In this document: positions 1 through 64,000 of the stretch, one piece after another
Layout: each line of letters begins with the position of its first letter
How positions within the stretch are numbered: position 1 is the first letter of the stretch
NCBI RefSeq assembly: GCF_002929825.1
Contig: NZ_PJJN01000034.1
Location: forward strand, 190,177 to 254,176
Length of the DNA stretch: 64,000 nucleotides
Source: Cryobacterium sp. Y29
Lineage (GTDB): Bacteria > Actinomycetota > Actinomycetes > Actinomycetales > Microbacteriaceae
Direction of reading: 5' to 3'
Program-made: the position numbers and the translations under genes
Notes under the pieces: generated by a model
The model's database searches: none
What the model was told of the DNA's origin: nothing
Seen by the model: only the letters and a program-made list of their open reading frames with translations

Positions 1-204
1 ACGGCCAACCCCAAATACGCGGCCCACTCCTCTGGGACCCCACCCAAACCTGGCGCCCCACCCACAGCCACCGCGCCAACACCCCCAGCCCCGAACCACC
101 CTGGCGCAACTAAGCCGAACCCTGCCGCCCGGGCTATCAGACCGATCCGGTTCCGCAATCTGAAAATAGCGAAGCTTCTAGGCGTCGAGATTTCTGCGCG
201 CTAG
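1..204 (+). CDS. C-terminal end of a possible proline-rich protein (partial)
   Basis: The first reading frame is open from the window edge to a TAG at 202-204. It encodes 67 residues, rich in Pro, Ala and Thr at first and ending in a short basic stretch (RPIRFRNLKIAKLLGVEISAR in outline). Codon usage is less biased to G/C at third positions than the genes downstream, so this may be the low-complexity tail of a larger gene or simply an open frame in non-coding DNA. The TAG shares its CTAG palindrome with the stop of the remnant on the other strand. No family is recognised. Confidence 0.3.
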   Translation, partial: TANPKYAAHSSGTPPKPGAPPTATAPTPPAPNHPGATKPNPAARAIRPIRFRNLKIAKLLGVEISAR

Positions 205-631
205 ATTCCGCGTGCGCGCAACGGGTTTCTACCGGGCACGAAGACGCGAGGTCCCGGCCAGGCCTCGGGCGAACAGCCGTCTGCTCTAGGTGACAGCTGC
301 CCCTCGTCGGTCACCGTCACGAAGCTATCGCCGTCGCACAGGGTGCGGTTGGGCTGCAGGGCATCTTCGGGCCCGGCCACGTGATGCACCTCATACCCAT
401 CGGTAGCCACGCGCAGGGTCGCTGTTTCGAAATAGGCGTTCAGACCGGGAAAAACCGTACGCCCAACGCCGGCTTCGGCTTGGCCCCATTCGGAGGCACA
501 GTCGATTCCACGGTCGCTCGAATTGTCGCCGCTTCGGCTCCATCAGGCCCGCAGGCGGTGTCGCCGAGCAGTTTCTCGACCGCGGCCCCGAGCGGATGCC
601 GCCGGATCTGCTGTCTTTTCCGGGGTGGCGA
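201..631 (-). pseudogene. Decayed, frameshifted gene remnant of unknown function
   Basis: Reading leftward, one frame is open from about 631 to 450 (it includes HPLGAAVEKLLGDTA) and a second from 542 to the stop at 201 (it includes DCASEWGQAEAG, NAYFETATL and CDGDSFVTV). Both stretches look protein-like, and the text joins naturally if the frame changes near 500-515, which suggests one coding region broken by an indel. No ATG/GTG with a ribosome site begins the upstream part, and a stop at 632-634 closes it, so the 5' end is also lost. A GTG at 408-410 could start a 69-residue peptide but has no good ribosome site. The two Cys in the last 50 residues hint at an exported ancestor; this is inference. 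Confidence 0.35.
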
Positions 632-646
632 TCAGACGCGGCGCGA

Positions 647-1234
647 TCACCACGTGAGAATCGTGAAAACGGTGTAGGCAGCTGCTGCGAGCACGACCAG
701 AACGGTGCTCGAGATGATCGCCATCAGCGTGAATCGGCGACGGCGACGTTTCGTGACTTCGGCACGCTTGCGAATCTCGGCGGCCGCGTCAGCGAGGCGG
801 AGGCGGGCCAGGTCGGGCAGCACGTCGGGTATTGGCACCGGGGTCTGCGGTGAAATAATCGTCGGAGTCGGCCGCGCCGCGTAGCGCACACTCGCACCGC
901 TCTGCACCTGCGGCGGCTGGTATCGGCGTTGCAGGGAATCAACGACCGGAGTGTGCACGGGGGCGGTCGCCCGCCGCTGGCTCAACAGCGTATCGGTGGC
1001 CGTACTGCCCCTGGAGGACTGCATGGTAGCCTCGTTGGCCTGGTTGGTAGTCGGGTCATCCTCGTGCGGCGTGTCCCCAGAATCCCCTACCTCGGTGGGG
1101 GGCTGCCGTACCACGCGGCGGGTGTAATCGTCATTCGCGCGCCGCACAATACGCGTATGTTCGTCTGCAGTTCGCTCAACGATTATGGTGTCATCAATGT
1201 CGGGCAGAGCGACCCCTGCTGGTTCAGCGGGCCG
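647..1234 (-). CDS. Tail-anchored membrane protein, last gene of the kinase/Ig-FN3 cluster
   Basis: This 195-residue protein has an acidic/arginine-rich, disordered N-terminal part, a Pro/Thr-rich middle (PTPTIISPQTPVPIP), a basic helix (AEIRKRAEVTKRRRRRF) and one hydrophobic segment at the extreme C terminus (about residues 170-192). That layout predicts a cytoplasmic protein inserted by its tail. The start chosen is the ATG at 1234, because it overlaps the end of the PP2C gene by 11 bases; an upstream in-frame start would lie deep inside the phosphatase gene. No domain is recognised. Being translationally coupled to the phosphatase, it may be a substrate or membrane anchor for the phospho-signalling proteins upstream (inference). 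Codon bias is like its neighbours. Confidence 0.7.
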   Translation of the reverse strand, partial: RPAEPAGVALPDIDDTIIVERTADEHTRIVRRANDDYTRRVVRQPPTEVGDSGDTPHEDDPTTNQANEATMQSSRGSTATDTLLSQRRATAPVHTPVVDSLQRRYQPPQVQSGASVRYAARPTPTIISPQTPVPIPDVLPDLARLRLADAAAEIRKRAEVTKRRRRRFTLMAIISSTVLVVLAAAAYTVFTILTW

Positions 1235-2078
1235 CATTGCGAGCCACTCGTTGCACCGGTCGGGTGTCTTCGGTGCGGGTGTCGGACTGGTCGTCGCCGA
1301 CCGGGACGCCGTGCCACGAGCTGACCCCGCCGGCGATGACATCGATCACGATCACGGAAACGTTATCGCGTCCGCCGTGTTCGAGGGCGCCGGCGAGCAG
1401 CGCATCCGCCGTCTGCTGGGTGCCACCGCCGAGGGTCAATCCGGCCTTGATAGCCTCGTCGGAAAGCTCGCCGCTGAGGCCGTCAGAACACACCAGCAGG
1501 CGTTCGCCGGTCACGACCGGGCGCAGCCAATAGTCGGCATTGCTGTTGTCGGCGCCCATCGCGCGAGTAATGACATTTTTTCGCGCGAAGTTGGCGACAT
1601 CCGCTTTCAAAAGTGAACCGTCGTCGATGAGTTCCTGAGCCAGGGAATGGTCGACGGTGAGCTGCTGAAACTCGCCGCCGTGCAGGCGGTAAACGCGCGA
1701 GTCGCCGACGTTCACGATGAGCCATTGCGGCAAACCCTCGTGGTTGATGAGCACCAGACCGGTGAGGGTGCTGCCCGCGCCGCGCCCGGTCGAATCCGAT
1801 ACGGCGCGAACCCTGGTGTGTGCGCGCTCAACCGCAGCCACTACGTCCCCGGCCGCAACATCGACGCGGCCGACGCAGGCCTGAAACTCAGCGATCACGG
1901 CCGAGCTGGCTCGCTGGCCGGCTTCGAGCCCGCCCATGCCGTCGGCGACGATGAACACGGGTTGAGACGCTAGCAGCGAGTCTTCATTTTCGTGTCGTTT
2001 GCGGCCGACATCTGTGCGTGAGCCGCACTGCAGCGAGACCCCGGCACTGTTCGATCGAGTGTCATTCAGGTGCGCCAT
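1224..2078 (-). CDS. PP2C-family Ser/Thr protein phosphatase
   Basis: This is a 284-residue metal-dependent protein phosphatase of the PP2C (PPM) family, expected to remove phosphate from Ser/Thr residues using two Mn/Mg ions. Visible motifs are RKRHENEDS near residue 28, the metal-binding ADGMGGLEAGQ near residue 46, VNVGDSRVYRL near residue 122, SDGLSGELSD near residue 200 and GGRDNVSVIVID near residue 242. It has no membrane segment, unlike the PstP of the cell-division cluster, so it is a soluble enzyme. A GGAGG lies 8 bases before the ATG, within the last codons of the FHA gene, from which it is separated by three bases. It is the natural eraser for the kinase at the head of this cluster. 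Confidence 0.93.
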   Translation of the reverse strand: MAHLNDTRSNSAGVSLQCGSRTDVGRKRHENEDSLLASQPVFIVADGMGGLEAGQRASSAVIAEFQACVGRVDVAAGDVVAAVERAHTRVRAVSDSTGRGAGSTLTGLVLINHEGLPQWLIVNVGDSRVYRLHGGEFQQLTVDHSLAQELIDDGSLLKADVANFARKNVITRAMGADNSNADYWLRPVVTGERLLVCSDGLSGELSDEAIKAGLTLGGGTQQTADALLAGALEHGGRDNVSVIVIDVIAGGVSSWHGVPVGDDQSDTRTEDTRPVQRVARNAAR

Positions 2079-2081
2079 GGC

Positions 2082-3431
2082 TCAGGCCTCCAGGTAGATG
2101 CGCGCCGCGAGTTCCCCGAGAAGGAACCGATCGGTCAGGGGCGCACTCGCACCTGCATCGAGCTCATTTTCAGAGCCTCCGCCATCGATGAGCACGACAC
2201 CGTTGGTCGAGTGCAAGTCGCTGATACCCCACGCTCCATCGATAAAATCCAGGCGGGCGTGGGTCTTCGACACCGTCTTGCCCGGGTCATGCAGTGGAAC
2301 TAACTGTGCGTCTACGTGTGCCCCGCCTCGCGCGGGGTTGCGGCCGAGCAGCACTACCGGTTTGGTGAGCGAGACTTTCAGCCCGTGTTCGGTTTCGAGC
2401 GTCCACGGCTTCATACGACGCACGACGATCATGGTCTCGTCGTCGTCCTCGGATTCGTCTTCAGATACCTCGCTGGCGTGTGCTGCGAGGGGTATGACCG
2501 CAGAAACCTGCGCTGCAACCGCGACCGGAAACACTGTGGGGACCGGTGCAGTGCTTGCCTGAACGACCGGCGCTGGCGGAGCCCATGGATTCACCGGCGC
2601 GGCGACCGGCGCAGAGATGACCGTAGGCGCCGGTGGCGCCGTCGGTGCAGAGACGACCGGCGGCGCAGGCGGCGCAGCAACGACCGGCGGCGCAGGCGGC
2701 GCAGCGACGACCGGCGGCGCAGGAACAACGACCGGGGCTGACGACACGGGCGAGGCAGGGGTTGGAGCTGGGGCCGGAGGCGCGCTCACGTAGAACGGCG
2801 GCGGACCGCTGGGCAGGCCGTGCGGAACGGCAGGCGCGAGCGGGGCGGCCGCTGTGGTCGCAGGAAACGCTGCTGGCGGGGCCGGGGGAAGTAGCTCAAC
2901 GGCAAGCTGAGCTGGCACGTCCGGCAGCGCGGGCGGCGCGGGCGGCATCGGTGTCAGCACGTGGTGGCCGGCCAGTGCGGGAGCCGGCGGCGGTGCCGGC
3001 GTCATCGATAGCGGCGTCATCGGGGCGAACGGAACGTACCCGGTCGCGGGGATACCGGGCATCCAGCCGGTGTCAACAGACTTGCCGAACCCGAGCACGC
3101 CGGCCCAGATGGGACTGCTGACCAGGTAGAGCAGGGTGAAGCCACCGCCGCGGCCGAGACGCCGGTTAACGTTGTTGACCGCCAGCACGAGCACGACGAG
3201 GGCCACTACGTTCGCGACAGGGATAAACAGACCAACCACCCACAGGGCTGAATAACGGCCGAGTTCATACAGGGTGATGCTGTTGACGATCGGCACCCAG
3301 CCCTTCCAGGCCTGTTCTCCGAGCTTCACAAAGACTTTACTGAGACCGATCGACGAGAAGACGTACACGCCGAGACCGACCAGCACAGCGACCGCGATTA
3401 TCGTGATCATAGCTCCAGATGATTCATCCAT
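2082..3431 (-). CDS. Membrane protein with Pro/Ala-rich linker and C-terminal FHA domain
   Basis: The 449-residue protein begins with three to four hydrophobic segments (residues 5-125, DUF5684-like: WKGWVPIVNSITLYELG), continues with about 200 residues of Pro/Ala/Val low complexity, and ends in a forkhead-associated domain (about 345-449). The FHA phosphothreonine-binding residues are present: GRNP, SKTHARLD and STNGVVL. It should bind phosphorylated partners at the membrane, most simply a substrate of the cluster kinase. The gene abuts the transglutaminase-like gene with no gap and is followed at three bases by the phosphatase. The linker is encoded by short GC-rich repeats (2620-2960), a plausible site of length variation between strains. 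Confidence 0.88.
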   Translation of the reverse strand: MDESSGAMITIIAVAVLVGLGVYVFSSIGLSKVFVKLGEQAWKGWVPIVNSITLYELGRYSALWVVGLFIPVANVVALVVLVLAVNNVNRRLGRGGGFTLLYLVSSPIWAGVLGFGKSVDTGWMPGIPATGYVPFAPMTPLSMTPAPPPAPALAGHHVLTPMPPAPPALPDVPAQLAVELLPPAPPAAFPATTAAAPLAPAVPHGLPSGPPPFYVSAPPAPAPTPASPVSSAPVVVPAPPVVAAPPAPPVVAAPPAPPVVSAPTAPPAPTVISAPVAAPVNPWAPPAPVVQASTAPVPTVFPVAVAAQVSAVIPLAAHASEVSEDESEDDDETMIVVRRMKPWTLETEHGLKVSLTKPVVLLGRNPARGGAHVDAQLVPLHDPGKTVSKTHARLDFIDGAWGISDLHSTNGVVLIDGGGSENELDAGASAPLTDRFLLGELAARIYLEA

Positions 3432-5981
3432 TTATGCTTTGCGGCCGCTGACGGGCGGCCGCTCCCCCATTCTGCTGGTGTCGCGCCGGTTCAGGCGCAC
3501 GATGATGACGTCGCGTCGAGATGCGCTGGGTCGAAAAGTGAAGAGTGGGCCGGCATTGGCTAGCCGAGAAAAAGAGCGCAGAGAGATGGCAGCGCGCAGG
3601 CGTTGGCGCCTCGTCCCGCTCGCCGCGAGGCTCGCTCGCTCGACCGTGACGAGTGCCCAGAACGCGTCGCTATCGGCGGCCTGCGGCGATGTTTCGCCAA
3701 AGACGGCCCGGTCGGCCAGGGTCGCGAGCTGTGCGCCACCGACCGATTGGTAGTGCGCGGCCGTCTCGACCCGGGTCATGCTTCCTTGGTCTGCCAGGCC
3801 ACGGTCGACGGCGGCGTCGATGTATTCGTCCCAGCCGCCGGCGAACCGCGCCGACACGTCGGTAGCCCGCGCCCGGTCACGGCGGCGTTTGAGTTTGGCG
3901 CCGAGAATAACCAGGAACGGCGTGCTGATCGCGAGCAGTGTGGCCAGGCTGATGCCGCCGATCTTGAGGGCCGCGAACAGCCAAGCGAGGTCGGGGCCGG
4001 TAACCGGATCCTGTTCCTGCTGATCTTCGCCGCTGGTGGGGTTGGCCTCGGGCGCGCGCTGCTCGGTCGCTCCCTCGGCGATGACCTCGGTGTTGTACTG
4101 CGGGTCGCGCATCGTGTCGTCGATGGGTGAGAGCGGGTTCTGAAATTGTGGGGTCGCGTCAACGGTGACCCAGGTGCCATCGCCGTTGCCGACCTCCACC
4201 CACGCCGCGAGGTTCTGCCCCGAACAGACACCCGCGAGGCAATCGCCGGGTACGTCCGAATCAGCAGCCTCGGCCGCTCCGAGGGTGAATCCCAGCACCA
4301 CCCGAGACGCAAATCCGAGGTGACGGGCGAGCAGAGCGGCAGCGACGGCGAACTGTTCGTCATCACCGACTCCAGCCACGAGCTGGGAATTCTCGCTGGC
4401 GGTCGTGCTGTTCTGTTTCTCGAGCAGCGCGGTGAAGAGCGCGTCAATGCGGGCGACCGAATGCCCCGACAGGCTCGGCGAGAACTGGTAGTCGCCGAGG
4501 TCGGCGGTCCAGGAAGCCACCGCAGGCACGGTCAGAGCATGGCTGAGGTAGCCGCGCTCGCGCAGGCGGGTGACCAGTTCGGCCAAACCGGCGCCATCAC
4601 GCGTGATTGCCTGGGCGTCGACCCAATCGACCAGGCTCTGCGGAATCAGCGTGTCATCGATCGAGCTGCTGGCCGGGCCGGCGAGACCGGCCAGGTCCGT
4701 CGCATCCGCTTGCCGCTCGGAGAGGATCGTGTAGCGGTCACCGTTGGTGAGGGCTTTGAGTTGAATTCCGGATGCCGTACCCGCGTTGTAGAAGAAGCCG
4801 TCGCTCAGGTCAGCAGCGCGATCACCGGCAAAGCGGATGCTCGACAGCCCGCCGACCCCCGGCATCCAGACGCCGGAGTACCCGGCAATGTCGAAGCGGG
4901 TGGTGTCGCTGTCGGCGCTAACGCCGCGCAAGTGCGGCAGCCGAGCAAAGGCGGTGGTGTGGTCGCTCTCGCCGTCGGCCGGGTTCACGACCCGAAAGAC
5001 TTCACCGTCGTAATAGCTGAGCACGGCCAGGCGTACGTGCGAGGCGGTGCCGTCGTCGACCGCAGTGCCGGTCACCGTGAACAGCTCAGCGTCGTACTGC
5101 TCGGCGCTGAAGTAGCTGCGGTATTGGCTGAGCGGGCTGACGTACTCGCGCAGTTCGACGGTCGGGTCGATGCTGCTGCGCAGCACCTCACGGGTCGGCG
5201 TCGCCGCGACGGCCGAGAGTCCGCCGAGGGTGATGCCGATGGCAAGCACGAGTACCCCGAGGGCGAGAATGGCCCGACGAATGCGACCACCGAGGCCGCC
5301 AAGGGTGCGCCGTACCCCGGTCGTCCGGGCAGCCAGGGCGAGCGCCGCGCTTCGGGCCAGGTGGGTGCGCCAGGCCAGAAAGCCGAAGGCGAGCAGCAGA
5401 GCGGCCAGACCGATCAGGCTTTCGCGCGGAGCCGGCACGCTCACCCCGACCACGGTCAACGGAACGCTCACAGCGCTCGATCCGAAGACCAGGCCGAACA
5501 GTTGTACGCCAAAGATCAGCGGCACGGCGAGGGCCACGAGCCGGCCGCCGCGCCAGGCCAACGAGAGCGCGGCCGTCGTGCCGCCGAGAAACAGGAGAAA
5601 GGCCGGGGCGAGCAATGACTGATACGAGCCGACCGGCAGTTGAATGGTGACGAGCTCTTTCCAGCTGAACACCGTGGCAGTCACCAGGTCGAGCAGCCCA
5701 CCGAGTACGCCGTCAATACCCGTGAGGGCGGTCGGCACCGCGAGCGGAACTCCAAGCACAAGGTAGGCGCCGAGCACGGTGAGCAGCACGGTGAACCACG
5801 ACCAGCCACAGCGCTCCCCAAGCCAAGCGAGCGCCACCCCGGTCAGAACCGCTCCGGCCGCCATGATCAGGTAGCTGGTGGCCTGGTAGATCGGCCAGGC
5901 CGCCCAGACGGCAACGAGCATCATCGCCACGATGAACACGCCGTTGATCACGTGGGCACGGTATTGTACGGGCGCGCTCAT
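3432..5981 (-). CDS. Transglutaminase-like (TgpA/DUF3488-type) membrane protein with degenerate active site
   Basis: The 849-residue protein has six or seven N-terminal membrane helices (to about residue 260), a large external region holding a transglutaminase-like core (about 500-620), one more helix near 670-695 and a cytoplasmic tail. The core is recognised from LARHLGFASRVVLGF and from AAWVEV followed by GTWVTVDATP. In active members the pattern is C-x-x-x-A, H-A-W-V-E-V and D-x-T; here an acidic residue (DDEQFA) sits where Cys is expected and Ala replaces the His, leaving only the Asp. It is therefore unlikely to be a transglutaminase or protease; a binding or scaffold role is inferred. 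ATGA overlap with DUF58 upstream. Confidence 0.88.
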   Translation of the reverse strand: MSAPVQYRAHVINGVFIVAMMLVAVWAAWPIYQATSYLIMAAGAVLTGVALAWLGERCGWSWFTVLLTVLGAYLVLGVPLAVPTALTGIDGVLGGLLDLVTATVFSWKELVTIQLPVGSYQSLLAPAFLLFLGGTTAALSLAWRGGRLVALAVPLIFGVQLFGLVFGSSAVSVPLTVVGVSVPAPRESLIGLAALLLAFGFLAWRTHLARSAALALAARTTGVRRTLGGLGGRIRRAILALGVLVLAIGITLGGLSAVAATPTREVLRSSIDPTVELREYVSPLSQYRSYFSAEQYDAELFTVTGTAVDDGTASHVRLAVLSYYDGEVFRVVNPADGESDHTTAFARLPHLRGVSADSDTTRFDIAGYSGVWMPGVGGLSSIRFAGDRAADLSDGFFYNAGTASGIQLKALTNGDRYTILSERQADATDLAGLAGPASSSIDDTLIPQSLVDWVDAQAITRDGAGLAELVTRLRERGYLSHALTVPAVASWTADLGDYQFSPSLSGHSVARIDALFTALLEKQNSTTASENSQLVAGVGDDEQFAVAAALLARHLGFASRVVLGFTLGAAEAADSDVPGDCLAGVCSGQNLAAWVEVGNGDGTWVTVDATPQFQNPLSPIDDTMRDPQYNTEVIAEGATEQRAPEANPTSGEDQQEQDPVTGPDLAWLFAALKIGGISLATLLAISTPFLVILGAKLKRRRDRARATDVSARFAGGWDEYIDAAVDRGLADQGSMTRVETAAHYQSVGGAQLATLADRAVFGETSPQAADSDAFWALVTVERASLAASGTRRQRLRAAISLRSFSRLANAGPLFTFRPSASRRDVIIVRLNRRDTSRMGERPPVSGRKA

Positions 5982-7366
5982 GCCGCTCTTCGGCTCAGCA
6001 GGGCGCGAAAGTCGTCGAGCACGCCGATGGTCAGCACGCTGGTGCCGGCCAGGTCACGAAAACTTGGCTGTTCGTTGGGGTTGCACAGCACAGCGACGAC
6101 CTGCACGTTGCCGGCGAATTTGAGGGTGAGGGCTTGCAATCGCCGCGCGGTCATGGCGGACCCGCAGACCACGAACGCGATGGAAATATCGGGCACCACC
6201 TGCGCGGCGAGCACGCAGACGTCTTCGACGTGCATCGCGTGTGGACTGGTTTCGATCGCGGTGAGGTCATCGAGCAGGGTGCGCGTCGATACGACGCTCA
6301 GGCTGCGCACAGAACGGATGCTGCTGCGCACGATATCGGGGATCTCCTCGCTCGCCACGACGGCCAGGTCCCGCCCATCGCGAATCGCCCGCACGCCGAG
6401 CGAGCCAGCAGCACTGACCGCCATCTCGAACTCATCCTCGGAGGCGTATTCGGTGGCATTGAGGCTCAGCACGATGGCCAGGCGTGAGCGTCGGCTCTCT
6501 TCGAACTGTCGAACCATGAGTTTGCCGGTCTTCGCGGTGGACTTCCAGTGGATGTGCCGCTGCCCGTCACCGGGCGCATACTCGCGAATGGCGTGAAAAG
6601 AGATGTCGGAGTCGACGATATCGCTCGTGGGGTTGCCCTCGAGGTCGCGCACGAAACCGGCGCTCGTACTCGGAATCGACACGGTCACCGGGTGCACGAA
6701 CAATCGGTTGACGTCGGCCCAGGCAACTTCGCGTCCAAGCACACCGAGCGGGTCGCTGCGCACGGTCGTGACCGGGCCCACGTCGATGACCCCGCGGCGG
6801 TAGGCCGGCACGCGAACATACTCTTCGTGAACCTGGCCGGCGCGCAGCAGCGGCACGTAGACATCCGCGAGCCCCTTGCCGATGGGAACGTCGACGCGCC
6901 CCGGCAGCTCGAGCCGTTTGGAGACGTTGGTGACGGTGAGGGTGCCGAGCACCTCGGAACCGGCCACGACCCGATCGACCGGCAGGACGAAATCCACGCT
7001 ATAGGCGCGGCCGCCGGCCAGAAAAGGCAGCGAGATGAGAATGAGGGCCACCGCCACACAGCCCGTGACGATCAGCTCGGTCCAGCCGAAGACCAGGCCG
7101 AACGGCAACAGCACGATGGCAGTGGCGACCACCACCCAGCCGGCCGGTGTAACCGTTTCGCCGACCCATTCGACGGATGCCTTCACACCGGTTCGCACCG
7201 TTCGCAACACGCGCATCCAGAGCACGACAGCGCCCACGAGGGTCAACGTCGTCGACGTGTTCGTGCGCGTGGTGCTGTACCGGGTATGCGTGGCAGACCT
7301 GGTCCGGGTCGAAGCGCGCGTCAGCGTCGATGTACGTGCGCGACGCGATTCGGTGTGAAAGCTCAC
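5978..7366 (-). CDS. DUF58 family protein
   Basis: The 462-residue protein carries a Ser/Thr/Arg-rich N terminus, two hydrophobic segments (about residues 35-55 and 70-105), a beta-rich region and the DUF58 signature GDGQRHIHWKSTAKTGKL near residue 285, followed by a von Willebrand A-like fold with VRQFEESRRSRLAIVLSLN. DUF58 proteins are almost always encoded next to MoxR ATPases and are thought to act with them in assembling or activating membrane or surface complexes. The GTG at 7366 is preferred because its GTGA overlaps the MoxR stop; an upstream frame extension is arginine-rich shadow sequence. Its stop overlaps the start of the transglutaminase-like gene. Confidence 0.9.
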   Translation of the reverse strand: MSFHTESRRARTSTLTRASTRTRSATHTRYSTTRTNTSTTLTLVGAVVLWMRVLRTVRTGVKASVEWVGETVTPAGWVVVATAIVLLPFGLVFGWTELIVTGCVAVALILISLPFLAGGRAYSVDFVLPVDRVVAGSEVLGTLTVTNVSKRLELPGRVDVPIGKGLADVYVPLLRAGQVHEEYVRVPAYRRGVIDVGPVTTVRSDPLGVLGREVAWADVNRLFVHPVTVSIPSTSAGFVRDLEGNPTSDIVDSDISFHAIREYAPGDGQRHIHWKSTAKTGKLMVRQFEESRRSRLAIVLSLNATEYASEDEFEMAVSAAGSLGVRAIRDGRDLAVVASEEIPDIVRSSIRSVRSLSVVSTRTLLDDLTAIETSPHAMHVEDVCVLAAQVVPDISIAFVVCGSAMTARRLQALTLKFAGNVQVVAVLCNPNEQPSFRDLAGTSVLTIGVLDDFRALLSRRAA

Positions 7367-8328
7367 GCCAGGTCGCTCCGACTGGGCGGAACGACGTTCA
7401 GCAGAATCTGGCCAATGACGGCGCTCGCGGTGACGCCATCGAACTCGGCCTCGGGGTCGAGCACGCAGCGGTGTGCCAACACCTGGTCGGCGAGGGCCTT
7501 GACGTCGTCGGGGGTGACGAAGGTGCGGCCGTGGGCGACGGCCCAAGTTTTGGCGGCCTTGGTGAGGGCCCGGGCGCCGCGCACGCTGACGCCCATGCGC
7601 ACCTGGCGGGCGTCGCGGGTGGCCTCGACCAGGCGGCCGATGTAGTCATAGACGAGCGGGTTCACGAACACTGAGCGCGCAATGTCGCTCATGCTCACGA
7701 GCGCCTGCGGGGTGATGACCGGGGCAAGTTCGTGGCGCACGTCAGCGGTGCCTTCGAGAATGCGAATAGTCGAGGCGAGGTCGGGATAGCCGAGCGAGGC
7801 CTTCATCATGAACCGGTCGAGCTGGGCTTCTGGCAGCCGGTAGGTACCGGCCTGCTCGATCGGGTTCTGGGTGGCGATGACGAGGAACGGTACCCCGGTG
7901 GAGCGGGTGACGCCGTCGATGGTGACGTTGCCCTCTTCCATCGCTTCGAGCAGCGCCGACTGGGTCTTCGGGCTGGCCCGGTTGATCTCGTCGGCGAGTA
8001 CGACATTGGCGAAGATGGGTCCGCTGTGAAACTCGAACTCGCCGGTCTTCTGGTCGTAGACGGTGATGCCGGTCACGTCGCCGGGCAACAGGTCGGGGGT
8101 GAACTGAATACGGGTGGAGACACCCTGCACGGTCTGCGACATGGCTCGGGCGAGCGAGGTCTTGCCGGTGCCCGGGTAGTCCTCGAGCAGTAGGTGCCCC
8201 TCGCTGACCATCGCGGTGAAGGCGAGTTCGATCACGTGGCGCTTGCCGAGGACGACCTGCTCCACGTTGTCGACCATCATCGTGAAGGTCGCGGTGAACC
8301 AGTCTGCCTGTTCCGGGGTGATTGTCAT
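7363..8328 (-). CDS. MoxR-family AAA+ ATPase
   Basis: This 321-residue AAA+ ATPase has Walker A (PGTGKTSLARAM, near residue 45), Walker B (VVLADEINRA, near 107), sensor 1 (ATQNPIEQ) and the MoxR-typical LPEAQLDRF. MoxR proteins are chaperone-like ATPases that activate partner proteins, often carrying vWA/MIDAS domains, through metal insertion or conformational change. Here the likely partner is the DUF58 protein, whose gene overlaps by four bases. The ATG at 8328 has a GAAAGAG eight bases upstream. It lies 20 bases after the giant surface-protein gene, which suggests cotranscription and a role in maturation of that protein (inference). Confidence 0.95.
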   Translation of the reverse strand: MTITPEQADWFTATFTMMVDNVEQVVLGKRHVIELAFTAMVSEGHLLLEDYPGTGKTSLARAMSQTVQGVSTRIQFTPDLLPGDVTGITVYDQKTGEFEFHSGPIFANVVLADEINRASPKTQSALLEAMEEGNVTIDGVTRSTGVPFLVIATQNPIEQAGTYRLPEAQLDRFMMKASLGYPDLASTIRILEGTADVRHELAPVITPQALVSMSDIARSVFVNPLVYDYIGRLVEATRDARQVRMGVSVRGARALTKAAKTWAVAHGRTFVTPDDVKALADQVLAHRCVLDPEAEFDGVTASAVIGQILLNVVPPSRSDLA

Positions 8329-8347
8329 GTGTGTAGCTCTTTCAGTG

Positions 8348-11300
8348 TCACGGAGTCGAAGACGAAGTCGGTGTCGAAGACGGAGACGGAGACGGAGTCG
8401 AAGACGAAGTCGGTGTCGGAGACGGAGACGGTGTCGGAGACGGTGTCGGTGTCGGTGTCGGTGTCGGCAGGCTGGACGTACAGTCGACAGGGGTGGGTGT
8501 GGTCGTGCCGGCTACCTCGTCGAGACCGGAGGTTTCGGGTGCCTGCCAGGTGAGGGTCCAGGCCACGTCCTTGACCTGGGTGGCATCGACGGGAACCACA
8601 TCGCCCGGGTACTCGCTCCACCGCGGCCCATTTTCATCCGGCACGTTGTAGAAGGCGGAGGTGACCCGGGCCTCAGCCAGCCCGGCGGAGGTCGCGTCCA
8701 TGGCAACTTTGAGGGTGCCGCCGGCGCCGCATCCGTTGTTATTCAGGCTCGGCACCGCGTACTCCACTTGCCAGGCGCGGTTGGGGTCGACTGCCGTGAC
8801 CGTTGACCACTCGCTGCACAGGGTTGAATCGGCGCTCAGGCAGTACCGCACGCGGATACCAGGGTCGGCGCCGAAAACGGTCGAGCCGGTGGTCTCGTCG
8901 AAACGCTCGAAGTCGGTCCTGAAGCCGGTCGGCACCGGCGCCGACGACGTAGGCGCCTCGATCAGGTACTGGCCATTAGCCGGCGGCGCCACCAGGTAGG
9001 TGTACTCGCCGTCGCCCGGGCCTGCCGGCGCCTCCCACGTGGTGATCGCTCCGGCGTTGGCCATCGTGACGCCGTAGCCGTTGGAATAGCAGAGCGTCAC
9101 AAAGTATTTCTTGTGCTGGGCGAGATTACCGATTGTGGGATCGTCCGAGGTGGTCGCTCCAGCCGAGGTGAAGCCGGCCGGAGTGAGTCTGCAGCTTGCA
9201 CCCTCGGTGAGCGAGGCCACGTACAGCACGTCTGCTGGCAGTGCGCTGAAATTCGCGTCAAACCGGGCGTCTCGAACGATGATCGACCGGTTTTGCGAGC
9301 TCAGCGAACCGGCACTGGTAATCTCGGGCGATCCGGCAACGCGCACGGCCTGAGACGTCGTCTCCTCGGTCGGGCCGCTGCCAGCGGGCTGGTCATTCCG
9401 GCTGAGGGGGGTTACGGTCACGGTCTGGTTGCCGACACGAAGCGCGAGGGTGAGCTCGGTCGTTCCGGTACCTGGCGTCTGAACCCGTTGTTCCCTGCCG
9501 TTGACGCTGTAACGGTTGGTTGATGGGTCGTTGTTCTCGATCGTCACGGAGACGGCACCGGTCGACGCGCTCGTGGTGCCTTGCTGGAAGACCGGTTCGG
9601 CCGCGAGCTCGCCCATGCCCGGCGTGTCATACGACCACGCCGTCACGCTGACGGCGCTGCGCGATTCACCGACGGCGTTCACGGCTTTCGCCTCGTAGCG
9701 GTCTTTCTGGCCATTCGCGGTCGTTCGGATCACGCTGCAGTCTCCCGACGCGTCGCAGCGGCCGACCGACGCACCGTTGCGGTACAGGTTGAAACCCGCC
9801 AAGGCCGGGTAGGCGACGTTGGCAGCGCCGGGACTGACCGAGAGTGTGATTGTTCGGTCGTCGTAGGCGATCTGGGCCACGGCGTTCGGCGCCTTCGGGT
9901 AGCCCCGCAGGTCAACCGTTACCACCCCGTTGCGGCTTCCGGCGCTGAGCTTGCCCTGGGCGTCGCGCACCACAAAGCTCGCCTCGCAGACCCCGCCGGC
10001 GGTGTCACCAGACCAGGTGGCCCGCACGTTTCGCAAATTCTCGACCGCGAACGACACTCCCACGCAGGTACTCGGGGCAGTGACGGAGACCAGTTCAAGT
10101 GGGGTGCCCCGGTAGAGGTTGACCTCGCCGGCGGTGCCGACGACCGCAATCGAGCAGCTCGATCCCGACGATTGGGTGCAGGTCGTCGCCACGGTGCCGC
10201 CCTTGGGTAGTTCGCTCGGCGCCGGGCCCACCTTGAGTACGAGCGCCGCCGCAATCGCCTCGCGGTGGCTCGACAGGCTCACCGTGACCGCTGCCTCGCG
10301 GCCGGCCACGGCGTTGTCAGCGACACTGATCGTGAGAATCGAGCCGTCCTGCGTCACGGTGAACTGGTCAGACGAGTAGTTGATCGTAAAGGTCAGTGCC
10401 GGCACGTCATCCTTGCCTTGCCATTCGACCATGTGGCTGAGGTCGTAACGAATGACTTCCGAGCCGGGGCTTGCAGTGAGCGCCGCCGGCCGCAGTTCCG
10501 GTTGGGGGTCGAGCGGCTCCACCACGATCGGCACGACCAGCTGCGTGTAGTCCTTCTGCCCGTCGATGCGGGCCGGTACCGTGCAGGAGTCGGTCCACGG
10601 AGCGTCGGAACCGGCCGTGTAGGTGACCGTCGTGCCGGAGTCGAACGTACACGTCGCGTTGCCCCGCTCCCCCGACGAACGGATGCCGGTGCGCTGCAGT
10701 TCCAGCGTGGAATCAGCGGGAATCGATACGAGGCTCGTCAGATCAAAGCTGACGGAGGCGTCTTCCCGCACGTTTTGGTCGACGTTTACTTTTTTGAGCG
10801 CGATGATGGTCGCATCCTTCGCCGGAATGCGCAGGAACCCATAGGTAGTCACTACGACACCCTGAAAATTTGGTCCGGTCACGGCGAACGGTGCGAGCAG
10901 TCCTTCGTCGGGAACGTCGCCGCTGATCTTCCAGCCGGACACGTCGAGGCCCGGGTGGTCACCCCACAGAGTCAGGGTGAGGTCAGAAACATCACCAGAG
11001 TTCCAGGACACCTTGTCGGTGACCACGTCGATGCCGTTCGGGAACCCGTCTCGTTCGTCAAGGGTCAGGGTCGTGTCGATCACGATCGGATAGTCGGGCA
11101 CCGAGGTACGCACAACCTTGACCACGATGAGGCCCTGGCCGACGTCGTCGTTGGCATTGGTCACCGAGTACACGAAGGTGAGTAGGCCCGGTTCGTCGCC
11201 GGCCGTGAATACCACTCGTTCATCGGTGACGGAGTCGATGCGCTGCGCCAGGGCGTCATACTCATCGGTGCCGACCGCCGCGTCGGGGGTGACCGCACTC

Positions 11301-14300
11301 AGGGTCAGGCTGCCGCCGCCGGGTTCGATGTCGTTGGCGGCGGGAAAAACGACGACCTGGTTGCCCGGCCCTGCCTGCACCTCGACGTAGTCGCTGAAGG
11401 TGATCGGGCTCGGATTGGAACGCTGGTCGAGCACGCCGATGCGCACGAGAGCGACGCCGGCGGACCCGGCGGTGTCGCGCACGCGATACTGAAATTCGAT
11501 GGCGCCGTGATAGTCGCGTGGGCTGGAAAAGACGATGGCATCCCCGGTGGCATTGAGCGAGGCCGTGCCGCGCGCCGGCTGGGTCAGCACCCGATCGAGC
11601 ACGACGGTATCGCCGTCGGGGTCGGTGCCGAAGCTGTTGAAGGGAATCTCGATCGTCTCGCCCGACAGTACCCGACCGTAGAGGGTGTGCGGCTGCGGAG
11701 CCGTGTTCTCGCCGTTGGCGAGCACCTCCACCGAGACTACGGCCGAGTCGATGAGTTCGGGAGCGCCAGCGGTGTACACGCTGTAGGCGAGCTCGTAGCT
11801 GCCCGGTTCGTCGGGGGCGAGGTAACGCAGTTCGACGCCAGCTGCGAAGGCGAGGCCACGGTCGCTGCGGTTCTGCACGGACCCGGCGTTGAGCATCACG
11901 ATGTTGCCGTCGGGCGCCACATCGTTGTTGAGCACCGGAATGTCGATCTGGGCACCGACCCGCACCGAGACGCTGTCGTTTCTGGCGATCGGAGCCTGCG
12001 GAACGGATGCCGCGAGCAGGTAGACGGTGGCCTCGCCGCGCACGGTATAGAGCGGATTTTCGGTGCCGTCCGACACGGTGTAGCGCACGGTGCCGAGCTT
12101 GCCCGGCCGTTCGTCGGCGGTGGAGCCGCGCACCCGCAAAATGTTTTGCCCGACGACGTCGACGCTGAGCGAAGCACCGAGTGCGGTCTCGGGAATGGCT
12201 TCGCCGAGCAACAGCACACGTCCGGCCGGGTTGGAGACGGCGGTGAAGACGTCAACGCTGGTGTCGGCCTGGGGTCGCACGAAAACCGTCACCGGTGACG
12301 TGGTGAGGGCCTGAGCATCCGCTGACACCACCGAAATGCGCACGAGCGATACGACCTCGGCTACGTCGTCGGCGATGGTGAGGCTAACCGTGTAGTTGCC
12401 GATCGTGGTCGCAATGAAGTCGATGGCGGTGCCGTTCGCGGTAATGCTCACGGTCGACCCCTCGGCGCTCGACGGGGTCGTCGCCGAGGTGACGCGGTAC
12501 AGGCCGGCAGCTCCCGAGATGTGCTCGGCCGGGTTCACCGTGAGCCGCTCGTTCACCGACGCGAGCAGCGCGAAGGGTTCGACCGTGAGCCGCGGCGTTG
12601 GCGTGACCACGATGGTGAGTACCTTCTCGGTCGAAGCGCCATGGATGTCGGAGACGCGCACCAGAATCGTGGCCGACTGCGCGGACTGTTCGGCCGCATT
12701 CGGGTGCTTGTAGACGAGCACGCCGGTCGGCGTTACGCTAACCGAGCCGATGTCTGTGGTGTTGACAGCGGATGCGACGAAAATGGGATCTCCGTCGGGA
12801 TCGACCCAGCCGGGCAGCACCGGCACGGTCACTGTTCCGCCCGGTTGCACCTCTGGGCTCGGCCAGTCTTGCAGGCAGCCGTCGGTACCGCACCAGACCG
12901 GCGCCGTGTTCACATCGTTGCCGTGCACGGTGAGAGTGACCGTGGTCGACGGCGAATCGAGGCCGCCGGTACGGGAGCCGTCGGTGATGGCGTAGTTGAA
13001 AGTTGCCGAGCCGCTGGCGCCGGGGGTTACCTGCACGGCAAGTGCCTGGTTCTGATCCGTGACGGTGATTGTGCCGAAATCGGGATCGAGGCCGGTGACC
13101 GAGGCCGGCACGACGCTCAGCACGTCATCGTTGGCGTCGTGGTCGTTGAGCAACGCCGGCAGCGGAACGAGCTGGTCGACGCGCACGCCGAAAGAATCCG
13201 GCACGGCCACGGGGGCCTTCGGTTCGACGACTTCGGAGGCTTCTTCTACGTTGTCCTGGCGCTGGGGCTCTTCGGCGGCGGCCAGGGTCCAGTCCTGGGA
13301 ACTCGCGACCAATGCGCCGCCGGGAACGGTCCACACCCATCCGCTCTGGGTGTCGTTGAGAATCAGGAGTGACTCGTTGGCACGAAACGCGGGCGCGGCG
13401 TCGCCGTTCGGAGTGACCGCGCCGTAGCTGAGAACGGATTCGCCGCCGTTCTCGCTAAACAGGGTGCCGCCGGCACCGGAAGCGGGTAGCCAGGCGGCGT
13501 AGCGCTCTCCTTTAAAAGGGGTCGGCGCAGCGGGAGCCCCGAGTACCGTCTCGGAATTGCCGACCAGTTCGGTACGGGCACCGTCGGTCAGGGCAAAGGC
13601 GACCAGGCCGGTCTGGTCGGCGATAAGCACGTCGTCGGCGGCGGTGCTCGGGCGTTGCAGCACGGCCAGTTCGCTCAGGTCAGTCGCGACCGGTGCGTTT
13701 TGGCCGGCCAGCCACAGTTCGTCACCGGCCACGCTGAGCAACGCCCAGCTGTCACCGACGACGCTCAGCTGACTTCCGGGTTCGGCCGGACCGTCGGTGA
13801 CAGCGTCCTCGCCGAGAATCTTGTCGTCAACGATGGAATAGCGCAGCATGCTTTCTGCCGCGCTGGAGTAGCTGTAGAGCACCCCGTCAGGCGTGATCGC
13901 GATGGCGTCGGAGCGGTACGCGCGTGGCAGCTCGCCCGGGGTGACCTCGTCGTCGGCGTAGGGGTTCACTGAGCGAGGCTCTTCCCCAGCGCCGACTGCC
14001 CCGGCCAAGACCGCTCCCGCGGTCGTGAGGTAGCCGACCCAGGAACTCGACGACACGATGGTGCGGGTTCCGGCCGGCGTGTTGTCGTAATCGCCCGCGT
14101 CGTCGCCGAGGTTGATCGGTGCCGCGAGGCTCACGTCGACCACTTTTTCGTTGTTCTGGGCGAAGAGCAGCACGGTGGAATCGGTTTGCACCAGTTCGCT
14201 GGGTGCTGGCACTGTTTTCACGGTGTCCAGTTCGCCCAGGTCGGTGTTGACGCGGGCGTACCGGTTGCCGTCGCCGCTTTGCAATGCCCAGATCGAACTC

Positions 14301-14455
14301 GCGTTCACTGGCGTCTGCTTCACATCGAAACCATCAGCGACGATCGCCACCGTGGCCAGCAACGCCCCGATCGCGGCGACCGCTGCAATGCGAATCACAC
14401 CAAGGCGAGCCTTCGAGAGCCCGGGCAGGCGACGACGAGCCCGTTTGCCGGCCAT
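8348..14455 (-). CDS. Giant Ig/cadherin-like and fibronectin type III repeat surface protein
   Basis: This 2035-residue protein starts with a basic stretch and one membrane helix (about 17-42) that acts as signal anchor. Next come a beta-rich, possibly propeller-like region (about 50-400), an acidic linker, and a series of cadherin/Ig-like modules recognisable by repeated openings such as VPLPALLNDHDANDD, DIPVLNNDVAPDG, IPFNSFGTDPDGD and VVFPAANDIEPGG (about 420-1120). A fibronectin type III module lies near 1515-1605 (GFNLYRNG, YEAKAVNAVGES), followed by further beta modules with Cys pairs and a Thr/Pro/Ser-rich tail (1995-2035). There is no LPxTG signal or C-terminal helix, so it is held by its N-terminal anchor. 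In bifidobacterial PFNA clusters the gene in this place encodes the FN3 protein. Adhesion or envelope architecture is the inferred role. Confidence 0.9.
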   Translation of the reverse strand: MAGKRARRRLPGLSKARLGVIRIAAVAAIGALLATVAIVADGFDVKQTPVNASSIWALQSGDGNRYARVNTDLGELDTVKTVPAPSELVQTDSTVLLFAQNNEKVVDVSLAAPINLGDDAGDYDNTPAGTRTIVSSSSWVGYLTTAGAVLAGAVGAGEEPRSVNPYADDEVTPGELPRAYRSDAIAITPDGVLYSYSSAAESMLRYSIVDDKILGEDAVTDGPAEPGSQLSVVGDSWALLSVAGDELWLAGQNAPVATDLSELAVLQRPSTAADDVLIADQTGLVAFALTDGARTELVGNSETVLGAPAAPTPFKGERYAAWLPASGAGGTLFSENGGESVLSYGAVTPNGDAAPAFRANESLLILNDTQSGWVWTVPGGALVASSQDWTLAAAEEPQRQDNVEEASEVVEPKAPVAVPDSFGVRVDQLVPLPALLNDHDANDDVLSVVPASVTGLDPDFGTITVTDQNQALAVQVTPGASGSATFNYAITDGSRTGGLDSPSTTVTLTVHGNDVNTAPVWCGTDGCLQDWPSPEVQPGGTVTVPVLPGWVDPDGDPIFVASAVNTTDIGSVSVTPTGVLVYKHPNAAEQSAQSATILVRVSDIHGASTEKVLTIVVTPTPRLTVEPFALLASVNERLTVNPAEHISGAAGLYRVTSATTPSSAEGSTVSITANGTAIDFIATTIGNYTVSLTIADDVAEVVSLVRISVVSADAQALTTSPVTVFVRPQADTSVDVFTAVSNPAGRVLLLGEAIPETALGASLSVDVVGQNILRVRGSTADERPGKLGTVRYTVSDGTENPLYTVRGEATVYLLAASVPQAPIARNDSVSVRVGAQIDIPVLNNDVAPDGNIVMLNAGSVQNRSDRGLAFAAGVELRYLAPDEPGSYELAYSVYTAGAPELIDSAVVSVEVLANGENTAPQPHTLYGRVLSGETIEIPFNSFGTDPDGDTVVLDRVLTQPARGTASLNATGDAIVFSSPRDYHGAIEFQYRVRDTAGSAGVALVRIGVLDQRSNPSPITFSDYVEVQAGPGNQVVVFPAANDIEPGGGSLTLSAVTPDAAVGTDEYDALAQRIDSVTDERVVFTAGDEPGLLTFVYSVTNANDDVGQGLIVVKVVRTSVPDYPIVIDTTLTLDERDGFPNGIDVVTDKVSWNSGDVSDLTLTLWGDHPGLDVSGWKISGDVPDEGLLAPFAVTGPNFQGVVVTTYGFLRIPAKDATIIALKKVNVDQNVREDASVSFDLTSLVSIPADSTLELQRTGIRSSGERGNATCTFDSGTTVTYTAGSDAPWTDSCTVPARIDGQKDYTQLVVPIVVEPLDPQPELRPAALTASPGSEVIRYDLSHMVEWQGKDDVPALTFTINYSSDQFTVTQDGSILTISVADNAVAGREAAVTVSLSSHREAIAAALVLKVGPAPSELPKGGTVATTCTQSSGSSCSIAVVGTAGEVNLYRGTPLELVSVTAPSTCVGVSFAVENLRNVRATWSGDTAGGVCEASFVVRDAQGKLSAGSRNGVVTVDLRGYPKAPNAVAQIAYDDRTITLSVSPGAANVAYPALAGFNLYRNGASVGRCDASGDCSVIRTTANGQKDRYEAKAVNAVGESRSAVSVTAWSYDTPGMGELAAEPVFQQGTTSASTGAVSVTIENNDPSTNRYSVNGREQRVQTPGTGTTELTLALRVGNQTVTVTPLSRNDQPAGSGPTEETTSQAVRVAGSPEITSAGSLSSQNRSIIVRDARFDANFSALPADVLYVASLTEGASCRLTPAGFTSAGATTSDDPTIGNLAQHKKYFVTLCYSNGYGVTMANAGAITTWEAPAGPGDGEYTYLVAPPANGQYLIEAPTSSAPVPTGFRTDFERFDETTGSTVFGADPGIRVRYCLSADSTLCSEWSTVTAVDPNRAWQVEYAVPSLNNNGCGAGGTLKVAMDATSAGLAEARVTSAFYNVPDENGPRWSEYPGDVVPVDATQVKDVAWTLTWQAPETSGLDEVAGTTTPTPVDCTSSLPTPTPTPTPSPTPSPSPTPTSSSTPSPSPSSTPTSSSTP
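8350..8468. repeat. GC-rich short-unit repeat encoding the Thr/Pro/Ser tail of the giant protein
   Basis: The last codons of the surface-protein gene consist of permuted hexamers (ggtgtc, ggagac, gaagac). A 26-base block beginning cggagtcgaagac occurs identically at 8351-8376 and 8393-8418, 42 bases apart. In the coding frame these give PTPTPSP and TPTSSSTP peptides. Such arrays expand and contract by slippage; changes in multiples of three alter only tail length, others would change the C terminus shortly before the MoxR start. Confidence 0.8.
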
Positions 14456-14471
14456 CAGAACACCCCGCCCA

Positions 14472-15644
14472 TCAGATCACACCGGCGATCACGAGGGCAC
14501 CGATGGTGCCGCCGATGCCGGCGACGACAGCGCCAGACAGGAGCAGACTCAGCCTGAGCGGCGTAAATCGCGTGCGCCCGGTGTCGTGATCGCCGAGCAG
14601 GGTACCTTCGCGGGTCGGGGACGCCGGAAGGCGCGCGCTGCGCCGGGGGCCAGGGCGCAGGGTGGGAACAATGACATCAGAGATGACAGCGCCGCGCGAT
14701 TCGTGGTTGTCAAAGTCCACCGGTGCACCAGCAGATGCCCAGGCTTCGTCGGCTACCTCCAGCGCGGTGAGGGGCAGTCCGAGGTCCCGCTCCACGCGCT
14801 GCAGGTCGTAGGCACATTCGAGCATGCTCGCCTGGCGGGCCGCGGGATCGCGACTCATCATGCGGGCGAGGGCACTCTCGAGGGAGGCGGGAACATTCGC
14901 TCGCCCGATGCTGGTGAATTTCGCTCGGCCAATGCGCTGTTTCAGTTGCGCGCGCGACCCGTTGGACCCCGCGGGCAGTTCGAACGGCGCCCTGTCGGCC
15001 AGCAGCGAGTAGATGGTGGCGCCGAATGACCAGACCTCGGTTGCTACCGTGCCGCTGGTGCGTTCGTCGACGACCTCCGGTGCGCTCCAGGGCAGCGACA
15101 TTGCGAACAGCTCGTCGCGAGCGCCGCCGGCCAGGGAGGCGGCGATGCCGAAGTCACCGAGCACCGGGCCGCCGAATGTGGTCGTGAGAATATTGGATGG
15201 CTTGATATCACGGTGCAGCACCTTGGAACGATGCGCCGTCTCGAGGGCGCAGGCGATGCGCACGGCAACGCTCAGCACGGTCGCTACCGGCAGCGCTACT
15301 GCGCGTTCTCGCGACGAATAGGAGCCGGGGCAGAATTCCATGACCAGGTACGGGCGGCCATCGGCAGAGATGCTGGCGTTGTACACGGTGAGAATAGACG
15401 GATGCGAGCTGAGCCGCGCCATGACGTCCGCTTCGGCGTTGAACGAGCGCAGCACGTCGTCGTTGACGATGTCCTGCAGCAGCACTTTGACCGCAACGGA
15501 ACGGCGAGGCATGTTCTGTTCGAAGAGAAAAACGTCGGCAAATCCACCGGTGCCGAGGGGGCGCACGTAGGTGTAGCCCGACAAAACGGGCGGAGCAGAA
15601 GGAAGCCGCCTACCCATCGCTCCCCCGACCTGCTTTGTTTCCAT
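14472..15644 (-). CDS. Membrane-anchored Ser/Thr protein kinase (PFNA-cluster type)
   Basis: The 390-residue protein has an N-terminal Hanks-type kinase domain: glycine loop GTGGFADVF, catalytic lysine in VAVKVL, HRDIKPSN catalytic loop, DFGIA metal site and SAPEVV (the APE motif). The domain ends near residue 275. A linker of about 85 residues leads to one C-terminal membrane helix with no external sensor domain, unlike PknB with its PASTA repeats. It heads the cluster and presumably phosphorylates the FHA partner and other cluster proteins, opposed by the PP2C enzyme. No clear ribosome site precedes the ATG at 15644; an alternative ATG at 15617 follows GGGGGAG too closely. A leaderless message is possible. 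Confidence 0.93.
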   Translation of the reverse strand: METKQVGGAMGRRLPSAPPVLSGYTYVRPLGTGGFADVFLFEQNMPRRSVAVKVLLQDIVNDDVLRSFNAEADVMARLSSHPSILTVYNASISADGRPYLVMEFCPGSYSSRERAVALPVATVLSVAVRIACALETAHRSKVLHRDIKPSNILTTTFGGPVLGDFGIAASLAGGARDELFAMSLPWSAPEVVDERTSGTVATEVWSFGATIYSLLADRAPFELPAGSNGSRAQLKQRIGRAKFTSIGRANVPASLESALARMMSRDPAARQASMLECAYDLQRVERDLGLPLTALEVADEAWASAGAPVDFDNHESRGAVISDVIVPTLRPGPRRSARLPASPTREGTLLGDHDTGRTRFTPLRLSLLLSGAVVAGIGGTIGALVIAGVI

Positions 15645-15969
15645 GGTGCGTCTTTGTGTTGGCTCGCAAAGACTCAGCCGGTCTCACGTTTAAGCCTAAC
15701 CACGACACTCGACCCTGTCACCCACTCGGGGAAATGGCACACCCCCATAATGGGGGTAATGGGCTCCGGTCGTACCCGCTTGTCTGGGGAAAAAGAGTGC
15801 ATTGGTTGACGCCATCGTCAGCACCTTCTCTTGGTTGCCGGCAGGAGAATCACCCTGCAGGCCAACCCGCGCATGTGGGCGCACGTTCCAGCCGACTATC
15901 CGACCGACCAATACGAAACCGTTCGTCCGGTCGAACGCACGCACGCACGCACCTCATTCAGCGCAGACC
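15645..15969. other. Intergenic region between pilO and the kinase gene (325 bases)
   Basis: This stretch separates the end of the pilus operon from the start of the kinase cluster, so it should hold the pilus terminator and the kinase promoter. A perfect 17-base palindrome (15741-15757) lies about 100 bases before the kinase start. A small hairpin with six-base arms (cgttcg / cgaacg, 15920-15937) beside a gcac repeat lies 33 bases after pilO. No convincing gene is seen; the only longer frame has no ribosome site and unusual composition. Confidence 0.6.
15741..15757. promoter_or_regulatory. Perfect palindrome upstream of the kinase cluster, candidate operator
   Basis: The sequence acccccat-a-atgggggt is an exact inverted repeat with eight-base arms and a single central base. 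It lies in the only sizeable gap ahead of the eight-gene kinase cluster. It is too short in loop to be a terminator, so a dimeric regulator site is the better reading. The regulator is unknown; C-tract/G-tract arms are reminiscent of metal-sensing CsoR-type sites, but no such gene is in view. Confidence 0.45.
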
Positions 15970-16671
15970 TCAGCCCACGTTGAGAAGCACATAGACAATC
16001 CCCGCGATCTGGCCCGTCACCCGGTTGGGAGTGTCAGCAGCGGGCGTGCCAGAACTGAACGAGGTAACCGTCAGCAGACGCTGCCCGTTCTGCACGCCGT
16101 CAAGAAATTCCAGCACGGCGTCGAAACTTCCAGTGACCGAGATCGTGACCGGCACGGCGATAAAATTCTCCGCGGTCACCAGCGGGCTCGGCGCCGCTGA
16201 ACCAGCGGCGTCGGTGTCGGGCGCGGTCGTGCCGGGCACCGTCGAGTCGGGCGCCGTCGAATCGGGCGCCGTCGAATCGGGCGCCGTCGAGTCAGGCGCG
16301 ATCGTGTCGGCCGCGGGCACGACCGGCACATAGGGCATCGCGTCGGCCGACGTGAACTCAGTCACAGTGACCGACGTGCGACCGGCAATGGCATCGAGCT
16401 GGCCGATAAGAGCCGGCAGCGCCGCACCCTCCGGGATCGCCGCCCGCAATACCGCAAGTTCGTCCTGCACCGTTTCAAGGCCGTCGAATTCACGCTGCAG
16501 GGCCGCGAGCTGCTGTTCGTAGACCTCGTTCTGGGCGAGGGCTGCGGTTCGCGTCGCGCGGGTCACGCCCACCTCCTCCAGCTTGGGCGATATCCCCAAG
16601 GTGAACCCGGCCAGCACGACGAGCGCGATGACGAGCATCGCCCCCACCAGCCACCACTTTGTCGTCGTCAC
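15970..16671 (-). CDS. pilO: Type IV pilus assembly protein PilO-like
   Basis: This 233-residue protein has a short cytoplasmic N terminus, one membrane helix (about residues 7-27), a coiled-coil segment (ATRTAALAQNEVYEQQLAALQ) and a ferredoxin-like periplasmic-type domain that ends in a beta strand typical of PilO (FDAVLEFLDGVQNGQRLLTVTSF). The domain is interrupted by four to five copies of a STAPD-like repeat (about residues 120-150). The GTG at 16671 overlaps the pilN stop as GTGA. PilO with PilN forms the inner-membrane alignment platform linking the actin-like PilM to the pilus base. It is the last gene of the pilus operon. Confidence 0.8.
   Translation of the reverse strand: MTTTKWWLVGAMLVIALVVLAGFTLGISPKLEEVGVTRATRTAALAQNEVYEQQLAALQREFDGLETVQDELAVLRAAIPEGAALPALIGQLDAIAGRTSVTVTEFTSADAMPYVPVVPAADTIAPDSTAPDSTAPDSTAPDSTVPGTTAPDTDAAGSAAPSPLVTAENFIAVPVTISVTGSFDAVLEFLDGVQNGQRLLTVTSFSSGTPAADTPNRVTGQIAGIVYVLLNVG
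16241..16300. repeat. 15-base tandem repeat inside pilO
   Basis: Four consecutive units of the form gtcgartcgggcgcc start at 16241, 16256, 16271 and 16286, the last with two changes. They encode the Ser-Thr-Ala-Pro-Asp repeats of PilO. The near-identity of the units points to recent amplification, and the unit length keeps the frame, so copy number can vary without breaking the gene. Confidence 0.85.
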
Positions 16672-17336
16672 TGGCTCACCTCGGCTTCTGCGAATCGGTT
16701 GGAGAACGCCTCGGCGTTGACGTGCAGCGTGAGACTCACCTCGTACGCACCGGAGTCGAGCAACGCCACCCGGGTCGGTGCGCTGTCGGCGTACCCGGGC
16801 AGGGTCGCCATCGCGTCGAGCCAGTTGGGAACACTCGGCAGGGTCGGGCTGGTCAGGGTGAGGCTGATGGTCGCCACGCGACTCGGCTGTAAGGGCGCAC
16901 TCGCCTGCACGTACGGCACCCACGGCGAACCCGCGTCCAGCACCACGGCGCCGATCACGACGTCGCCGGGCAGTCGAGCGCGAATCTGCTGCAGATAATC
17001 GGTCCAGTCGATATCAACGGATGTCGCCAGCCGGCGGGCCGCGATGGTCGCGTCGACGTCCTCCTGCGCCCGGCGCACCTCGATGTATTCGCTCTGCGCC
17101 GCCAGGAGTTCGGTCGTGCGCGTCTGCACGACGGCGAGGCTGGCCTGACTACGCGCGGCTTCCCAGGTGGCGGCCGCGATGCCGGCGCCCGTGACGAGCA
17201 CGACCGCGACGACCGCGACGGCGAGGCCCCGCCGCAGCCTGCGCCCTTTGTGTTCCGCCGTGATTTCGGGCGGCAGCAGATCGACCCGGGGGTCACCGCC
17301 GATGACCGGGTCGTGATCTGTCTTCGGCGCACTCAT
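16668..17336 (-). CDS. pilN: Type IV pilus assembly protein PilN-like
   Basis: The 222-residue protein carries the short conserved N-terminal PilN signature (DPRVDLLPPEI, which in other species contacts PilM), one membrane helix (about residues 36-58), a coiled coil (about 60-105) and a ferredoxin-like C-terminal domain. It would form heterodimers with PilO and recruit PilM to the membrane. Start and stop both overlap neighbours by four bases (ATGA with pilM, GTGA with pilO), showing strict operon coupling. The N-terminal extension of about 18 residues before the signature is modest. Confidence 0.85.
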   Translation of the reverse strand: MSAPKTDHDPVIGGDPRVDLLPPEITAEHKGRRLRRGLAVAVVAVVLVTGAGIAAATWEAARSQASLAVVQTRTTELLAAQSEYIEVRRAQEDVDATIAARRLATSVDIDWTDYLQQIRARLPGDVVIGAVVLDAGSPWVPYVQASAPLQPSRVATISLTLTSPTLPSVPNWLDAMATLPGYADSAPTRVALLDSGAYEVSLTLHVNAEAFSNRFAEAEVSQ

Positions 17337-18421
17337 GGTGTGCGTCCCAGTGCGAGGCCGAGGGCGACGAGATAGTCGCCGCCTGAATTCGCCAGCCGCT
17401 CGGTGTCGACTCCTCGACCAACGGCGAGGCCGCCGGTCGGGTTCGGCGGTGCGACCGGCAGTCGGGTGAGTTCGGCGAGTTGCGCGGCGAACCCGCCGAG
17501 CCGTGCTCCGCCCCCGGTGAGAACGACACGGGTCACGGGCAGGTCGCTCCGGGTGTGGATGAAGTAGTTCACGGTGTTCCGCAGGCTGGCGAGCAGTTCA
17601 CTCACGCCCTCGTGAATGACGAGCCCGGCGATCGCCGCGATATCGGCCGGCCCAGCGGCATCCGCTGACCCGCCCGGGAGCGGCCCACTTGAGCCGATGC
17701 TGGAGGCGCGTTTAAGGGCCTCCGCTTGATCGACGGGCAGGTCGAGCCGCGCGCTGAGTGCCTGGGTGAGGTCGTCACCGCCGGCCGGAATGAGCCGCAC
17801 GAACTGGGGCACTCCGCACGCGGTGATCACGATGCTCGTTGTCCCGGCTCCGACGTCGATCTGCGCAACCACATCGTCGGTGGGGCGGCCCCGACGAATG
17901 GCACGGCTGAGGGCAAACGGAATCAAATCGACCGCGACCGGGTTGAGCCCGGCCAACTGCACCGCCCGAACGTTTCGCAAAACCACTTCCTTCACCGCGG
18001 CGATCAGCAGTCCGTTGAGCTGCGGCCCCGACTGGCCATCGCCGGGAACGGCCTTGATCGGATAAAAGTCCAGCAGGGCCTCAGACACCGGAACGGAAAG
18101 CAGATCCTGCACCTGAAACGGTAACGCCTCACGGATGCTCCGAATCGACTGCGCCGGAACGGTCAGGTCTCGAGCAACCACCCGATGGTTTCCCATACCG
18201 ATGACGACATTCCTGCTGGTGAATTTGCCGCCCGCCCACAACCGTTTCAGCTGCGAGGCGACCGTGTTGGGTTCGAGTACCTCGCCGCGTCCCACTGCGC
18301 CGTCGGGCAACGCCTCCTCATGGAATCGCACAATGGTCGGCTGTTCCCGGTCAGCATCGGCCAGTTCGACCGCCCGCAGCGAAGCCCGGCCAATGTCGAT
18401 GCCAACGACGTGGCGCGTCAC
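17333..18421 (-). CDS. pilM: Actin-like type IV pilus assembly ATPase PilM
   Basis: This 362-residue protein belongs to the FtsA/PilM actin-like fold. Nucleotide-binding motifs are visible: GIDIGRASLRAVEL at the N terminus (phosphate 1), IDVGAGTTSIVI near residue 190 (phosphate 2) and VLTGGGARLGGF near residue 300 (adenosine site). PilM sits on the cytoplasmic face and couples the PilB/PilT motor to PilN-PilO. It follows the large minor pilin by six bases and overlaps pilN by four. Confidence 0.93.
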   Translation of the reverse strand: MTRHVVGIDIGRASLRAVELADADREQPTIVRFHEEALPDGAVGRGEVLEPNTVASQLKRLWAGGKFTSRNVVIGMGNHRVVARDLTVPAQSIRSIREALPFQVQDLLSVPVSEALLDFYPIKAVPGDGQSGPQLNGLLIAAVKEVVLRNVRAVQLAGLNPVAVDLIPFALSRAIRRGRPTDDVVAQIDVGAGTTSIVITACGVPQFVRLIPAGGDDLTQALSARLDLPVDQAEALKRASSIGSSGPLPGGSADAAGPADIAAIAGLVIHEGVSELLASLRNTVNYFIHTRSDLPVTRVVLTGGGARLGGFAAQLAELTRLPVAPPNPTGGLAVGRGVDTERLANSGGDYLVALGLALGRTP

Positions 18422-18427
18422 GGTGTG

Positions 18428-19834
18428 CTATCCATTACTCAGGTCCCTCATTGACGTCATGTTTCCCAGCCGGGGAACAGCGCCAGCCGAGCCGCCTCCG
18501 GTCACCGTGCCCGTGTCGAGGTCGATTCCCGGCAGGCCGAGCGGCGCCGATTCGAACCGGGTGTTGTTCTTGAAGTCGTTGGCCCCGTTCGCATAGAGCT
18601 GGCCGCGCCACTCGAAATTATTCATGGCGTTGAACCGGCAGGGTGTGTAGGTCATGGCGTCGAGTGTGGGCGCTACCGTGAAACTGTTCTTCATCACAAA
18701 GTCGCCTTGCGACGCGCCACAGGTGGGCAGGTGGTCGGCCACCCGGTCGGGCGTGATGAACCAGACTTTATGTCGAGATGTCGACGAGGACTGAAAATGC
18801 ACGTTGTTGACGAAAGTGAATTTGTCGGCGAAAATCACGACATCGGAGCTGAGCTTTACCGTACCGGCGGCGGTGACACCAGAAGGGCACGCAGCCAGGG
18901 CGTTGATGATGACGGGTCTGCCACCGTTCGCGGCTGCAGAGAGGGTCGTTGCGTCGATGGTGCAGCCAGCCCCGATTGTCGCGACTTTATACGGCACTCC
19001 GCTTGCGTCGATCCAGTCGCTCGGTGTGTAGTCGAGATCGACCCAGGGCGGCACCATGGGAATCGGTGTTCCGACGGTATAGCGCGTGTAGACACCGCCG
19101 ATCCTGCTGGCCCGTTCGGCCTCCGTCAGATTCACGCTCGCCGCGGTGAGGTTGCCCGTTACGGCGCCGAGCGTCGCGGCACCGGTGGCCCACGCGTTAC
19201 CCTCGATGGAGCATCCGCCGATATTGAGGCTGCCGGTCGAGACGACTACATCACCCTCGATCACCGTGTTATTGGAGCACGATACGTCTCCGTTCTTTAC
19301 CTGGATGGCCGCCCGACCCGACTCGGCCACGAGCAGGTCGGCATTGTTCATGAACACGACACCGCCATAGAGATACATGGCCGCGCCGCTCGGCTGCACG
19401 CCCGGGGAGACGGCTGACTCGTACTCGAAGATCGCCTCAACTCGAGTCCTATCCGACGCCGACCCGGTCAGCGAGCTTCCGGTTGACTCAACGCGCAAGC
19501 GCACAGCCGCGACGCCGGCGGCGGGGCAGCCCGCCACCCATACGTTGTCGGTCGAGCTCAGGGAATATGCCACCTCGGCTGTGAATTGTGGCGAGGATCG
19601 AGAGTAGCTGGGCCAGCAGATGCCCTGGGTCAAACTAAGTTCGGCCGCGCTGACACCGCTTTCGGCGGCCGCCACCGATTGCACCGAGGCGCGGGTGCTT
19701 TCAGTGAAATCCAGCGCGTTTAGAGTGACCGCGGTCAGTGTGAGGGTGATCACGATCATCACGCCCATGACACCGATCACCGCCATGAGTGCGCTGCCGT
19801 CCTCAGCGCTGGCACCGTCGCGTCTCATAAGCAT
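18428..19834 (-). CDS. Large PilX-like minor pilin with beta-repeat (bactofilin-like) region
   Basis: This 468-residue protein starts with a PilX-type N terminus: a charged leader, Gly-Ser-Ala-Leu-Met and a long hydrophobic helix (about residues 14-45). It continues with repeating short strands such as NNADLLVAESG, IEGDVVVSTGSLNIGG and IEGNAWATGAATLG, which suggest a right-handed beta-helix or bactofilin-like fold (about 150-250), then a Cys-containing region (about 250-460). It is much longer than usual minor pilins (150-250 residues), so it may form the pilus tip or carry an adhesin. The ATG at 19828 gives an ATGA overlap with the gene before; the ATG at 19834 is an alternative. Confidence 0.75.
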   Translation of the reverse strand: MLMRRDGASAEDGSALMAVIGVMGVMIVITLTLTAVTLNALDFTESTRASVQSVAAAESGVSAAELSLTQGICWPSYSRSSPQFTAEVAYSLSSTDNVWVAGCPAAGVAAVRLRVESTGSSLTGSASDRTRVEAIFEYESAVSPGVQPSGAAMYLYGGVVFMNNADLLVAESGRAAIQVKNGDVSCSNNTVIEGDVVVSTGSLNIGGCSIEGNAWATGAATLGAVTGNLTAASVNLTEAERASRIGGVYTRYTVGTPIPMVPPWVDLDYTPSDWIDASGVPYKVATIGAGCTIDATTLSAAANGGRPVIINALAACPSGVTAAGTVKLSSDVVIFADKFTFVNNVHFQSSSTSRHKVWFITPDRVADHLPTCGASQGDFVMKNSFTVAPTLDAMTYTPCRFNAMNNFEWRGQLYANGANDFKNNTRFESAPLGLPGIDLDTGTVTGGGSAGAVPRLGNMTSMRDLSNG

Positions 19835-20403
19835 GGTTCACCAATCGTTGCGAGTGTGCGCGGCGTCACCGTCGTGTTGACGACCACGGGTTTTTGCGCG
19901 CCGGCGTCGAGGGTGAGGGCTACGGTGATGCGGTCGTTTACCCCGCCGAAGACCGCCGCACCGGTCGTGCTGACGCCGTCGCCCAACTTGATCCAGCTAC
20001 CCAGATCACCAGAGACGGGTGCGGTGATGAGACTTGCCGGTGAAGTGCGCTTCGTGTACAGCGAGCCACCGTCAGCCGGAGTGTAGAACCATGCCTGGCA
20101 CGACCAGACCACGGAGGTGGCGCCGCCCGCGGTTCGCGCCACCAGAAACTGGGTGTCGTCGATGCTCTGCAGCGAGACCTGCGAGGCGTTTCTCACCCCT
20201 GATTGCACTGACCGACTAATCAGCTGTCCGAGGTTGGTCGCCTCGGTCGTGCTGCGCACGTCCCGTTCTGTTCCCACCGAGCTGATCAGCATGCCGCCGA
20301 TGATCGTGAGTACCACGACGGTAAAACTCATGTAGACAAGAAGTTCGATCAAGGTGTATCCCGAGTCCAGAGGGCCCGAAGCTGACGTCGCGCAGCAAGT
20401 CAT
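19825..20403 (-). CDS. Minor pilin with class III-type prepilin signal (PilW-like)
   Basis: The 192-residue protein has a prepilin peptidase motif: a 15-residue leader ending in Gly, then YTLIELLVYMSFTVVVLTIIGGM with the conserved Glu at position +5. The remainder is a globular beta-rich domain with two Cys. It overlaps the upstream minor pilin by four bases (ATGA at 20400-20403), which fixes the start; longer extensions upstream are in the shadow of that gene. As in other pilus operons, it probably helps form the initiation complex at the pilus tip. Confidence 0.82.
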   Translation of the reverse strand: MTCCATSASGPLDSGYTLIELLVYMSFTVVVLTIIGGMLISSVGTERDVRSTTEATNLGQLISRSVQSGVRNASQVSLQSIDDTQFLVARTAGGATSVVWSCQAWFYTPADGGSLYTKRTSPASLITAPVSGDLGSWIKLGDGVSTTGAAVFGGVNDRITVALTLDAGAQKPVVVNTTVTPRTLATIGEPCL

Positions 20404-20834
20404 GGCGCGTCCAACAGAATGAGGGTTTCCGCGGCGGCCAGCTCGTCGTTCGACCCCACGAACGATGCCCACACCCTCATCTGTACGACGCGTAGGTACG
20501 GCTCGGCGCAGACGTCGGTAGACGGCAGGTTGAGCCTCAAGTGCGGTTGCAGGAAACCACGTTTCGTTTCCACCGCCGCCGGAACACTCGCGGTGACGGC
20601 CTTGACCGCCGAGCAACTCGACCCGGCAGCCCCGACCCGCTCCAGCTGCTGGGCCACGACCTGAGTCGCCTCGGCGATGGTCACGTTCGTGTCGGAGACG
20701 CGCACACTCTGCACGAGAATCGGCAGAAAGGCAACGGCTAAGAGCCCGATGAGGAACATGGCCACGACAATTTCGACCACTCCGAAGCCGCTTTCGCTGC
20801 ACGGTTTCGGGTTGCGTTTCAGCCGCGTGGGCAT
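20400..20834 (-). CDS. Minor pilin (PilV-like)
   Basis: This 144-residue protein has a 16-residue basic leader ending in Gly followed by FGVVEIVVAMFLIGLLAV, with Glu at +5, the signature of type IV prepilins. The C-terminal part holds two Cys (SSCSAVK and STDVCAEPY), possibly disulfide-bonded outside the cell. It lies 37 bases after pilA. Its assignment as PilV-like rests on operon position and size. Confidence 0.82.
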   Translation of the reverse strand: MPTRLKRNPKPCSESGFGVVEIVVAMFLIGLLAVAFLPILVQSVRVSDTNVTIAEATQVVAQQLERVGAAGSSCSAVKAVTASVPAAVETKRGFLQPHLRLNLPSTDVCAEPYLRVVQMRVWASFVGSNDELAAAETLILLDAP

Positions 20835-20871
20835 GGTTGCCCCTTTTCATAAATGGGTAACGACAGCGCGG

Positions 20872-21303
20872 TTACGGACCCGCGAGGAAGGCGGCGCTAC
20901 AGGTGCCTTCGAGTGCGGCGCCGTTGTCATCAATGGCGAAGGAGTGATCGGAATCCTTAAATGTTCCCTCGATGCAGAAGGCGGTGGCCGACCCGGTCAG
21001 CACGACGACGACCTCTTTGCTCTCGGTGTACGCGCTCGCGACATCGAGGCTCGCCGGGAATCCCTTGGTGACCATCTCGGCGACAACGGCGGTCTTCGCC
21101 TGGGTGATCTGGGCTTTGACGGCGCTGTCCTTGGCGCCCTCCTGCTGGTTGAGGAAGATCGGAATCGCCACGGCGGCGAGCACGCCGATGATGAGCACGA
21201 CCACGAGCAGCTCGATGAGGGTGAAGCCCTGTTGCCGTTCTCGAATCGCCGTGCGGGTGCGGGAGAGTGCGTGCAGGGTGCGGTGGATTAGAGGTCGGAT
21301 CAT
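20872..21303 (-). CDS. pilA: Major type IV pilin PilA-like
   Basis: This 143-residue pilin has a long 26-residue leader ending in Gly and the mature N terminus FTLIELLVVVLIIGVLAAVAIP with Glu +5, then an alpha1 spine and a small globular head. Two Cys (AFCIEGT and EGTCSAAF) form the probable C-terminal disulfide loop. The ATG at 21303 is preferred because AAGGAAA lies about eight bases upstream; an in-frame extension further upstream lacks such a site. It is the best candidate for the filament subunit as it is closest to the classical pilin in size and head pattern. Confidence 0.88.
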   Translation of the reverse strand: MIRPLIHRTLHALSRTRTAIRERQQGFTLIELLVVVLIIGVLAAVAIPIFLNQQEGAKDSAVKAQITQAKTAVVAEMVTKGFPASLDVASAYTESKEVVVVLTGSATAFCIEGTFKDSDHSFAIDDNGAALEGTCSAAFLAGP

Positions 21304-21452
21304 GAGCGTGGTTTCCTTATGCTGTGGATCTGCTGTGGGCGTGGGAAAGTGGGAATATGGAGAATGCCACACTCTCACTAGATCTGATCTTACGGTTTTC
21401 TACCCTTAATTGGGGGCCATCACGAAAACTTATGCCAGCAATCCCAGACCGG
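21304..21452. promoter_or_regulatory. Gap between pilC and pilA, probable separate pilin promoter
   Basis: A 149-base gap interrupts an operon whose other junctions mostly overlap. It holds an AT-richer block (21370-21415) with the palindromic agatctgatct. A dedicated promoter for the highly expressed major pilin would fit, but no consensus -35/-10 pair is convincing. Confidence 0.4.
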
Positions 21453-22682
21453 CTATTTCACGTATTCAAAGATGCTGAACATGGGCAGATAGAGGGCGAC
21501 GATCATGCCGCCGATCACCACTCCGATGAACGCGATCATCAGCGGCTCGATGAGTGCCGTGAGCTGTTCCGTGGTGGCCTGCACCTCCTGGTCGTAGAAG
21601 TCAGCAACCTTGGCGAGCATCTGCTCGAGGGCGCCGGCGTCTTCGCCGACGGCGATCATCTGCACGACCATAGGTGGGAAGATCGGCGCCTGTGCCAGCG
21701 GCCCGGCGATCGACCCGCCTTGGCGCACCGACTCGGCCACTTTGCGCAGCGCGGATTCAATAACCCAGTTTCCGCTTGTCTCGCCGACAATGGCCAGCGA
21801 CTGCAAGATGGGTACGCCGGCGGCGATCATGGTCGAGAAGTTTCGGCTGAACCGCGCAATGGCGAGCTTCATGAGCAAGGGCCCGAACACCGGCAACTTG
21901 AGCTTGAACGGGTCGACCCGGCGACGAACCGCTTCGGTGTTCTTGTTGGTGCGCCACCAGAACGCACAGGCGGCGCCGAGCACGAGCAGCAGCGGCCCGA
22001 GCCAGACCATCATTTTCGACAGCACTACGAGAAACTGGGTCGGCAGCGGCAACTCCCCGCCGAGGCCCGCGAACATCTTCTCAAACACCGGCACGATGAA
22101 GATCAGCATGCCGATTACAGCAAGCACGGCCATGATGAGCACCACGACCGGGTACGCGAGCGCGGACTTGATCGTGTCGCGTAATTTCACCTCCGACTCG
22201 AAGTTGGCGGCCACCGAGGTGAGTGAGCTTTCAAGAAAACCGCCGGTCTCCCCGGCCCGCACGAGGTTGATCATGATCGGGGGGAACACTGCGGCGTGTT
22301 TCATCATCGCCTCGGAGAGCGACGACCCGGTCTCCACCTCGGTGCGAATGGTCGCCAGAATGCGGGCAAGTTGAGGGTTCTCGGTCTGCTCCGAAAGGAT
22401 GTTCAGGGTACGCAGCAGGGACAGCCCGGCACTCGTCATGGTCGCCATCTGTCGACTCATGACGGCGAGGTCCTTCAGCCCGATTCCCTTGCTGAAACCG
22501 GGTATGCGCACTTCTCGTTTGAGCCCGGTACCCACGTTGACCTCAGCCACCGAAATCGGCGCGAGCCCCATGCCGCGCAGGCGCTGCATTGCGGCGTTCT
22601 CGGAGGCGGCATCCAGTCGACCGGTGACGATCTTGCCGACCGCGGTGCGGCCCTTGTACGCGAAAACACCACTGGCGGTCAT
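21453..22682 (-). CDS. pilC: Type IV pilus inner-membrane platform protein PilC
   Basis: The 409-residue protein has the expected N-terminal cytoplasmic region and two copies of the T2SSF domain, each opening with a similar motif (SRQMATMTSAGLSLLRTL near residue 75 and SRNFSTMIAAGVPILQSL near 280) and each followed by a membrane helix pair. PilC is the membrane platform on which the PilB and PilT motors act to add or remove pilins. Its ATG overlaps the pilT stop by four bases. Length agrees with the family (about 400). Confidence 0.95.
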   Translation of the reverse strand: MTASGVFAYKGRTAVGKIVTGRLDAASENAAMQRLRGMGLAPISVAEVNVGTGLKREVRIPGFSKGIGLKDLAVMSRQMATMTSAGLSLLRTLNILSEQTENPQLARILATIRTEVETGSSLSEAMMKHAAVFPPIMINLVRAGETGGFLESSLTSVAANFESEVKLRDTIKSALAYPVVVLIMAVLAVIGMLIFIVPVFEKMFAGLGGELPLPTQFLVVLSKMMVWLGPLLLVLGAACAFWWRTNKNTEAVRRRVDPFKLKLPVFGPLLMKLAIARFSRNFSTMIAAGVPILQSLAIVGETSGNWVIESALRKVAESVRQGGSIAGPLAQAPIFPPMVVQMIAVGEDAGALEQMLAKVADFYDQEVQATTEQLTALIEPLMIAFIGVVIGGMIVALYLPMFSIFEYVK

Positions 22683-23911
22683 TGCTGTTCCCGGTTGGAG
22701 TACGAGTCGCCGAAGTCGATGCCGTCAAACCCCGACGGCCCGGCGGCGAGGTCGCTGCTGTCCGATTTGCGTATCAGTTGGGCGAGGCTCTCCTGGTCCT
22801 GCGCCTTGTCTTCAGCGGCCTTGCGGGTGATCGACCCGGCGTTGACGAGTTCGGCGAGGTGCTGGTCCATAGTGTGCATGCCCAGGGCTCGTCCGGCCTG
22901 CATGGCGGAGGCGATCTGGTAGGTCTTGCCCTCGCGAATGAGGTTGGCGACGGCTGGCGTGACGATGAGAATTTCGGTCGCGACGACCCGGCCGCCGCCG
23001 ACCTTCTTCACCAATGCCTGGCAGACGACGCCCTGCAGGGTCGCAGCGAGCTGGGCCCGCACCTGCCCCTGCTGGTACGGCGGAAACACGTCGATGACCC
23101 GGTCGATGGTCTGAGCGGCATCCTGGGTGTGCAGGGTCGCGAACACGAGGTGGCCGGTCTCGGCCGCGGTCAGGGCCACCGAGACCGTCTCGAGGTCGCG
23201 CAATTCACCGATAAGAATCACATCGGGGTCCTGACGCAGCACGTGTTTGAGAGCGGATGCGAAACTATGGGTGTCGTGGCCGACCTCACGCTGGTTGATC
23301 AGGGATTTCTGGTGCTGGTGCAGAAACTCGATCGGGTCTTCCACCGTGACGATGTGGTCGGCCCGGGTGCGGTTGACCAGGTCGATGAGCGCGGCCAGGG
23401 TCGTCGACTTACCTGATCCGGTGGGACCGGTCACGAGCACCAGGCCTCGGGGCAGCTGAGCGAACTGGGCCACAGCATCGGGCACACCGAGCTCGCCGAG
23501 CTGTTTGATCGCCCCGGGAATCAGGCGAAAAGCACCACCTACGCTCCCACGCTGCTGAAAGTAATTCACCCGGAACCGGGCTCCCGCGGTCGTGTAGGCG
23601 AAGTCGAGCTCGAGTTCCTCTTCGAACTGGCGCCGCTGCTCGCGGGTCAGCAGGCTGAACAACGCCGTGGCGACCTTGTCACGCTTCCACACCGCGGCGC
23701 CGGCAATCGGCCGCAGCCCGCCGTCGAGGCGGATGCACGGCGGCGCCCCCACCGTCACGTGCAGGTCGGAGGCGCTCTGAACGACAACCTCGCGCAGCGC
23801 CGCGACCAGCGCGGGGTCCGGCCCGACGTCAAGATCGGGGTCGTCGAGCGGCCAGCTTTCCGCAGCGACGCCCGGCGGCGTGACCGGAATCTCGTAAATT
23901 TCCTGACTCAT
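22679..23911 (-). CDS. pilT: Type IV pilus retraction ATPase PilT
   Basis: This 410-residue hexameric ATPase has Walker A GPTGSGKSTTLAALID (near residue 170), Asp box, Walker B VILIGELRDLETV and His box HLVFATLHTQDA, followed by the PilT-type C terminus (LIREGKTYQIASAMQAG). The N- and C-terminal extensions make it some 40-60 residues longer than typical PilT. It would power pilus retraction and hence twitching or DNA uptake. The ATG has AAAGGA eight bases upstream and follows pilB by 18 bases. Confidence 0.95.
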   Translation of the reverse strand: MSQEIYEIPVTPPGVAAESWPLDDPDLDVGPDPALVAALREVVVQSASDLHVTVGAPPCIRLDGGLRPIAGAAVWKRDKVATALFSLLTREQRRQFEEELELDFAYTTAGARFRVNYFQQRGSVGGAFRLIPGAIKQLGELGVPDAVAQFAQLPRGLVLVTGPTGSGKSTTLAALIDLVNRTRADHIVTVEDPIEFLHQHQKSLINQREVGHDTHSFASALKHVLRQDPDVILIGELRDLETVSVALTAAETGHLVFATLHTQDAAQTIDRVIDVFPPYQQGQVRAQLAATLQGVVCQALVKKVGGGRVVATEILIVTPAVANLIREGKTYQIASAMQAGRALGMHTMDQHLAELVNAGSITRKAAEDKAQDQESLAQLIRKSDSSDLAAGPSGFDGIDFGDSYSNREQQ

Positions 23912-23929
23912 CGTGACTGTCCTTTCGAC

Positions 23930-25600
23930 CTAAGCGACCACTCGCAGAATTTCGTCCACCGAGGTGAACCCGAGCCCGACTTTGGCCCAGCCATCGTCCC
24001 GGAGGCTGACCATTCCCTGCTCCTGGGCGGTGTGCGCGATCTCCGCGCTCGACGCACGCGCCACGCACAGCCGTTCGATCTCCTCGGTCACCGTCATCAC
24101 CTCGTGCACGGCAAGCCGCCCACGGTAGCCGGTATTGGAGCAGCTGGCGCATCCGTTCGCTTGATAGATGACGGGCAGCGCCAGCTCCGGTTCGAGCGGA
24201 AATCGCAGGTGCGCGAGCTGCTCCCGGCTCCGAAGGTCCGGAATTTTGCAGCGTTCGCATAAGCGGCGGGCCAGGCGCTGGGCGACGACGCAGTCGAGCG
24301 CGCTGCCCACGAGAAAGGGTTCGATTCCCATTTCGGTGAGACGCGTGATCGCGCTCGGTGCGTTATTGGTGTGCAGGGTGGAGAGCACGAGGTGCCCGGT
24401 GAGCGCTGCCTCGATAGCGATCTGGGCGGTCTCGTGGTCGCGAATCTCACCGAGCAGAACGACATCGGGATCGCACCGCAGAATGCTGCGCAGAGCACTC
24501 GCGAAGGTGAGTCCCGCCTTCGGATTCACCTGCACTTGGTTGATACCGACCATGCGATATTCCACCGGATCTTCGACGGTGATCACATTGATCTCCGGGC
24601 GAGCCACCGAGTACAGGGTCGTGTAGAGGGTCGTCGACTTGCCCGACCCGGTGGGCCCGGTCACCAGGATCATTCCGTAAGGCTTCGAGTATGCCGTTTT
24701 GAAGGCGTCATAGTTGTGGTCGAGCAGGGACAGATCGCGCAGGTCCATGCTCGTGGTCGAGTTGTCGAGGATACGCATGACGACCTTTTCACCCCAGACC
24801 GTCGGCAGGGTGGCCACGCGCAGGTCGATCTTGCGGCCACCGTGGCTGACGGACATACGGCCGTCCTGCGGTTTGCGGCGCTCGGCGATGTCGATGTCGG
24901 CCATGATTTTCAGGCGACTGATGACACCGTTCTGAATGCTCTTCGGTGCGCTCGGCATCTCGTGCAGAACACCGTCGATGCGGTATCGCACTCGCAGGCT
25001 GACCTCACCCGGTTCGATGTGTATATCGCTGGCCTTATCCTGAATGGCCTGACTCACCAGCAAATTGACGAAGCGCACAATGGGTGCGGCATCGTCGCGC
25101 GCCTCATCGGACGCCTCAGGCGCCGCCATACTCGAATCGTTCTCCTCCTCGAGTGCGGTGGTGAGGTTACTGAGTTCGTCATCGGCGCGATGGAAGCGCG
25201 CGATCGCCGCGAGCAGGTCGCTGCGTTCGGCCACCACCGGGGACACTCGCAGTCGAGACGCTTCGCCGACATCGTCGAGCGCGAACACATTGCCGGGGTC
25301 GACCATAGCGAGCACGAGCCGCCCGCCGTCAATTCCGATTGGCAGCACTTCGTGTCGTCGACAGAGCAGCGCCGACACGAGGGCGAGGGCACTCGCTTCG
25401 ACCGCATACTCGAGCAATTCGACAAAGGGAAGGTTGGCCTGGGCGGCCCGCGCCTTTGCGAACTGCAACTCGGTGATCACTCCACTATCAACCAGCCCCC
25501 GAACGGCGCCCTCATCGGCAGGATCCCCCGCTAGCAGGGTGTCGAGGGCTTCGATCGGAAGCAGACCGTGCAGGATGAGAATCTCGGTCAGGGTTGCCAC
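23930..25600 (-). CDS. pilB: Type IV pilus extension ATPase PilB
   Basis: The 556-residue protein has the N-terminal MshEN-like region (about residues 1-150) that in relatives binds cyclic-di-GMP, then the secretion ATPase core: Walker A GPTGSGKSTTLYTTL, Walker B VVLLGEIRDHETA, HLVLSTLHTNNAP, and the zinc-binding pair CERC...CASC near the C terminus that separates PilB from PilT. It powers pilin polymerisation. It is the first gene of the operon; the GTG start at 25600 has GGGGGAG six bases before it. Upstream lie strong palindromes. Confidence 0.95.
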   Translation of the reverse strand: MATLTEILILHGLLPIEALDTLLAGDPADEGAVRGLVDSGVITELQFAKARAAQANLPFVELLEYAVEASALALVSALLCRRHEVLPIGIDGGRLVLAMVDPGNVFALDDVGEASRLRVSPVVAERSDLLAAIARFHRADDELSNLTTALEEENDSSMAAPEASDEARDDAAPIVRFVNLLVSQAIQDKASDIHIEPGEVSLRVRYRIDGVLHEMPSAPKSIQNGVISRLKIMADIDIAERRKPQDGRMSVSHGGRKIDLRVATLPTVWGEKVVMRILDNSTTSMDLRDLSLLDHNYDAFKTAYSKPYGMILVTGPTGSGKSTTLYTTLYSVARPEINVITVEDPVEYRMVGINQVQVNPKAGLTFASALRSILRCDPDVVLLGEIRDHETAQIAIEAALTGHLVLSTLHTNNAPSAITRLTEMGIEPFLVGSALDCVVAQRLARRLCERCKIPDLRSREQLAHLRFPLEPELALPVIYQANGCASCSNTGYRGRLAVHEVMTVTEEIERLCVARASSAEIAHTAQEQGMVSLRDDGWAKVGLGFTSVDEILRVVA

Positions 25601-25681
25601 GCGGTTCTCCCCCGAACTGGTTACGTGTACTCTAAAGCTCGAGTATACGGCCCCCGCGCCCTCTCCCCGACCGCCCCCTGT

Positions 25682-25734
25682 GCGGACGGGGCCCGGGCCC
25701 CGTCCGCGGGCCCAGTCTATAAACTGGGCCCGCG
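25682..25734. repeat. Two adjacent GC-only palindromes upstream of pilB
   Basis: Positions 25682-25707 form a perfect 26-base palindrome with central cccggg. The next, 25705-25734, is a 12-base-arm inverted repeat (cgcgggcccagt) around a six-base ctataa loop, and the two overlap by three bases. A further gggcccg copy lies at 25744-25752. No T-run follows on either strand. They could cruciform in DNA, act as a leader structure 80-130 bases before pilB, or be a backup terminator of rpoC transcription. Confidence 0.8.
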
Positions 25735-25822
25735 TTCACAAGGTGGGCCCGGCGACGGAGGGCGGCGCGCGAAGCCGCCCCACGGCATCCGTTCGCCAGC
25801 CCGTCGCAGGTCTATTTAACCG

Positions 25823-25856
25823 ACGGATGGCCCCTGCCGAAGCAGGGGCCATCCGT
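25823..25856 (-). terminator. Intrinsic terminator of the rpoBC operon
   Basis: A perfect 15-base stem (acggatggcccctgc) with a four-base loop (cgaa) lies 16 bases after the rpoC stop in the direction of transcription. The downstream side on the transcribed strand is T/A-rich (ggttaaatag). This is a very stable hairpin with a tetraloop and separates rpoC from the pilus operon. Confidence 0.88.
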
Positions 25857-25872
25857 TGAGAGCTGCTGGGTA

Positions 25873-28800
25873 CTAGTTGTACGTTCCCGGAGTCAGGTCG
25901 TCCGACGAGAAACTGTCGAAGTCGACGAAGCTCAGGTCGCCCTCAGCGAACGTGGCATCTTCGGTGAAGATGCGGTTCGGGTAACGCTCAGCCTTGGCCT
26001 CTTCCGTTGCCTCGACGCTAACGTCGCGGTAGCGGGGAAGACCGGTGCCGGCCGGGATCAACTTACCGATGATGACGTTCTCCTTGAGGCCCATCAGCGG
26101 GTCGCTCTTGCCTTCCATGGCCGCCTGGGTCAGAACCCGGGTGGTCTCCTGGAAGGAAGCGGCCGACAGCCAGGACTCCGTCGCGAGGGAAGCCTTGGTG
26201 ATACCCATGACCTCCTGGCGAGCGGATGCCGTCTTCTTGCCCTCGGTGAGCGCGGTGCGGTTGAGGTCGTTGTACTTCAACCGGTCAACGAGCTCGCCCG
26301 GGAGCAGTCCAGTGTCACCGTGTTCGACGACGGTCACCTTGCGAAGCATCTGGCGAACGATGACCTCGATGTGCTTGTCGTGAATCGGTACACCCTGCGA
26401 ACGGTAGACCTCCTGCACACCGGAGACGAGGTGCTTCTGCACCGCGCGAACACCCTTGACGCGAAGAACTTCCTTCGGGTCGACGGCGCCGATGATGATC
26501 TGCTGTCCGAGATCGACGTGCTGACCATCCTCAACGAGAAGGGTCGAACGCTTCAGCACCGGGTAGGCGATTGCTTCGTCGCCATTGTCGGGGGTCAGGA
26601 TGACCTTGCGGCCCTTGTCCGAATCCTCGATCGTGATGCGTCCGGCGGAGTCGACGATGGGTGACGCACCCTTGGGGGTACGCGCCTCGAACAGCTCCTG
26701 AACACGCGGCAGACCCTGGGTGATGTCGTCAGCGGATGCCGACCCACCCGTGTGGAAGGTACGCATGGTCAGCTGGGTGCCGGGCTCACCGATGGACTGC
26801 GCGGCGATGATACCGACGGCCTCACCGATGTCGACGAGCTGGCCCGTAGCGAGCGACCGGCCGTAACAGACCGCACACACACCGACAGCCGACTCACAGG
26901 TGAGTACCGAGCGCACCTTGATGGTTTCGACACCACCGGCGATGAGCTTGGCGATGAGCACGTCTCCGACGTCGTCTCCGGCGTCGGCGATGACCTCACC
27001 GGCAGCGTTGACCGCGGCTGCGGCCAGGCTGCGAGCGTAGACCGCGTTCTCGACGTTGAAGTCGACCAGCAGTCCGCCATCTTCGTCACGCAGGAGCGCA
27101 CCGGTCGTGGCGTCGGTTCCGGCGATGGGCAGTTCGAGACCCTTCGTCGTTCCGCAGTCGTCTTCGCGGATGATGACATCCTGCGAGACGTCCACGAGAC
27201 GACGGGTGAGGTACCCCGAGTCAGCGGTACGCAGAGCCGTGTCGGCCAGTCCCTTACGAGCACCGTGAGTAGCAATGAAGTACTCGGCGACGGACAGGCC
27301 TTCGCGGTAGCTCGAGATGATCGGGCGAGGGATGATCTCACCCTTCGGGTTGTTCACGAGGCCTCGCATGCCGGCGATGTTGCGCACCTGCAGCCAGTTA
27401 CCACGAGCACCAGAGGTGACCATGCGGTTGATGGTGTTATCGGCCGGGAAGTTCGACTGCATTGCTGCGGCGACGTCTTCCGTGGCACGAGTCCAGATCT
27501 GGATCAGCTCTTGGCGACGCTCGAGGTCGGTCGTGAGACCCTTCTCGAACTGCGCCTGAACCTTGGCAGCCTGCTTCTCGTAACCGGCGACGATCTCCTT
27601 CTTGTTCGGAGGCGTCAGGATGTCGCTGAGCGCGACGGTCACGCCGGAACGGGTTGCCCAGTAGAAACCGGCATCCTTGATCCGGTCGAGGGTTGCAGCA
27701 ACCTCTACCTTGACGTACCGCTCCGCGAGGTCGTTGACAATGGTCGACATGGTGACCTTGTTGGCAACGTCTTCGAAGTACGGGTAGTCGGCCGGGAGCG
27801 CCTCGTTGAAGATGGCGCGGCCAAGGCTCGTGGTGACCAGAACGGTTCCGACAGCCTGACCGTTGACCAGTTCGACACCGTCGGGCTGCGTGCCCTCGGT
27901 GAAGTACTTGTCGGTCAAGCGGATGCGCACCTTGGCATTCAGGTCGAGCGACTTCTGGTCGAACGCGAGAATGGCCTCTGACACGCTGGAGAAAGCACGG
28001 CCTTCTCCGACCACACCTTCCTTCATCGTGGTGAGGTGGTGAAGACCGATGATCATGTCCTGGGTGGGCAGGGTCACCGGGCGGCCGTCAGACGGCTTGA
28101 GGATGTTGTTCGAGGCGAGCATCAGGATGCGTGCCTCGGCCTGGGCCTCAACGGAAAGCGGAAGGTGGACAGCCATCTGGTCACCGTCGAAGTCGGCGTT
28201 GAACGCCGCGCAGACGAGCGGGTGCAGTTGGATCGCCTTACCTTCAACGAGCTGAGGCTCGAAGGCCTGGATGCCCAAGCGGTGCAGGGTGGGTGCACGG
28301 TTGAGCATGACGGGGCGCTCGCGGATGATCTCCTCGAGCACGTCCCAGACCTGCGGACGTGAGCGCTCGACCATGCGCTTGGCGGCCTTGATGTTCTGAG
28401 CGTGGCTCAAATCGATCAGGCGCTTGATCACGAACGGCTTGAACAGCTCGAGCGCCATCTGCTTGGGCAGACCACACTGGTGCAGCTTCAGCTGCGGACC
28501 GACCACGATGACCGAACGGCCCGAGTAGTCCACGCGCTTGCCGAGCAGGTTCTGACGGAACCGACCCTGCTTTCCCTTGAGCATGTCGCTCAGGGACTTC
28601 AGGGCGCGGTTACCGGTACCGGTAACGGGGCGACCACGACGACCGTTGTCGAACAGTGCGTCGACGGCCTCCTGCAGCATGCGCTTTTCGTTGTTCACGA
28701 TGATCTCGGGAGCACCGAGGTCGAGCAGACGACGCAGGCGGTTGTTGCGGTTGATCACACGACGGTAGAGGTCGTTCAGGTCGCTCGTGGCAAACCGGCC

Positions 28801-29796
28801 ACCGTCGAGCTGAACCATCGGGCGCAGTTCCGGCGGGAGCACGGGAACGACGTCGAGCACCATTCCGGCCGGCGAGTTGCCGGTCATGATGAACGCGTTG
28901 ACCACGCGCAGGCGCTTGATGGCGCGGATCTTCTTCTGACCCTTGCCCTCGGCGATCTGCAGGTGCAGGTTTTCGCTCTCGGTGACCAGGTCGAAGGCCT
29001 CGAGGCGCTTCTTGATGGCTTCGGCGCCCATGTAGGCCTCGAAGTACATGCCGAAACGGTCCTGGAGCTCGTGGAAAACGGAATCTTCCGGCTTCAGGTC
29101 GCCGACCTTGAGGGTGCGGAAGTCTTCCCACACGCGCTCGAGATGCGCGATCTGCTCGTCCAGGGACTTACGAACCTGGCCCATTTCCTTTTCGGCGGCG
29201 TCTTTCGTGCGCTTCTTCTGGTCGCTCTTGGCGCCTTCGGCCTCTAGTGCTGCGAGGTCGGTTTCGAGGCGCTGCAGGCGATCGGCGATACGCGAGTCGC
29301 GGCTCGACTCGATGGTCTTGAGTTCGAGACGCAGCTCGTTCTCGAGGCCGGGCATGTCCTGGTGGCGACCGTCTTCGTCAACCGTGATGACCATGTATGC
29401 GGCGAAGTAGATGACCTTTTCGAGGTCCTTCGGAGCCATGTCCAGCAGGTAGCCGAGACGCGAGGGCACACCCTTGAAGTACCAGATGTGCGTGACCGGG
29501 GCAGCGAGTTCGATGTGGCCCATGCGCTCACGGCGCACCGACGACTTCGTGACCTCTACACCGCAACGCTCGCAGACGATTCCTTTGAAGCGAACACGCT
29601 TGTACTTGCCACACGAGCATTCCCAGTCCCGCGAGGGGCCGAAGATCTGCTCACCGAACAGGCCGTCTTTTTCCGGCTTGAGCGTGCGGTAGTTGATGGT
29701 TTCGGGCTTCTTGACCTCACCGTGCGACCAACGACGGATGTCGTCAGCGGTAGCCAGGCCAATACGAAGCTCGTCAAATGTTGTTACGTCGAGCAA
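25873..29796 (-). CDS. rpoC: DNA-directed RNA polymerase subunit beta prime
   Basis: The 1307-residue protein matches actinobacterial beta prime in length. Visible landmarks are the N-terminal zinc site (CSCGKYKR...CERCGVEV), the active-site magnesium motif [12 protein letters not shown] near residue 537, the bridge-helix region and the second zinc site ([20 protein letters not shown]). It forms the catalytic core with beta. The start is TTG at 29796 with AAGGAG five bases upstream. It lies 42 bases after rpoB. Confidence 0.99.
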
Positions 29797-29838
29797 TTTC
29801 TCTCCTTGGAAAGTTTTCGAAGTTTCTTCGGGCCAGGC

Positions 29839-32800
29839 TTAGATGTCGTCGATGGACGACGACTCAAACCGGGTGGAAATATTGATGCCGAGCTCTTCCG
29901 CAGCGCGGAACACCTCATCATCCGTGTCGCGCAGGCTGACTGCGGTGCCATCGGCCGAGAGCACCTCGACGTTCAAGCACAGCGACTGCATTTCCTTGAT
30001 CAGAACCTTGAAGCTCTCGGGAATGCCGGGTTCCTGGATGTTCTCACCCTTGACGATGGCTTCGTACACCTTGACGCGGCCGAGGATATCGTCAGATTTG
30101 ATGGTCAGGAGTTCCTGTAGGGCGTAGGCGGCTCCGTATGCTTCGAGCGCCCACACCTCCATCTCACCGAAACGCTGTCCACCGAACTGCGCCTTACCAC
30201 CCAGCGGCTGCTGCGTGATCATGGAGTACGGGCCGGTCGAACGAGCGTGGATCTTGTCGTCGACCAGGTGGTGGAGCTTCAGGATGTACATGTATCCAAC
30301 GGACACCGGCATCGGGAACGGCTCGCCGGAGCGGCCGTCGAAGAGCTGGGTCTTTCCGGTGGAACCGATGAGGCGCTCACCGTCGCGGGTCAGGGTCGTG
30401 GAGTCCAGGAGACCCTCGATCTCGATCTCGAGCGCACCGTCGAATACCGGGGTGGCGACCTTCGTGCCGGGGGCGGCGCTGAAGGCGTGCTCCGGAAGAC
30501 GAGCAGCCCATTTCGGCTTACCCTCGACGTTCCAGCCCTGCTTCGCAATCCAACCGAGGTGCGTTTCGAGCACCTGGCCGAAGTTCATGCGACCGGGGAT
30601 ACCGAGCGGGTTGAGGATGATGTCGACCGGGGTTCCGTCGGCGAGGAACGGCATGTCCTCGATCGGCAGAATGCGGGAGATGACACCCTTGTTGCCGTGA
30701 CGGCCGGCGAGCTTGTCACCCTCGGTGATCTTGCGCTTCTGGGCAATGAACACGACCACGCGCTGGTTGACGCCCGAGCCGAGCTCGTCGTCGCCGTCCT
30801 GCGAGTCGAATACCTTGACACCGATGATGGTGCCGCGCTCACCGTGGGGAACCTTCAAGCTCGTGTCGCGAACTTCGCGGCTCTTCTCGTTGAAGATGGC
30901 GCGCAGCAGGCGCTCCTCGGCGGAAAGCTCGGTCTCGCCCTTCGGCGTGACCTTGCCCACGAGGATGTCGCCGGGGCGAACCTCGGCTCCGATACGGATG
31001 ATGCCACGCTCGTCGAGGTCGGCGAGAAAGTCCGGGGACACGTTGGGAAGGTCGCGAGTGATCTCTTCCTTACCCAGCTTAGTGTCGCGGGCATCCACTT
31101 CGTACTCTTCGATGTGAATCGAGGAGAGGGTGTCGTCCTTGACCAGGTTCTGGCTCAGGATGATCGCGTCCTCGAAGTTGTAGCCTTCCCACGGCATGAA
31201 TGCCACGAGCAGGTTCTTTCCGAGGGCGAGTTCGCCCTGGTCGGTGGCGGGTCCGTCGGCGATAACCTCGCCGGCTTCGATGCGCTCACCGGCGTTGACG
31301 ATCACGCGGTGGTTGAAGCTCGTGCCCTGGTTGGAGCGCGAGAATTTGCGCAGGTAGTAGTCCTGCGTGCCGCCCTCATCGAGCTGGATGGTGACGACGT
31401 CAGCCGACACCTCGGAGACCACACCGGGCTTCAGCGCGGTGAGCACGTCACCGGCGTCGATGGCCGTGTAGACCTCCATGCCGGTTCCGACGAGCGGGCT
31501 GTCGCTGAGCAGCAGCGGCACCGCCTGACGCTGCATGTTGGCACCCATGAGTGCGCGGTTGGCATCGTCGTGCTCGAGGAACGGAATGAGGCTGGTCGCG
31601 ACCGACACCATCTGACGTGGCGAGACATCCATGTAGCCGATGTCTTCAGCGGGAACGAGGTCGACCTCGCCACCCTTCTTACGAGCGAGCACGCGGGCCT
31701 CGGCAAAGTGCGAGTCCTTGGTGAGCGGCGCGTTGGCCTGGGCGACGATGAAGTCGTCCTCTTCGCTCGCGGTGAGGTAATCGATCGTCTCGGTGACCTT
31801 GTTGTTGAGTACACGACGGTACGGCGTCTCGATGAAACCGAACGCATTGATCTGCGCGAACGAGGCGAGCGAACCGATCAGGCCGATGTTCGGGCCTTCC
31901 GGGGTCTCAATGGGACACATGCGGCCGTAGTGCGAGGGGTGAACGTCTCGCACCTCGACGCCGGCGCGGTCACGGGAGAGGCCACCCGGGCCCAGCGCGC
32001 TGAGGCGACGCTTGTGCGTCAATCCGGCGAGCGGGTTGTTCTGGTCCATGAACTGCGAGAGCTGCGAGGTACCGAAGAACTCCTTGATCGCGGCCACGAC
32101 GGGGCGCACGTTGATCAGGGTCTGCGGGGTGATCGCTTCGATGTCCTGCGTGGTCATGCGCTCACGAACGACGCGCTCCATGCGGGACAGGCCGGTACGC
32201 ACCTGGTTCTGGATGAGCTCGCCAACAGCACGGATACGACGGTTACCGAAGTGGTCGATGTCGTCGATGTCAATGTTGATGTCGGTCATCTTGCCGTCGC
32301 GCAGACCCGGAAGGGTGGTCTGGTTGTCGTGCAGGGCAACCAGGTACTTGATGGTGGCCAGGATGTCGGCCAGCGTCAGTACGGAGTCACTCAGCGGCGC
32401 TTCGAGGCCGAGCTTGCGGTTGATCTTGTAACGACCAACCTTGGCCAGGTCGTAGCGCTTGGAGTTGAAGAAGAAGTTGTCGAGGAGCGCACGCGCAGCC
32501 TCGGCGGCAACCTGCTCGCCGGGACGGAGCTTGCGGTAGATGTCCTTGAGGGCTTCTTCCTTGGTGAGGATGTTGTCCTTCTCGAGGGTGAGCTCGATGG
32601 ACGCGTAGCCCTTGAACTCCTCGAGGATCTCCTCGCTGGTGAGACCGAGGGCCTTCAGGAACACGGTGACGGACTGCTTGCGCTTACGGTCGATGCGCAC
32701 GCCAACCTGGTCGCGCTTGTCGATCTCGAATTCAAGCCAGGCACCACGGCTCGGAATGACGCGGGCGGAGTAGATGTCCTTGTCAGACGTCTTCTCCTGC

Positions 32801-33330
32801 TCGCGGTTGAAGTACACGCCCGGGGAGCGCACCAGTTGCGACACGACGACACGCTCGGTGCCGTTGATCACGAAGGTGCCCTTGGGGGTCATCAACGGGA
32901 AGTCACCCATGAACACGGTCTGGGTCTTGATCTCACCAGTGAGGTGGTTCATGAACTCAGCGTTCACGTAGAGGGGTGCTGAGTAGGTCTTACCCTTTTC
33001 CTTGCACTCATCAATGGTGTACTTCTCCGGCTCGAGCTCCGGGTTGGTGAAGGACAGCTGCATCGTTTCGCCGAGGTCTTCGATGGGAGAGATCTCCTCG
33101 AAGATCTCATCGAGCCCGGTGCGATTCGGCAGGTCCTGGCGGCCGGCTTTCTGGGCCTCGGCGATGCGAGCCTTCCAGATGTCGTTGCCGACTAGCCAGT
33201 CGAAGCTCTCGGTCTGCAAAGCGAGCAGATCCGGAACGTTCAAGTGGTCGCTGATCTTTGCGAACGACAGGCGCTCAGCTGAGCGGCCGTTCTTGGGTGA
33301 GTTGGTGGTTGCGTTGCGCGCAGCAGCCAA
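29839..33330 (-). CDS. rpoB: DNA-directed RNA polymerase subunit beta
   Basis: The 1163-residue beta subunit has the rifampicin-binding cluster around residues 420-450 ([14 protein letters not shown], then [17 protein letters not shown]) with the His and Ser most often altered in resistance both unchanged; an Ala stands where E. coli has Ser522, which is common in this order (from memory of the family). The lysines of [18 protein letters not shown] are also present. Translation starts at TTG 33330, eight bases after a perfect GGAGG. It is the promoter-proximal gene of the rpoBC operon. Confidence 0.99.
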
Positions 33331-33683
33331 GGAAATAACCTCCGTGGACCCCGTCAGGTCTAGTTATTGTTATTGGTGATGACTCCGCAGACCCTAGGAA
33401 AGAATCTCGTAGGAAATGTGCCTCAAGGTGGCTTGAACACGCAAAGCCGACCGCAATATGAAGGCAAGGTTTTTCTGGGAGCGTAAGGAGTAAGCATATG
33501 CCCCAATTAGCGGGATGTCCACCCGAATCTTGCATATGTGTAAATTCTCAGGTATAACCCGCCGCACTGCCCACCGCAGAAGCTCACGAAGTGCCCGCTT
33601 GGCCACCGCAAAGCGGCACGTCTTATGCTCTCGGAACAGATGGTGCGCGCAGATCGCGAGCAGCCAGGGCGCAGACTGGAACC
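33331..33683. promoter_or_regulatory. Divergent upstream region of rpoB and the methyltransferase-like gene (353 bases)
   Basis: This region must hold the rpoBC promoter on the minus strand and one for the gene at 33684 on the plus strand. The rpoB leader is long, about 200 bases or more, and AT-richer than the surroundings (33355-33560), with tatac and tatgc blocks that could be -10 elements but without a clear partner at -35. No L10(L12) or other ribosomal protein gene precedes rpoB here, and no small gene is seen. Confidence 0.5.
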
Positions 33684-34568
33684 ATGAGTACTGGGCGTAA
33701 GGGTGAGGCATCCGACGAGCATCCGGCTGTCGTCTTGAAGTTGAGCGGGCACACGGCGGTGATCGAACCGGACCGGTTCACCCCCGGCAGCTTTCAGCTC
33801 GTGGTCGACGGCACGCCGCAGTCGCACGTGAACATCGACCACCCCGATGAGCTGTTCTTCGAGTACATCCAGCGCATCGGGCACGTCATCGACCTGCTCG
33901 GGGAACCACACGAGCCAATCACCGCCGTGCACCTCGGAGCGGGCGCGCTGACCCTGCCGCGCTATGTGGAGGCGACCCGGCCGGGCTCCCGCCAGCAGGT
34001 CGTCGAGATCGAGAGCGACCTGATCGACCTCGTGCGGGAGGTTTTGCCGTGGGACAAGCGCGCCCAGCTGCGCGTGCGCCACGGCGATGCCCGCGAGGTG
34101 CTCGGCAAGCTGCCGGCCGGACTCAAGGGAGCCGTCGACCTTGTCGTGGTGGATATCTTCTCGGGCGCGCGCACCCCGAAACACGTCACGAGCCGCGAAT
34201 TCTTCGCTCTCGCCGCTCCGCTGCTGTCGCCGCGCGGCGTGCTCGCCGTCAACGTAGCGGATGGCCCCGGCCTCGCGTTCGCTCGTGGCCAGGCCGCAAC
34301 CCTCTCGGCGGTGTTTCCGCACGTGATCGGATTCGCCGAGACGCAGGTGCTCAAGGGCCGCCGCTTCGGCAACATCGTATTCATCGCCGCGCACACCCCG
34401 ATCGACCTCAACTGGATTCCCCGGCTGCTTGCGAACGGACCGCACCCGGCCAAGGTGATCGAGGGTACCGAGCTGAAGCAGTTCATGGCCGGGTCGCTCG
34501 TGGCGACCGACGAGACGTCGACGCAGTCGCCGTTGCCCGGCCGCACGGTGTTTCAGATTGGGCACTGA
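33684..34568 (+). CDS. Spermidine synthase-like (SAM-dependent methyltransferase fold) protein
   Basis: The 294-residue protein has the Rossmann-like core of the spermidine synthase family: the small N-terminal beta region, AVHLGAGALTLPRYV (nucleotide loop), VVEIESDLIDLVRE (acidic binding residue), HGDAREVL and LVVVDIFSGA. In true spermidine synthases the last motif carries the catalytic Asp; here Asp is present but the surrounding polyamine pocket is not obvious. Many actinobacteria have a stand-alone member of this kind of unknown substrate. The ATG at 33684 is chosen as the first in conserved text. It is divergent from rpoB. Confidence 0.8.
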   Translation: MSTGRKGEASDEHPAVVLKLSGHTAVIEPDRFTPGSFQLVVDGTPQSHVNIDHPDELFFEYIQRIGHVIDLLGEPHEPITAVHLGAGALTLPRYVEATRPGSRQQVVEIESDLIDLVREVLPWDKRAQLRVRHGDAREVLGKLPAGLKGAVDLVVVDIFSGARTPKHVTSREFFALAAPLLSPRGVLAVNVADGPGLAFARGQAATLSAVFPHVIGFAETQVLKGRRFGNIVFIAAHTPIDLNWIPRLLANGPHPAKVIEGTELKQFMAGSLVATDETSTQSPLPGRTVFQIGH

Positions 34569-34660
34569 CCTGCGACCGGATTCGCATCGGCGGCGGTATT
34601 CTGGGGGCACCCGTTTATCCCGCGCGGCCCCGGCCGCCCTCGTCATTACAGGAACACACC

Positions 34661-35197
34661 CTGAGTTTCATCATCGGTTACGACCCCATCACTCTGCGCG
34701 AAAAAGTTGACCTGCTGGCCGCCGGCGAGCGGCTCGTCGAGCTCGGCAACCTGCGGAGCCTGGCCGCCCTCAACGAGAAGGTCGCCCTGCTGCGTCTGGT
34801 CGGTCGGCTCGACGAAGCCTGGGAAATTGCGAACGAGGCGCTGCGCCAGTCCCGCTTCACCGGCAACCGGGAGCAGGCGGTGGCCAGTCGCATCCGTCGC
34901 GCTCAGGTTTTGCAGTTTCAGGGCAAGCTCGACGAGGCCGCGAGCGAACTGACCCACTGCATCCTCGACTCTGAGGTGCACGAGTGGACCCGGCTGGCGG
35001 CCTACGCCCGGCAGCACCGCGGCAAGGTGTACTTCGATCAGGGCAACCTCGACGGCGCGCTTGCGGACTTCACCGCTGCCGTTTTTCTGCGCGAGAAAGA
35101 CGGCGCCGACGCCGACGAACTCGACAGCTCACTGCTCGCCGTTGCAGTAGTGGAGTCGCACATCGCTGCCCGCGGGTCCAATTCCCTTCCCGCATAA
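34661..35197 (+). CDS. Tetratricopeptide-repeat-like protein, probable CTG start
   Basis: The 178-residue, mostly helical protein shows degenerate TPR pairs (ALLRLVGRLDEAWEIANEAL, AQVLQFQGKLDEAASELTHC, KVYFDQGNLDGALADFTAAV). No ATG, GTG or TTG opens the conserved frame; the only good initiation site is CTG at 34661 with AGGA seven bases upstream, so a CTG start is inferred. It lies 92 bases after the methyltransferase-like gene. Function is unknown; TPR proteins usually hold protein complexes together. Confidence 0.78.
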   Translation: MSFIIGYDPITLREKVDLLAAGERLVELGNLRSLAALNEKVALLRLVGRLDEAWEIANEALRQSRFTGNREQAVASRIRRAQVLQFQGKLDEAASELTHCILDSEVHEWTRLAAYARQHRGKVYFDQGNLDGALADFTAAVFLREKDGADADELDSSLLAVAVVESHIAARGSNSLPA

Positions 35198-35280
35198 CTC
35201 CTGCAATTCGATGCCTGCAACTCAGCCACCCGCACAATCTCGCGGCGCCCGGGGAGCGGCGCCGCAAACTGCAGGAGTTA
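35195..35280. terminator. Nested inverted repeat spanning the TPR gene stop
   Basis: An 11-base outer arm (taactcctgca, 35195-35205, which includes the stop codon) pairs with tgcaggagtta at 35270-35280. Inside it an 8-base hairpin (gcggcgcc / ggcgccgc, 35242-35265, loop of eight) is nested. The structure closes the TPR transcript, but no T-run follows, and its outer arm is unusually far apart. It may act as a Rho-independent-like stop, an RNA end stabiliser or a leader of the next gene. Confidence 0.6.
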
Positions 35281-35357
35281 CGGTGCGTCGTGGCGGGCTA
35301 CTGGCCGTCGGGCGCGTTCTACGGCATGCTGTATTCACCACGAAGGCGAGGTGAACG

Positions 35358-36515
35358 GTGACTTTTCATGCGTTTCGGCGAGCGACTGCCACAGCGTCGG
35401 CCGCCCTGCTGGTTCTAGCTCTGGCCGCGTGCAGCGCGGAGGCGCCGCGCGCCACCCCGATAACGTCGACACCAGCCTCCTCCGCGCCCGGCGCGACCGG
35501 GACCGCGGACCTGACGCCGGTGCATCCGGTCGCAGAACCTGTCGTGATCGCCTCGGGGCTTCAGGCTCCGTGGTCGATTCTGCGACTGCCCGGCGGCGCC
35601 ACCCTCATCAGCGAACGCGACACGACCCGGGTGCGCGAGTTACTTCCCGGCGGCAGCTTGCGCGTAGCTGGCACGATCGAAGCCGCACAGCCCAATGGTG
35701 AGGGCGGGCTGCTCGGCCTGGCTTTTCTGGCCGACGAAGCGGCTCCCGGCGGTGCCGGCTGGGTCTATGCCTATTTTTCGACCGCAACCGACAACCGCAT
35801 CGAGCGGATGCCGCTGGCCGGCTCGCCGGGCAGCCACACCCTCGGGGCGCCCACCCTCGTACTCGATTCGATCCCGCGGGCCGGCAACCACAATGGTGGT
35901 CGCATCGCGTTCGGGCCGGACGGCCTGCTCTATGCGACCGCCGGAGACGCCGGAGACACGGCCAACGCCCAGAACTTGGATTCGCTCGGCGGCAAGATTC
36001 TGCGCCTGACACCGACCGGCGGCGTACCGGAGGACAACCCTTTCAGTACCGTGGTGTACTCATTCGGGCACCGAAATCCGCAGGGGCTCGCCTGGGACTC
36101 ACGCGGGCAGCTGTGGGCGAGCGAGTTCGGCCAGAACACCTGGGACGAGCTCAACCGCATCGTTCCCGGCGGCAACTACGGCTGGCCGCTGGTCGAAGGC
36201 CAAGCCGGTGACGCGGCCTATATCGATCCTCAACAGCAGTGGTCGACCGACCAGGCCAGCCCGAGCGGCATCACCATCGTGAACGACACCATCTTCATGG
36301 CGAGCCTGCGCGGTCAACGACTCTGGAGCATCCCCATCACCGGCCCGTCCTCCACAACCGAACCCACCGAGTGGTTTGCGCAGGACTATGGCCGGTTGCG
36401 CGACGTGGTGTCGGGCCCTGCTGGCACACTGTGGTTTGTGAGTAACAACACGGATGGCCGGGGTTCCCCGGCGGCCGGCGACGACCGGCTCTTTCAGGTA
36501 GTGGTCGGCCCCTGA
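35358..36515 (+). CDS. PQQ-dependent glucose/sorbosone dehydrogenase-type lipoprotein
   Basis: This 385-residue exported lipoprotein has a signal peptide with lipobox LAAC (Cys about residue 25) and a six-bladed propeller of the soluble aldose sugar dehydrogenase (GSDH/YliI) family. Recognised motifs are LGLAFLAD, AGNHNGGRIAFGPDGLLYATAGDAGD, GHRNPQGLAWD and GNYGWPLVEG. The His residues of the PQQ site (NHNGG, GHRNPQG) are present. It would oxidise sugars outside the cell. The GTG at 35358 has GCGAGG six bases upstream. Confidence 0.9.
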   Translation: MTFHAFRRATATASAALLVLALAACSAEAPRATPITSTPASSAPGATGTADLTPVHPVAEPVVIASGLQAPWSILRLPGGATLISERDTTRVRELLPGGSLRVAGTIEAAQPNGEGGLLGLAFLADEAAPGGAGWVYAYFSTATDNRIERMPLAGSPGSHTLGAPTLVLDSIPRAGNHNGGRIAFGPDGLLYATAGDAGDTANAQNLDSLGGKILRLTPTGGVPEDNPFSTVVYSFGHRNPQGLAWDSRGQLWASEFGQNTWDELNRIVPGGNYGWPLVEGQAGDAAYIDPQQQWSTDQASPSGITIVNDTIFMASLRGQRLWSIPITGPSSTTEPTEWFAQDYGRLRDVVSGPAGTLWFVSNNTDGRGSPAAGDDRLFQVVVGP

Positions 36516-36576
36516 TGATCCACACGACACATCTCGCCCGGATGCCCTCTTGCGGCGCGAGAACGCAGGCGCCCTG

Positions 36577-37086
36577 ATGGCCGATCTCACGCAGGTGCGC
36601 CGGTGGGCCGACGCGCTCATCGCGGCGCACCTCGACCCCGGTTGGACCTTCGGATTCGACAATGCCAAGAAGCGGGCAGGCCTCTGCAATTTCAGTTCGA
36701 AACACATCACTGTCTCGCGCTACCTCGCCTCCCGTTATGCCGACGACGACGTGCACCAGATCTTGTTGCACGAGGTCGCGCATGCCTTGGCCGGGCCGCG
36801 CGCCGGGCACGGACCCCGCTGGAAGAAAATGGCACTCGACCTCGGCTACGACGGCAAGCGCACCCACGACGGCGAGATCGCCAATGAGCTCGCCCCGTGG
36901 GTGGGCATCTGCCCGGCCGGCCACACTCACTTTCGGTATCGGCAGCCCACCCGGCCCCTGGCTTGTGGCCTGTGCGCGCGCCGCTTCGACCAGGCCCACG
37001 CCATCAGATGGCTGCGGCGCGAAATCACACCGGCCATCCGGCGCCGGGCGGCGGCCTCCGCGGGGCCACGGCTGACGCCGCGCTGA
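36577..37086 (+). CDS. SprT-like zinc metalloprotein
   Basis: The 169-residue protein has the SprT-like metallopeptidase motif HEVAH (near residue 68), a downstream GHGPRW that supplies the third zinc ligand, and a C-terminal zinc-ribbon-like pattern (CPAGH, then CGLC). SprT-family proteins act in DNA-protein crosslink repair in eukaryotes; the bacterial role is not settled. The ATG at 36577 is the first in-frame Met near the conserved start; an upstream TTG at 36550 is possible. No good ribosome site is visible. Its stop lies inside the tandem repeat that follows. Confidence 0.82.
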   Translation: MADLTQVRRWADALIAAHLDPGWTFGFDNAKKRAGLCNFSSKHITVSRYLASRYADDDVHQILLHEVAHALAGPRAGHGPRWKKMALDLGYDGKRTHDGEIANELAPWVGICPAGHTHFRYRQPTRPLACGLCARRFDQAHAIRWLRREITPAIRRRAAASAGPRLTPR

Positions 37087-37144
37087 CCGACGTTCGCGCT
37101 GACCGACGTTCGTGCTGACCGACGTTCGCGCTGACCGACGTTCG
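37081..37144. repeat. Four tandem copies of a 16-base unit
   Basis: The unit cgctgaccgacgttcg is repeated four times head to tail, with a single base change in the third copy (t for c). The array lies between convergent genes and overlaps the SprT-like stop codon. It is not CRISPR-like because there are no spacers. Each unit ends in cgacgttcg, close to palindromic. Near-perfect identity suggests recent expansion; it could bind a protein cooperatively or simply be a microsatellite. Confidence 0.9.
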
Positions 37145-37155
37145 GCGGCCGCGGG

Positions 37156-38421
37156 TCAGTGCACGTCGTAGCGGGCGAGGGCGTCGGCGTCCGTTGCGTG
37201 CGTCATCGCTCGACGCGCGGTATCGAGCGCCGTCACCGGGTCGCCCTCGGCCACGGCGAGCGCGAGCTGCCGTTCGGCTTCGGCGAGGCGGGTGCGCGCG
37301 GCGGCGTGCACCCGCCCCCGATTGGCAGCCACGAAGTCTCGGGTGAGCGTGATCTGGCTGCGCGCGGTGAGCAGCGCGCCGGCCAGGGCCGTTCGGGCGT
37401 TGTCGAGGCGCAGCTGGCGGTTGCGCGCCTCCGAGCGGATGCTGTCCAGCCCGTTCATCGCTGTCTCAAGGGTCAAGAGATCTGCGGCCGGGTCGCTCAG
37501 CCGAACGGGCTCGCGGAGCGATGCCTGGACCACTGCGGCGTCGGTGATGACGTGATTGAGTGACGCGCTCGTGTCGGATTCCTCGTGATTGTCGCGCAGG
37601 GCGCGGGCTTCGGCGAGTTCCAAGCTGGCAGCATCCAGTGCCTGTTGCAGGTTCGCGAAGCCGCGATGAAGCTGGTCTTCGCCGGTTTCGATCGCATCGA
37701 GCAGTTGGGTTGCCTGAAATAGGGCGTGCTCTGCAGCCTGCAACTGCTCCCCCACCGGTTCGGGCGACGCTGCTTCGAGGCGGGTAACCGCGGCATCGGC
37801 ACTCGCCCGCGCCCCTTCGAGGGCGGTGCCGGCCCGACCGACGTTGCCGCTGATCGGCGCGAGCGCCGCCGCGGAATAGCTCAAGCCCAGTCGGGCCAGG
37901 GTGTTCGCGCCGCCGGCAACCCGATCAGACATTCGATCGAGGCGTCGGCGCAATTCATCAATCTGCTGCGGGGCATTACGTTCAACGCCGCGTTTGGCGG
38001 TGAAATTGCGGGCCTGGTTGCTCAGCCGGGCGGTCGCCTCATCAGCGAATTGAACAATCTGCTGGTTCCAGCGGGTGCGTTCTAGAGCGGTATCCGGCAC
38101 AGCGTCGTCGAGCTTCTGCTGCAGCGCGAAGGCGTCGCTGAGCTGATGCTTGGACGTCGTGAGCGCCGCCGCAAACTCCCGCGTCGCAGATTCACCGAAC
38201 TGGGCGATGGCAAAACTGAGTTCGTCGCTGGCGTCCTGCACGAGGTCGTCGGCGCGCACCAAGCTGCTCGAAGCGCTGCGCTCCAGCTCAGTGGCGGCCG
38301 CGCTCACCTGCCCGAGCCGGGTCCGCGTGCGCCGGCGCGAGGCTGCCACCAGCGCCCAGACTCCGGCTGCCACGAGGCCGACAACGATGACCGAGGGTAC
38401 CCACCAGAGATCGCCATTCAT
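37156..38421 (-). CDS. Membrane-anchored coiled-coil protein, TPM-protein tail without the TPM domain
   Basis: This 421-residue protein has one membrane helix at the N terminus (about residues 8-27) and long helices rich in Ala, Leu and Glu thereafter. Passages such as ASDELSFAIAQFG, QQKLDDAVPDT, FVAANRGRVHAAARTRLAEAERQLALA and ALDTARRAMTHATDADALARYDV match what I know as the C-terminal half of large actinobacterial TPM-domain proteins. Those have an external TPM domain before the helix; here it is absent. A cytoplasmic coiled-coil function that does not need the TPM domain is inferred. The gene is convergent with the SprT-like gene. Confidence 0.78.
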   Translation of the reverse strand: MNGDLWWVPSVIVVGLVAAGVWALVAASRRRTRTRLGQVSAAATELERSASSSLVRADDLVQDASDELSFAIAQFGESATREFAAALTTSKHQLSDAFALQQKLDDAVPDTALERTRWNQQIVQFADEATARLSNQARNFTAKRGVERNAPQQIDELRRRLDRMSDRVAGGANTLARLGLSYSAAALAPISGNVGRAGTALEGARASADAAVTRLEAASPEPVGEQLQAAEHALFQATQLLDAIETGEDQLHRGFANLQQALDAASLELAEARALRDNHEESDTSASLNHVITDAAVVQASLREPVRLSDPAADLLTLETAMNGLDSIRSEARNRQLRLDNARTALAGALLTARSQITLTRDFVAANRGRVHAAARTRLAEAERQLALAVAEGDPVTALDTARRAMTHATDADALARYDVH

Positions 38422-38457
38422 GCGCTGAGTCTAATAAAAAAATACTGACCAAACGCC

Positions 38458-38898
38458 CTACCGGTCGTCGGCAGAAGGCCGCCGCATCTGCTGCCGGATC
38501 ATCTCGAAGTCGTGCCGCGAGATTTCAAGCACGCCGCGCCGCAGTTGGAACCCCCAGTTGGGGTTGCCCTGGGTCAGTTGCAGCACCGACAACAGCGGGC
38601 GGATGCTCGCGGGCCAGGCATCCAGGTCGTAGTCGGCCCGGCGTCGCCAGGGCCGCCACGAGTTACCCGGGTCGCCCACCTGATAGGCGTGGGCATCCGC
38701 TATGCGGCCGATCGCGGTGAACTCCCTGAGCGGATCGCCCTCGATCGCGGTCTTCGGCGAGTAGTAGACGATGCCATCAGCTTCCCCCATTTGCTTGAGG
38801 AGGTCTCCGGCACCGCGGTTGGCGCGGGCGATGCCCAAATCGACCCCGCGCAGCACGTGCTCGCGGTGTACAACGCCGAGCCAGAACCGAATTGCCAC
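38458..38898 (-). CDS. EVE-domain protein (UPF0310)
   Basis: This 146-residue protein is a single EVE domain (PUA-like fold): WLGVVHREHVLRGV at the start, IVYYSPKT, FTAIGRIADAHAYQV and a C-terminal LRRGVLEISRHDFEMIR. EVE domains bind modified DNA or RNA bases; in prokaryotes they are often linked to restriction, but isolated members such as this one are common and uncharacterised. The start is GTG at 38898. It is separate from its neighbours: the next gene upstream is divergent. Confidence 0.88.
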   Translation of the reverse strand: MAIRFWLGVVHREHVLRGVDLGIARANRGAGDLLKQMGEADGIVYYSPKTAIEGDPLREFTAIGRIADAHAYQVGDPGNSWRPWRRRADYDLDAWPASIRPLLSVLQLTQGNPNWGFQLRRGVLEISRHDFEMIRQQMRRPSADDR

Positions 38899-38956
38899 CT
38901 TTCATTTGTACTGCATTTAGTTGTGCCGCACGCCACGCGCAGACCAAACTGGGTCA

Positions 38957-39553
38957 ATGCGCGTACTGCTCAAAGAGATCCTCGACTGCCCACCGGATGC
39001 CGCCTGGCACGCCATCCACAGCCCGGCCGTCTTCCGTGAGGTGAGTAGCCCGTTCATGGCGGTGGAGTCGCTCGAAGCCGACGGTTTTCCCACCCGCTGG
39101 GAGCCGGGCGAACACCCCGCCGAATTCTCCATGCTCGGTCTGGTGCCGATGGGCACCCAGGTCATTCGGCTGGCCAATTCGACGCACCGTGCCGATGGGG
39201 TGCGAATTCTGCGCGATACCGGTCGTGGTGTGTCGGGCGCACTGAGTGCGGTCACGCTCTGGGACCACCGCATGGCGATCGCCCCTGACCCGGCCGGCAC
39301 CGGCAAAACGCTGTACCGCGACCAGCTCATTTTTCGCGGACGCCCGGCGACGATCGCGCTCTGGCCGACCTTCTGGGCGTTCTGGCAATGGCGGATGCTG
39401 CGCCTGAAGCATCTCGCGCCCCACTGGCAGTACGACATCGGCATCGACGACCCGGACTTCGTGCCTTCGGAGCAACGGGTGACCCCCACCGAGAAGGCCG
39501 AGAACACCGAGAAGGCCCAGGACACCGAGAAGGCTGGGAACGCCGAGTCGTAG
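38957..39553 (+). CDS. SRPBCC/START-like protein with charged tail repeats
   Basis: The 198-residue protein has a helix-grip style opening (LLKEILDCPPDAAWHAIHSPAVFREVSSPF) that suggests a START/SRPBCC ligand-binding fold, a predicted hydrophobic stretch (ALWPTFWAFWQWRML) and a charged tail of three EKAxNT-type repeats. The ATG at 38957 is the first Met in the conserved frame. It is divergent from the EVE gene with a 58-base gap. The family is not named with confidence; ligand is unknown. Confidence 0.7.
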   Translation: MRVLLKEILDCPPDAAWHAIHSPAVFREVSSPFMAVESLEADGFPTRWEPGEHPAEFSMLGLVPMGTQVIRLANSTHRADGVRILRDTGRGVSGALSAVTLWDHRMAIAPDPAGTGKTLYRDQLIFRGRPATIALWPTFWAFWQWRMLRLKHLAPHWQYDIGIDDPDFVPSEQRVTPTEKAENTEKAQDTEKAGNAES

Positions 39554-39599
39554 CAGATCGCTTCGTGTGAATCATGCCCTCGGCGGTAGCGTAGCCACT

Positions 39600-40238
39600 A
39601 TGAGCTCTACCCTCACTGCCTTACAGATCGCCGACTGGCGTCGCCTTGTGACCGGACTGTACGCGGGGGTGCGTCAGCTGAGCGCGACCAGCCCGGCGAG
39701 CGGGCATGAACTGTGGCGTTCCGGGCGAGATGAACTGTTCGCCGGGCATCCGTCGTCACCGTTGCTGCGCGAGGACCGCGCGGCATTCACCGGACTGCCG
39801 ATTGCCGCCTATGATCCCGACTGGCGCTTCGAGGTAGAGGTGCACGGGGCCGAACAGTCGTATCGCATGAACGTGGAAACGGGAACTGACGGCACTGTGC
39901 CATTCGACCTGGTCGGCACCGTGCGGCTGCCCTACCTCGGTTCGCTCGACGTGTGGCGGCTGGCGAGTTACGGCGGCGGCTTGTTCCTGCCGCTCAAAGA
40001 CGCCCTCGCTGGCAAGAGCGACGGGACCTATGGCGGTGGACGCTACCTTCTCGACACCATCAAGGGCGCCGACCTCGGCCCGGGCACGGGCGACGACAGC
40101 CTCATCCTCGACTTCAACTTCGCCTATAATCCTTCCTGCGCGTACGACCCGATGTGGGCCTGCCCACTGCCGCAGGGCGGCAACATTATCGACGTCGAGG
40201 TGCCGGTCGGCGAGCTCTACCGCGGCGACCATTTCTAG
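39600..40238 (+). CDS. DUF1684 family protein
   Basis: This 212-residue protein shows the DUF1684 signature GTYGGGRYLLDTIKG, then LILDFNFAYNPSCAYDP and WACPLPQGGNIIDVEVPVGE near the C terminus. It lacks a signal peptide, so it is cytoplasmic. The biochemical function of DUF1684 is unknown; it is widespread in soil actinobacteria and bacteroidetes. The ATG at 39600 begins the conserved helix. It lies 46 bases after the SRPBCC-like gene, possibly in one transcript. Confidence 0.88.
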   Translation: MSSTLTALQIADWRRLVTGLYAGVRQLSATSPASGHELWRSGRDELFAGHPSSPLLREDRAAFTGLPIAAYDPDWRFEVEVHGAEQSYRMNVETGTDGTVPFDLVGTVRLPYLGSLDVWRLASYGGGLFLPLKDALAGKSDGTYGGGRYLLDTIKGADLGPGTGDDSLILDFNFAYNPSCAYDPMWACPLPQGGNIIDVEVPVGELYRGDHF

Positions 40239-40492
40239 GGCTCTGCCGCCGATTTGACAGCATCCGCTAGAGTAGGAGTACTTGCGAACGCGTAGTTGCG
40301 CTTGCTGCGTCGTAGAACGCCCTCTTCTCTATCCGGCGGCCCACCAGGGCTGGCCTGATTTTTCGAATGAAACATTCTTACGGCGAACGGATGTGCCCTT
40401 CGGCACCTTCGCCATGTGAATCCTCCTGGTTTGCTTACCGCTGCGCGGTAAAGCGAGCGGGCGAGGAGACTGATGCCCTGAAAGGCACCATT
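40239..40492 (+). promoter_or_regulatory. Long 5' leader of the DEAD-box helicase gene
   Basis: A gap of 254 bases precedes the helicase start. It includes a weak GC hairpin followed by five T (near 40337-40365) and AT-rich blocks (40350-40385). Long structured leaders are known for cold-induced RNA helicase genes, where they control expression by temperature; that is an analogy, not shown here. A frame that runs into the helicase from 40367 has no family similarity in its first 42 residues. Confidence 0.5.
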
Positions 40493-42094
40493 TTGTCTAC
40501 AACCTTTGGCACGCTCGGCGTGCCTGCTCCCCTGGTCAAGGTTCTCTCTTCCCAGGGAATCGACACGGCCTTCCCGATTCAGGTCGATACTCTTCCGGAC
40601 ACCTTGAACGGCCGCGACGTGCTCGGCCGTGGCAAGACCGGCTCGGGCAAGACCCTGGCCTTCTCCATCCCGATGGTCTCGCGCCTCGGCGGCAACCTCG
40701 CCGGCGGCAAGCGTCGCCCGGGCCGTCCGCTCGGCCTGATCCTCGCGCCGACCCGCGAGCTCGCCACCCAGATCACCAACGCGATCACCCCCCTTGCTGA
40801 GGCCTACGGCCTCAACACCACCACCATCTTTGGTGGCGTCTCGCAGGGCCGTCAGGTTGCCGCTCTCAAGGCCGGCGTCGATATCGTCGTGGCCTGCCCC
40901 GGCCGGCTCGAAGACCTCATGAAGCAGGGCTTTGTCAACCTCGACACCGTCGAGATCACCGTGCTCGACGAGGCCGACCACATGGCCGATCTCGGCTTTC
41001 TGCCCGTCGTCACCCGCATTCTCGACAAGACACCCGGCACCGGCCAGCGCATGCTGTTCTCCGCCACCCTTGACAACGGCGTAGACAAGATCGTCAAGCG
41101 TTTCCTGCACGACCCGGTGATGCACTCGGTCGACGAGGCCAACAGCTTTGTCTCGGCCATGACCCACCACGTCTTCGAGGTGTCCGGCGTCGACGCCAAG
41201 AAAGAGCTCGTGCAGAAGCTGGCGAGCGGCTCGGGCCGTCGCATCCTCTTCATGCGCACCAAGCACCAGGCCAAGAAGCTCGCCAAGAGCCTCACCGACG
41301 CGGGCATTCCCTCCGTCGACCTGCACGGAAACCTCTCGCAGGTGGCCCGTGACCGCAACCTGGCCGCGTTCAGCGCCGGCACGGTCAAGGTTCTCGTCGC
41401 AACGGATGTCGCCGCTCGCGGCGTGCACGTCGACGACATCGAACTGGTCATCCACGTTGACCCGCCGGCCGAGCACAAGGCCTACCTGCACCGTTCGGGC
41501 CGTACCGCCCGCGCCGGCAGCGCCGGTGACGTCGTTACCGTGGTGCTGCCCGAGCAGAAGCGCGACACCGACGCTCTGCTGCGCAAGGCCGCCATCAAGG
41601 TGACCCCGCAGCGCGTGGATTCTGCATCTCCCGCCGTTGACGCCCTCGTCGGCGACGTCGCCGCCTACGTCAAGCCGGCTCCCCGCGTCGAGGCACCGCA
41701 GCAGCAGCGCCAGTCCCAGGGCGGTCGCTCGCAGGGTGGCCGTTCGCAGGGCGGCCGTGCCCAGGGCGAGCGCAGTGCTCGCCCCAGCCGTGACGGTGAC
41801 TCCAGCCGTGGCGGCCGCGATGCCGGTGCCAGCCGCTCCGGGGCAAATCGCGACGGTGCCCGCACCGAGCGCACCGACGGCGGCCGTGGCCGTGGCGGCG
41901 ACGCGGCCTCGGCCGGCGGCGCTCGTCGCGAGCGATCTGGTCGTCCGGCTGGCGCCGCCAACGCACCTCGTTCCGGTTCGGCCGCTGGCCGTTCCGGCGG
42001 AGCGCGCGTCGGCAGCCTCCAGGTCGGCGGACTCGTTCGCGGACCGGGCTCGGGTGGCGCCGGTCGTTCGGCTCCGCGTCGCTCGCAGGGCTAG
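40493..42094 (+). CDS. DEAD-box ATP-dependent RNA helicase with Gly/Arg-rich tail
   Basis: The 533-residue protein has helicase motifs Q (FPIQVDTLP), I (GRGKTGSGKT), Ia (APTRELA), II (DEAD, in VLDEADHM), III (SAT), IV-VI (RTKHQAKKLA, ATDVAARGVHVDDI, HRSGRTARAG). The last 150 residues are Gly/Arg/Ser/Gln low complexity with repeated QGGRS-type elements, a disordered RNA-binding tail. It should unwind RNA duplexes in ribosome assembly or mRNA decay. The TTG at 40493 is chosen because AAAGG stands seven bases before it and because the family starts with similar residues. Confidence 0.95.
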   Translation: MSTTFGTLGVPAPLVKVLSSQGIDTAFPIQVDTLPDTLNGRDVLGRGKTGSGKTLAFSIPMVSRLGGNLAGGKRRPGRPLGLILAPTRELATQITNAITPLAEAYGLNTTTIFGGVSQGRQVAALKAGVDIVVACPGRLEDLMKQGFVNLDTVEITVLDEADHMADLGFLPVVTRILDKTPGTGQRMLFSATLDNGVDKIVKRFLHDPVMHSVDEANSFVSAMTHHVFEVSGVDAKKELVQKLASGSGRRILFMRTKHQAKKLAKSLTDAGIPSVDLHGNLSQVARDRNLAAFSAGTVKVLVATDVAARGVHVDDIELVIHVDPPAEHKAYLHRSGRTARAGSAGDVVTVVLPEQKRDTDALLRKAAIKVTPQRVDSASPAVDALVGDVAAYVKPAPRVEAPQQQRQSQGGRSQGGRSQGGRAQGERSARPSRDGDSSRGGRDAGASRSGANRDGARTERTDGGRGRGGDAASAGGARRERSGRPAGAANAPRSGSAAGRSGGARVGSLQVGGLVRGPGSGGAGRSAPRRSQG

Positions 42095-42138
42095 TCTTCA
42101 CGGGCTCATCCCGCAGCATCCGCTTGAAACAACAGTGA

Positions 42139-42173
42139 AAACGGGTCGGTCTCTTTTCGAGATCGGCCCGTTT
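42139..42173 (+). terminator. Intrinsic terminator of the helicase gene
   Basis: A 15-base-pair stem (aaacgggtcggtctc / gagatcggcccgttt) with two G-U pairs and a five-base loop (ttttc) lies 45 bases after the helicase stop. Its 3' arm ends in ttt. This is the clearest hairpin terminator in this part of the window. Confidence 0.85.
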
Positions 42174-42223
42174 GCGGTATCCGAGCGTCACGACGCACTC
42201 CCAAACACGGTTAGTGTCGAACC

Positions 42224-42715
42224 ATGAACACCACAGTTGTCGTTCGACCCGTCAGTGCAACAGATGCCGAAAGCCTGGGCCGCGTTCACGCCGCCTGCTG
42301 GCATGAAACCTACGATCATCTGCTCAGCCAGGCGGCCCTGTCGCAGCTGCGGCCGCAGCGTCTGGCCGCTCTCTGGGGCCGCTTCACGGCCCAGGGCGCG
42401 CAGTACCGCCAGCATGTCGTGCTCGTCGATGGCGAAATTGTGGGCTTCGCCGGCAGCGGACCGACGCGCGACGGTGACCATCCCACCCCGAACGAGTTGT
42501 TCTTCATGTACTTGCTCGAGGCCAATCACGGTTTAGGCGTTGGCCAGCAGCTCTTCGATTCTGTCGTCGACCCGGGCCCGTCGTCGCTGTGGGTAGCCGC
42601 AGACAACCCCCGGGCCCATGCTTTCTACGCCCGAAATGGCTACCTCGCGGATGGTCTCGAGCGCAACGAAGAGGTGCTCGGCGAGAGACTGCACGAGGTG
42701 CGCCTGGTTCGATAG
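42224..42715 (+). CDS. GNAT family N-acetyltransferase
   Basis: The 163-residue protein is a single GNAT domain: N-terminal VRPVSATDAESLGRVHAACW, central VLVDGEIVGFAGSG, the acetyl-CoA binding loop region LLEANHGLGVGQQLFDSVV and the C-terminal ARAHAFYARNGYLADGLE-like strand (here NPRAHAFYARNGYLAD). It probably acetylates a small molecule or a peptide amine; substrate unknown. The ATG lies in good context. It is followed by an unusual C-rich/G-rich hairpin. Confidence 0.9.
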   Translation: MNTTVVVRPVSATDAESLGRVHAACWHETYDHLLSQAALSQLRPQRLAALWGRFTAQGAQYRQHVVLVDGEIVGFAGSGPTRDGDHPTPNELFFMYLLEANHGLGVGQQLFDSVVDPGPSSLWVAADNPRAHAFYARNGYLADGLERNEEVLGERLHEVRLVR

Positions 42716-42770
42716 GGGCCCGCTCACACGTGCGAACTTCGCCCGACAGCGCTCGATTACGGCTCAAAAA

Positions 42771-42791
42771 CCCCCCATGGGATTTGGGGGG
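42771..42791 (+). terminator. Short C/G-tract hairpin after the GNAT gene
   Basis: Six C pair with six G around a nine-base loop (cccccc-atgggattt-gggggg), preceded by five A. It could end the GNAT transcript or lie in the leader of the nucleoside hydrolase gene 27 bases on. No T-run follows, so the call is weak. Confidence 0.45.
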
Positions 42792-42817
42792 CATATTCAA
42801 AGTAATAGGGTGAGCGG

Positions 42818-43813
42818 ATGACTAATTCCGCGGCCCTCAAGGCGATCCCCGTCATCCTCGACGTTGACACCGGGGTCGACGACGCTCTGGCTATTCTGTT
42901 CGCGCTCGCTCACCCGGGCATCAACGTGCTCGGCATTAGTTGCGTGGCCGGCAATGCCTCGCTCGAGCGCGTTGTCGAGAACACCCTGCGTATTCTCGAT
43001 GTCGCAGGTGCCCCGTATATTCCTGTCGCTGCCGGCGCCCGGCGCCCTCTGCTCGAGCCAGCCCGATCGGCCGCGCACGTGCACGGCGAAGGTGGCCTCG
43101 GCACCCTGCAGCTTCCGCCGACCGACCGACGCGCAGAGCCGATCAGTTCGGTCGAGCTCATGCGCAAGCTGATTGTGGCCAGCCCGCACCCGGTCACCCT
43201 GGTTGGACTGGCCCCGCAAACCAACCTGGCGCTGTTGCTGCGCCAGTACCCCGATGTGGTCAGCAACATCGAGCGCATCGTCTTCATGGGCGGATCTACC
43301 ACGGTTGGCAACGCCACCGCCGTCGCTGAATTCAACGTTTGGCACGACCCGGAAGCCGCGGCCATCGTGCTTGATTCCGGCGTGCCCACCTTTATGTACG
43401 GACTCGACGTGTTCAACCAGGTTGCGATTCCGGAGCACGTCACCACGGCACTCATGCACAGCGACTCCGACCTCGCCCGCGTTGTCGGTCAGCTCCTCGG
43501 CAACCGGATCGCGCCCGGTGCGGGCCGCAACGCCGACTACTCTGGGCTGATCGGCGATGCCGGCGCCCTCTGCGCCCTGGTCGACCCGGGCGCATTGGAG
43601 ACGGCGATGCTGCCCCTACGGGTGCAGCTGTCCGGCTACGGCCGCGGCCAGACGCTCGTCGATAAGCGTACGCATCCGGGCGAGGACATCGTGCACGGCC
43701 TGGTTGGCGAGTGGGAGGCCGCTGAAGTTGCCCTCGACGTCGACGTTGACCGCTACGTACAGCTGTTCCTCAACACGCTTGGCCTCGGTTCGGCGCTCCC
43801 GCCGTCCAAATAG
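42818..43813 (+). CDS. Inosine-uridine preferring nucleoside hydrolase family protein
   Basis: This 331-residue protein belongs to the ribonucleoside hydrolase (IUNH) family, which cleaves nucleosides into ribose and base. The calcium-binding motif DVDTGVDDALA is at the N terminus; VGLAPQTNLAL, MGGSTTVGNATAVAEFNVWHDPEAA and FNQVAIPEHV follow. The second-half motif usually written HDP is present as GDAGALCALVDP, so the catalytic His of classic members is replaced by Gly. It may have reduced or altered activity. The ATG at 42818 is close to the family start. Confidence 0.88.
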   Translation: MTNSAALKAIPVILDVDTGVDDALAILFALAHPGINVLGISCVAGNASLERVVENTLRILDVAGAPYIPVAAGARRPLLEPARSAAHVHGEGGLGTLQLPPTDRRAEPISSVELMRKLIVASPHPVTLVGLAPQTNLALLLRQYPDVVSNIERIVFMGGSTTVGNATAVAEFNVWHDPEAAAIVLDSGVPTFMYGLDVFNQVAIPEHVTTALMHSDSDLARVVGQLLGNRIAPGAGRNADYSGLIGDAGALCALVDPGALETAMLPLRVQLSGYGRGQTLVDKRTHPGEDIVHGLVGEWEAAEVALDVDVDRYVQLFLNTLGLGSALPPSK

Positions 43814-43840
43814 CGGCCGGGCCGTGACACGCTGAGCGCG

Positions 43841-44425
43841 TCAGTACAGCTGGCCGACCGAGGCGAGGGCTGCGCGCAGCAGGGTGCCGCGGCCACCTTC
43901 CATTTCGGCTGATACGCCCGGGGATGCGGCCTCGGCCGGCGTCATCCAGGTGATCTCGAGCGCGTCCTGCCGGGGGTCGCAGGTACCGCTGACGGGAACG
44001 ACGTAGGCCAGCGAGACGGCGTGCTGGCGGTCATCCGTGTAGGCGGTGATGCCGGGCATGGGAAAGTATTCGGCGACGGTGAACGGCACGGGGCTGGTCG
44101 GCAGCTGCGGAAAAGCCATCGGACCGAGGTCTTTTTCGAGGTGACGAAACAGTGCGTCCCTAAGGGTTTCGCCGTACAGCACGCGGCCGGAGACCAGGGT
44201 CCGGGTCATTTCGCCGGTCGGTCGGGCGCGCAACAGCACGCCCACCTCCACGACCTGGCCGAGGCCATCCACCCGAACGGGCACGGCCTCGATGTAGAGA
44301 ATCGGCAGCCGCCGGCGAATCTCGGCGAGCTCGACGTCTTTCAGCCAACCCGGATTCGTGTTCGGGGCGCCCGCGGGGGGCTTCGGCGTCCAGTCCGGGT
44401 CTGGGTCAGGGGTTCGCACGCTCAT
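43841..44425 (-). CDS. DUF4916/NUDIX-like protein with degenerate Nudix box
   Basis: The 194-residue protein matches the actinobacterial DUF4916 group: WLKDVELAEIRRRLPILYIEAVPVR, LVSGRVLYGETLRDALFRHLEKDLGP, FTVAEYFP and DRQHAVSLAYVVPVSG. The Nudix box should read GX5EX7REUXEEXGU; here the second half reads R-H-L-E-K-D-L-G, so two of the three metal-binding Glu are lost. Phosphohydrolase activity is therefore doubtful. The ATG at 44425 (MSVRTPDPDP) is preferred over an upstream frame of shadow sequence. It is convergent with the nucleoside hydrolase gene. Confidence 0.85.
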   Translation of the reverse strand: MSVRTPDPDPDWTPKPPAGAPNTNPGWLKDVELAEIRRRLPILYIEAVPVRVDGLGQVVEVGVLLRARPTGEMTRTLVSGRVLYGETLRDALFRHLEKDLGPMAFPQLPTSPVPFTVAEYFPMPGITAYTDDRQHAVSLAYVVPVSGTCDPRQDALEITWMTPAEAASPGVSAEMEGGRGTLLRAALASVGQLY

Positions 44426-44552
44426 AGTGCCATTCTGTCTTACGTGGCCACCGCGCGCGCACGCACGGCGCTGCTCGGTGTGAGAAGCGCGCCAAGCAAT
44501 GAAAGTATGGGGTGCGCGGCGCCCACGCGTCGCGCGTACCGGGGAGGACCCC

Positions 44553-45215
44553 ATGACCACTAGCACCCCTATCGACACTGCTGCCGTACTCTGGTCGACG
44601 AGCGGCGCCGATCAGACTGATCGACCGCTGCTGATCATCATGCACGGCTATGGTTCGAACGAGGGCGACCTGTTTTCGCTCGCTCCACATTTGCCGCTCG
44701 AACCGGTGATCGCGGCGCTGCGCGCGCCCCTGCCGGTCGGCGCGGGATGGGCATGGTTTCCCATCAGTGACCCGGGCAATCCTGACACCGCGACGGTGGA
44801 CGCGGCCGTCGCCGCGGTGCTTGACTGGCTCGATGCCCTGCCGCAGCAGCATCCGTCTATCGGTCTGCTCGGATTCTCGCAGGGCGGCGCCATGGCGCTC
44901 GAGCTGCTGCGCGCCTCGCCGAATCGGTTCAACTTCGCGGTGACTCTCTCCGGGTTCGTCGCGACCGCCTCACAACCCGGTGACACCGTACTGGCGGATC
45001 AGCCGGTTCCGGTGTTCTGGGGGCGCGGAACCGCCGACGGTATCATTCCGGCCAGCGCGGTAGAGCGCACCCAGGCCTGGTTGCCCGGCCACAGCACGCT
45101 CACCAAGCGCATCTATGAGGGACTTCCCCACTCGATCTCTCAGGCCGAACTCGACGACGTCGTCGACTTTCTGAGCGCCCAGTACGGTGACAGTGCGATT
45201 GAACCGATCGCCTAG
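44553..45215 (+). CDS. Alpha/beta hydrolase, phospholipase/carboxylesterase family
   Basis: The 220-residue esterase has the alpha/beta-hydrolase catalytic triad: Ser in GFSQGG (near residue 110), Asp in GTADGIIP (near 168) and His in EGLPHSIS (near 195). The oxyanion region IMHGYGSNEGDL is at the N terminus. The family acts on short-chain esters or deacylates proteins. There is no signal peptide. The ATG at 44553 follows GGGGAGG with good spacing. It is divergent from the DUF4916 gene. Confidence 0.92.
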   Translation: MTTSTPIDTAAVLWSTSGADQTDRPLLIIMHGYGSNEGDLFSLAPHLPLEPVIAALRAPLPVGAGWAWFPISDPGNPDTATVDAAVAAVLDWLDALPQQHPSIGLLGFSQGGAMALELLRASPNRFNFAVTLSGFVATASQPGDTVLADQPVPVFWGRGTADGIIPASAVERTQAWLPGHSTLTKRIYEGLPHSISQAELDDVVDFLSAQYGDSAIEPIA

Positions 45216-45267
45216 GAGTGCTCAGGACCGGGCGCGGTCAGCGTGATCGAACCACGGGACGAAATTG

Positions 45268-45705
45268 CTAGCGGTCGCGCTTGGCCTGCTCCTGGGCGGC
45301 CTGGCGCTCAACGTGCGCCTTCTTGGCCGCGCGCTGGGCGTCGCGGTCTTTCACTGCGATCTGGTCGGCGCGCACGCCGGCCTGGGTAGAACGTTCCAGC
45401 ACGAGCCAGGCCGGCGGCTGCTGGAGCAGGGCGGCGATCTCGGCGGTGCTCAGCGGGTCGGTGATCTCGCTGCGGGCCAGGCCGGAGATGGAGACGCCAA
45501 GCTTGGCGGCGACAACCTGGCGCGGGTGCGGACCGTTGGCGCGCAACTCGACCAACCATTCGGGCGGGTTCGCCATGAGCTCGGCCAACTCGGTGCGGCT
45601 GACAAATTCGGTCTGGAACCCAGCCGGTGCCGCGTCGAGCAGAATCCCGAGTTTCTGGGCCGCCGTGGCGGGCTTCATGGTCTGGGGCTTCTTTTCGGAA
45701 CTCAT
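45268..45705 (-). CDS. DUF5997 family protein
   Basis: This 145-residue protein matches DUF5997: KPATAAQKLGILLDAAPAGFQ, FVSRTELAELMANPPEWLVELRANGPHPRQVVAAKLGVSISGLAR and a second PPAWLVLER. The tail is rich in Lys, Arg and Ala. The two similar PPxWL motifs suggest an internal duplication and perhaps a DNA-binding or adaptor fold. It is divergent from a LysR ligand-domain gene, and these two are often neighbours in this family (from memory). Function is unknown. Confidence 0.85.
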   Translation of the reverse strand: MSSEKKPQTMKPATAAQKLGILLDAAPAGFQTEFVSRTELAELMANPPEWLVELRANGPHPRQVVAAKLGVSISGLARSEITDPLSTAEIAALLQQPPAWLVLERSTQAGVRADQIAVKDRDAQRAAKKAHVERQAAQEQAKRDR

Positions 45706-45796
45706 TGTTCAAGCGTATAGCCTGAGAGGGCGCTCGTTTGGGCAAATCGCACGCTGCTGGTAAATGCGCGGCCGCAAGTTTTGAGAAAGGATGCCG

Positions 45797-46651
45797 GTGA
45801 GCTTTTCTATCGCCTTCGTCGCCGGTGTCACCCCCACCAAATGGACCCGCATCTGGGGCGACCGTCGCCCCGACGTGCCGCTCACAGTGTTTCGCACCGA
45901 GGCCGCTGAGCAGATTTCAGTGCTGCACGACGGTCGGGCCGAAGTCAGCCTCGTGCGACTCCCGATCGATGACACCAACCTGAGCGTCATCAACCTGTAC
46001 AACGAGATTCCCGTCGTGGTCGCGTCGAAGGATCACGTCATCGAGCAGTCTGAGACCGTACTGCTGGCCGATCTGGCCGACGAACACCTGCTGCAGAACC
46101 CCGATGACGTGCCCGAGTGGCGCGACATTGCCGCGGAGGTGCGCGACGGCAGCCGTCGGCTCCTGCCGTTGATGCGAGACCTCGACGAGACCATGGAGCA
46201 GGTCGCTGCCGGCGTCGGCATCATCATCGTGCCGCACTCGATTGCCCGGCTGTACGGCCGCAAAGACGTCATCTCCCGCCCGGTCACCGACGTGGCCGAC
46301 ACCCAGATCGCCCTCGCCTGGATCACCCGGGAGACCACCGACGACATCGAAGAGTTCATCGGCATCGTGCGCGGGCGCTCCAAGGCGAGTTCGCGAACGG
46401 ATGCCGGCCCGCCCGCTGCGGCCGACGCCGCCGCGACCGCAGCTGGAGAGCAGCCCGAGGTTTCAAGCGATGGCCGCCCGCAAAAGCCACCGCGCAAACC
46501 GAAGAAGACCGATAAAGCGAAGGCCGCTGCGAAGGCCATTCGGGTTGCCGCCGCAAAAGCGAAACCTGCTGTGCGCAAGAGAACCGAGAGCGCCCCCGGC
46601 CGAACCCGGCCGACCAAGAACCCCAACAAGGGCAAAGGCCGCGGGCACTAA
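45797..46651 (+). CDS. LysR-type substrate-binding-domain protein lacking the DNA-binding domain
   Basis: The 284-residue protein begins directly in a LysR effector domain (FSIAFVAGVTPTKW, DEHLLQNPDDVPEWRD, GVGIIIVPHSIARLYGRKDV) and has no winged helix-turn-helix ahead of it. After residue 195 comes an Ala/Pro/Lys-rich, strongly basic tail of about 90 residues. The GTG at 45797 is chosen because AAAGG stands six bases upstream; an ATG at 45791 is too close to that site. It is divergent from DUF5997 and may work with it as a split regulator, with the basic tail perhaps touching DNA (inference). Confidence 0.85.
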   Translation: MSFSIAFVAGVTPTKWTRIWGDRRPDVPLTVFRTEAAEQISVLHDGRAEVSLVRLPIDDTNLSVINLYNEIPVVVASKDHVIEQSETVLLADLADEHLLQNPDDVPEWRDIAAEVRDGSRRLLPLMRDLDETMEQVAAGVGIIIVPHSIARLYGRKDVISRPVTDVADTQIALAWITRETTDDIEEFIGIVRGRSKASSRTDAGPPAAADAAATAAGEQPEVSSDGRPQKPPRKPKKTDKAKAAAKAIRVAAAKAKPAVRKRTESAPGRTRPTKNPNKGKGRGH

Positions 46652-46655
46652 GAAA

Positions 46656-47054
46656 CTACGGGTTCTGGAGCACCGACAAAATATTGCCGGCGGGGTCGGT
46701 GAACCAGGCAATATCGGGGCCTGCTCCGGTGCCGGCCGCGATGCCTTTGTCATTTTGCTCGAAACCGTCATAGCGCAAAAACTCCACACCGCGCTCGGTG
46801 AGTTCGTCGACGGTCGCATTGAGATTGACGACCGCGAAATTGAGAATCGTATAGGTGGCCGGCACGAAATCCGGCTTCGGGTAGGCGATGACCGGTGCGC
46901 CGCCGGGAAGGGCGATGCTCAGCATCCCCATCTCCTCGACCTTGACCTCAAGGCCGAGGGTTTCGGCGTAGAAGGTGCGCGCAGCATCGAGGTCGGAAAC
47001 CGCGAATCCGCTGAAGCCGGCAACGATTCCGACGTTGTGCTCGGTCTGGGACAT
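46656..47054 (-). CDS. VOC family (glyoxalase/bleomycin resistance) protein
   Basis: The 132-residue protein is a vicinal-oxygen-chelate fold: GFSGFAVSDLDAARTFYAETLGLEV at the start, TILNFAVVNLNATVDELTERGVEF in the middle and DIAWFTDPAGNILSVLQ at the end. It is small and cytoplasmic. No metal ligand set of glyoxalase I is complete, so it may be a binding protein or a dioxygenase-like enzyme. It is the last gene before the ABC exporter, with the same orientation and a 31-base gap. Confidence 0.85.
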   Translation of the reverse strand: MSQTEHNVGIVAGFSGFAVSDLDAARTFYAETLGLEVKVEEMGMLSIALPGGAPVIAYPKPDFVPATYTILNFAVVNLNATVDELTERGVEFLRYDGFEQNDKGIAAGTGAGPDIAWFTDPAGNILSVLQNP

Positions 47055-47085
47055 GAGTGACTCCTTCAGTCGGAACAGTACTCGA

Positions 47086-48063
47086 TCAGCGGGAGCTGAT
47101 CGAGGCGAACTTGCGAATACACAGCGGCACGAATACCAGCAACATCACAGTGATGCCGATGAGTACGGTCAGGACAGGGTTTTGCATGGTCCAGATATCA
47201 GGCACCGGCGCGGTGCCCAGGTTGCCGAACAGCTGCCGCACGGCCTGTACGAGCGACGACACCGGGTTCCACTCGGCAAAGACACGAAGCGGCGTCGGCA
47301 GGGTCTCGCTCGGTACGAACGCGTTCGACACGAAGGTCAGCGGGAAGAGGATGAGGAACGACGCATTGTTGATGACCTCCGGGCTTTTCACACTCATACC
47401 GAGCAGCGCCATCACCCAGCTGAAGGCGTAACCGAACAGCAGCAACAAGCCGACTCCCGCCAGGAATTCAGGCGCCGAGGTGTTGACCCGCCAACCAACC
47501 GCGAGGCCGGTCGCCATCATGATGATCATGGAGATGGTGTTCAGCGCGAGGTCGCCATTCGTTCGACCGATGAGTACAGCGGATGCGTTCATCGGCAAGC
47601 TCCGAAAGCGGTCGATGATGCCTTCCTTGAGATCGAGTGCCATGGCCGCGCCGGAGAACGTCGCCCCGAACACGACCGTCTGCGCGAAAATGCCCGCCAT
47701 CAGAAACTGCGTGTAGTCGCTGCCCTGGACCGCGATCGCTCCGCCGTACACCTGGCTGAACAACAGTACGAACATGATCGGCTGGATCACCGCGAAGACG
47801 AGCATGTCGGGCGAACGCTTGATCTTGATGAGGTTGCGTTTGGTGACCGTCCAGCCGTCGGAGTACCAGAGAGAAAGCGGATTCCAGGAAGGAAGCGGGG
47901 GCAGTGTGCCCACTCGAGATTCATTTCGCTCGCGGGCCGGCTCGTTTTCGGCGGGCTCAGACCGTAACGGCTCAAGTGTGACGGGCTCGGGTGTGACGGG
48001 CTCAAGTGTGACGGGCTCGGGTGTGACGGGCTCGGGCCTCACGGCGGAGTGTCGGGGGCTCAT
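47086..48063 (-). CDS. ABC-2 type exporter permease (DrrB-like)
   Basis: The 325-residue protein has an extended N terminus with four Pro-Val-Thr-x-Glu-Pro repeats (residues 5-40), then six membrane helices of the ABC-2 type with the usual start WYSDGWTVTKRNLIKIKRSPDMLVFAVIQPI in outline. Family members export antibiotics or lipids as a pair with a DrrA-type ATPase. The start overlaps the ATPase stop by four bases. The repeats are encoded by an 18-base tandem array and are unusual for the family. Confidence 0.9.
   Translation of the reverse strand: MSPRHSAVRPEPVTPEPVTLEPVTPEPVTLEPLRSEPAENEPARERNESRVGTLPPLPSWNPLSLWYSDGWTVTKRNLIKIKRSPDMLVFAVIQPIMFVLLFSQVYGGAIAVQGSDYTQFLMAGIFAQTVVFGATFSGAAMALDLKEGIIDRFRSLPMNASAVLIGRTNGDLALNTISMIIMMATGLAVGWRVNTSAPEFLAGVGLLLLFGYAFSWVMALLGMSVKSPEVINNASFLILFPLTFVSNAFVPSETLPTPLRVFAEWNPVSSLVQAVRQLFGNLGTAPVPDIWTMQNPVLTVLIGITVMLLVFVPLCIRKFASISSR
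47968..48037. repeat. 18-base tandem repeat at the permease N terminus
   Basis: About four units of the form cgggctc(aa/gg)gtgtga follow one another, alternating between two versions so that the full period is 36 bases. They encode alternating PVT-LEP and PVT-PEP peptides in the cytoplasmic leader of the permease. The unit length keeps the frame, so strain variation in copy number is expected. Confidence 0.8.
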
Positions 48064-49127
48064 GTCACCTTCTCCACATCAGAGGCGTCCGCATCCGCCG
48101 CGCGTTTCTGCGCGCGCTTGGCCTGCGCTCGCTTCGACAGCTTGGGGCCGCTGGCATTCGTGTCGTTGTCGGTAACGGTGAGATCGGCTTTGTGCCCGGT
48201 CAGCCTGAGGAATACGTCATCGAGGGTGGGGCGGCGCATGCCGGCATCGTGCAGGTTGACCTCTGCCGCACGGAGGTCGGAGAGCATGTTCTGCAGCGCA
48301 GTCGGGCCGTCCGTGACGGCAACCTCGACTCCGCGGCCGTCGGTCGACACCGAGGGCTCGCCCGAGCCGTGGCGGGCCAGGATCTCGCAGGCAGTCCCGA
48401 CGTCGGTGGCATCGACCAGGGCCACCACCACGCGGTGCCCACCGATCTGGGCTTTGAGCTGATCTGAGGTGCCCTCGGCAATGACTCGGCCGTCGTCGAT
48501 CACGACGATGTCATCGGCGAGTTGGTCGGCTTCTTCGAGGTATTGCGTCGTCAGCAGCACGGTCGTGCCGTCGGCGACGAGACGCTTGATGACATCCCAC
48601 AGGGCGATGCGGCTGCGCGGGTCGAGTCCGGTCGTCGGTTCGTCGAGAAAGAGTATCTTGGGGTTGATGACCAGGGCGCCGGCGAGGTCGATGCGCCGCC
48701 GCATACCGCCGGAGAATCCCTTGACGGGCCGGTTGCCAGCGGCGGTCAGCTCGAACAGGTCGATGAGTTCCTGAGCCCGTCTGCGCGCGGCCGCGCCACC
48801 GAGGTGGTACAGGCGGCCGACCATCTCCAGGTTCTCGAATCCGGTCAGGTTCTCGTCGACCGCTGCGTACTGGCCGGAGACCCCGATAATGCGTCGCACC
48901 GATTTCGGGTGGCGGATGATGTCGATTCCGTCGATGACGGCCGTGCCGGTATCCGGCCTGATCAGGGTCGTGAGCATCTTCACGACCGTTGTCTTTCCGG
49001 CGCCGTTCGGGCCGAGCAGGGCTTTGACCGTGCCACGGGGAACCTGCAGGTCGAGCCCGGCGAGCGCGTGCACCGGCCCGCTCTTGGACTGGTAGGTCTT
49101 GGTCAGGCCTTGGGCCTCAATGATCAC
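48060..49127 (-). CDS. ABC exporter ATPase (daunorubicin-resistance DrrA type)
   Basis: The 355-residue ATPase has Walker A LLGPNGAGKTTVVKML, signature FSGGMRRRIDLAGAL, Walker B ILFLDEPTTGLDPRSR and switch LLTTQYLEEADQLADDI, followed by a C-terminal domain of the DrrA type and a Lys/Arg/Ala-rich tail. The GTG at 49127 (VIIEAQGLTKTY) is preferred: it begins the conserved domain and has AAGGA nine bases upstream. It drives the permease encoded downstream. Substrate is unknown. Confidence 0.93.
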   Translation of the reverse strand: MIIEAQGLTKTYQSKSGPVHALAGLDLQVPRGTVKALLGPNGAGKTTVVKMLTTLIRPDTGTAVIDGIDIIRHPKSVRRIIGVSGQYAAVDENLTGFENLEMVGRLYHLGGAAARRRAQELIDLFELTAAGNRPVKGFSGGMRRRIDLAGALVINPKILFLDEPTTGLDPRSRIALWDVIKRLVADGTTVLLTTQYLEEADQLADDIVVIDDGRVIAEGTSDQLKAQIGGHRVVVALVDATDVGTACEILARHGSGEPSVSTDGRGVEVAVTDGPTALQNMLSDLRAAEVNLHDAGMRRPTLDDVFLRLTGHKADLTVTDNDTNASGPKLSKRAQAKRAQKRAADADASDVEKVT

Positions 49128-49420
49128 GAAATCGGTTCCTTGCCTGGATATCGAGAAATTGCGCAGATGTCGAATCGTCTTACCTGCGATGTTAACCGGG
49201 CCGGATTCCTTTGACAACCGATGTCTCGCACGAGGGCCCGGCGCTACGCCGCCAACGCCAGCCCGGGGTGACCCAATGGGCGCTCCCTGTGAGAATCTCA
49301 GAATCATGGTCTATTTCTGGCAGCAACCACGGAGGACGCTATGCACTGCCAATGAATCGGCTCGAGAAGCTGAACACCTGTCACTATTTGGTCAGGGAAA
49401 CACCCCTCGGAGAGGTATTT
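49128..49420. promoter_or_regulatory. Divergent region between the ABC exporter and a membrane protein gene
   Basis: About 290 bases separate the two starts. It should carry both promoters. The last 60 bases are AT-richer, and GGAGAGG lies five bases before the start at 49421. No palindrome or small gene stands out, and frames crossing it have no family resemblance. Confidence 0.4.
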
Positions 49421-49882
49421 ATGTCAACGACCACCACGCAATCAACTGAGAAATACGTGCAGTCCACCGCGCTGCACCGGGAGAACACGGGCGAGCGCAT
49501 GATCCACCAGAGCCTGCTTGTGCGCCGCATCACTGTCGGACTTTCACTCGCCGTCGTGGGGGCGATCCACATCCTTGATCTGCCCGGTAAATTCAGCGAA
49601 ACTCCGTATCTGGCGGTCGCCTATATCGGGATCATCCTCGTCGCGGCCGTCCTCGTTGAGCGGGTACTGGTTGTCGGGTCGAGAATTGATTTTCTCGCCG
49701 CCGCCACGCTGTCGGCAGCCGTCATCATCGGCTTCATCGTCAATCGCACCGTGGGTATGCCGATGGCCACGGGTGACATTGGAAACTGGCTGGAACCGCT
49801 CGGTCTGCTCTCACTCGCCGTCGAGGGCTTTGTCATCTGGCAAGCACTCGTCGCCGTCGCACTACACCGCAGTCGGCGCTAG
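49421..49882 (+). CDS. Small four-helix membrane protein of unknown function
   Basis: This 153-residue protein has a polar, Thr-rich N terminus (about 40 residues) and four hydrophobic segments (about 45-62, 70-90, 95-115 and 128-148). Short loops contain LDLPGKFSETPYLA and VNRTVGMPMATGDIGNWLEPLG, which are conserved-looking. The start is fixed by GGAGAGG five bases before ATG 49421. No family is recognised; similar small integral proteins are common in this order. Confidence 0.75.
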   Translation: MSTTTTQSTEKYVQSTALHRENTGERMIHQSLLVRRITVGLSLAVVGAIHILDLPGKFSETPYLAVAYIGIILVAAVLVERVLVVGSRIDFLAAATLSAAVIIGFIVNRTVGMPMATGDIGNWLEPLGLLSLAVEGFVIWQALVAVALHRSRR

Positions 49883-49939
49883 CGCGACGACTGAGACGAC
49901 CATCGATTGGCCGAAACTCTCGCTCAAGCAGAGTCGCTC

Positions 49940-51226
49940 CTACAGCCGGGCGAGGCGCTCGATGTCTTCGAGGAACTCGGCTGCGACCTCGTCGGACACG
50001 GTTCGGCGGGTTTCGGAGATTGCGACCTCATAATCTTCGGTGCTGGGGCCGTTGATAGCGGGCCCAGCACCGGCTTTGTAGAGAGCTTTCTCAAGCGCGT
50101 GCTGGGAGGCCCGATGGGCGGCGTATTCGACGTCGGCCGGGGAGAACCCGTCGCTCTGCTCGACCAGAATCGCGAGATCGACCTCCCCCGATACGGCGTC
50201 GGGAATGTAGCGTTCCCAGATGGCTTGGCGGGCGGCGACATCCGGCAGCCCGATCGGTACAACGTAGTCGAAGCGTCCGTGGCGAAGGAAGGCGGAGTCG
50301 AGTGCGCGAATGAAGTTCGTCGCACAGACCAGCAGGCGACCGGGTTGTTCGCGAAATGCCGGGATGATCTTGAGCAGTTCGTTGGTCACGCCCTGCATAG
50401 CCGAGGGCGGTTCGCCGGAGCGCTGGGCGGCGATCTCCTCGACCTCGTCGATGAACACGACCGCATGTTCGAGCTCGGCGATCTTCAAAAAGGTTTCCCG
50501 CAGCGCGCCAGCGAGGCCCTGCGGGTCGGTGGCGAGGCGGGAGGGGAAGACCTCGACGAAAGACCACTCCAGGCGGGAGGCGATCGCCTTGGCGAAGGTG
50601 GTCTTGCCCGTGCCCGGAGGGCCGAACAGTACGACGGCTTTGGGCGGCGATACACCGTACTGCTCAGCGAGTTCGGGCTTGGCCAAGGGCATGACCAAAC
50701 GGCGCTCAAGCAGTTCCTTCTCACGCTCCATCCCGCCGACCTTCTGCCACAGGTCGCGCGGCAGTACGCGTCCGCCCAGCTCACCGAGCAGTTTGAGCTC
50801 CTCCCGCTGCACGGGAATGTGCCGCTCGAAGTAGCGCAGGTTCTTCTTCACCTCGAACCCGCGATTGAGAAAGGGATCGACGTTCGTCTCTGATTCGGGC
50901 ATGAGCGCTGACAGTTTGGTCATGCCGTGCGGGGCCATGCGGCTCTCGAGGGCAGCGAGCATGGCCGTGCCGATCCCCTGGCTCTGCCAGCTTTCGGCGG
51001 TTGCCAAAAAAACGATCCAGCCTTGCGCGTGAGCAGCGCGGCCGACGGCTGCGCCGACGACCTCCTCGCCGTGCACCGCTACGACGGCGTGATCCTTCTG
51101 GCAGGAGGCGAGCACCTCGGAGAGGCCGTAGACCGGCTCTGTGTCTGAGGCCTTGATCTCTTCCCACAGACGCAAAATGCCGTCCAGATCGTCGGAGTGA
51201 AAGTCGCGCAGTCGCCAGCCAGTCAT
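49940..51226 (-). CDS. GNAT acetyltransferase - AAA+ ATPase fusion
   Basis: The 428-residue protein joins two domains in one frame. Residues 1-145 form a GNAT domain (LRDFHSDDLDGILRLWEEI, VVAVHGEEVVGAAVG, ESWQSQGIGTAMLAALE with the acetyl-CoA loop QSQGIG). Residues 165-428 form an AAA+ ATPase of the FtsH/Cdc48/spastin-like class: GPPGTGKTTFAKAIA (Walker A near 205), HAVVFIDEVEEIAAQ (Walker B), LVCATNFIRALDSAFLRHGRFD (sensor 1 and arginine finger). The ATG at 51226 begins the GNAT domain. An ATP-driven remodeller that acetylates or recognises a target is inferred; no partner gene is nearby. Confidence 0.92.
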   Translation of the reverse strand: MTGWRLRDFHSDDLDGILRLWEEIKASDTEPVYGLSEVLASCQKDHAVVAVHGEEVVGAAVGRAAHAQGWIVFLATAESWQSQGIGTAMLAALESRMAPHGMTKLSALMPESETNVDPFLNRGFEVKKNLRYFERHIPVQREELKLLGELGGRVLPRDLWQKVGGMEREKELLERRLVMPLAKPELAEQYGVSPPKAVVLFGPPGTGKTTFAKAIASRLEWSFVEVFPSRLATDPQGLAGALRETFLKIAELEHAVVFIDEVEEIAAQRSGEPPSAMQGVTNELLKIIPAFREQPGRLLVCATNFIRALDSAFLRHGRFDYVVPIGLPDVAARQAIWERYIPDAVSGEVDLAILVEQSDGFSPADVEYAAHRASQHALEKALYKAGAGPAINGPSTEDYEVAISETRRTVSDEVAAEFLEDIERLARL

Positions 51227-51272
51227 CGTGATCCTCGCATCATTGGGTGTGCAGCCAATCTATTACATGCGA

Positions 51273-52972
51273 TCAGGCGTGAAATGCGGCGACGAGAATG
51301 CGAGGCAGTTTGCGCGCGGAGGGATGGGCGGCGAATTCGGTCAGCAGGCGGGCTGTGCGCACGCCGCTTCTAGCCGACACGAACCACGGCGGCTTGGGTA
51401 GCAGCGCCCACTCGGCGTGGGCGACCGAGCGTGGAAACGGGCGAAACGGACCGCGCACCACGGTGCGCTCCACCTCATCAAGAAGGAGCGCGTTATGGAC
51501 CACTCCGATGCCGCTCTGTATCTTATCGAGGGTGTGCCCTGGGAAAGCGCCCCACGGTGCCGCCGCCGAGAGAAAGCCGACGCCGGTCCAGACGTTGATC
51601 GCGATGGTTCCATACTGCAGGCGCGTAACGGCCTGTTCAAACCCCGGGCCAAGCCGCCGAATGGTACTCGGCAACCCGATAATAGTCACACCGAGAGTGC
51701 CGAGAAAATCACGATTAACGGTCCGAACGGCGGCGTCAAGATAGGCCTGATCATCCCCCGGCAATTCGACGACGCCGAGCACGGGTGCAAAGTATTCCGT
51801 TGTCAGCATATTTTCTGTGGAAGAAGATGCGGCAAAATTCGCCACATCTACGAGCAGGCGCCCGCCGGGAATCGGCTGCGCGGCCGGGTAGGCAACGCGG
51901 GCCGCTCGCATCCGCTCGTCGCTGCCGGGGTACCAGGCCGGTCGTGTCGGCGCGGCAGCGAGGGCAGCGGCGACCGCGGCGAGAAATGCGTGCTTCTGCG
52001 GCCAGGCGGCGCTCAGCACGAGCACCTGCCCGGCGATGCAGTTGTAGCCGCCGTTATGCAGCCGCATGGTGGCCACGTGTTCGGCCTGGTATCGCAGGTC
52101 CTTGGGGCTCCACCGGCCGGGCAGCACGATGATCGGAGATACTCCGCCGAGTTCGCTGCTGATCGGTTTACCGAGACGGGGAGTCTTGGACCCACCGAAC
52201 ACGATGGCGTCGTGGGTGGTCGCGCTACCGGTGATGTGCACATGGCTGATGTCCACGTGGTGGGCCAGGTAGTGACCCACGTCGGCGCCGCCGGTGACGA
52301 TGCGCAGCAGGCCCTGCGCGATGAGCGGGGCGAGAGCCGCCCGATAGATCGGCAGTAGTCCGTCGAAGGTGGGGTTGAGTTTGAGTATTGAGACCCGATT
52401 GTGCGCCACGAGCTCGTACAGCACATCGAGCGGGGCGATCGAGCTGATGTTGCCGGCACCGAGCACGAGACCGACCCCGCCGGTCGCTGTCGGAGCGAGC
52501 TGGCCCAAGCCGGCCGATACACGGGCCCGCCGCACAGTGACGCCCGGCCGCAGCCAGGCCCGGGCACTGAATCCGTGGAGCAGCAGCCCATCCCACGCAT
52601 TAGGGGCAATACGGAAACCGTGACGCGACCGCCCGGCGCGCGCTCCAATCTCTGGCCGGCGAGCGGGCTGCGCCCGGAAGCGAGCGCCCGCAGAGTGCGG
52701 CCGAGCGCATTCAACGTGGTGAGCACCCCGTACGGTCCGGTCAGCCATTCTTCGCCGATCAGCAGCGACGAGGAATCTAGACCTTTGGCACGAGCCGCAG
52801 CAGCCACCCACCGCTCGGCCTCGTCAGAAACGGATACTGCGGTGCGCGCCAGCAGATCGCTACGCGCTGCGAGCGGGGTCACCCCCCACTGCACGCTTCC
52901 TGCAGCCAACTCGGCGATCGCGAGGTCGAGCTGTGACGTGTTGAGGTCAGCGCGGTCTGCCGTCGTGGACAT
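51273..52972 (-). pseudogene. Aldehyde dehydrogenase family gene broken by one frameshift
   Basis: An N-terminal part (ATG 52972, MSTTADRADL to GGRVTVSV) and a C-terminal part (NAWDGLLLHGFSARAW to the stop at 51273) read as one aldehyde dehydrogenase-superfamily protein of about 565 residues, but they lie in different frames. The change falls near 52595-52620. The catalytic-type Cys lies in NGGYNCIAGQ, and HITGSATTHDAIVFGG and ELGGVSPIIVLPGRW are intact. One missing base would restore the frame. It could be a real pseudogene or a sequencing error. It is divergent from the zinc-ribbon/MarR promoter region on its upstream side. Confidence 0.85.
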
Positions 52973-53063
52973 TGATCTCCCGTGATTGGCGCCCAGACTC
53001 ACCCGGGGCAGATAACTGGTGCCTGGCGGACGTCTGCGCCCGGCATCCGCGCGAGGCGGCTGG

Positions 53064-53306
53064 CTAGGGCAGGGCTACCGGACAGTGGAGCTGGGTACGC
53101 TCGCCACTGCGGTCGATGTCGTGCTGGTCCATTGGCTGGGCGCAGACCGGACAGACACGCACGGGCGCAGGCTGTGCGCGGAGCAGATCGGACCCGCTCA
53201 AACCAACCGGCGGCGGTCCGAGAATGGGAAACAGGCGACCGTTCAGCCAGGCAGTGAAGCCGCCGGGTCCTGTGCCGAACGAAAAGGGTATCTTGCCGTG
53301 TATCAT
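53064..53306 (-). CDS. Small zinc-ribbon protein divergent from the MarR regulator
   Basis: The 80-residue protein begins MIHGKIPFSFGTGPGGFTAW and ends with a zinc-ribbon-like CPVCAQPMDQHDI...LHCPV. I recall small actinobacterial proteins with a similar layout, GTGPxGF then CPxC, but can name no function. The ATG at 53306 has no ribosome site; the tiny gap to the palindrome at 53311-53324 fits a leaderless message (inference). Alternative starts are ATG 53333 and TTG 53342. It reads toward the broken aldehyde dehydrogenase gene. Confidence 0.6.
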   Translation of the reverse strand: MIHGKIPFSFGTGPGGFTAWLNGRLFPILGPPPVGLSGSDLLRAQPAPVRVCPVCAQPMDQHDIDRSGERTQLHCPVALP

Positions 53307-53310
53307 AACT

Positions 53311-53324
53311 GTTAGTGTACTAAC
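53311..53324. promoter_or_regulatory. Palindromic operator candidate between the zinc-ribbon and MarR genes
   Basis: Six-base arms gttagt and actaac around a central gt lie only four bases before the zinc-ribbon start and about 40 bases before the MarR start. The surrounding 30 bases are the most AT-rich in the area. MarR-family regulators commonly bind such palindromes in a shared divergent promoter, so autorepression of the regulator and control of the zinc-ribbon gene are inferred. Confidence 0.65.
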
Positions 53325-53363
53325 TAAAGACATAAAGGACAACGGGCCGAAAAGGGGACACCC

Positions 53364-53822
53364 ATGACATCGTCAACGCTTGACAACCCCCTCGCCCTCG
53401 ACAACCCCCTTGCCCTCGACAACCAGGTCTGCTTCGCCCTGGCCATCGCCTCGCGCAACGTCATAGCCCTCTATCGGCCCATTCTGGAGCCACTCGGGCT
53501 TACGCACCCGCAGTATCTGGTCATGCTCGCTCTGTGGGACGAGAGCCCGCGCACACTCAAGGGCCTCGGCCAGACTCTCCGCCTCGAGCCGGCGACTCTC
53601 TCCCCCCTGCTCAAGCGGCTCGAAGCCACCGGCTACGTGCGGCGGCAACGCCGGGAGGCCGACGAACGAACGCTCGATATCACGCTGACCGACCGCGGAC
53701 ATGACCTGCGGGCGGTGGCTGAAACCATCCCGCCGCGGGTCGTCGAAGCGCTCAACCTGCCGCTGGACGACCTGCTTCGCCTGCGCGATGCACTGCACGG
53801 GGTTATCGTCGCGACGTCCTGA
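53364..53822 (+). CDS. MarR-family regulator, OhrR-like with N-terminal Cys
   Basis: The 152-residue winged-helix protein has LDNQVCFALAIASR at residues 18-31, with Cys23 where OhrR regulators hold their peroxide-sensing Cys, followed by LTHPQYLVMLALWDES, the recognition region LRLEPATLSPLLKRLEATGYVRR and the wing RREADERTLDITLT. It therefore probably responds to organic hydroperoxides, though no ohr gene is in view. AGGGG lies seven bases before ATG 53364. The N terminus has a duplicated LDNPLA unit from an 18-base repeat (53379-53424). Confidence 0.9.
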   Translation: MTSSTLDNPLALDNPLALDNQVCFALAIASRNVIALYRPILEPLGLTHPQYLVMLALWDESPRTLKGLGQTLRLEPATLSPLLKRLEATGYVRRQRREADERTLDITLTDRGHDLRAVAETIPPRVVEALNLPLDDLLRLRDALHGVIVATS

Positions 53823-53863
53823 CCCGCCGGCGCCAGCTGGACAGATACCGCTTGGGGGCCGGC

Positions 53864-54979
53864 TCAGGCGATCGCGTCGGATACCGCCAACACGGCGGCG
53901 TGGAAGGCAGACGCGACGTGCGCGTTGGTGATGCGGCCGTTGTGCACGTTGAGGCCTTGGGCGAGAGCGGAGTCTTCGGCGATGGCCTGCTTCCACCCCT
54001 TCTGCGCCAGCGCGACGACGTAGGGCAGGGTGGCGTTGGTCAGTGCGCGCGTCGACGTGGCCGGCACTGCGCCGGGCATGTTGGCAACGCAGTAATAGAC
54101 GCTGTCATGCACCAAGAAGGTGGGGTTGTCGTGCGTGGTGGCGTGCGATCCCTCGAAGCATCCGCCTTGGTCGATCGCGATGTCTACGAGCACGGAGCCG
54201 GGCTTCATCGCAGCAACCATGGCGTCGGTGACGAGTTTGGGAGCCTGCGCACCCGGAATGAGCACAGAGCCGATAACAAGGTCAGCCTCCCGCACCTGCT
54301 CGGCAATCTCGTATTGGGTCGACGCGCGCGTCTGGATCTCGCCGTTGAAACGGGCTTCGAGTTGGCGCAGGCGAGCCAGCGACAGATCGATGATGGTCAC
54401 GTCGGCGCCCATGCCCAGCGCGTTAGCAGCGGCGTGCTCGCCGGCCACGCCGCCGCCGATCACGACGACCTTGGCCTTGGGGGTTCCGGGAACACCGCCG
54501 AGCAGAATTCCACTGCCGCCGTTGGCGCTCATCAGGTGGTAGGCACCGACCTGCACCGAGAGGCGGCCAGCGACCTCGCTCATCGGCGAGAGCAGCGGCA
54601 GGCTGCGGTCGGCAAGTTGCACGGTCTCATAGGCGATCGCGGTTGTGCCGGACTTCATCAGAGCCTCAGTGCATTCAGCGGATGCCGCGAGGTGCAGATA
54701 GGTGAACAGCACCTGCCCCGGGCGCATCAACGGGTATTCGGTGATAATGGGCTCTTTGACCTTCAGGAGCAGGTCGGCCCTGGCCCAGACTTCGGCGGCG
54801 GTGTCGACAATGGACGCCCCGGCTAGCCGAAAAGCATCGTCGGTGATGCTGGAGCCCAGCCCGGCACCCTTCTCGATGACGACCTCGTGGCCGCGCCGAG
54901 TGAGTTCGTGAACACCGGCCGGAGTGATCGCCACGCGGTTCTCATTATTCTTGATCTCGGTGGGAATGCCGACCAACAT
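53864..54979 (-). CDS. ald: Alanine dehydrogenase
   Basis: The 371-residue enzyme (family about 370) converts L-alanine to pyruvate and ammonia with NAD. It starts MLVGIPTEIKNNENRVAITPAGV, has the substrate Lys in LLKVKEPI and His in FTYLHLAAS, the NAD loop VVIGGGVAGEHAAANALGMGADVTI, and a C-terminal region NATLPYVVALAQKGW. It acts in the cytoplasm in alanine breakdown and, in low oxygen, in redox balance. It is divergent from an Lrp/AsnC regulator, its likely controller. Confidence 0.97.
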   Translation of the reverse strand: MLVGIPTEIKNNENRVAITPAGVHELTRRGHEVVIEKGAGLGSSITDDAFRLAGASIVDTAAEVWARADLLLKVKEPIITEYPLMRPGQVLFTYLHLAASAECTEALMKSGTTAIAYETVQLADRSLPLLSPMSEVAGRLSVQVGAYHLMSANGGSGILLGGVPGTPKAKVVVIGGGVAGEHAAANALGMGADVTIIDLSLARLRQLEARFNGEIQTRASTQYEIAEQVREADLVIGSVLIPGAQAPKLVTDAMVAAMKPGSVLVDIAIDQGGCFEGSHATTHDNPTFLVHDSVYYCVANMPGAVPATSTRALTNATLPYVVALAQKGWKQAIAEDSALAQGLNVHNGRITNAHVASAFHAAVLAVSDAIA

Positions 54980-55128
54980 GTCTGCTCCGTTTCGGGTTGC
55001 CAGCGCCGAACATATCGGCTGCGACTGAGGTAAGACTGCTATTGATTCGTTTCGGCTAGGTAAAATCCGTAGAATCTGCCAGACTTCAAGAATATTCCAC
55101 TAAATATGCGGTTGTCAGGAGATGCGAG
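54980..55128. promoter_or_regulatory. Divergent promoter region of ald and its Lrp-type regulator
   Basis: This 149-base gap must hold both promoters and the regulator sites. It is AT-rich around 55030-55110, with loosely repeated attc/gaat elements (agaatct, aagaatattcc, with gaatattc palindromic at 55089-55096). Lrp/AldR proteins bind several such degenerate sites; exact boundaries cannot be read by eye. Confidence 0.5.
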
Positions 55129-55614
55129 ATGACGGAAACGAAGAGGATTCGGGTGGTCGAAACCCTCGACGAGGTCGATCGCATCCTGGTCGCGGCGCTG
55201 CAGGCGGACTCCCGCACTACCAACAGTCGGCTGGCCAGCGCGGCTGGTATCGCCGAATCCACGTGTGTCTCCCGGGTGCGCTCGCTGGTCAGCCGCGGAA
55301 TCGTCACGCGCTTCACGGCCATGGTCGACCCGAAAGCGATCGGACTCGGCCTGCAGGCGCTGATCAGTGTGAGCATTCGCGCAGGCGCCCGCACGCACAT
55401 CCCGGCCTTTCGCGATTCGATCCGGGTGATGCCGCGCGTCGTGCAGCTGTATTTTCTCGGCGGGTCCGAGGACTTCATCATTCACCTGTCGGCCCGGGAC
55501 ACCGACGATGTGCGCGATTTCGTGCTGGACAACCTTTCAGCCAATCCCGCGGTCGCGTCAACCCGTACCAGCATGGTGTTCGAGCATTTCTACAACGGCG
55601 TCGCCCCCGAATAG
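55129..55614 (+). CDS. Lrp/AsnC family regulator (AldR-like)
   Basis: The 161-residue protein has an N-terminal helix-turn-helix (LDEVDRILVAALQADSRTTN, LASAAGIAESTCVSRVRSLVSRGIVTRF) and a C-terminal ligand (RAM) domain (LQALISVSIRAGARTHIP, VMPRVVQLYFLGGSEDFIIHL). Regulators of this type activate ald in response to alanine in related actinobacteria. It starts 149 bases from ald on the opposite strand. The exporter gene follows 23 bases later. Confidence 0.93.
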   Translation: MTETKRIRVVETLDEVDRILVAALQADSRTTNSRLASAAGIAESTCVSRVRSLVSRGIVTRFTAMVDPKAIGLGLQALISVSIRAGARTHIPAFRDSIRVMPRVVQLYFLGGSEDFIIHLSARDTDDVRDFVLDNLSANPAVASTRTSMVFEHFYNGVAPE

Positions 55615-55637
55615 CGCGCCCCTAAACTGTCCACGAC

Positions 55638-56264
55638 ATGAACCTCGCCGACACGATTCTGCCCACCCTGTTCGGTTTTGGTACCGGACTCGCGCTCATC
55701 ATCGCGATCGGCGCCCAGAACGCGTTTATCCTGCGGCTCGGTATTGCGGGGCGGAACCGCACCGTGCTCGTTGCGGTGCTGATCTGTTCGGTCTCCGACG
55801 CCGTGCTCATTCTGGCCGGCATCGTGGGAATCGGTGCTCTTATTCGAGCCGCCCCGGTCGTTCTGGTCATCGTGCAGGTGCTCGGCGCCGGCTTTCTGCT
55901 CACCTACGGTGCGTTCGCCGCAGTGCGCGCCTTCCGCCCCGGCGTGCTCGTAGCGGCCGCGACTACAACGGTCAGCACCCGGGCCGCCGTCGCGACGACC
56001 ATCGCGCTCACCTGGCTCAACCCGCACGTCTATCTCGACACCCTGATTTTTCTCGGATCGGTGGCGAACCAGCAGGGGACGAACGAGCGCTGGTGGTGGG
56101 GCGCAGGAGCAATCACGGCGAGCTTCGTCTGGTTCTTCGCGCTCGGTTTCGGTGCACGGATGCTCCGGCCCTTATTCGCAAAGCGCAGCTCCTGGCGAGT
56201 GCTCGACGCCTTCATCGCCGTGGTCATGATCGCCCTCGGCGTGAAAATGGCGGTCGGCGTCTAG
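55638..56264 (+). CDS. LysE/ArgO family amino acid exporter
   Basis: The 208-residue protein has six predicted membrane helices and the family text GTGLALIIAIGAQNAFILRLGI at the start, TWLNPHVYLDTLIFLG in the middle and ALGVKMAVG at the end. It exports basic amino acids such as lysine or arginine, relieving excess. It follows the Lrp regulator by 23 bases, so that regulator may also control it, as LysG/ArgP do for LysE/ArgO elsewhere (inference). Confidence 0.93.
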   Translation: MNLADTILPTLFGFGTGLALIIAIGAQNAFILRLGIAGRNRTVLVAVLICSVSDAVLILAGIVGIGALIRAAPVVLVIVQVLGAGFLLTYGAFAAVRAFRPGVLVAAATTTVSTRAAVATTIALTWLNPHVYLDTLIFLGSVANQQGTNERWWWGAGAITASFVWFFALGFGARMLRPLFAKRSSWRVLDAFIAVVMIALGVKMAVGV

Positions 56265-56327
56265 CGTTGCTACTCGCGCCAAGTGCCCTGCCCTGCCCTG
56301 CCGAGCAGCGCGACTATCCGTGATCGG

Positions 56328-56669
56328 CTAGACGTTCAGCCACACGCTGGCCACGATCACGACGATCTGCACGACCGGCGGGTTACCTCCCTGCTCGAGG
56401 TGCGCGGCGATCACGTCGTGCACCCGACCGCTCACGTCACCCGAAGACTTTGTTGCACCGATGCCGATCCTGGCCGTGACTCGAACGCCGTCAGCCCGCT
56501 GTTCAATGTGCACGAGGGGCGCTGCGGGCGCTCGATGGGCCACCGCATCGAGGGTGGCGGTGACTACGGTGGCCACCATCGACCCGGCCGGATACAGCGC
56601 GGCGACACCGGGCACCCGGCGCACCAATGCGTCCAGCTGGTCGAAAGAAGAAACGTCCGTGGTCATCAT
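56328..56669 (-). CDS. Small Asp23/Gls24-related protein
   Basis: This 113-residue protein has the short alpha-beta pattern of the Asp23 fold (ALYPAGSMVATVVTATLDAV, RADGVRVTARIGIGATK, VVQIVVIVASVWL) but is smaller than full-length members. It starts four bases inside the preceding gene of the same type, so the two are coupled. It is a likely envelope-stress partner of the sigma factor operon. Confidence 0.65.
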   Translation of the reverse strand: MMTTDVSSFDQLDALVRRVPGVAALYPAGSMVATVVTATLDAVAHRAPAAPLVHIEQRADGVRVTARIGIGATKSSGDVSGRVHDVIAAHLEQGGNPPVVQIVVIVASVWLNV

Positions 56670-57313
56670 TTTTCCTGTTCGTGAGCGGATGCATCGGGCA
56701 GCGAATGCAGGTCACTCACGGTGATATCGATGGCCACCACGACCAGCTCCGTATATTTACTCAAAGTGGCATACATCGCGTCTCGTAGCTGATCGGCCAG
56801 CCGCGGTATATTCTCACCGGGGAATACAGTTACATCGACCCGGATGGAGATCGGTGCGCCAGGCACGCTGACGTCGCCGACCAGCACGCACCGGCCGACG
56901 AACACGTTCTGCATGCGATCGCCGGTTTCCCGCAGCATGCCACGCACGGCGCCCTCCGTCACGACGAGGCGCGCGATCGGAGACGGGTGGGCCAGCGGAA
57001 TCTCCCGGCCGGCATGGGCCTCCAGCGTAATGTTGTTGAGAATGGACGACACCCAGCTGTCGTCGCGCCGGGATTCACGTTCGAGGTCTTGCTCAAGCAA
57101 TGACCGCTGCGCTCGACGCAGTCGTTCGAGACCGCGCAGGGCGATCTCACAGTCGGGCGAATCGTCGATGCCTGGGTCGGCGGGCATCCGGTTGCGATCA
57201 AGGTAGTCGCTGAGTTGCTCGATGGTGTAACCGTTCAGGCCAGCCTGTTCCCCTTCGGTACTGTCGAGGTCGAATGCGAAAAAGCGCCGGTTCGCCGGTG
57301 TCCGTTCGGTCAT
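56666..57313 (-). CDS. Asp23/Gls24-like protein coupled to the sigma factor
   Basis: The 215-residue protein has an N-terminal acidic region (FFAFDLDSTEGEQAG) and an Asp23-type core (VVTEGAVRGMLRETGDRMQNVFVGRCVL, SIRVDVTVFPGENIPRLADQLRDAMYATLSKY). It directly follows the sigma factor with an ATGA overlap at 57310-57313, which fixes the start over an upstream Met. No anti-sigma signature (zinc HxxxCxxC or membrane helix) is present, so it may act as an unusual partner regulating the sigma factor (inference). Confidence 0.72.
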   Translation of the reverse strand: MTERTPANRRFFAFDLDSTEGEQAGLNGYTIEQLSDYLDRNRMPADPGIDDSPDCEIALRGLERLRRAQRSLLEQDLERESRRDDSWVSSILNNITLEAHAGREIPLAHPSPIARLVVTEGAVRGMLRETGDRMQNVFVGRCVLVGDVSVPGAPISIRVDVTVFPGENIPRLADQLRDAMYATLSKYTELVVVAIDITVSDLHSLPDASAHEQEK

Positions 57314-57885
57314 CGCCAATCCTCCATCTGTCGCAGCAGGGTCTTGCGAGCGCGGGCCAGCAGTCCGCGCACGGTGGAAAGCGGCAGGTTCAGCTCGACG
57401 GCAATGTCACCGTAGCTGTACTCGGCGAGTTCGCGCAGGGTCCAGCAGCGCCGTTGATCCACGGGAAGACCCGCGAGCACTCGCGCGAGCGCTTCGGTCT
57501 CGGACTCCACCTCAGCGAGGACGTGTGGGGCATGACTCTCGGGCGCCGGGGCATCCGTGTCGTCGATATTGACATGCGGGCGTCGAGCGCGGAGCCGATC
57601 GATGCTCTTACGGCCAACGATGCGCATCAGCCAACTCTTGACAGCCTTGCCGTCTTCGAGAGTGCCGAGCTGCTGCCAGGCCGTGATGAACGATTCCTGC
57701 ACCACGTCGTCGGTTTCGTCATTTGAACCGAGAACCCGGGTCGCGTAAACCCGCATGAGCGGGCCGTACCGACGAACGAGAACCTCGAAGGCACGCAGGT
57801 CGCCATCGGCAGCGCGGTCGGCGAGCACTTGGTCGGCAGCCGCATCGAGCGGCGACGCGACCTGCTCACGCACTCTGCCGGGCAC
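57310..57885 (-). CDS. ECF-type RNA polymerase sigma factor
   Basis: The 191-residue protein has sigma region 2 (FEVLVRRYGPLMRVYATRVLG, DDVVQESFITAWQQL near residue 65) and region 4 (LAEYSYGDIAVELNLPLSTVRGLLARARKTLL near residue 155), joined by a short linker. It is of extracytoplasmic-function size. It heads an operon of two Asp23-like genes and is divergent from a second Asp23 operon, so it probably controls the whole envelope-stress locus, including its own promoter. No classical anti-sigma gene is adjacent. Confidence 0.93.
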   Translation of the reverse strand: MPGRVREQVASPLDAAADQVLADRAADGDLRAFEVLVRRYGPLMRVYATRVLGSNDETDDVVQESFITAWQQLGTLEDGKAVKSWLMRIVGRKSIDRLRARRPHVNIDDTDAPAPESHAPHVLAEVESETEALARVLAGLPVDQRRCWTLRELAEYSYGDIAVELNLPLSTVRGLLARARKTLLRQMEDWR

Positions 57886-57964
57886 CTCCCCTCCTTAGGC
57901 AAACTAGTCCAGAATATTTCTCATCTTTGTGTGACGAATACGCCACATGTTTCGTCTTACAGGT

Positions 57965-57975
57965 AACAATTTGTT
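57965..57975. promoter_or_regulatory. Short palindrome in the sigma/Asp23 divergent promoter
   Basis: The sequence aacaa-t-ttgtt is an exact palindrome in the 130-base gap between the sigma factor and the plus-strand Asp23 operon. The same bases lie in ggtaacaattt, which could be an ECF-type -35 (AAC core) for the plus-strand operon. It lies 41-51 bases ahead of the Asp23 start. Function is inferred from position. Confidence 0.4.
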
Positions 57976-58015
57976 CTGGCTAGACCAGACGGCCCTATAC
58001 GAAGGAGCTTTTTCC

Positions 58016-58492
58016 ATGGACCTCATCGACAGCAACGGCCCCGCATCGACGAGCAAGACCCCGCGTAGCCGCGCCCCGATCAGCCTACCGCTGACCGGTG
58101 AGTCCGCCACCGGAACCGGCAAGACCGTCATTAACGACGGCGTCGTGGCCAAGGTGGCCGGCATCGCCGCCCGCGAAGTCTCCGGCGTGCACGCGCTCGG
58201 CGGCGGCGCGGCCCGCGCCCTCGGAGCCATTCGTGAAGCAATGAACAGTACCGACGTGAGCCAGGGCATCTCGGTCGAGGTGGGAGAAACGCAGGTGGCG
58301 GTCGACGTGACAATCGTCGCCGAGTACCCGGTACAGCTGCAGCAGGTGGCCGACGATATCCGCTCGAGCGTTATTCGCGCCATTGAAGACCTCGTCGGCC
58401 TCGAAGTCACCGAGGTCAACGTGACGATCATCGATATTCACCTGCCCAGCGACGATGCCGATGCTGAGCCGAGTAAAGCCGCACTGCGGTGA
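58016..58492 (+). CDS. Asp23/Gls24 family envelope stress protein
   Basis: This 158-residue protein is a good Asp23 match: GKTVINDGVVAKVAGIAAREVSGVHALGGGAARALG, ISVEVGETQVAVDVTIVAEYPVQLQQVADDIRSSVIRAIEDLVGLEVTEVNVTI. The family is expressed in alkaline or envelope stress and is held to the membrane by AmaP. AAGGAGC lies about nine bases before ATG 58016, which decides the start. It is the first of five overlapping genes. Confidence 0.93.
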   Translation: MDLIDSNGPASTSKTPRSRAPISLPLTGESATGTGKTVINDGVVAKVAGIAAREVSGVHALGGGAARALGAIREAMNSTDVSQGISVEVGETQVAVDVTIVAEYPVQLQQVADDIRSSVIRAIEDLVGLEVTEVNVTIIDIHLPSDDADAEPSKAALR

Positions 58493-58683
58493 CTAACGCA
58501 TCCCGAACGGGAATGATGGTCGGTGCGATTCTCGCCCTGACCTGGGTGATTCTGGGTTTCTGGGCGTTTCTGTTTGTTGCCCTGTCCATGCTGGTCGGCG
58601 CCCTGATCGGCCGCGTGGTTGACGGTCGTCTCGACCTCGGCTCACTGATCGGAGCGTTTCAGGGAAAGCGGTCATCATCGTGA
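58489..58683 (+). CDS. Small two-helix membrane protein (DUF2273-like)
   Basis: The 64-residue protein has two hydrophobic segments with a short basic N terminus (MVGAILALTWVILGFWAFLFVALSMLVGALIGRVVDG in outline) and matches the DUF2273 size and position next to Asp23 genes. GTG 58489 overlaps the Asp23 stop by four bases. It may anchor the Asp23-like proteins together with the next products. Confidence 0.75.
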   Translation: MTNASRTGMMVGAILALTWVILGFWAFLFVALSMLVGALIGRVVDGRLDLGSLIGAFQGKRSSS

Positions 58684-59126
58684 GCGTGGCGACCGATACC
58701 ACAAACGAGTGGTTTCTCGGCGGAGCGGTACACGACGCACCGAACGACGGTACTCCGCCCACGACCGTGACGCCTCCCCCGCCCCGCGGCCGCACCCGCA
58801 TCGTGCCCCGGGCGCTCCGCCAGGTCGTTTCGATGGTCACTGCGGAATCGCTCGGCGTTCCCTCCGGTGAAGTCCGCGTGGAGCTCGGCGACGACCACGG
58901 CCGGCTCGCGCTCACGATCAGCACCACCATCCGCGTCGTCGCCCTCTCCCGCATCACCCGCGACCCAGCCGTCATCGCGCGCACTGGCGGAACAATTCTG
59001 GCCCGGTCGGCTCGGTCGCAAGCCGAAATTCTTCATCGCGTCGGAGAACTCACCGGCGCCGATGTCGGCCGTGTCACCGTGCGACTGACCGGCGTTGACG
59101 TGCAACAAGAACGCAGGGTGCAATGA
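58680..59126 (+). CDS. Second Asp23-like protein of the plus-strand operon
   Basis: The 148-residue protein has a Pro/Thr-rich N-terminal linker and a compact alpha-beta region (VVSMVTAESLGVPSGEVRVELGDDHGRLALTI, ARSARSQAEILHRVGELTGADVGRVTVRLTGVDV) that resembles the Asp23 fold. The GTG at 58680 overlaps the preceding stop by four bases. It may pair with the other Asp23 protein as a heteromer (inference). Confidence 0.7.
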   Translation: MSVATDTTNEWFLGGAVHDAPNDGTPPTTVTPPPPRGRTRIVPRALRQVVSMVTAESLGVPSGEVRVELGDDHGRLALTISTTIRVVALSRITRDPAVIARTGGTILARSARSQAEILHRVGELTGADVGRVTVRLTGVDVQQERRVQ

Positions 59127-59731
59127 ACTCGGCACCGGCCGATCGGTCTTCAGAACCGATGACGCCAATTTACACGCGCATCAGCCGGCGTGAACTGCAT
59201 TCGCCTCGGTCAGCGGCGGCCATCACCGTGGCGGGTGTCGTCATTTTGCTCTGCGCTTGGGTCGGCACCGAGATTATGCTGCTCATGACCAACCAACCGG
59301 CCCTGCTGGCGACCCCGGCCGAACTGGCAGCCGGCGTTGCATCCGTTTCGACTATGCCGGCTTCGCTACTCATCACCATTGCGCTCGCCTGCGCCCTTGT
59401 CGCCGTCGTCCTGTTGGTCGTCGCGGTCACGCCCGGGCGAAGAGCGCGGCATCTGATCGATTCGGAGCGAACGGTGACCGTCGTCGATGACGAGGTGATC
59501 GCGTCCGCTTTGGCCGGGCGCGCCGCTCGCGTGGGCGGCATCAACCCCGACGACACCCGGGTCAGTATTTCCCGTCGACTTGCCACGGTGCACCTCGTGC
59601 CGACATCGGGGCAACCGGTGCAGCGCGACTCGGTGCAGCACGCCGTACGCGACCAGCTCGATGGCCTGCACCTGCGACCGACACTGCAGACCCGGGTCGT
59701 CGTGGCCCATGGCGGAAAGGTCGGAACGTGA
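59123..59731 (+). CDS. DUF6286 membrane protein of the Asp23 operon
   Basis: This 202-residue protein has two membrane helices (about 30-52 and 80-105) and a C-terminal soluble part with RTVTVVDDEVIASALAGRAARVGGINPDDTRVSISRRLATVHLVPTSG in outline, which I take as DUF6286. It follows the second Asp23 gene with a four-base overlap. Such proteins occur regularly in actinobacterial Asp23 operons and probably act as membrane partners. Confidence 0.75.
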   Translation: MNSAPADRSSEPMTPIYTRISRRELHSPRSAAAITVAGVVILLCAWVGTEIMLLMTNQPALLATPAELAAGVASVSTMPASLLITIALACALVAVVLLVVAVTPGRRARHLIDSERTVTVVDDEVIASALAGRAARVGGINPDDTRVSISRRLATVHLVPTSGQPVQRDSVQHAVRDQLDGLHLRPTLQTRVVVAHGGKVGT

Positions 59732-60333
59732 ACAACACCAACCGCGCGCTCAACCGCAGCGTCATCCTGGTGACCGGGCTCTCGCTGCTAGCCGTGGCCA
59801 CTCTGCTCGGCCTGCTCGCAACGCAAGTCACACTGCGGGATGCATGGACCACGGTTGCTGAGAGGGTTGGCGGCACGGTCGCCGGCTGGCTCCAATCTAC
59901 GCCGCTCGGCAACACGCGAAATAGCTGGATCTGGATCATCGTCCTCACCCTGTTGCTGGCCGTGGTTGGCCTATTGCTCAGCTTCATTCTGCGGCAGGGC
60001 CGCGGCCACTCCGGCCACCTCATCAGTGAACAGACCTCGGACTGGGGCACCACACAGGTTGATTCGACGGTTGCCGAGCAAGCGCTGCACAACGCACTCG
60101 GCGAGCACCCCGAGTTCTTATCGACCCGCGTCTCGACCTACCGGGTGTCCCGCGACGCCGTACTCAAGGTCTCGGTGACCTGTCGACGAGGTACCTCCCC
60201 GACCGACGTCGTGCACGTCGTCGAACAGGCCCTGCTTGCCCTCGATGAACTCCTCGGCCAACGCATCCCCGCCCTGCTGCAGATCAGCGGAGGCTTCCGG
60301 GTGCGTACCGGTCGCACCACGCGCGTTCCCTAA
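59728..60333 (+). CDS. AmaP-like membrane anchor of Asp23
   Basis: The 201-residue protein has two membrane helices (about 12-32 and 68-88) and a cytoplasmic C-terminal domain with VAEQALHNALGEHPEFLSTRVSTYRVSRDAVLKVSV in outline. In Gram-positive bacteria AmaP anchors Asp23 at the membrane, and its size and topology fit here. The GTG at 59728 overlaps the previous gene by four bases. It is the last coupled gene of the operon. Confidence 0.72.
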   Translation: MNNTNRALNRSVILVTGLSLLAVATLLGLLATQVTLRDAWTTVAERVGGTVAGWLQSTPLGNTRNSWIWIIVLTLLLAVVGLLLSFILRQGRGHSGHLISEQTSDWGTTQVDSTVAEQALHNALGEHPEFLSTRVSTYRVSRDAVLKVSVTCRRGTSPTDVVHVVEQALLALDELLGQRIPALLQISGGFRVRTGRTTRVP

Positions 60334-60433
60334 ATCCTTGAAGATGCCTCTCACCGACATTCACCCCCGACTGACGTTCAGCGCTTCCGCGCCGAACACT
60401 CCCCCAGAAACACCTCGCGAAAGAGAGAACACC

Positions 60434-60607
60434 ATGAGTGCATCCGACAAGATCAAAAACGCCGCGCAGGACCTCAAGGGCAAGGCCACTGAGGCCGTGG
60501 GCAAGGCCACCAACGACGACTCCAAGGTCGCCGAAGGACGTGCCGACCAGACCGCGGCGAGCGCCAAGAAGGTCGGCGAAGACATCAAGGATGTCTTCAA
60601 AAAATAG
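60434..60607 (+). CDS. CsbD family stress protein
   Basis: The 57-residue protein is a typical CsbD: SASDKIKNAAQDLKGKATEAVGKATNDDSKVAEGRADQTAASAKKVGEDIKDVF in outline, very hydrophilic and helical. CsbD proteins are made in the general stress response, but their role is unknown. It lies 100 bases after the AmaP-like gene with AAGAGAGAAC just ahead of the ATG. It fits the stress theme of this locus. Confidence 0.92.
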   Translation: MSASDKIKNAAQDLKGKATEAVGKATNDDSKVAEGRADQTAASAKKVGEDIKDVFKK

Positions 60608-60743
60608 TTCGAGATCTGCTGACTCCGAGCACGCGACATACCCTGAGATCTAGTCAGAACGCAGTAGATTTTTCTGTCCGCAGGTCGCCATCGCCCGACC
60701 GACCGCGACCTGCGGCTTCACTCGAACCGAGCAGGAGACTTTT

Positions 60744-61802
60744 ATGGCAGACACGGGCCAAAGCCAGAAACTCACCGGCGCCCCTGCCCCCGATGACGAC
60801 CGCAAGCCGGACACGCCGGCCAAGGTCACGAAGTCCTCCTGGAAATACGTCTTCAAACGCACGCTCAGCGAATTCAGCACCGACCAGTGCACCGACATCG
60901 CGGCGTCGCTCACCTACTACGCCGTGCTGTCGCTGTTTCCCATGCTCATCGCCCTGGTTTCGCTGCTCGGCGTGTTCGGTCAGGGGCGGCAGTCCGCCGA
61001 CACCCTGCTGACGATTCTCGCCTCGGTCGCCCCCGGCGACGCCCTCGACGTCATTTCGGGGCCGATCGAACAGTTCAGCACCGCGCCGTCCGCCGGGTTT
61101 GCACTGGTGGCGGGGATCGCGGTCGCGATCTGGTCGGCATCCGGTTATGTCGGAGCCTTCAGCCGCGCCATGAACCGCATCTACGAGATCGACGAGGGCC
61201 GGTCATTTCTCACGCTCAAGCCCACGCAGTTGCTCGTCACCGTCATCAGCATCGCCCTGCTGCTCGTAGCCGTGTTGACTGTGGCCATTTCCGGCCCCAT
61301 CACGGATGCCGTCGGCGCCGCCCTCGGCCTCGGCCAGACCGTGCAGCTGGTCTGGTCCATTGCCAAGTGGCCGGTGCTTGCGGCCACCGTCGTGTTGCTG
61401 ATCGCGGTGCTGTACTACTTCACCCCAAACGTGCGCCAGCCGAAATTTCGCTGGCTGAGCCTCGGAGCACTGGTCGCCCTCGTTGCGATCGTCGTCGCGT
61501 CCCTGGGATTCGGGTTCTACGTCGCGACGTTCTCGAACTACGCCAAGACCTACGGTTCGCTCGCTGGAATCGTCATCTTTCTGCTCTGGCTGTGGCTGAC
61601 CAACCTTGCCTTGTTATTTGGTGCGGAGTTCGACGCCGAACTCGAGCGTGGCCGCCAGCTGCAGGCGGGCATCGCCGCCGAGCAGAACATTCAGCTACCC
61701 CCTCGCGGCACCAGGAAGAGCCAGAAAGCCGCCCTGAAAGAGATGCAGACCGTCACCGACGGCCGTCGCATCCGCAAAGCCAACGCCGGCCCGCGCCCCT
61801 GA
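60744..61802 (+). CDS. YihY/virulence factor BrkB family membrane protein
   Basis: This 352-residue protein has six membrane helices of the YihY/BrkB type: KRTLSEFSTDQCTDIAASLTYYAVLSLFPMLIALVSLL near the start, SASGYVGAFSRAMNRIYE and WLRLTNLALLFGAEFDAELERGR-like WLWLTNLALLFGAEFDAEL. The family is not a confirmed tRNA nuclease as older names suggest; transport or lipid flipping has been proposed. GAGCAGGAG lies eight bases before ATG 60744. It closes the stress locus. Confidence 0.93.
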   Translation: MADTGQSQKLTGAPAPDDDRKPDTPAKVTKSSWKYVFKRTLSEFSTDQCTDIAASLTYYAVLSLFPMLIALVSLLGVFGQGRQSADTLLTILASVAPGDALDVISGPIEQFSTAPSAGFALVAGIAVAIWSASGYVGAFSRAMNRIYEIDEGRSFLTLKPTQLLVTVISIALLLVAVLTVAISGPITDAVGAALGLGQTVQLVWSIAKWPVLAATVVLLIAVLYYFTPNVRQPKFRWLSLGALVALVAIVVASLGFGFYVATFSNYAKTYGSLAGIVIFLLWLWLTNLALLFGAEFDAELERGRQLQAGIAAEQNIQLPPRGTRKSQKAALKEMQTVTDGRRIRKANAGPRP

Positions 61803-62010
61803 CGATTTCCAGGACGCCCGGACCCTCTGCCGCGTCGTTTCGTTTGCTCCAGACCCGAGCGCGGAACGCTGTCTCCCGACCCGCCCTGTTTGCGCTGGCC
61901 GCGTGCATCGGCTGGGGAGTCTCGACCGCGGTCGGCCCGCTCACCGCACTGACCACGCTGCTCTGCGCCCCGCTGGTCCCAAGCTCCGCTAGCCCTGGAG
62001 TGCCCACACA
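61803..62010. other. Non-coding stretch after the YihY gene
   Basis: About 200 bases without a supported gene lie between the YihY stop and the terminator ahead of carD. GC is high and no palindrome or promoter-like block is seen. A rightward frame crosses it but has no ribosome site or family resemblance. Confidence 0.5.
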
Positions 62011-62047
62011 CGAACACCCTCGCTCGCAAGGCGAACGAGGGTGTTCG
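62011..62047. terminator. Hairpin terminator shared by convergent carD and YihY genes
   Basis: A perfect 12-base stem (cgaacaccctcg / cgagggtgttcg) with a 13-base loop lies ten bases after the carD stop and 209 bases after YihY. It is the only strong structure in the gap, so it may stop transcription in both directions. T-runs are weak on both strands. Confidence 0.7.
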
Positions 62048-62057
62048 GTCAATCCGA

Positions 62058-62576
62058 CTAAACGGTTATTTCAACCGGCTCATCACTGACGACGTAGTTC
62101 TGAATTTCGATGAGCAGCAGGTCGCCGGCTTCCTGGTCGGTCAGGCCCTGGGCCAGAGCGAGTTCGGAGACGAGAATCTGACGGGCCTTTTCGAGCATCC
62201 GCTTTTCGCCGGCAGAGACGCCCTTGTCCTGGTCGCGACGCCACAGGTCGCGCACGACCTCGCTGACCCGGTACACGCTGCCGCTGGCCATTTTCTCCTG
62301 GTTGGCCTTATAACGGCGTGACCAGTTGCCCGGCTCCTCGGTGAAGGCGTTCTGCAGAATTTCATACACAGCGCTGACACCCGCGGCGTCGATGACGTCG
62401 CGCACGCCGACGAGCTCGACGTTGTCGACCGGCAGCTGAATGGTCAGCGCGCTCGTGTGCACGTTGAGGGTCATGAACTGCTTCTCGACGCCCTTGATGT
62501 TGCGGGTCGCGAGGGCCGTAATGGTGACCGCTCCGTGGTGCGGATAGACCAGGGTTTCGCCGATTTCGATCTTCAT
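62058..62576 (-). CDS. carD: CarD family transcriptional regulator
   Basis: This 172-residue protein starts MKIEIGETLVYPHHGAVTITALATRNI (RNA polymerase interaction domain, Tudor-like) and continues with NWSRRYKANQEKMASGSVYRVSEVVRDLWRRDQ and a C-terminal helical domain. CarD binds the beta subunit and stabilises open promoter complexes, especially at rRNA promoters, and is essential in mycobacteria. It lies 11 bases after a TetR gene, so the two may share a transcript, which is unusual. Confidence 0.95.
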   Translation of the reverse strand: MKIEIGETLVYPHHGAVTITALATRNIKGVEKQFMTLNVHTSALTIQLPVDNVELVGVRDVIDAAGVSAVYEILQNAFTEEPGNWSRRYKANQEKMASGSVYRVSEVVRDLWRRDQDKGVSAGEKRMLEKARQILVSELALAQGLTDQEAGDLLLIEIQNYVVSDEPVEITV

Positions 62577-62587
62577 AGAATGTGCCT

Positions 62588-63259
62588 TCAGTTTTGTGTG
62601 GGTGATGCAACGCGAACAGGCGTTGCGCTTAAGATTTCAGGTTCGAGCAGCCAACCCGGCAGCAGCGCTACGAGCTGGTCGACGAGTTCGTCGTCAGAGA
62701 CGTCGAGGTGACCGCGCATCCACGCACCAATCAGGGTGAGCGCGCCGCCGGCAACGTAAGTGGTGACCAACTTGGCGTTTACCGCATCGTCAAAGACGAG
62801 CACCGACTGCAGCATGCGGGTGGCGTAGGCCTCGATGATCTGGTCGTGCGCGCTGCGGGTGAGCGGCAACTCCAGCACGCTCGCGTACAGGGGAAAGTTT
62901 TCCACCATGTGCGCGACGAGGCGGGCATAGCCGAGGCGTGAGGCATTTTCACCGGTCCTCGGCCGCGGCAGGTCCAGCCCCGCCGAGCCGATGTCGGCGA
63001 ACTGTGCCTGCAGCAGCTCAGCGGCAAGCACGTCGAGGCTCGCAAAATGCGCATAGAACGAGCTACGGCTGATCCCGGCCAGGCGCACGATCTCGGCGAC
63101 CGAGACTGATGCCCCCGGCTGGGCGTTCAGAGCACGAATCGCCGTGAGAATGAGCTGCCTGGTGCGCTCCGCCCGCGGATCGTGGGTGAGCTTCGACTCA
63201 AGCTGAACATCTGACTGCACCTGAATCGCCTGCAGGCGCGGGTCAGTCAACGAAGTCAT
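62588..63259 (-). CDS. TetR family transcriptional regulator
   Basis: The 223-residue regulator has a 30-residue polar N-terminal arm, a TetR helix-turn-helix (RTRQLILTAIRALNAQPGASVSVAEIVRLAGISRSSFYAHFASLDVLAAELL in outline) and a helical ligand domain. Its start lies 20 bases from a perfect 16-base palindrome, so it should repress itself and probably carD or the operon downstream. The inducer is unknown. Confidence 0.93.
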   Translation of the reverse strand: MTSLTDPRLQAIQVQSDVQLESKLTHDPRAERTRQLILTAIRALNAQPGASVSVAEIVRLAGISRSSFYAHFASLDVLAAELLQAQFADIGSAGLDLPRPRTGENASRLGYARLVAHMVENFPLYASVLELPLTRSAHDQIIEAYATRMLQSVLVFDDAVNAKLVTTYVAGGALTLIGAWMRGHLDVSDDELVDQLVALLPGWLLEPEILSATPVRVASPTQN

Positions 63260-63278
63260 TACATGATACTAACACTTT

Positions 63279-63294
63279 TCGGACACGTGTCCGA
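63279..63294. promoter_or_regulatory. Perfect palindromic operator candidate of the TetR gene
   Basis: The 16 bases tcggacacgtgtccga are an exact palindrome centred on cacgtg. They are 20 bases upstream of the TetR start in an AT-richer promoter region. This length and symmetry are typical for TetR dimers. No second copy is seen in this window. Confidence 0.75.
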
Positions 63295-63312
63295 GATAAC
63301 GGACCGTTTCAC

Positions 63313-63352
63313 GGCTGACTCGCGAAAAAAGATGCCCCTTCGCGAGTCAGCC
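63313..63352 (-). terminator. Terminator of the GH15 glycosidase gene
   Basis: A perfect 14-base stem (ggctgactcgcgaa / ttcgcgagtcagcc) with a 12-base loop lies eight bases after the GH15 stop, in the direction of its transcription. The loop is A-rich on the plus strand. This fits an intrinsic terminator. Confidence 0.8.
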
Positions 63353-63360
63353 GCACACTC

Positions 63361-64000
63361 TTAGCGCCTGCGGTACTCGTCGAGCAGCTGCGCGCACCGG
63401 ATGAAACCGAGGTGCGAGTAGGCCTGTGGGTGGTTGCCGAGGTGGGTTTCGGTGGCCGGGTCGAATTCCTCGGACAGCAATCCGGTCGGACCGACCAGGG
63501 AGATGAGCTGATTGAACAGTGCCTCAGCCTCGTCGATACGCCCGGTGAGCACATAAGCCTCGATCAGCCAGGTCGTGCAAATGTGAAAGCCACCCTCGAG
63601 GCCGGGCAGACCGTCGTCGTAGCGGTAGCGGAACACCGTCGGGCCCACGCGCAGTTCGCGCTCCACCGCACTCACGGTCAGCTGGAAGCGCTCGTCGGTC
63701 ACGTCGAGCAGGCCCGACAGTCCGATGTGCAGCACGGCAGCGTCGAGGTCGGGGCTGTCGTAGGCCACGGTGTACGACTGGGCTTCCTCACTCCAGCCTT
63801 CGCGCAATACCTCCTCGCGAATGGTGGCGGCAAGTTCGATCCAGCCCGTTCCCACGTCGCGTCCGTGCCGCACCGCGGTACGGATGGCCCGGTCCACGGT
63901 CACCCAGCACATCGTCTTCGTGTAGGTGTGGTGCCGCGGCGAGCGCCGGGCCTCCCAGATGCCGTGGTCGGGTTCGTGCCAGCGGCTCGTGACGGCGTCG
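63361..64000 (-). CDS. Glycoside hydrolase family 15 (glucoamylase/trehalase-like), C-terminal part
   Basis: The last 213 codons of this gene lie in the window, with the 5' part beyond the edge. Motifs of the GH15 alpha-barrel are seen: SRWHEPDHGIWEAR with HTYTKTMCWVTVDRAI, EGWSEEAQSY, DAAVLHIGLSGLL, GGFHICTTWLIEAYVLTGR and the terminal LGNHPQAYSHLGFIRCA. The catalytic Glu of the first site lies in HGIWE. The family contains glucoamylases and the actinobacterial trehalases, so trehalose or maltooligosaccharide hydrolysis is likely. Substrate cannot be decided from this part. Confidence 0.92.
   Translation of the reverse strand, partial: DAVTSRWHEPDHGIWEARRSPRHHTYTKTMCWVTVDRAIRTAVRHGRDVGTGWIELAATIREEVLREGWSEEAQSYTVAYDSPDLDAAVLHIGLSGLLDVTDERFQLTVSAVERELRVGPTVFRYRYDDGLPGLEGGFHICTTWLIEAYVLTGRIDEAEALFNQLISLVGPTGLLSEEFDPATETHLGNHPQAYSHLGFIRCAQLLDEYRRR

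Follow-up and report, generated by a model that had tools for sequence, protein, structure and literature searches.

The window analyzed here, a stretch of 64,000 nucleotides from Cryobacterium sp. Y29, contains a gene that joins a GNAT acetyltransferase domain to an AAA+ ATPase module. An uninterrupted open reading frame runs on the minus strand from an ATG at position 51226 to a stop at 49940 and encodes 428 amino acids. GAGG can be read in the sequence six bases 5' of the ATG. The features of the gene are listed below.

49940..51226, minus strand: GNAT-AAA+ fusion gene, a single ORF of 428 amino acids, with homologues collinear over both domains
50816..51226, minus strand: GNAT domain, approximately residues 1-137 (PF00583 at 36-107, PF13673 at 44-132, YpeA structure 2pdo at 5-117)
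Residues 81-86 of the window protein, minus strand: acetyl-CoA loop QSQGIG, from the loop census
50765..50815, minus strand: linker, approximately residues 138-154, between the domain matches
50081..50764, minus strand: AAA+ module with lid, approximately residues 155-382 (PF00004 at 198-326, 5vc7 match at 155-379)
Residues 202-208 of the window protein: Walker A, GPPGTGK
Residues 228-240 of the window protein: pore-loop-1 region
Residues 258-261 of the window protein: Walker B, FIDE
N304 of the window protein: sensor 1, within CATN
R315 and R318 of the window protein: SRH arginines, within RHGRFD
49943..49972, minus strand: C-terminal tail with the conserved last-but-one Arg, R427, from the C-termini of representatives

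A preliminary description of this DNA had proposed a single 428-residue frame with a GNAT and an AAA+ domain, carrying an acetyl-CoA loop, Walker A, Walker B, sensor 1, and an arginine finger, and all of these were found. PF00583 (Acetyltransf_1) scored 38.1 bits against a cut-off of 20.7 (E 2e-9, residues 36-107) and PF00004 (AAA) 87.1 bits against 21.2 (E 2e-24, residues 198-326); PF13508 and PF13673 were likewise over the Pfam cut-off, among the 25 of 43 matching families listed. AAA_lid_3 (PF17862) scored 19.4 bits in the window protein and 24.9 bits in a relative (L127), against a cut-off of 27.2, and no NCBIfam cut-off was reached by the 25 models listed of the 76 that match the window protein. 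Homologues ranging from 99% to 39% identity carry both domains in identical order. These two-domain homologues and the low dN/dS in both halves ruled out a chance ORF or two mis-joined genes, and the gene is a genuine rather than an accidental fusion. A predicted structure built with 26 close sequences had a mean pLDDT of 57.6 and a Foldseek TM of about 0.25 to p97, and was discarded as evidence.

Spread and naming of the family

The phylogenetic spread of the fusion, which the preliminary description had put forward as a check, is wide within Actinomycetota. Two-domain matches occurred in 29 of 396 genomes in a sample of the phylum (E 1e-40) and in 57 of 394 genomes in a sample of the class (E 1e-60), the source genome included in both. 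Since any AAA protein matches at E 0.001 (60 of 60 genomes), only matches at E < 1e-100 were counted in a smaller sample; 36 of its 60 genomes had one, namely the source genome, 30 of the 36 from the same genus, and 5 of the 23 others of the order. The nearest named relative, in Cryobacterium sp. Y57 (L031), is 99% identical across the whole protein.

The search beyond Actinomycetota covered plasmids, phages, viral contigs, and the best 80 of 547 contig matches, and each of these 80 aligns from residue 4 or earlier to residue 423 or later. Of 103 matching plasmid records, 22 contained 80% or more of the query, all in Actinomycetota genera, to which we assign the carrier Embleya. None of the 118 phage records with a match covered 80% of the query, and none of the 32 matches in viral contigs extended into the GNAT half. 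The fusion gene is therefore patchy and in part plasmid-borne. The AAA-half tree places members from one family (f22) in two positions far apart, with L113 grouping with L172, from the window's order, and L114, L116, L184, L187, and L189 placed elsewhere, which suggests horizontal transfer of the fusion gene. A metagenome-assembled genome titled 'Acidobacteria bacterium' (L042), perhaps a mislabelled or mixed bin, has a copy with 82% identity, a level shared by many copies from Cryobacterium. Broken second copies were seen in G267 (L255) and G596 (L212), each of which also has one unbroken copy. The copy in G596 had been a candidate AAA-only sister, but its GNAT region persists in another frame, making it a broken fusion and not an AAA-only relative.

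The union of the two domains is already on record in RefSeq by domain content. Some members, full-length and of the same family (WP_007297117, WP_331742139), are named 'bifunctional GNAT family N-acetyltransferase/ATP-binding protein', and others 'GNAT family N-acetyltransferase' or 'ATP-binding protein'; the records examined carry no function. The preliminary description knew of no characterised member, and none was recognised among the papers listed in our literature search, which is a weak negative because subscription journals were mostly outside its coverage.

Conservation and selection in the two halves

The 228 matching loci gave 166 distinct proteins (match from residue 8 or earlier to at least residue 380) and 73 representatives at less than 90% identity. 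L135 and L158 were left out because of a stop within the aligned stretch, and the truncated matches G127, G043:C23, and G267:C301 were not among the representatives, nor was that of G030, from which no locus had been retrieved. K208, D260, E261, N304, R315, and R318 were invariant in all 73. Mean pairwise identity was 0.61 in the AAA half versus 0.38 in the GNAT half, and the AAA half was the more identical in 2622 of 2628 pairs. The C-terminus ended in Arg-X in 50 of 50 representatives and, with one gap, in 72 of 73 in the larger set. The near-invariant R427 (codon 49946-49948, minus strand) may mark a C-terminal docking tail.

The QSQGIG of the window protein fits the acetyl-CoA loop pattern (Q/R)xxGx(G/A). 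In a census that also permitted H at the first place, (Q/R/H)xxGx(G/A), the loop was present in 59 of the 73 representatives and absent in 14. On a tree of the AAA half, the loop states required seven changes, at least four of them forced by well supported branches. Counting the borderline members L115, L171, L173, and L197 as loop-kept reduced this to four changes, and the first 50 representatives taken by themselves gave three; the trees were built quickly, carry SH-aLRT as their one measure of support, are rooted at the midpoint, and contain some long branches. We infer that these changes were losses. At E 1e-4, Pfam detected a GNAT domain in all four loop-kept members tested but in only three of six loop-lost members (none in L162, L127, and L122). 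Because the motor residues are present in every representative and the acetyl-CoA site is missing in some, the motor, rather than acetylation, looks to be the lasting job of the family.

Selection was examined through dN/dS. Among four Cryobacterium loci (six pairs), values ranged from 0.049 to 0.078 in the GNAT half and from 0.034 to 0.062 in the AAA half. Both halves are thus maintained in Cryobacterium, with the GNAT half under strong purifying selection. In a deep loop-lost clade of five loci, from which the practically identical pair L127/L128 was set aside, the AAA half stayed at 0.041-0.078 and the GNAT half stood at 0.249-0.441. This relaxation fits decay of the GNAT half better than a kept docking role. 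A loop-lost pair (L162/L182) had a GNAT-half dN/dS of 0.011, indicating very strong purifying selection, which suggests, from one pair, that the GNAT half can be useful even without the loop. A loop-kept pair (L117/L193) was as relaxed as the loop-lost clade, at 0.43, so constraint does not track the loop alone. Pooled medians for the GNAT half were 0.176 for 4969 loop-kept pairs, 0.61 for 13 loop-lost pairs, and 0.567 for 398 mixed pairs, compared to 0.121, 0.129, and 0.259 for the AAA half; as pooling mixes distant, probably saturated pairs, the close pairs were relied on instead.

The preliminary description had suggested a machine that reads or makes acetylation marks. As a general role for the family this found no support, given the absence of the loop on several branches of the AAA-half tree with the AAA residues unchanged. 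The window protein itself has an intact loop and a strongly constrained GNAT half, and acetyl-CoA binding there is still likely on these sequence features.

The nearest solved structure to the GNAT half alone was YpeA (2pdo; E 2.9e-5, residues 5-117), with which it shares a GNAT region and an acetyl-CoA loop. The YpeA model (PRK03624) gave 46.2 bits against a cut-off of 124, and unlike YpeA the window GNAT is joined to an AAA+ module and has Phe at position 119. We take this position, which precedes the Gly of the GF motif by four residues, to be where the catalytic Tyr of GNATs usually lies. Across the 73 representatives it was Leu in 41, Phe in 31, and Met in 1, and never Tyr. The catalytic Tyr of the last helix is not universal among GNATs.

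These data bear on whether the protein is an ATP-driven acetyltransferase of proteins, in which the ring would unfold or grip a target for the GNAT domain to acetylate, or the GNAT domain would mark targets for the motor. The intact QSQGIG, the prevalence of the loop, the constraint on the Cryobacterium GNAT half, and the match to YpeA all speak for it. Against it stand the branches that lack the loop and retain the AAA half, the replacement of the presumed Tyr in every representative, and the loop-lost members in which Pfam found no GNAT. We regard this reading as possible in the lineage of the window but on the whole unlikely. An intact cofactor loop without the usual catalytic Tyr also raises the idea that the GNAT domain is an acetyl-CoA sensor gating an AAA+ remodelling motor, which in several lineages would have lost its ligand site and run ungated; we think this doubtful.

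Gene neighbourhood

The upstream neighbour of the fusion gene in the window is an aldehyde dehydrogenase gene, likewise on the minus strand. Past the other end of the fusion gene come a plus-strand ORF without a Pfam family and then two minus-strand genes, for a DrrA-like ABC ATPase and an ABC-2 permease. The upstream dehydrogenase gene (51273-53002 of the window, minus strand) is split over two frames and aligns in one frame in L031, L033, L034, L035, L036, and L041; the split is either a recent break or a sequencing error. Differing genes lie beside the fusion gene elsewhere in the Cryobacterium and Arthrobacter lineages.

The preliminary description had also listed the neighbours of the fusion as a check, and in this case nothing shared by the family emerged: across 60 deeper loci, with 798 neighbours from a crude ORF caller, no family-wide partner gene was found. 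The most recurrent neighbour cluster, by eye a short-chain dehydrogenase, which is a common protein, occurred at 8 of the 60 loci, and six of the nine clusters with four or five loci were confined to one genus (g290). At 95 mostly Micrococcales loci, the top three neighbours were present at 30, 27, and 26 loci, which we read as synteny within Arthrobacter-like genomes, as other lineages differ. Pfam annotation of neighbours from 23 loci (125 of 135 proteins, with 10 short ones excluded) gave three members for the commonest family, among the 25 of 139 families listed. No protease was recognised by eye in the neighbour clusters of at least three loci, nor among those 25 families.

Two themes were tried, and neither was established for the family. 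One of dormancy or hypoxia, prompted by one Rhodococcus plasmid, had too few recurrences compared to 20 control stretches: DUF5994 was found at 5 of 60 loci versus 0 of 20 controls, a universal stress protein at 3 versus 0, HypD at 2 versus 1, and a response regulator at 3 versus 1. A universal-stress-like protein was recognised by eye at 10 of the 95 mostly Micrococcales loci. The other theme, CO2 uptake, is clade-specific at best, since DabA was absent in 23 of 34 genomes, including the source genome. In 6 of the 34, DabA shared a contig with the fusion gene, either intact or broken. RuBisCO was found in 6 of the 34 and in none on the contig of the fusion gene, in assemblies that are partly fragmented. 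At L253, L254, L255, L155, L156, and L149, DabA lies within approximately 10 kb of the fusion gene (a decayed copy in G267), and five of these six genomes have one gene order with two-component genes and a SulP-type transporter in between, as judged by eye. At L164 and L142 (a Kitasatospora plasmid and G344), genes for hydrogenase maturation (hyp) adjoin the fusion gene; such genes were also present in 1 of the 20 control stretches. Stress genes lie near the fusion gene in Rhodococcus. A loop-lost member on a Tsukamurella plasmid (L162) has a trigger factor gene and two ClpP genes at a distance of approximately 5-8 kb. The hyp, stress, ClpP/trigger factor, and DabA neighbourhoods are local associations.

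A variable neighbourhood, which at some loci includes genes of metabolism (isocitrate lyase and malate synthase, for example), is compatible with a small-molecule acetyltransferase that inactivates a metabolite or drug and uses the AAA half for regulation or assembly. Plasmid carriage and a YpeA-like GNAT domain would also suit such an enzyme. We nevertheless consider it distinctly unlikely, because conservation is higher in the AAA half than in the GNAT half, and a regulatory module would not be expected to outlive the cofactor site of its enzyme in several lineages.

The AAA+ motor and its proposed role

Among solved structures, the AAA module scores best with VCP-like/Cdc48 proteins (5vc7, 5g4g), with residues 155-379 matching 5vc7 at E 5e-66 and the Walker, sensor-1, and SRH motifs in common. 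In contrast to those proteins, the window protein has one AAA domain, an N-terminal GNAT domain, and belongs to a family whose pore loop mostly lacks aromatics; the CDC48 model gave 123.6 bits against a cut-off of 802.65. PAN and the actinobacterial Mpa/ARC ATPases likewise pair one classic AAA domain with a partner domain at the N-terminus. Unlike them, the window protein has no OB domain in the listed Pfam families (25 of 43), and it scored 139 bits against 500 with the PAN model and 76.9 against 504.75 with pup_AAA; its genome also had no match to the proteasome.

The pore-loop-1 region of the window protein, PSRLATDPQGLAG, is unusual in containing no aromatic residue. One of 50 representatives had an aromatic within the pore-loop window, and 3 of 73 had Tyr at position 235. 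The FtsH-like protein of the same genome has FVG at pore loop 1, and its MDGF corresponds to IPAF in the window protein. The aromatic-hydrophobic-Gly pore loop 1 belongs to threading members and is not common to all classic AAA proteins. As p97 D1 likewise has no aromatic pore loop, the unusual pore loop does not exclude threading. PF00227 (proteasome) had no match in the source genome, which is 99.98% complete, while 10 of 14 control genomes were positive, and no Mpa-type ATPase was over the cut-off there. A proteasome partner is therefore unlikely in this organism.

We judge an unfoldase that supplies a protease, for instance as an alternative partner of Clp or the proteasome, very unlikely. 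The AAA half does score with VCP-like, PAN, and FtsH sequences, the conserved Arg-X tail might dock somewhere, and the two ClpP genes on the Tsukamurella plasmid, about 6-8 kb off, suggest that a protease link may hold in some lineages. However, the source genome had neither PF00227 nor Mpa over the cut-off, the tail is not an Hb-Y-X motif, aromatics are mostly missing from pore loop 1, and no protease was recognised in the neighbour clusters or the families listed. A separate phage GNAT has been described for which the authors suggest a possible action on ClpX and HslU, and they also report that its effect persisted in clpX and hslU mutants (PMC7552054).

An anti-phage ATPase of the IetA kind is highly improbable: the PADLOC IetA models (E 3.5e-27) and NCBIfam IteA_antiphage (88 bits) do recognise the AAA half, and the gene is patchy and partly on plasmids, but only that half is matched, the 88 bits lie under the 510 required by NCBIfam, higher scores come from other classic AAA models, and no protease family, as expected for IetS, was found at E 1e-5 in the eight window neighbours scanned, three of which are without a family or are frame fragments.

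The explanation we prefer, tentatively and at somewhat less than an even chance, is a stand-alone AAA+ remodelling ATPase that would dock its target through an N-domain of GNAT origin, possibly with tuning by acetyl-CoA in members that retain the loop. By analogy with the classic clade (Cdc48/PAN/FtsH-like), the AAA+ module would assemble as a ring, probably a hexamer, and the GNAT-derived N-terminal domain would dock the target as N-domains of that clade do. In loop-keeping lineages, that of the window included, docking or motor activity would probably be tuned by acetyl-CoA binding. The motor would then pull on or reshape the target, probably without delivery to a proteasome, given a pore loop 1 mostly without the threading aromatic and a source genome with no proteasome. 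The near-equal constraint on the GNAT and AAA halves in Cryobacterium suits this explanation and a true enzyme equally well.

Singly, both domains are textbook ones; their union is a widespread actinobacterial family, apparently unstudied within the literature searched. Because it has members with and without the acetyl-CoA loop, the family allows a clean test between an enzyme, a sensor, and a docking platform. If the GNAT domain gates the motor, acetyl-CoA would directly control protein remodelling, and if it is truly a sensor, the central carbon state of these bacteria would govern protein remodelling.
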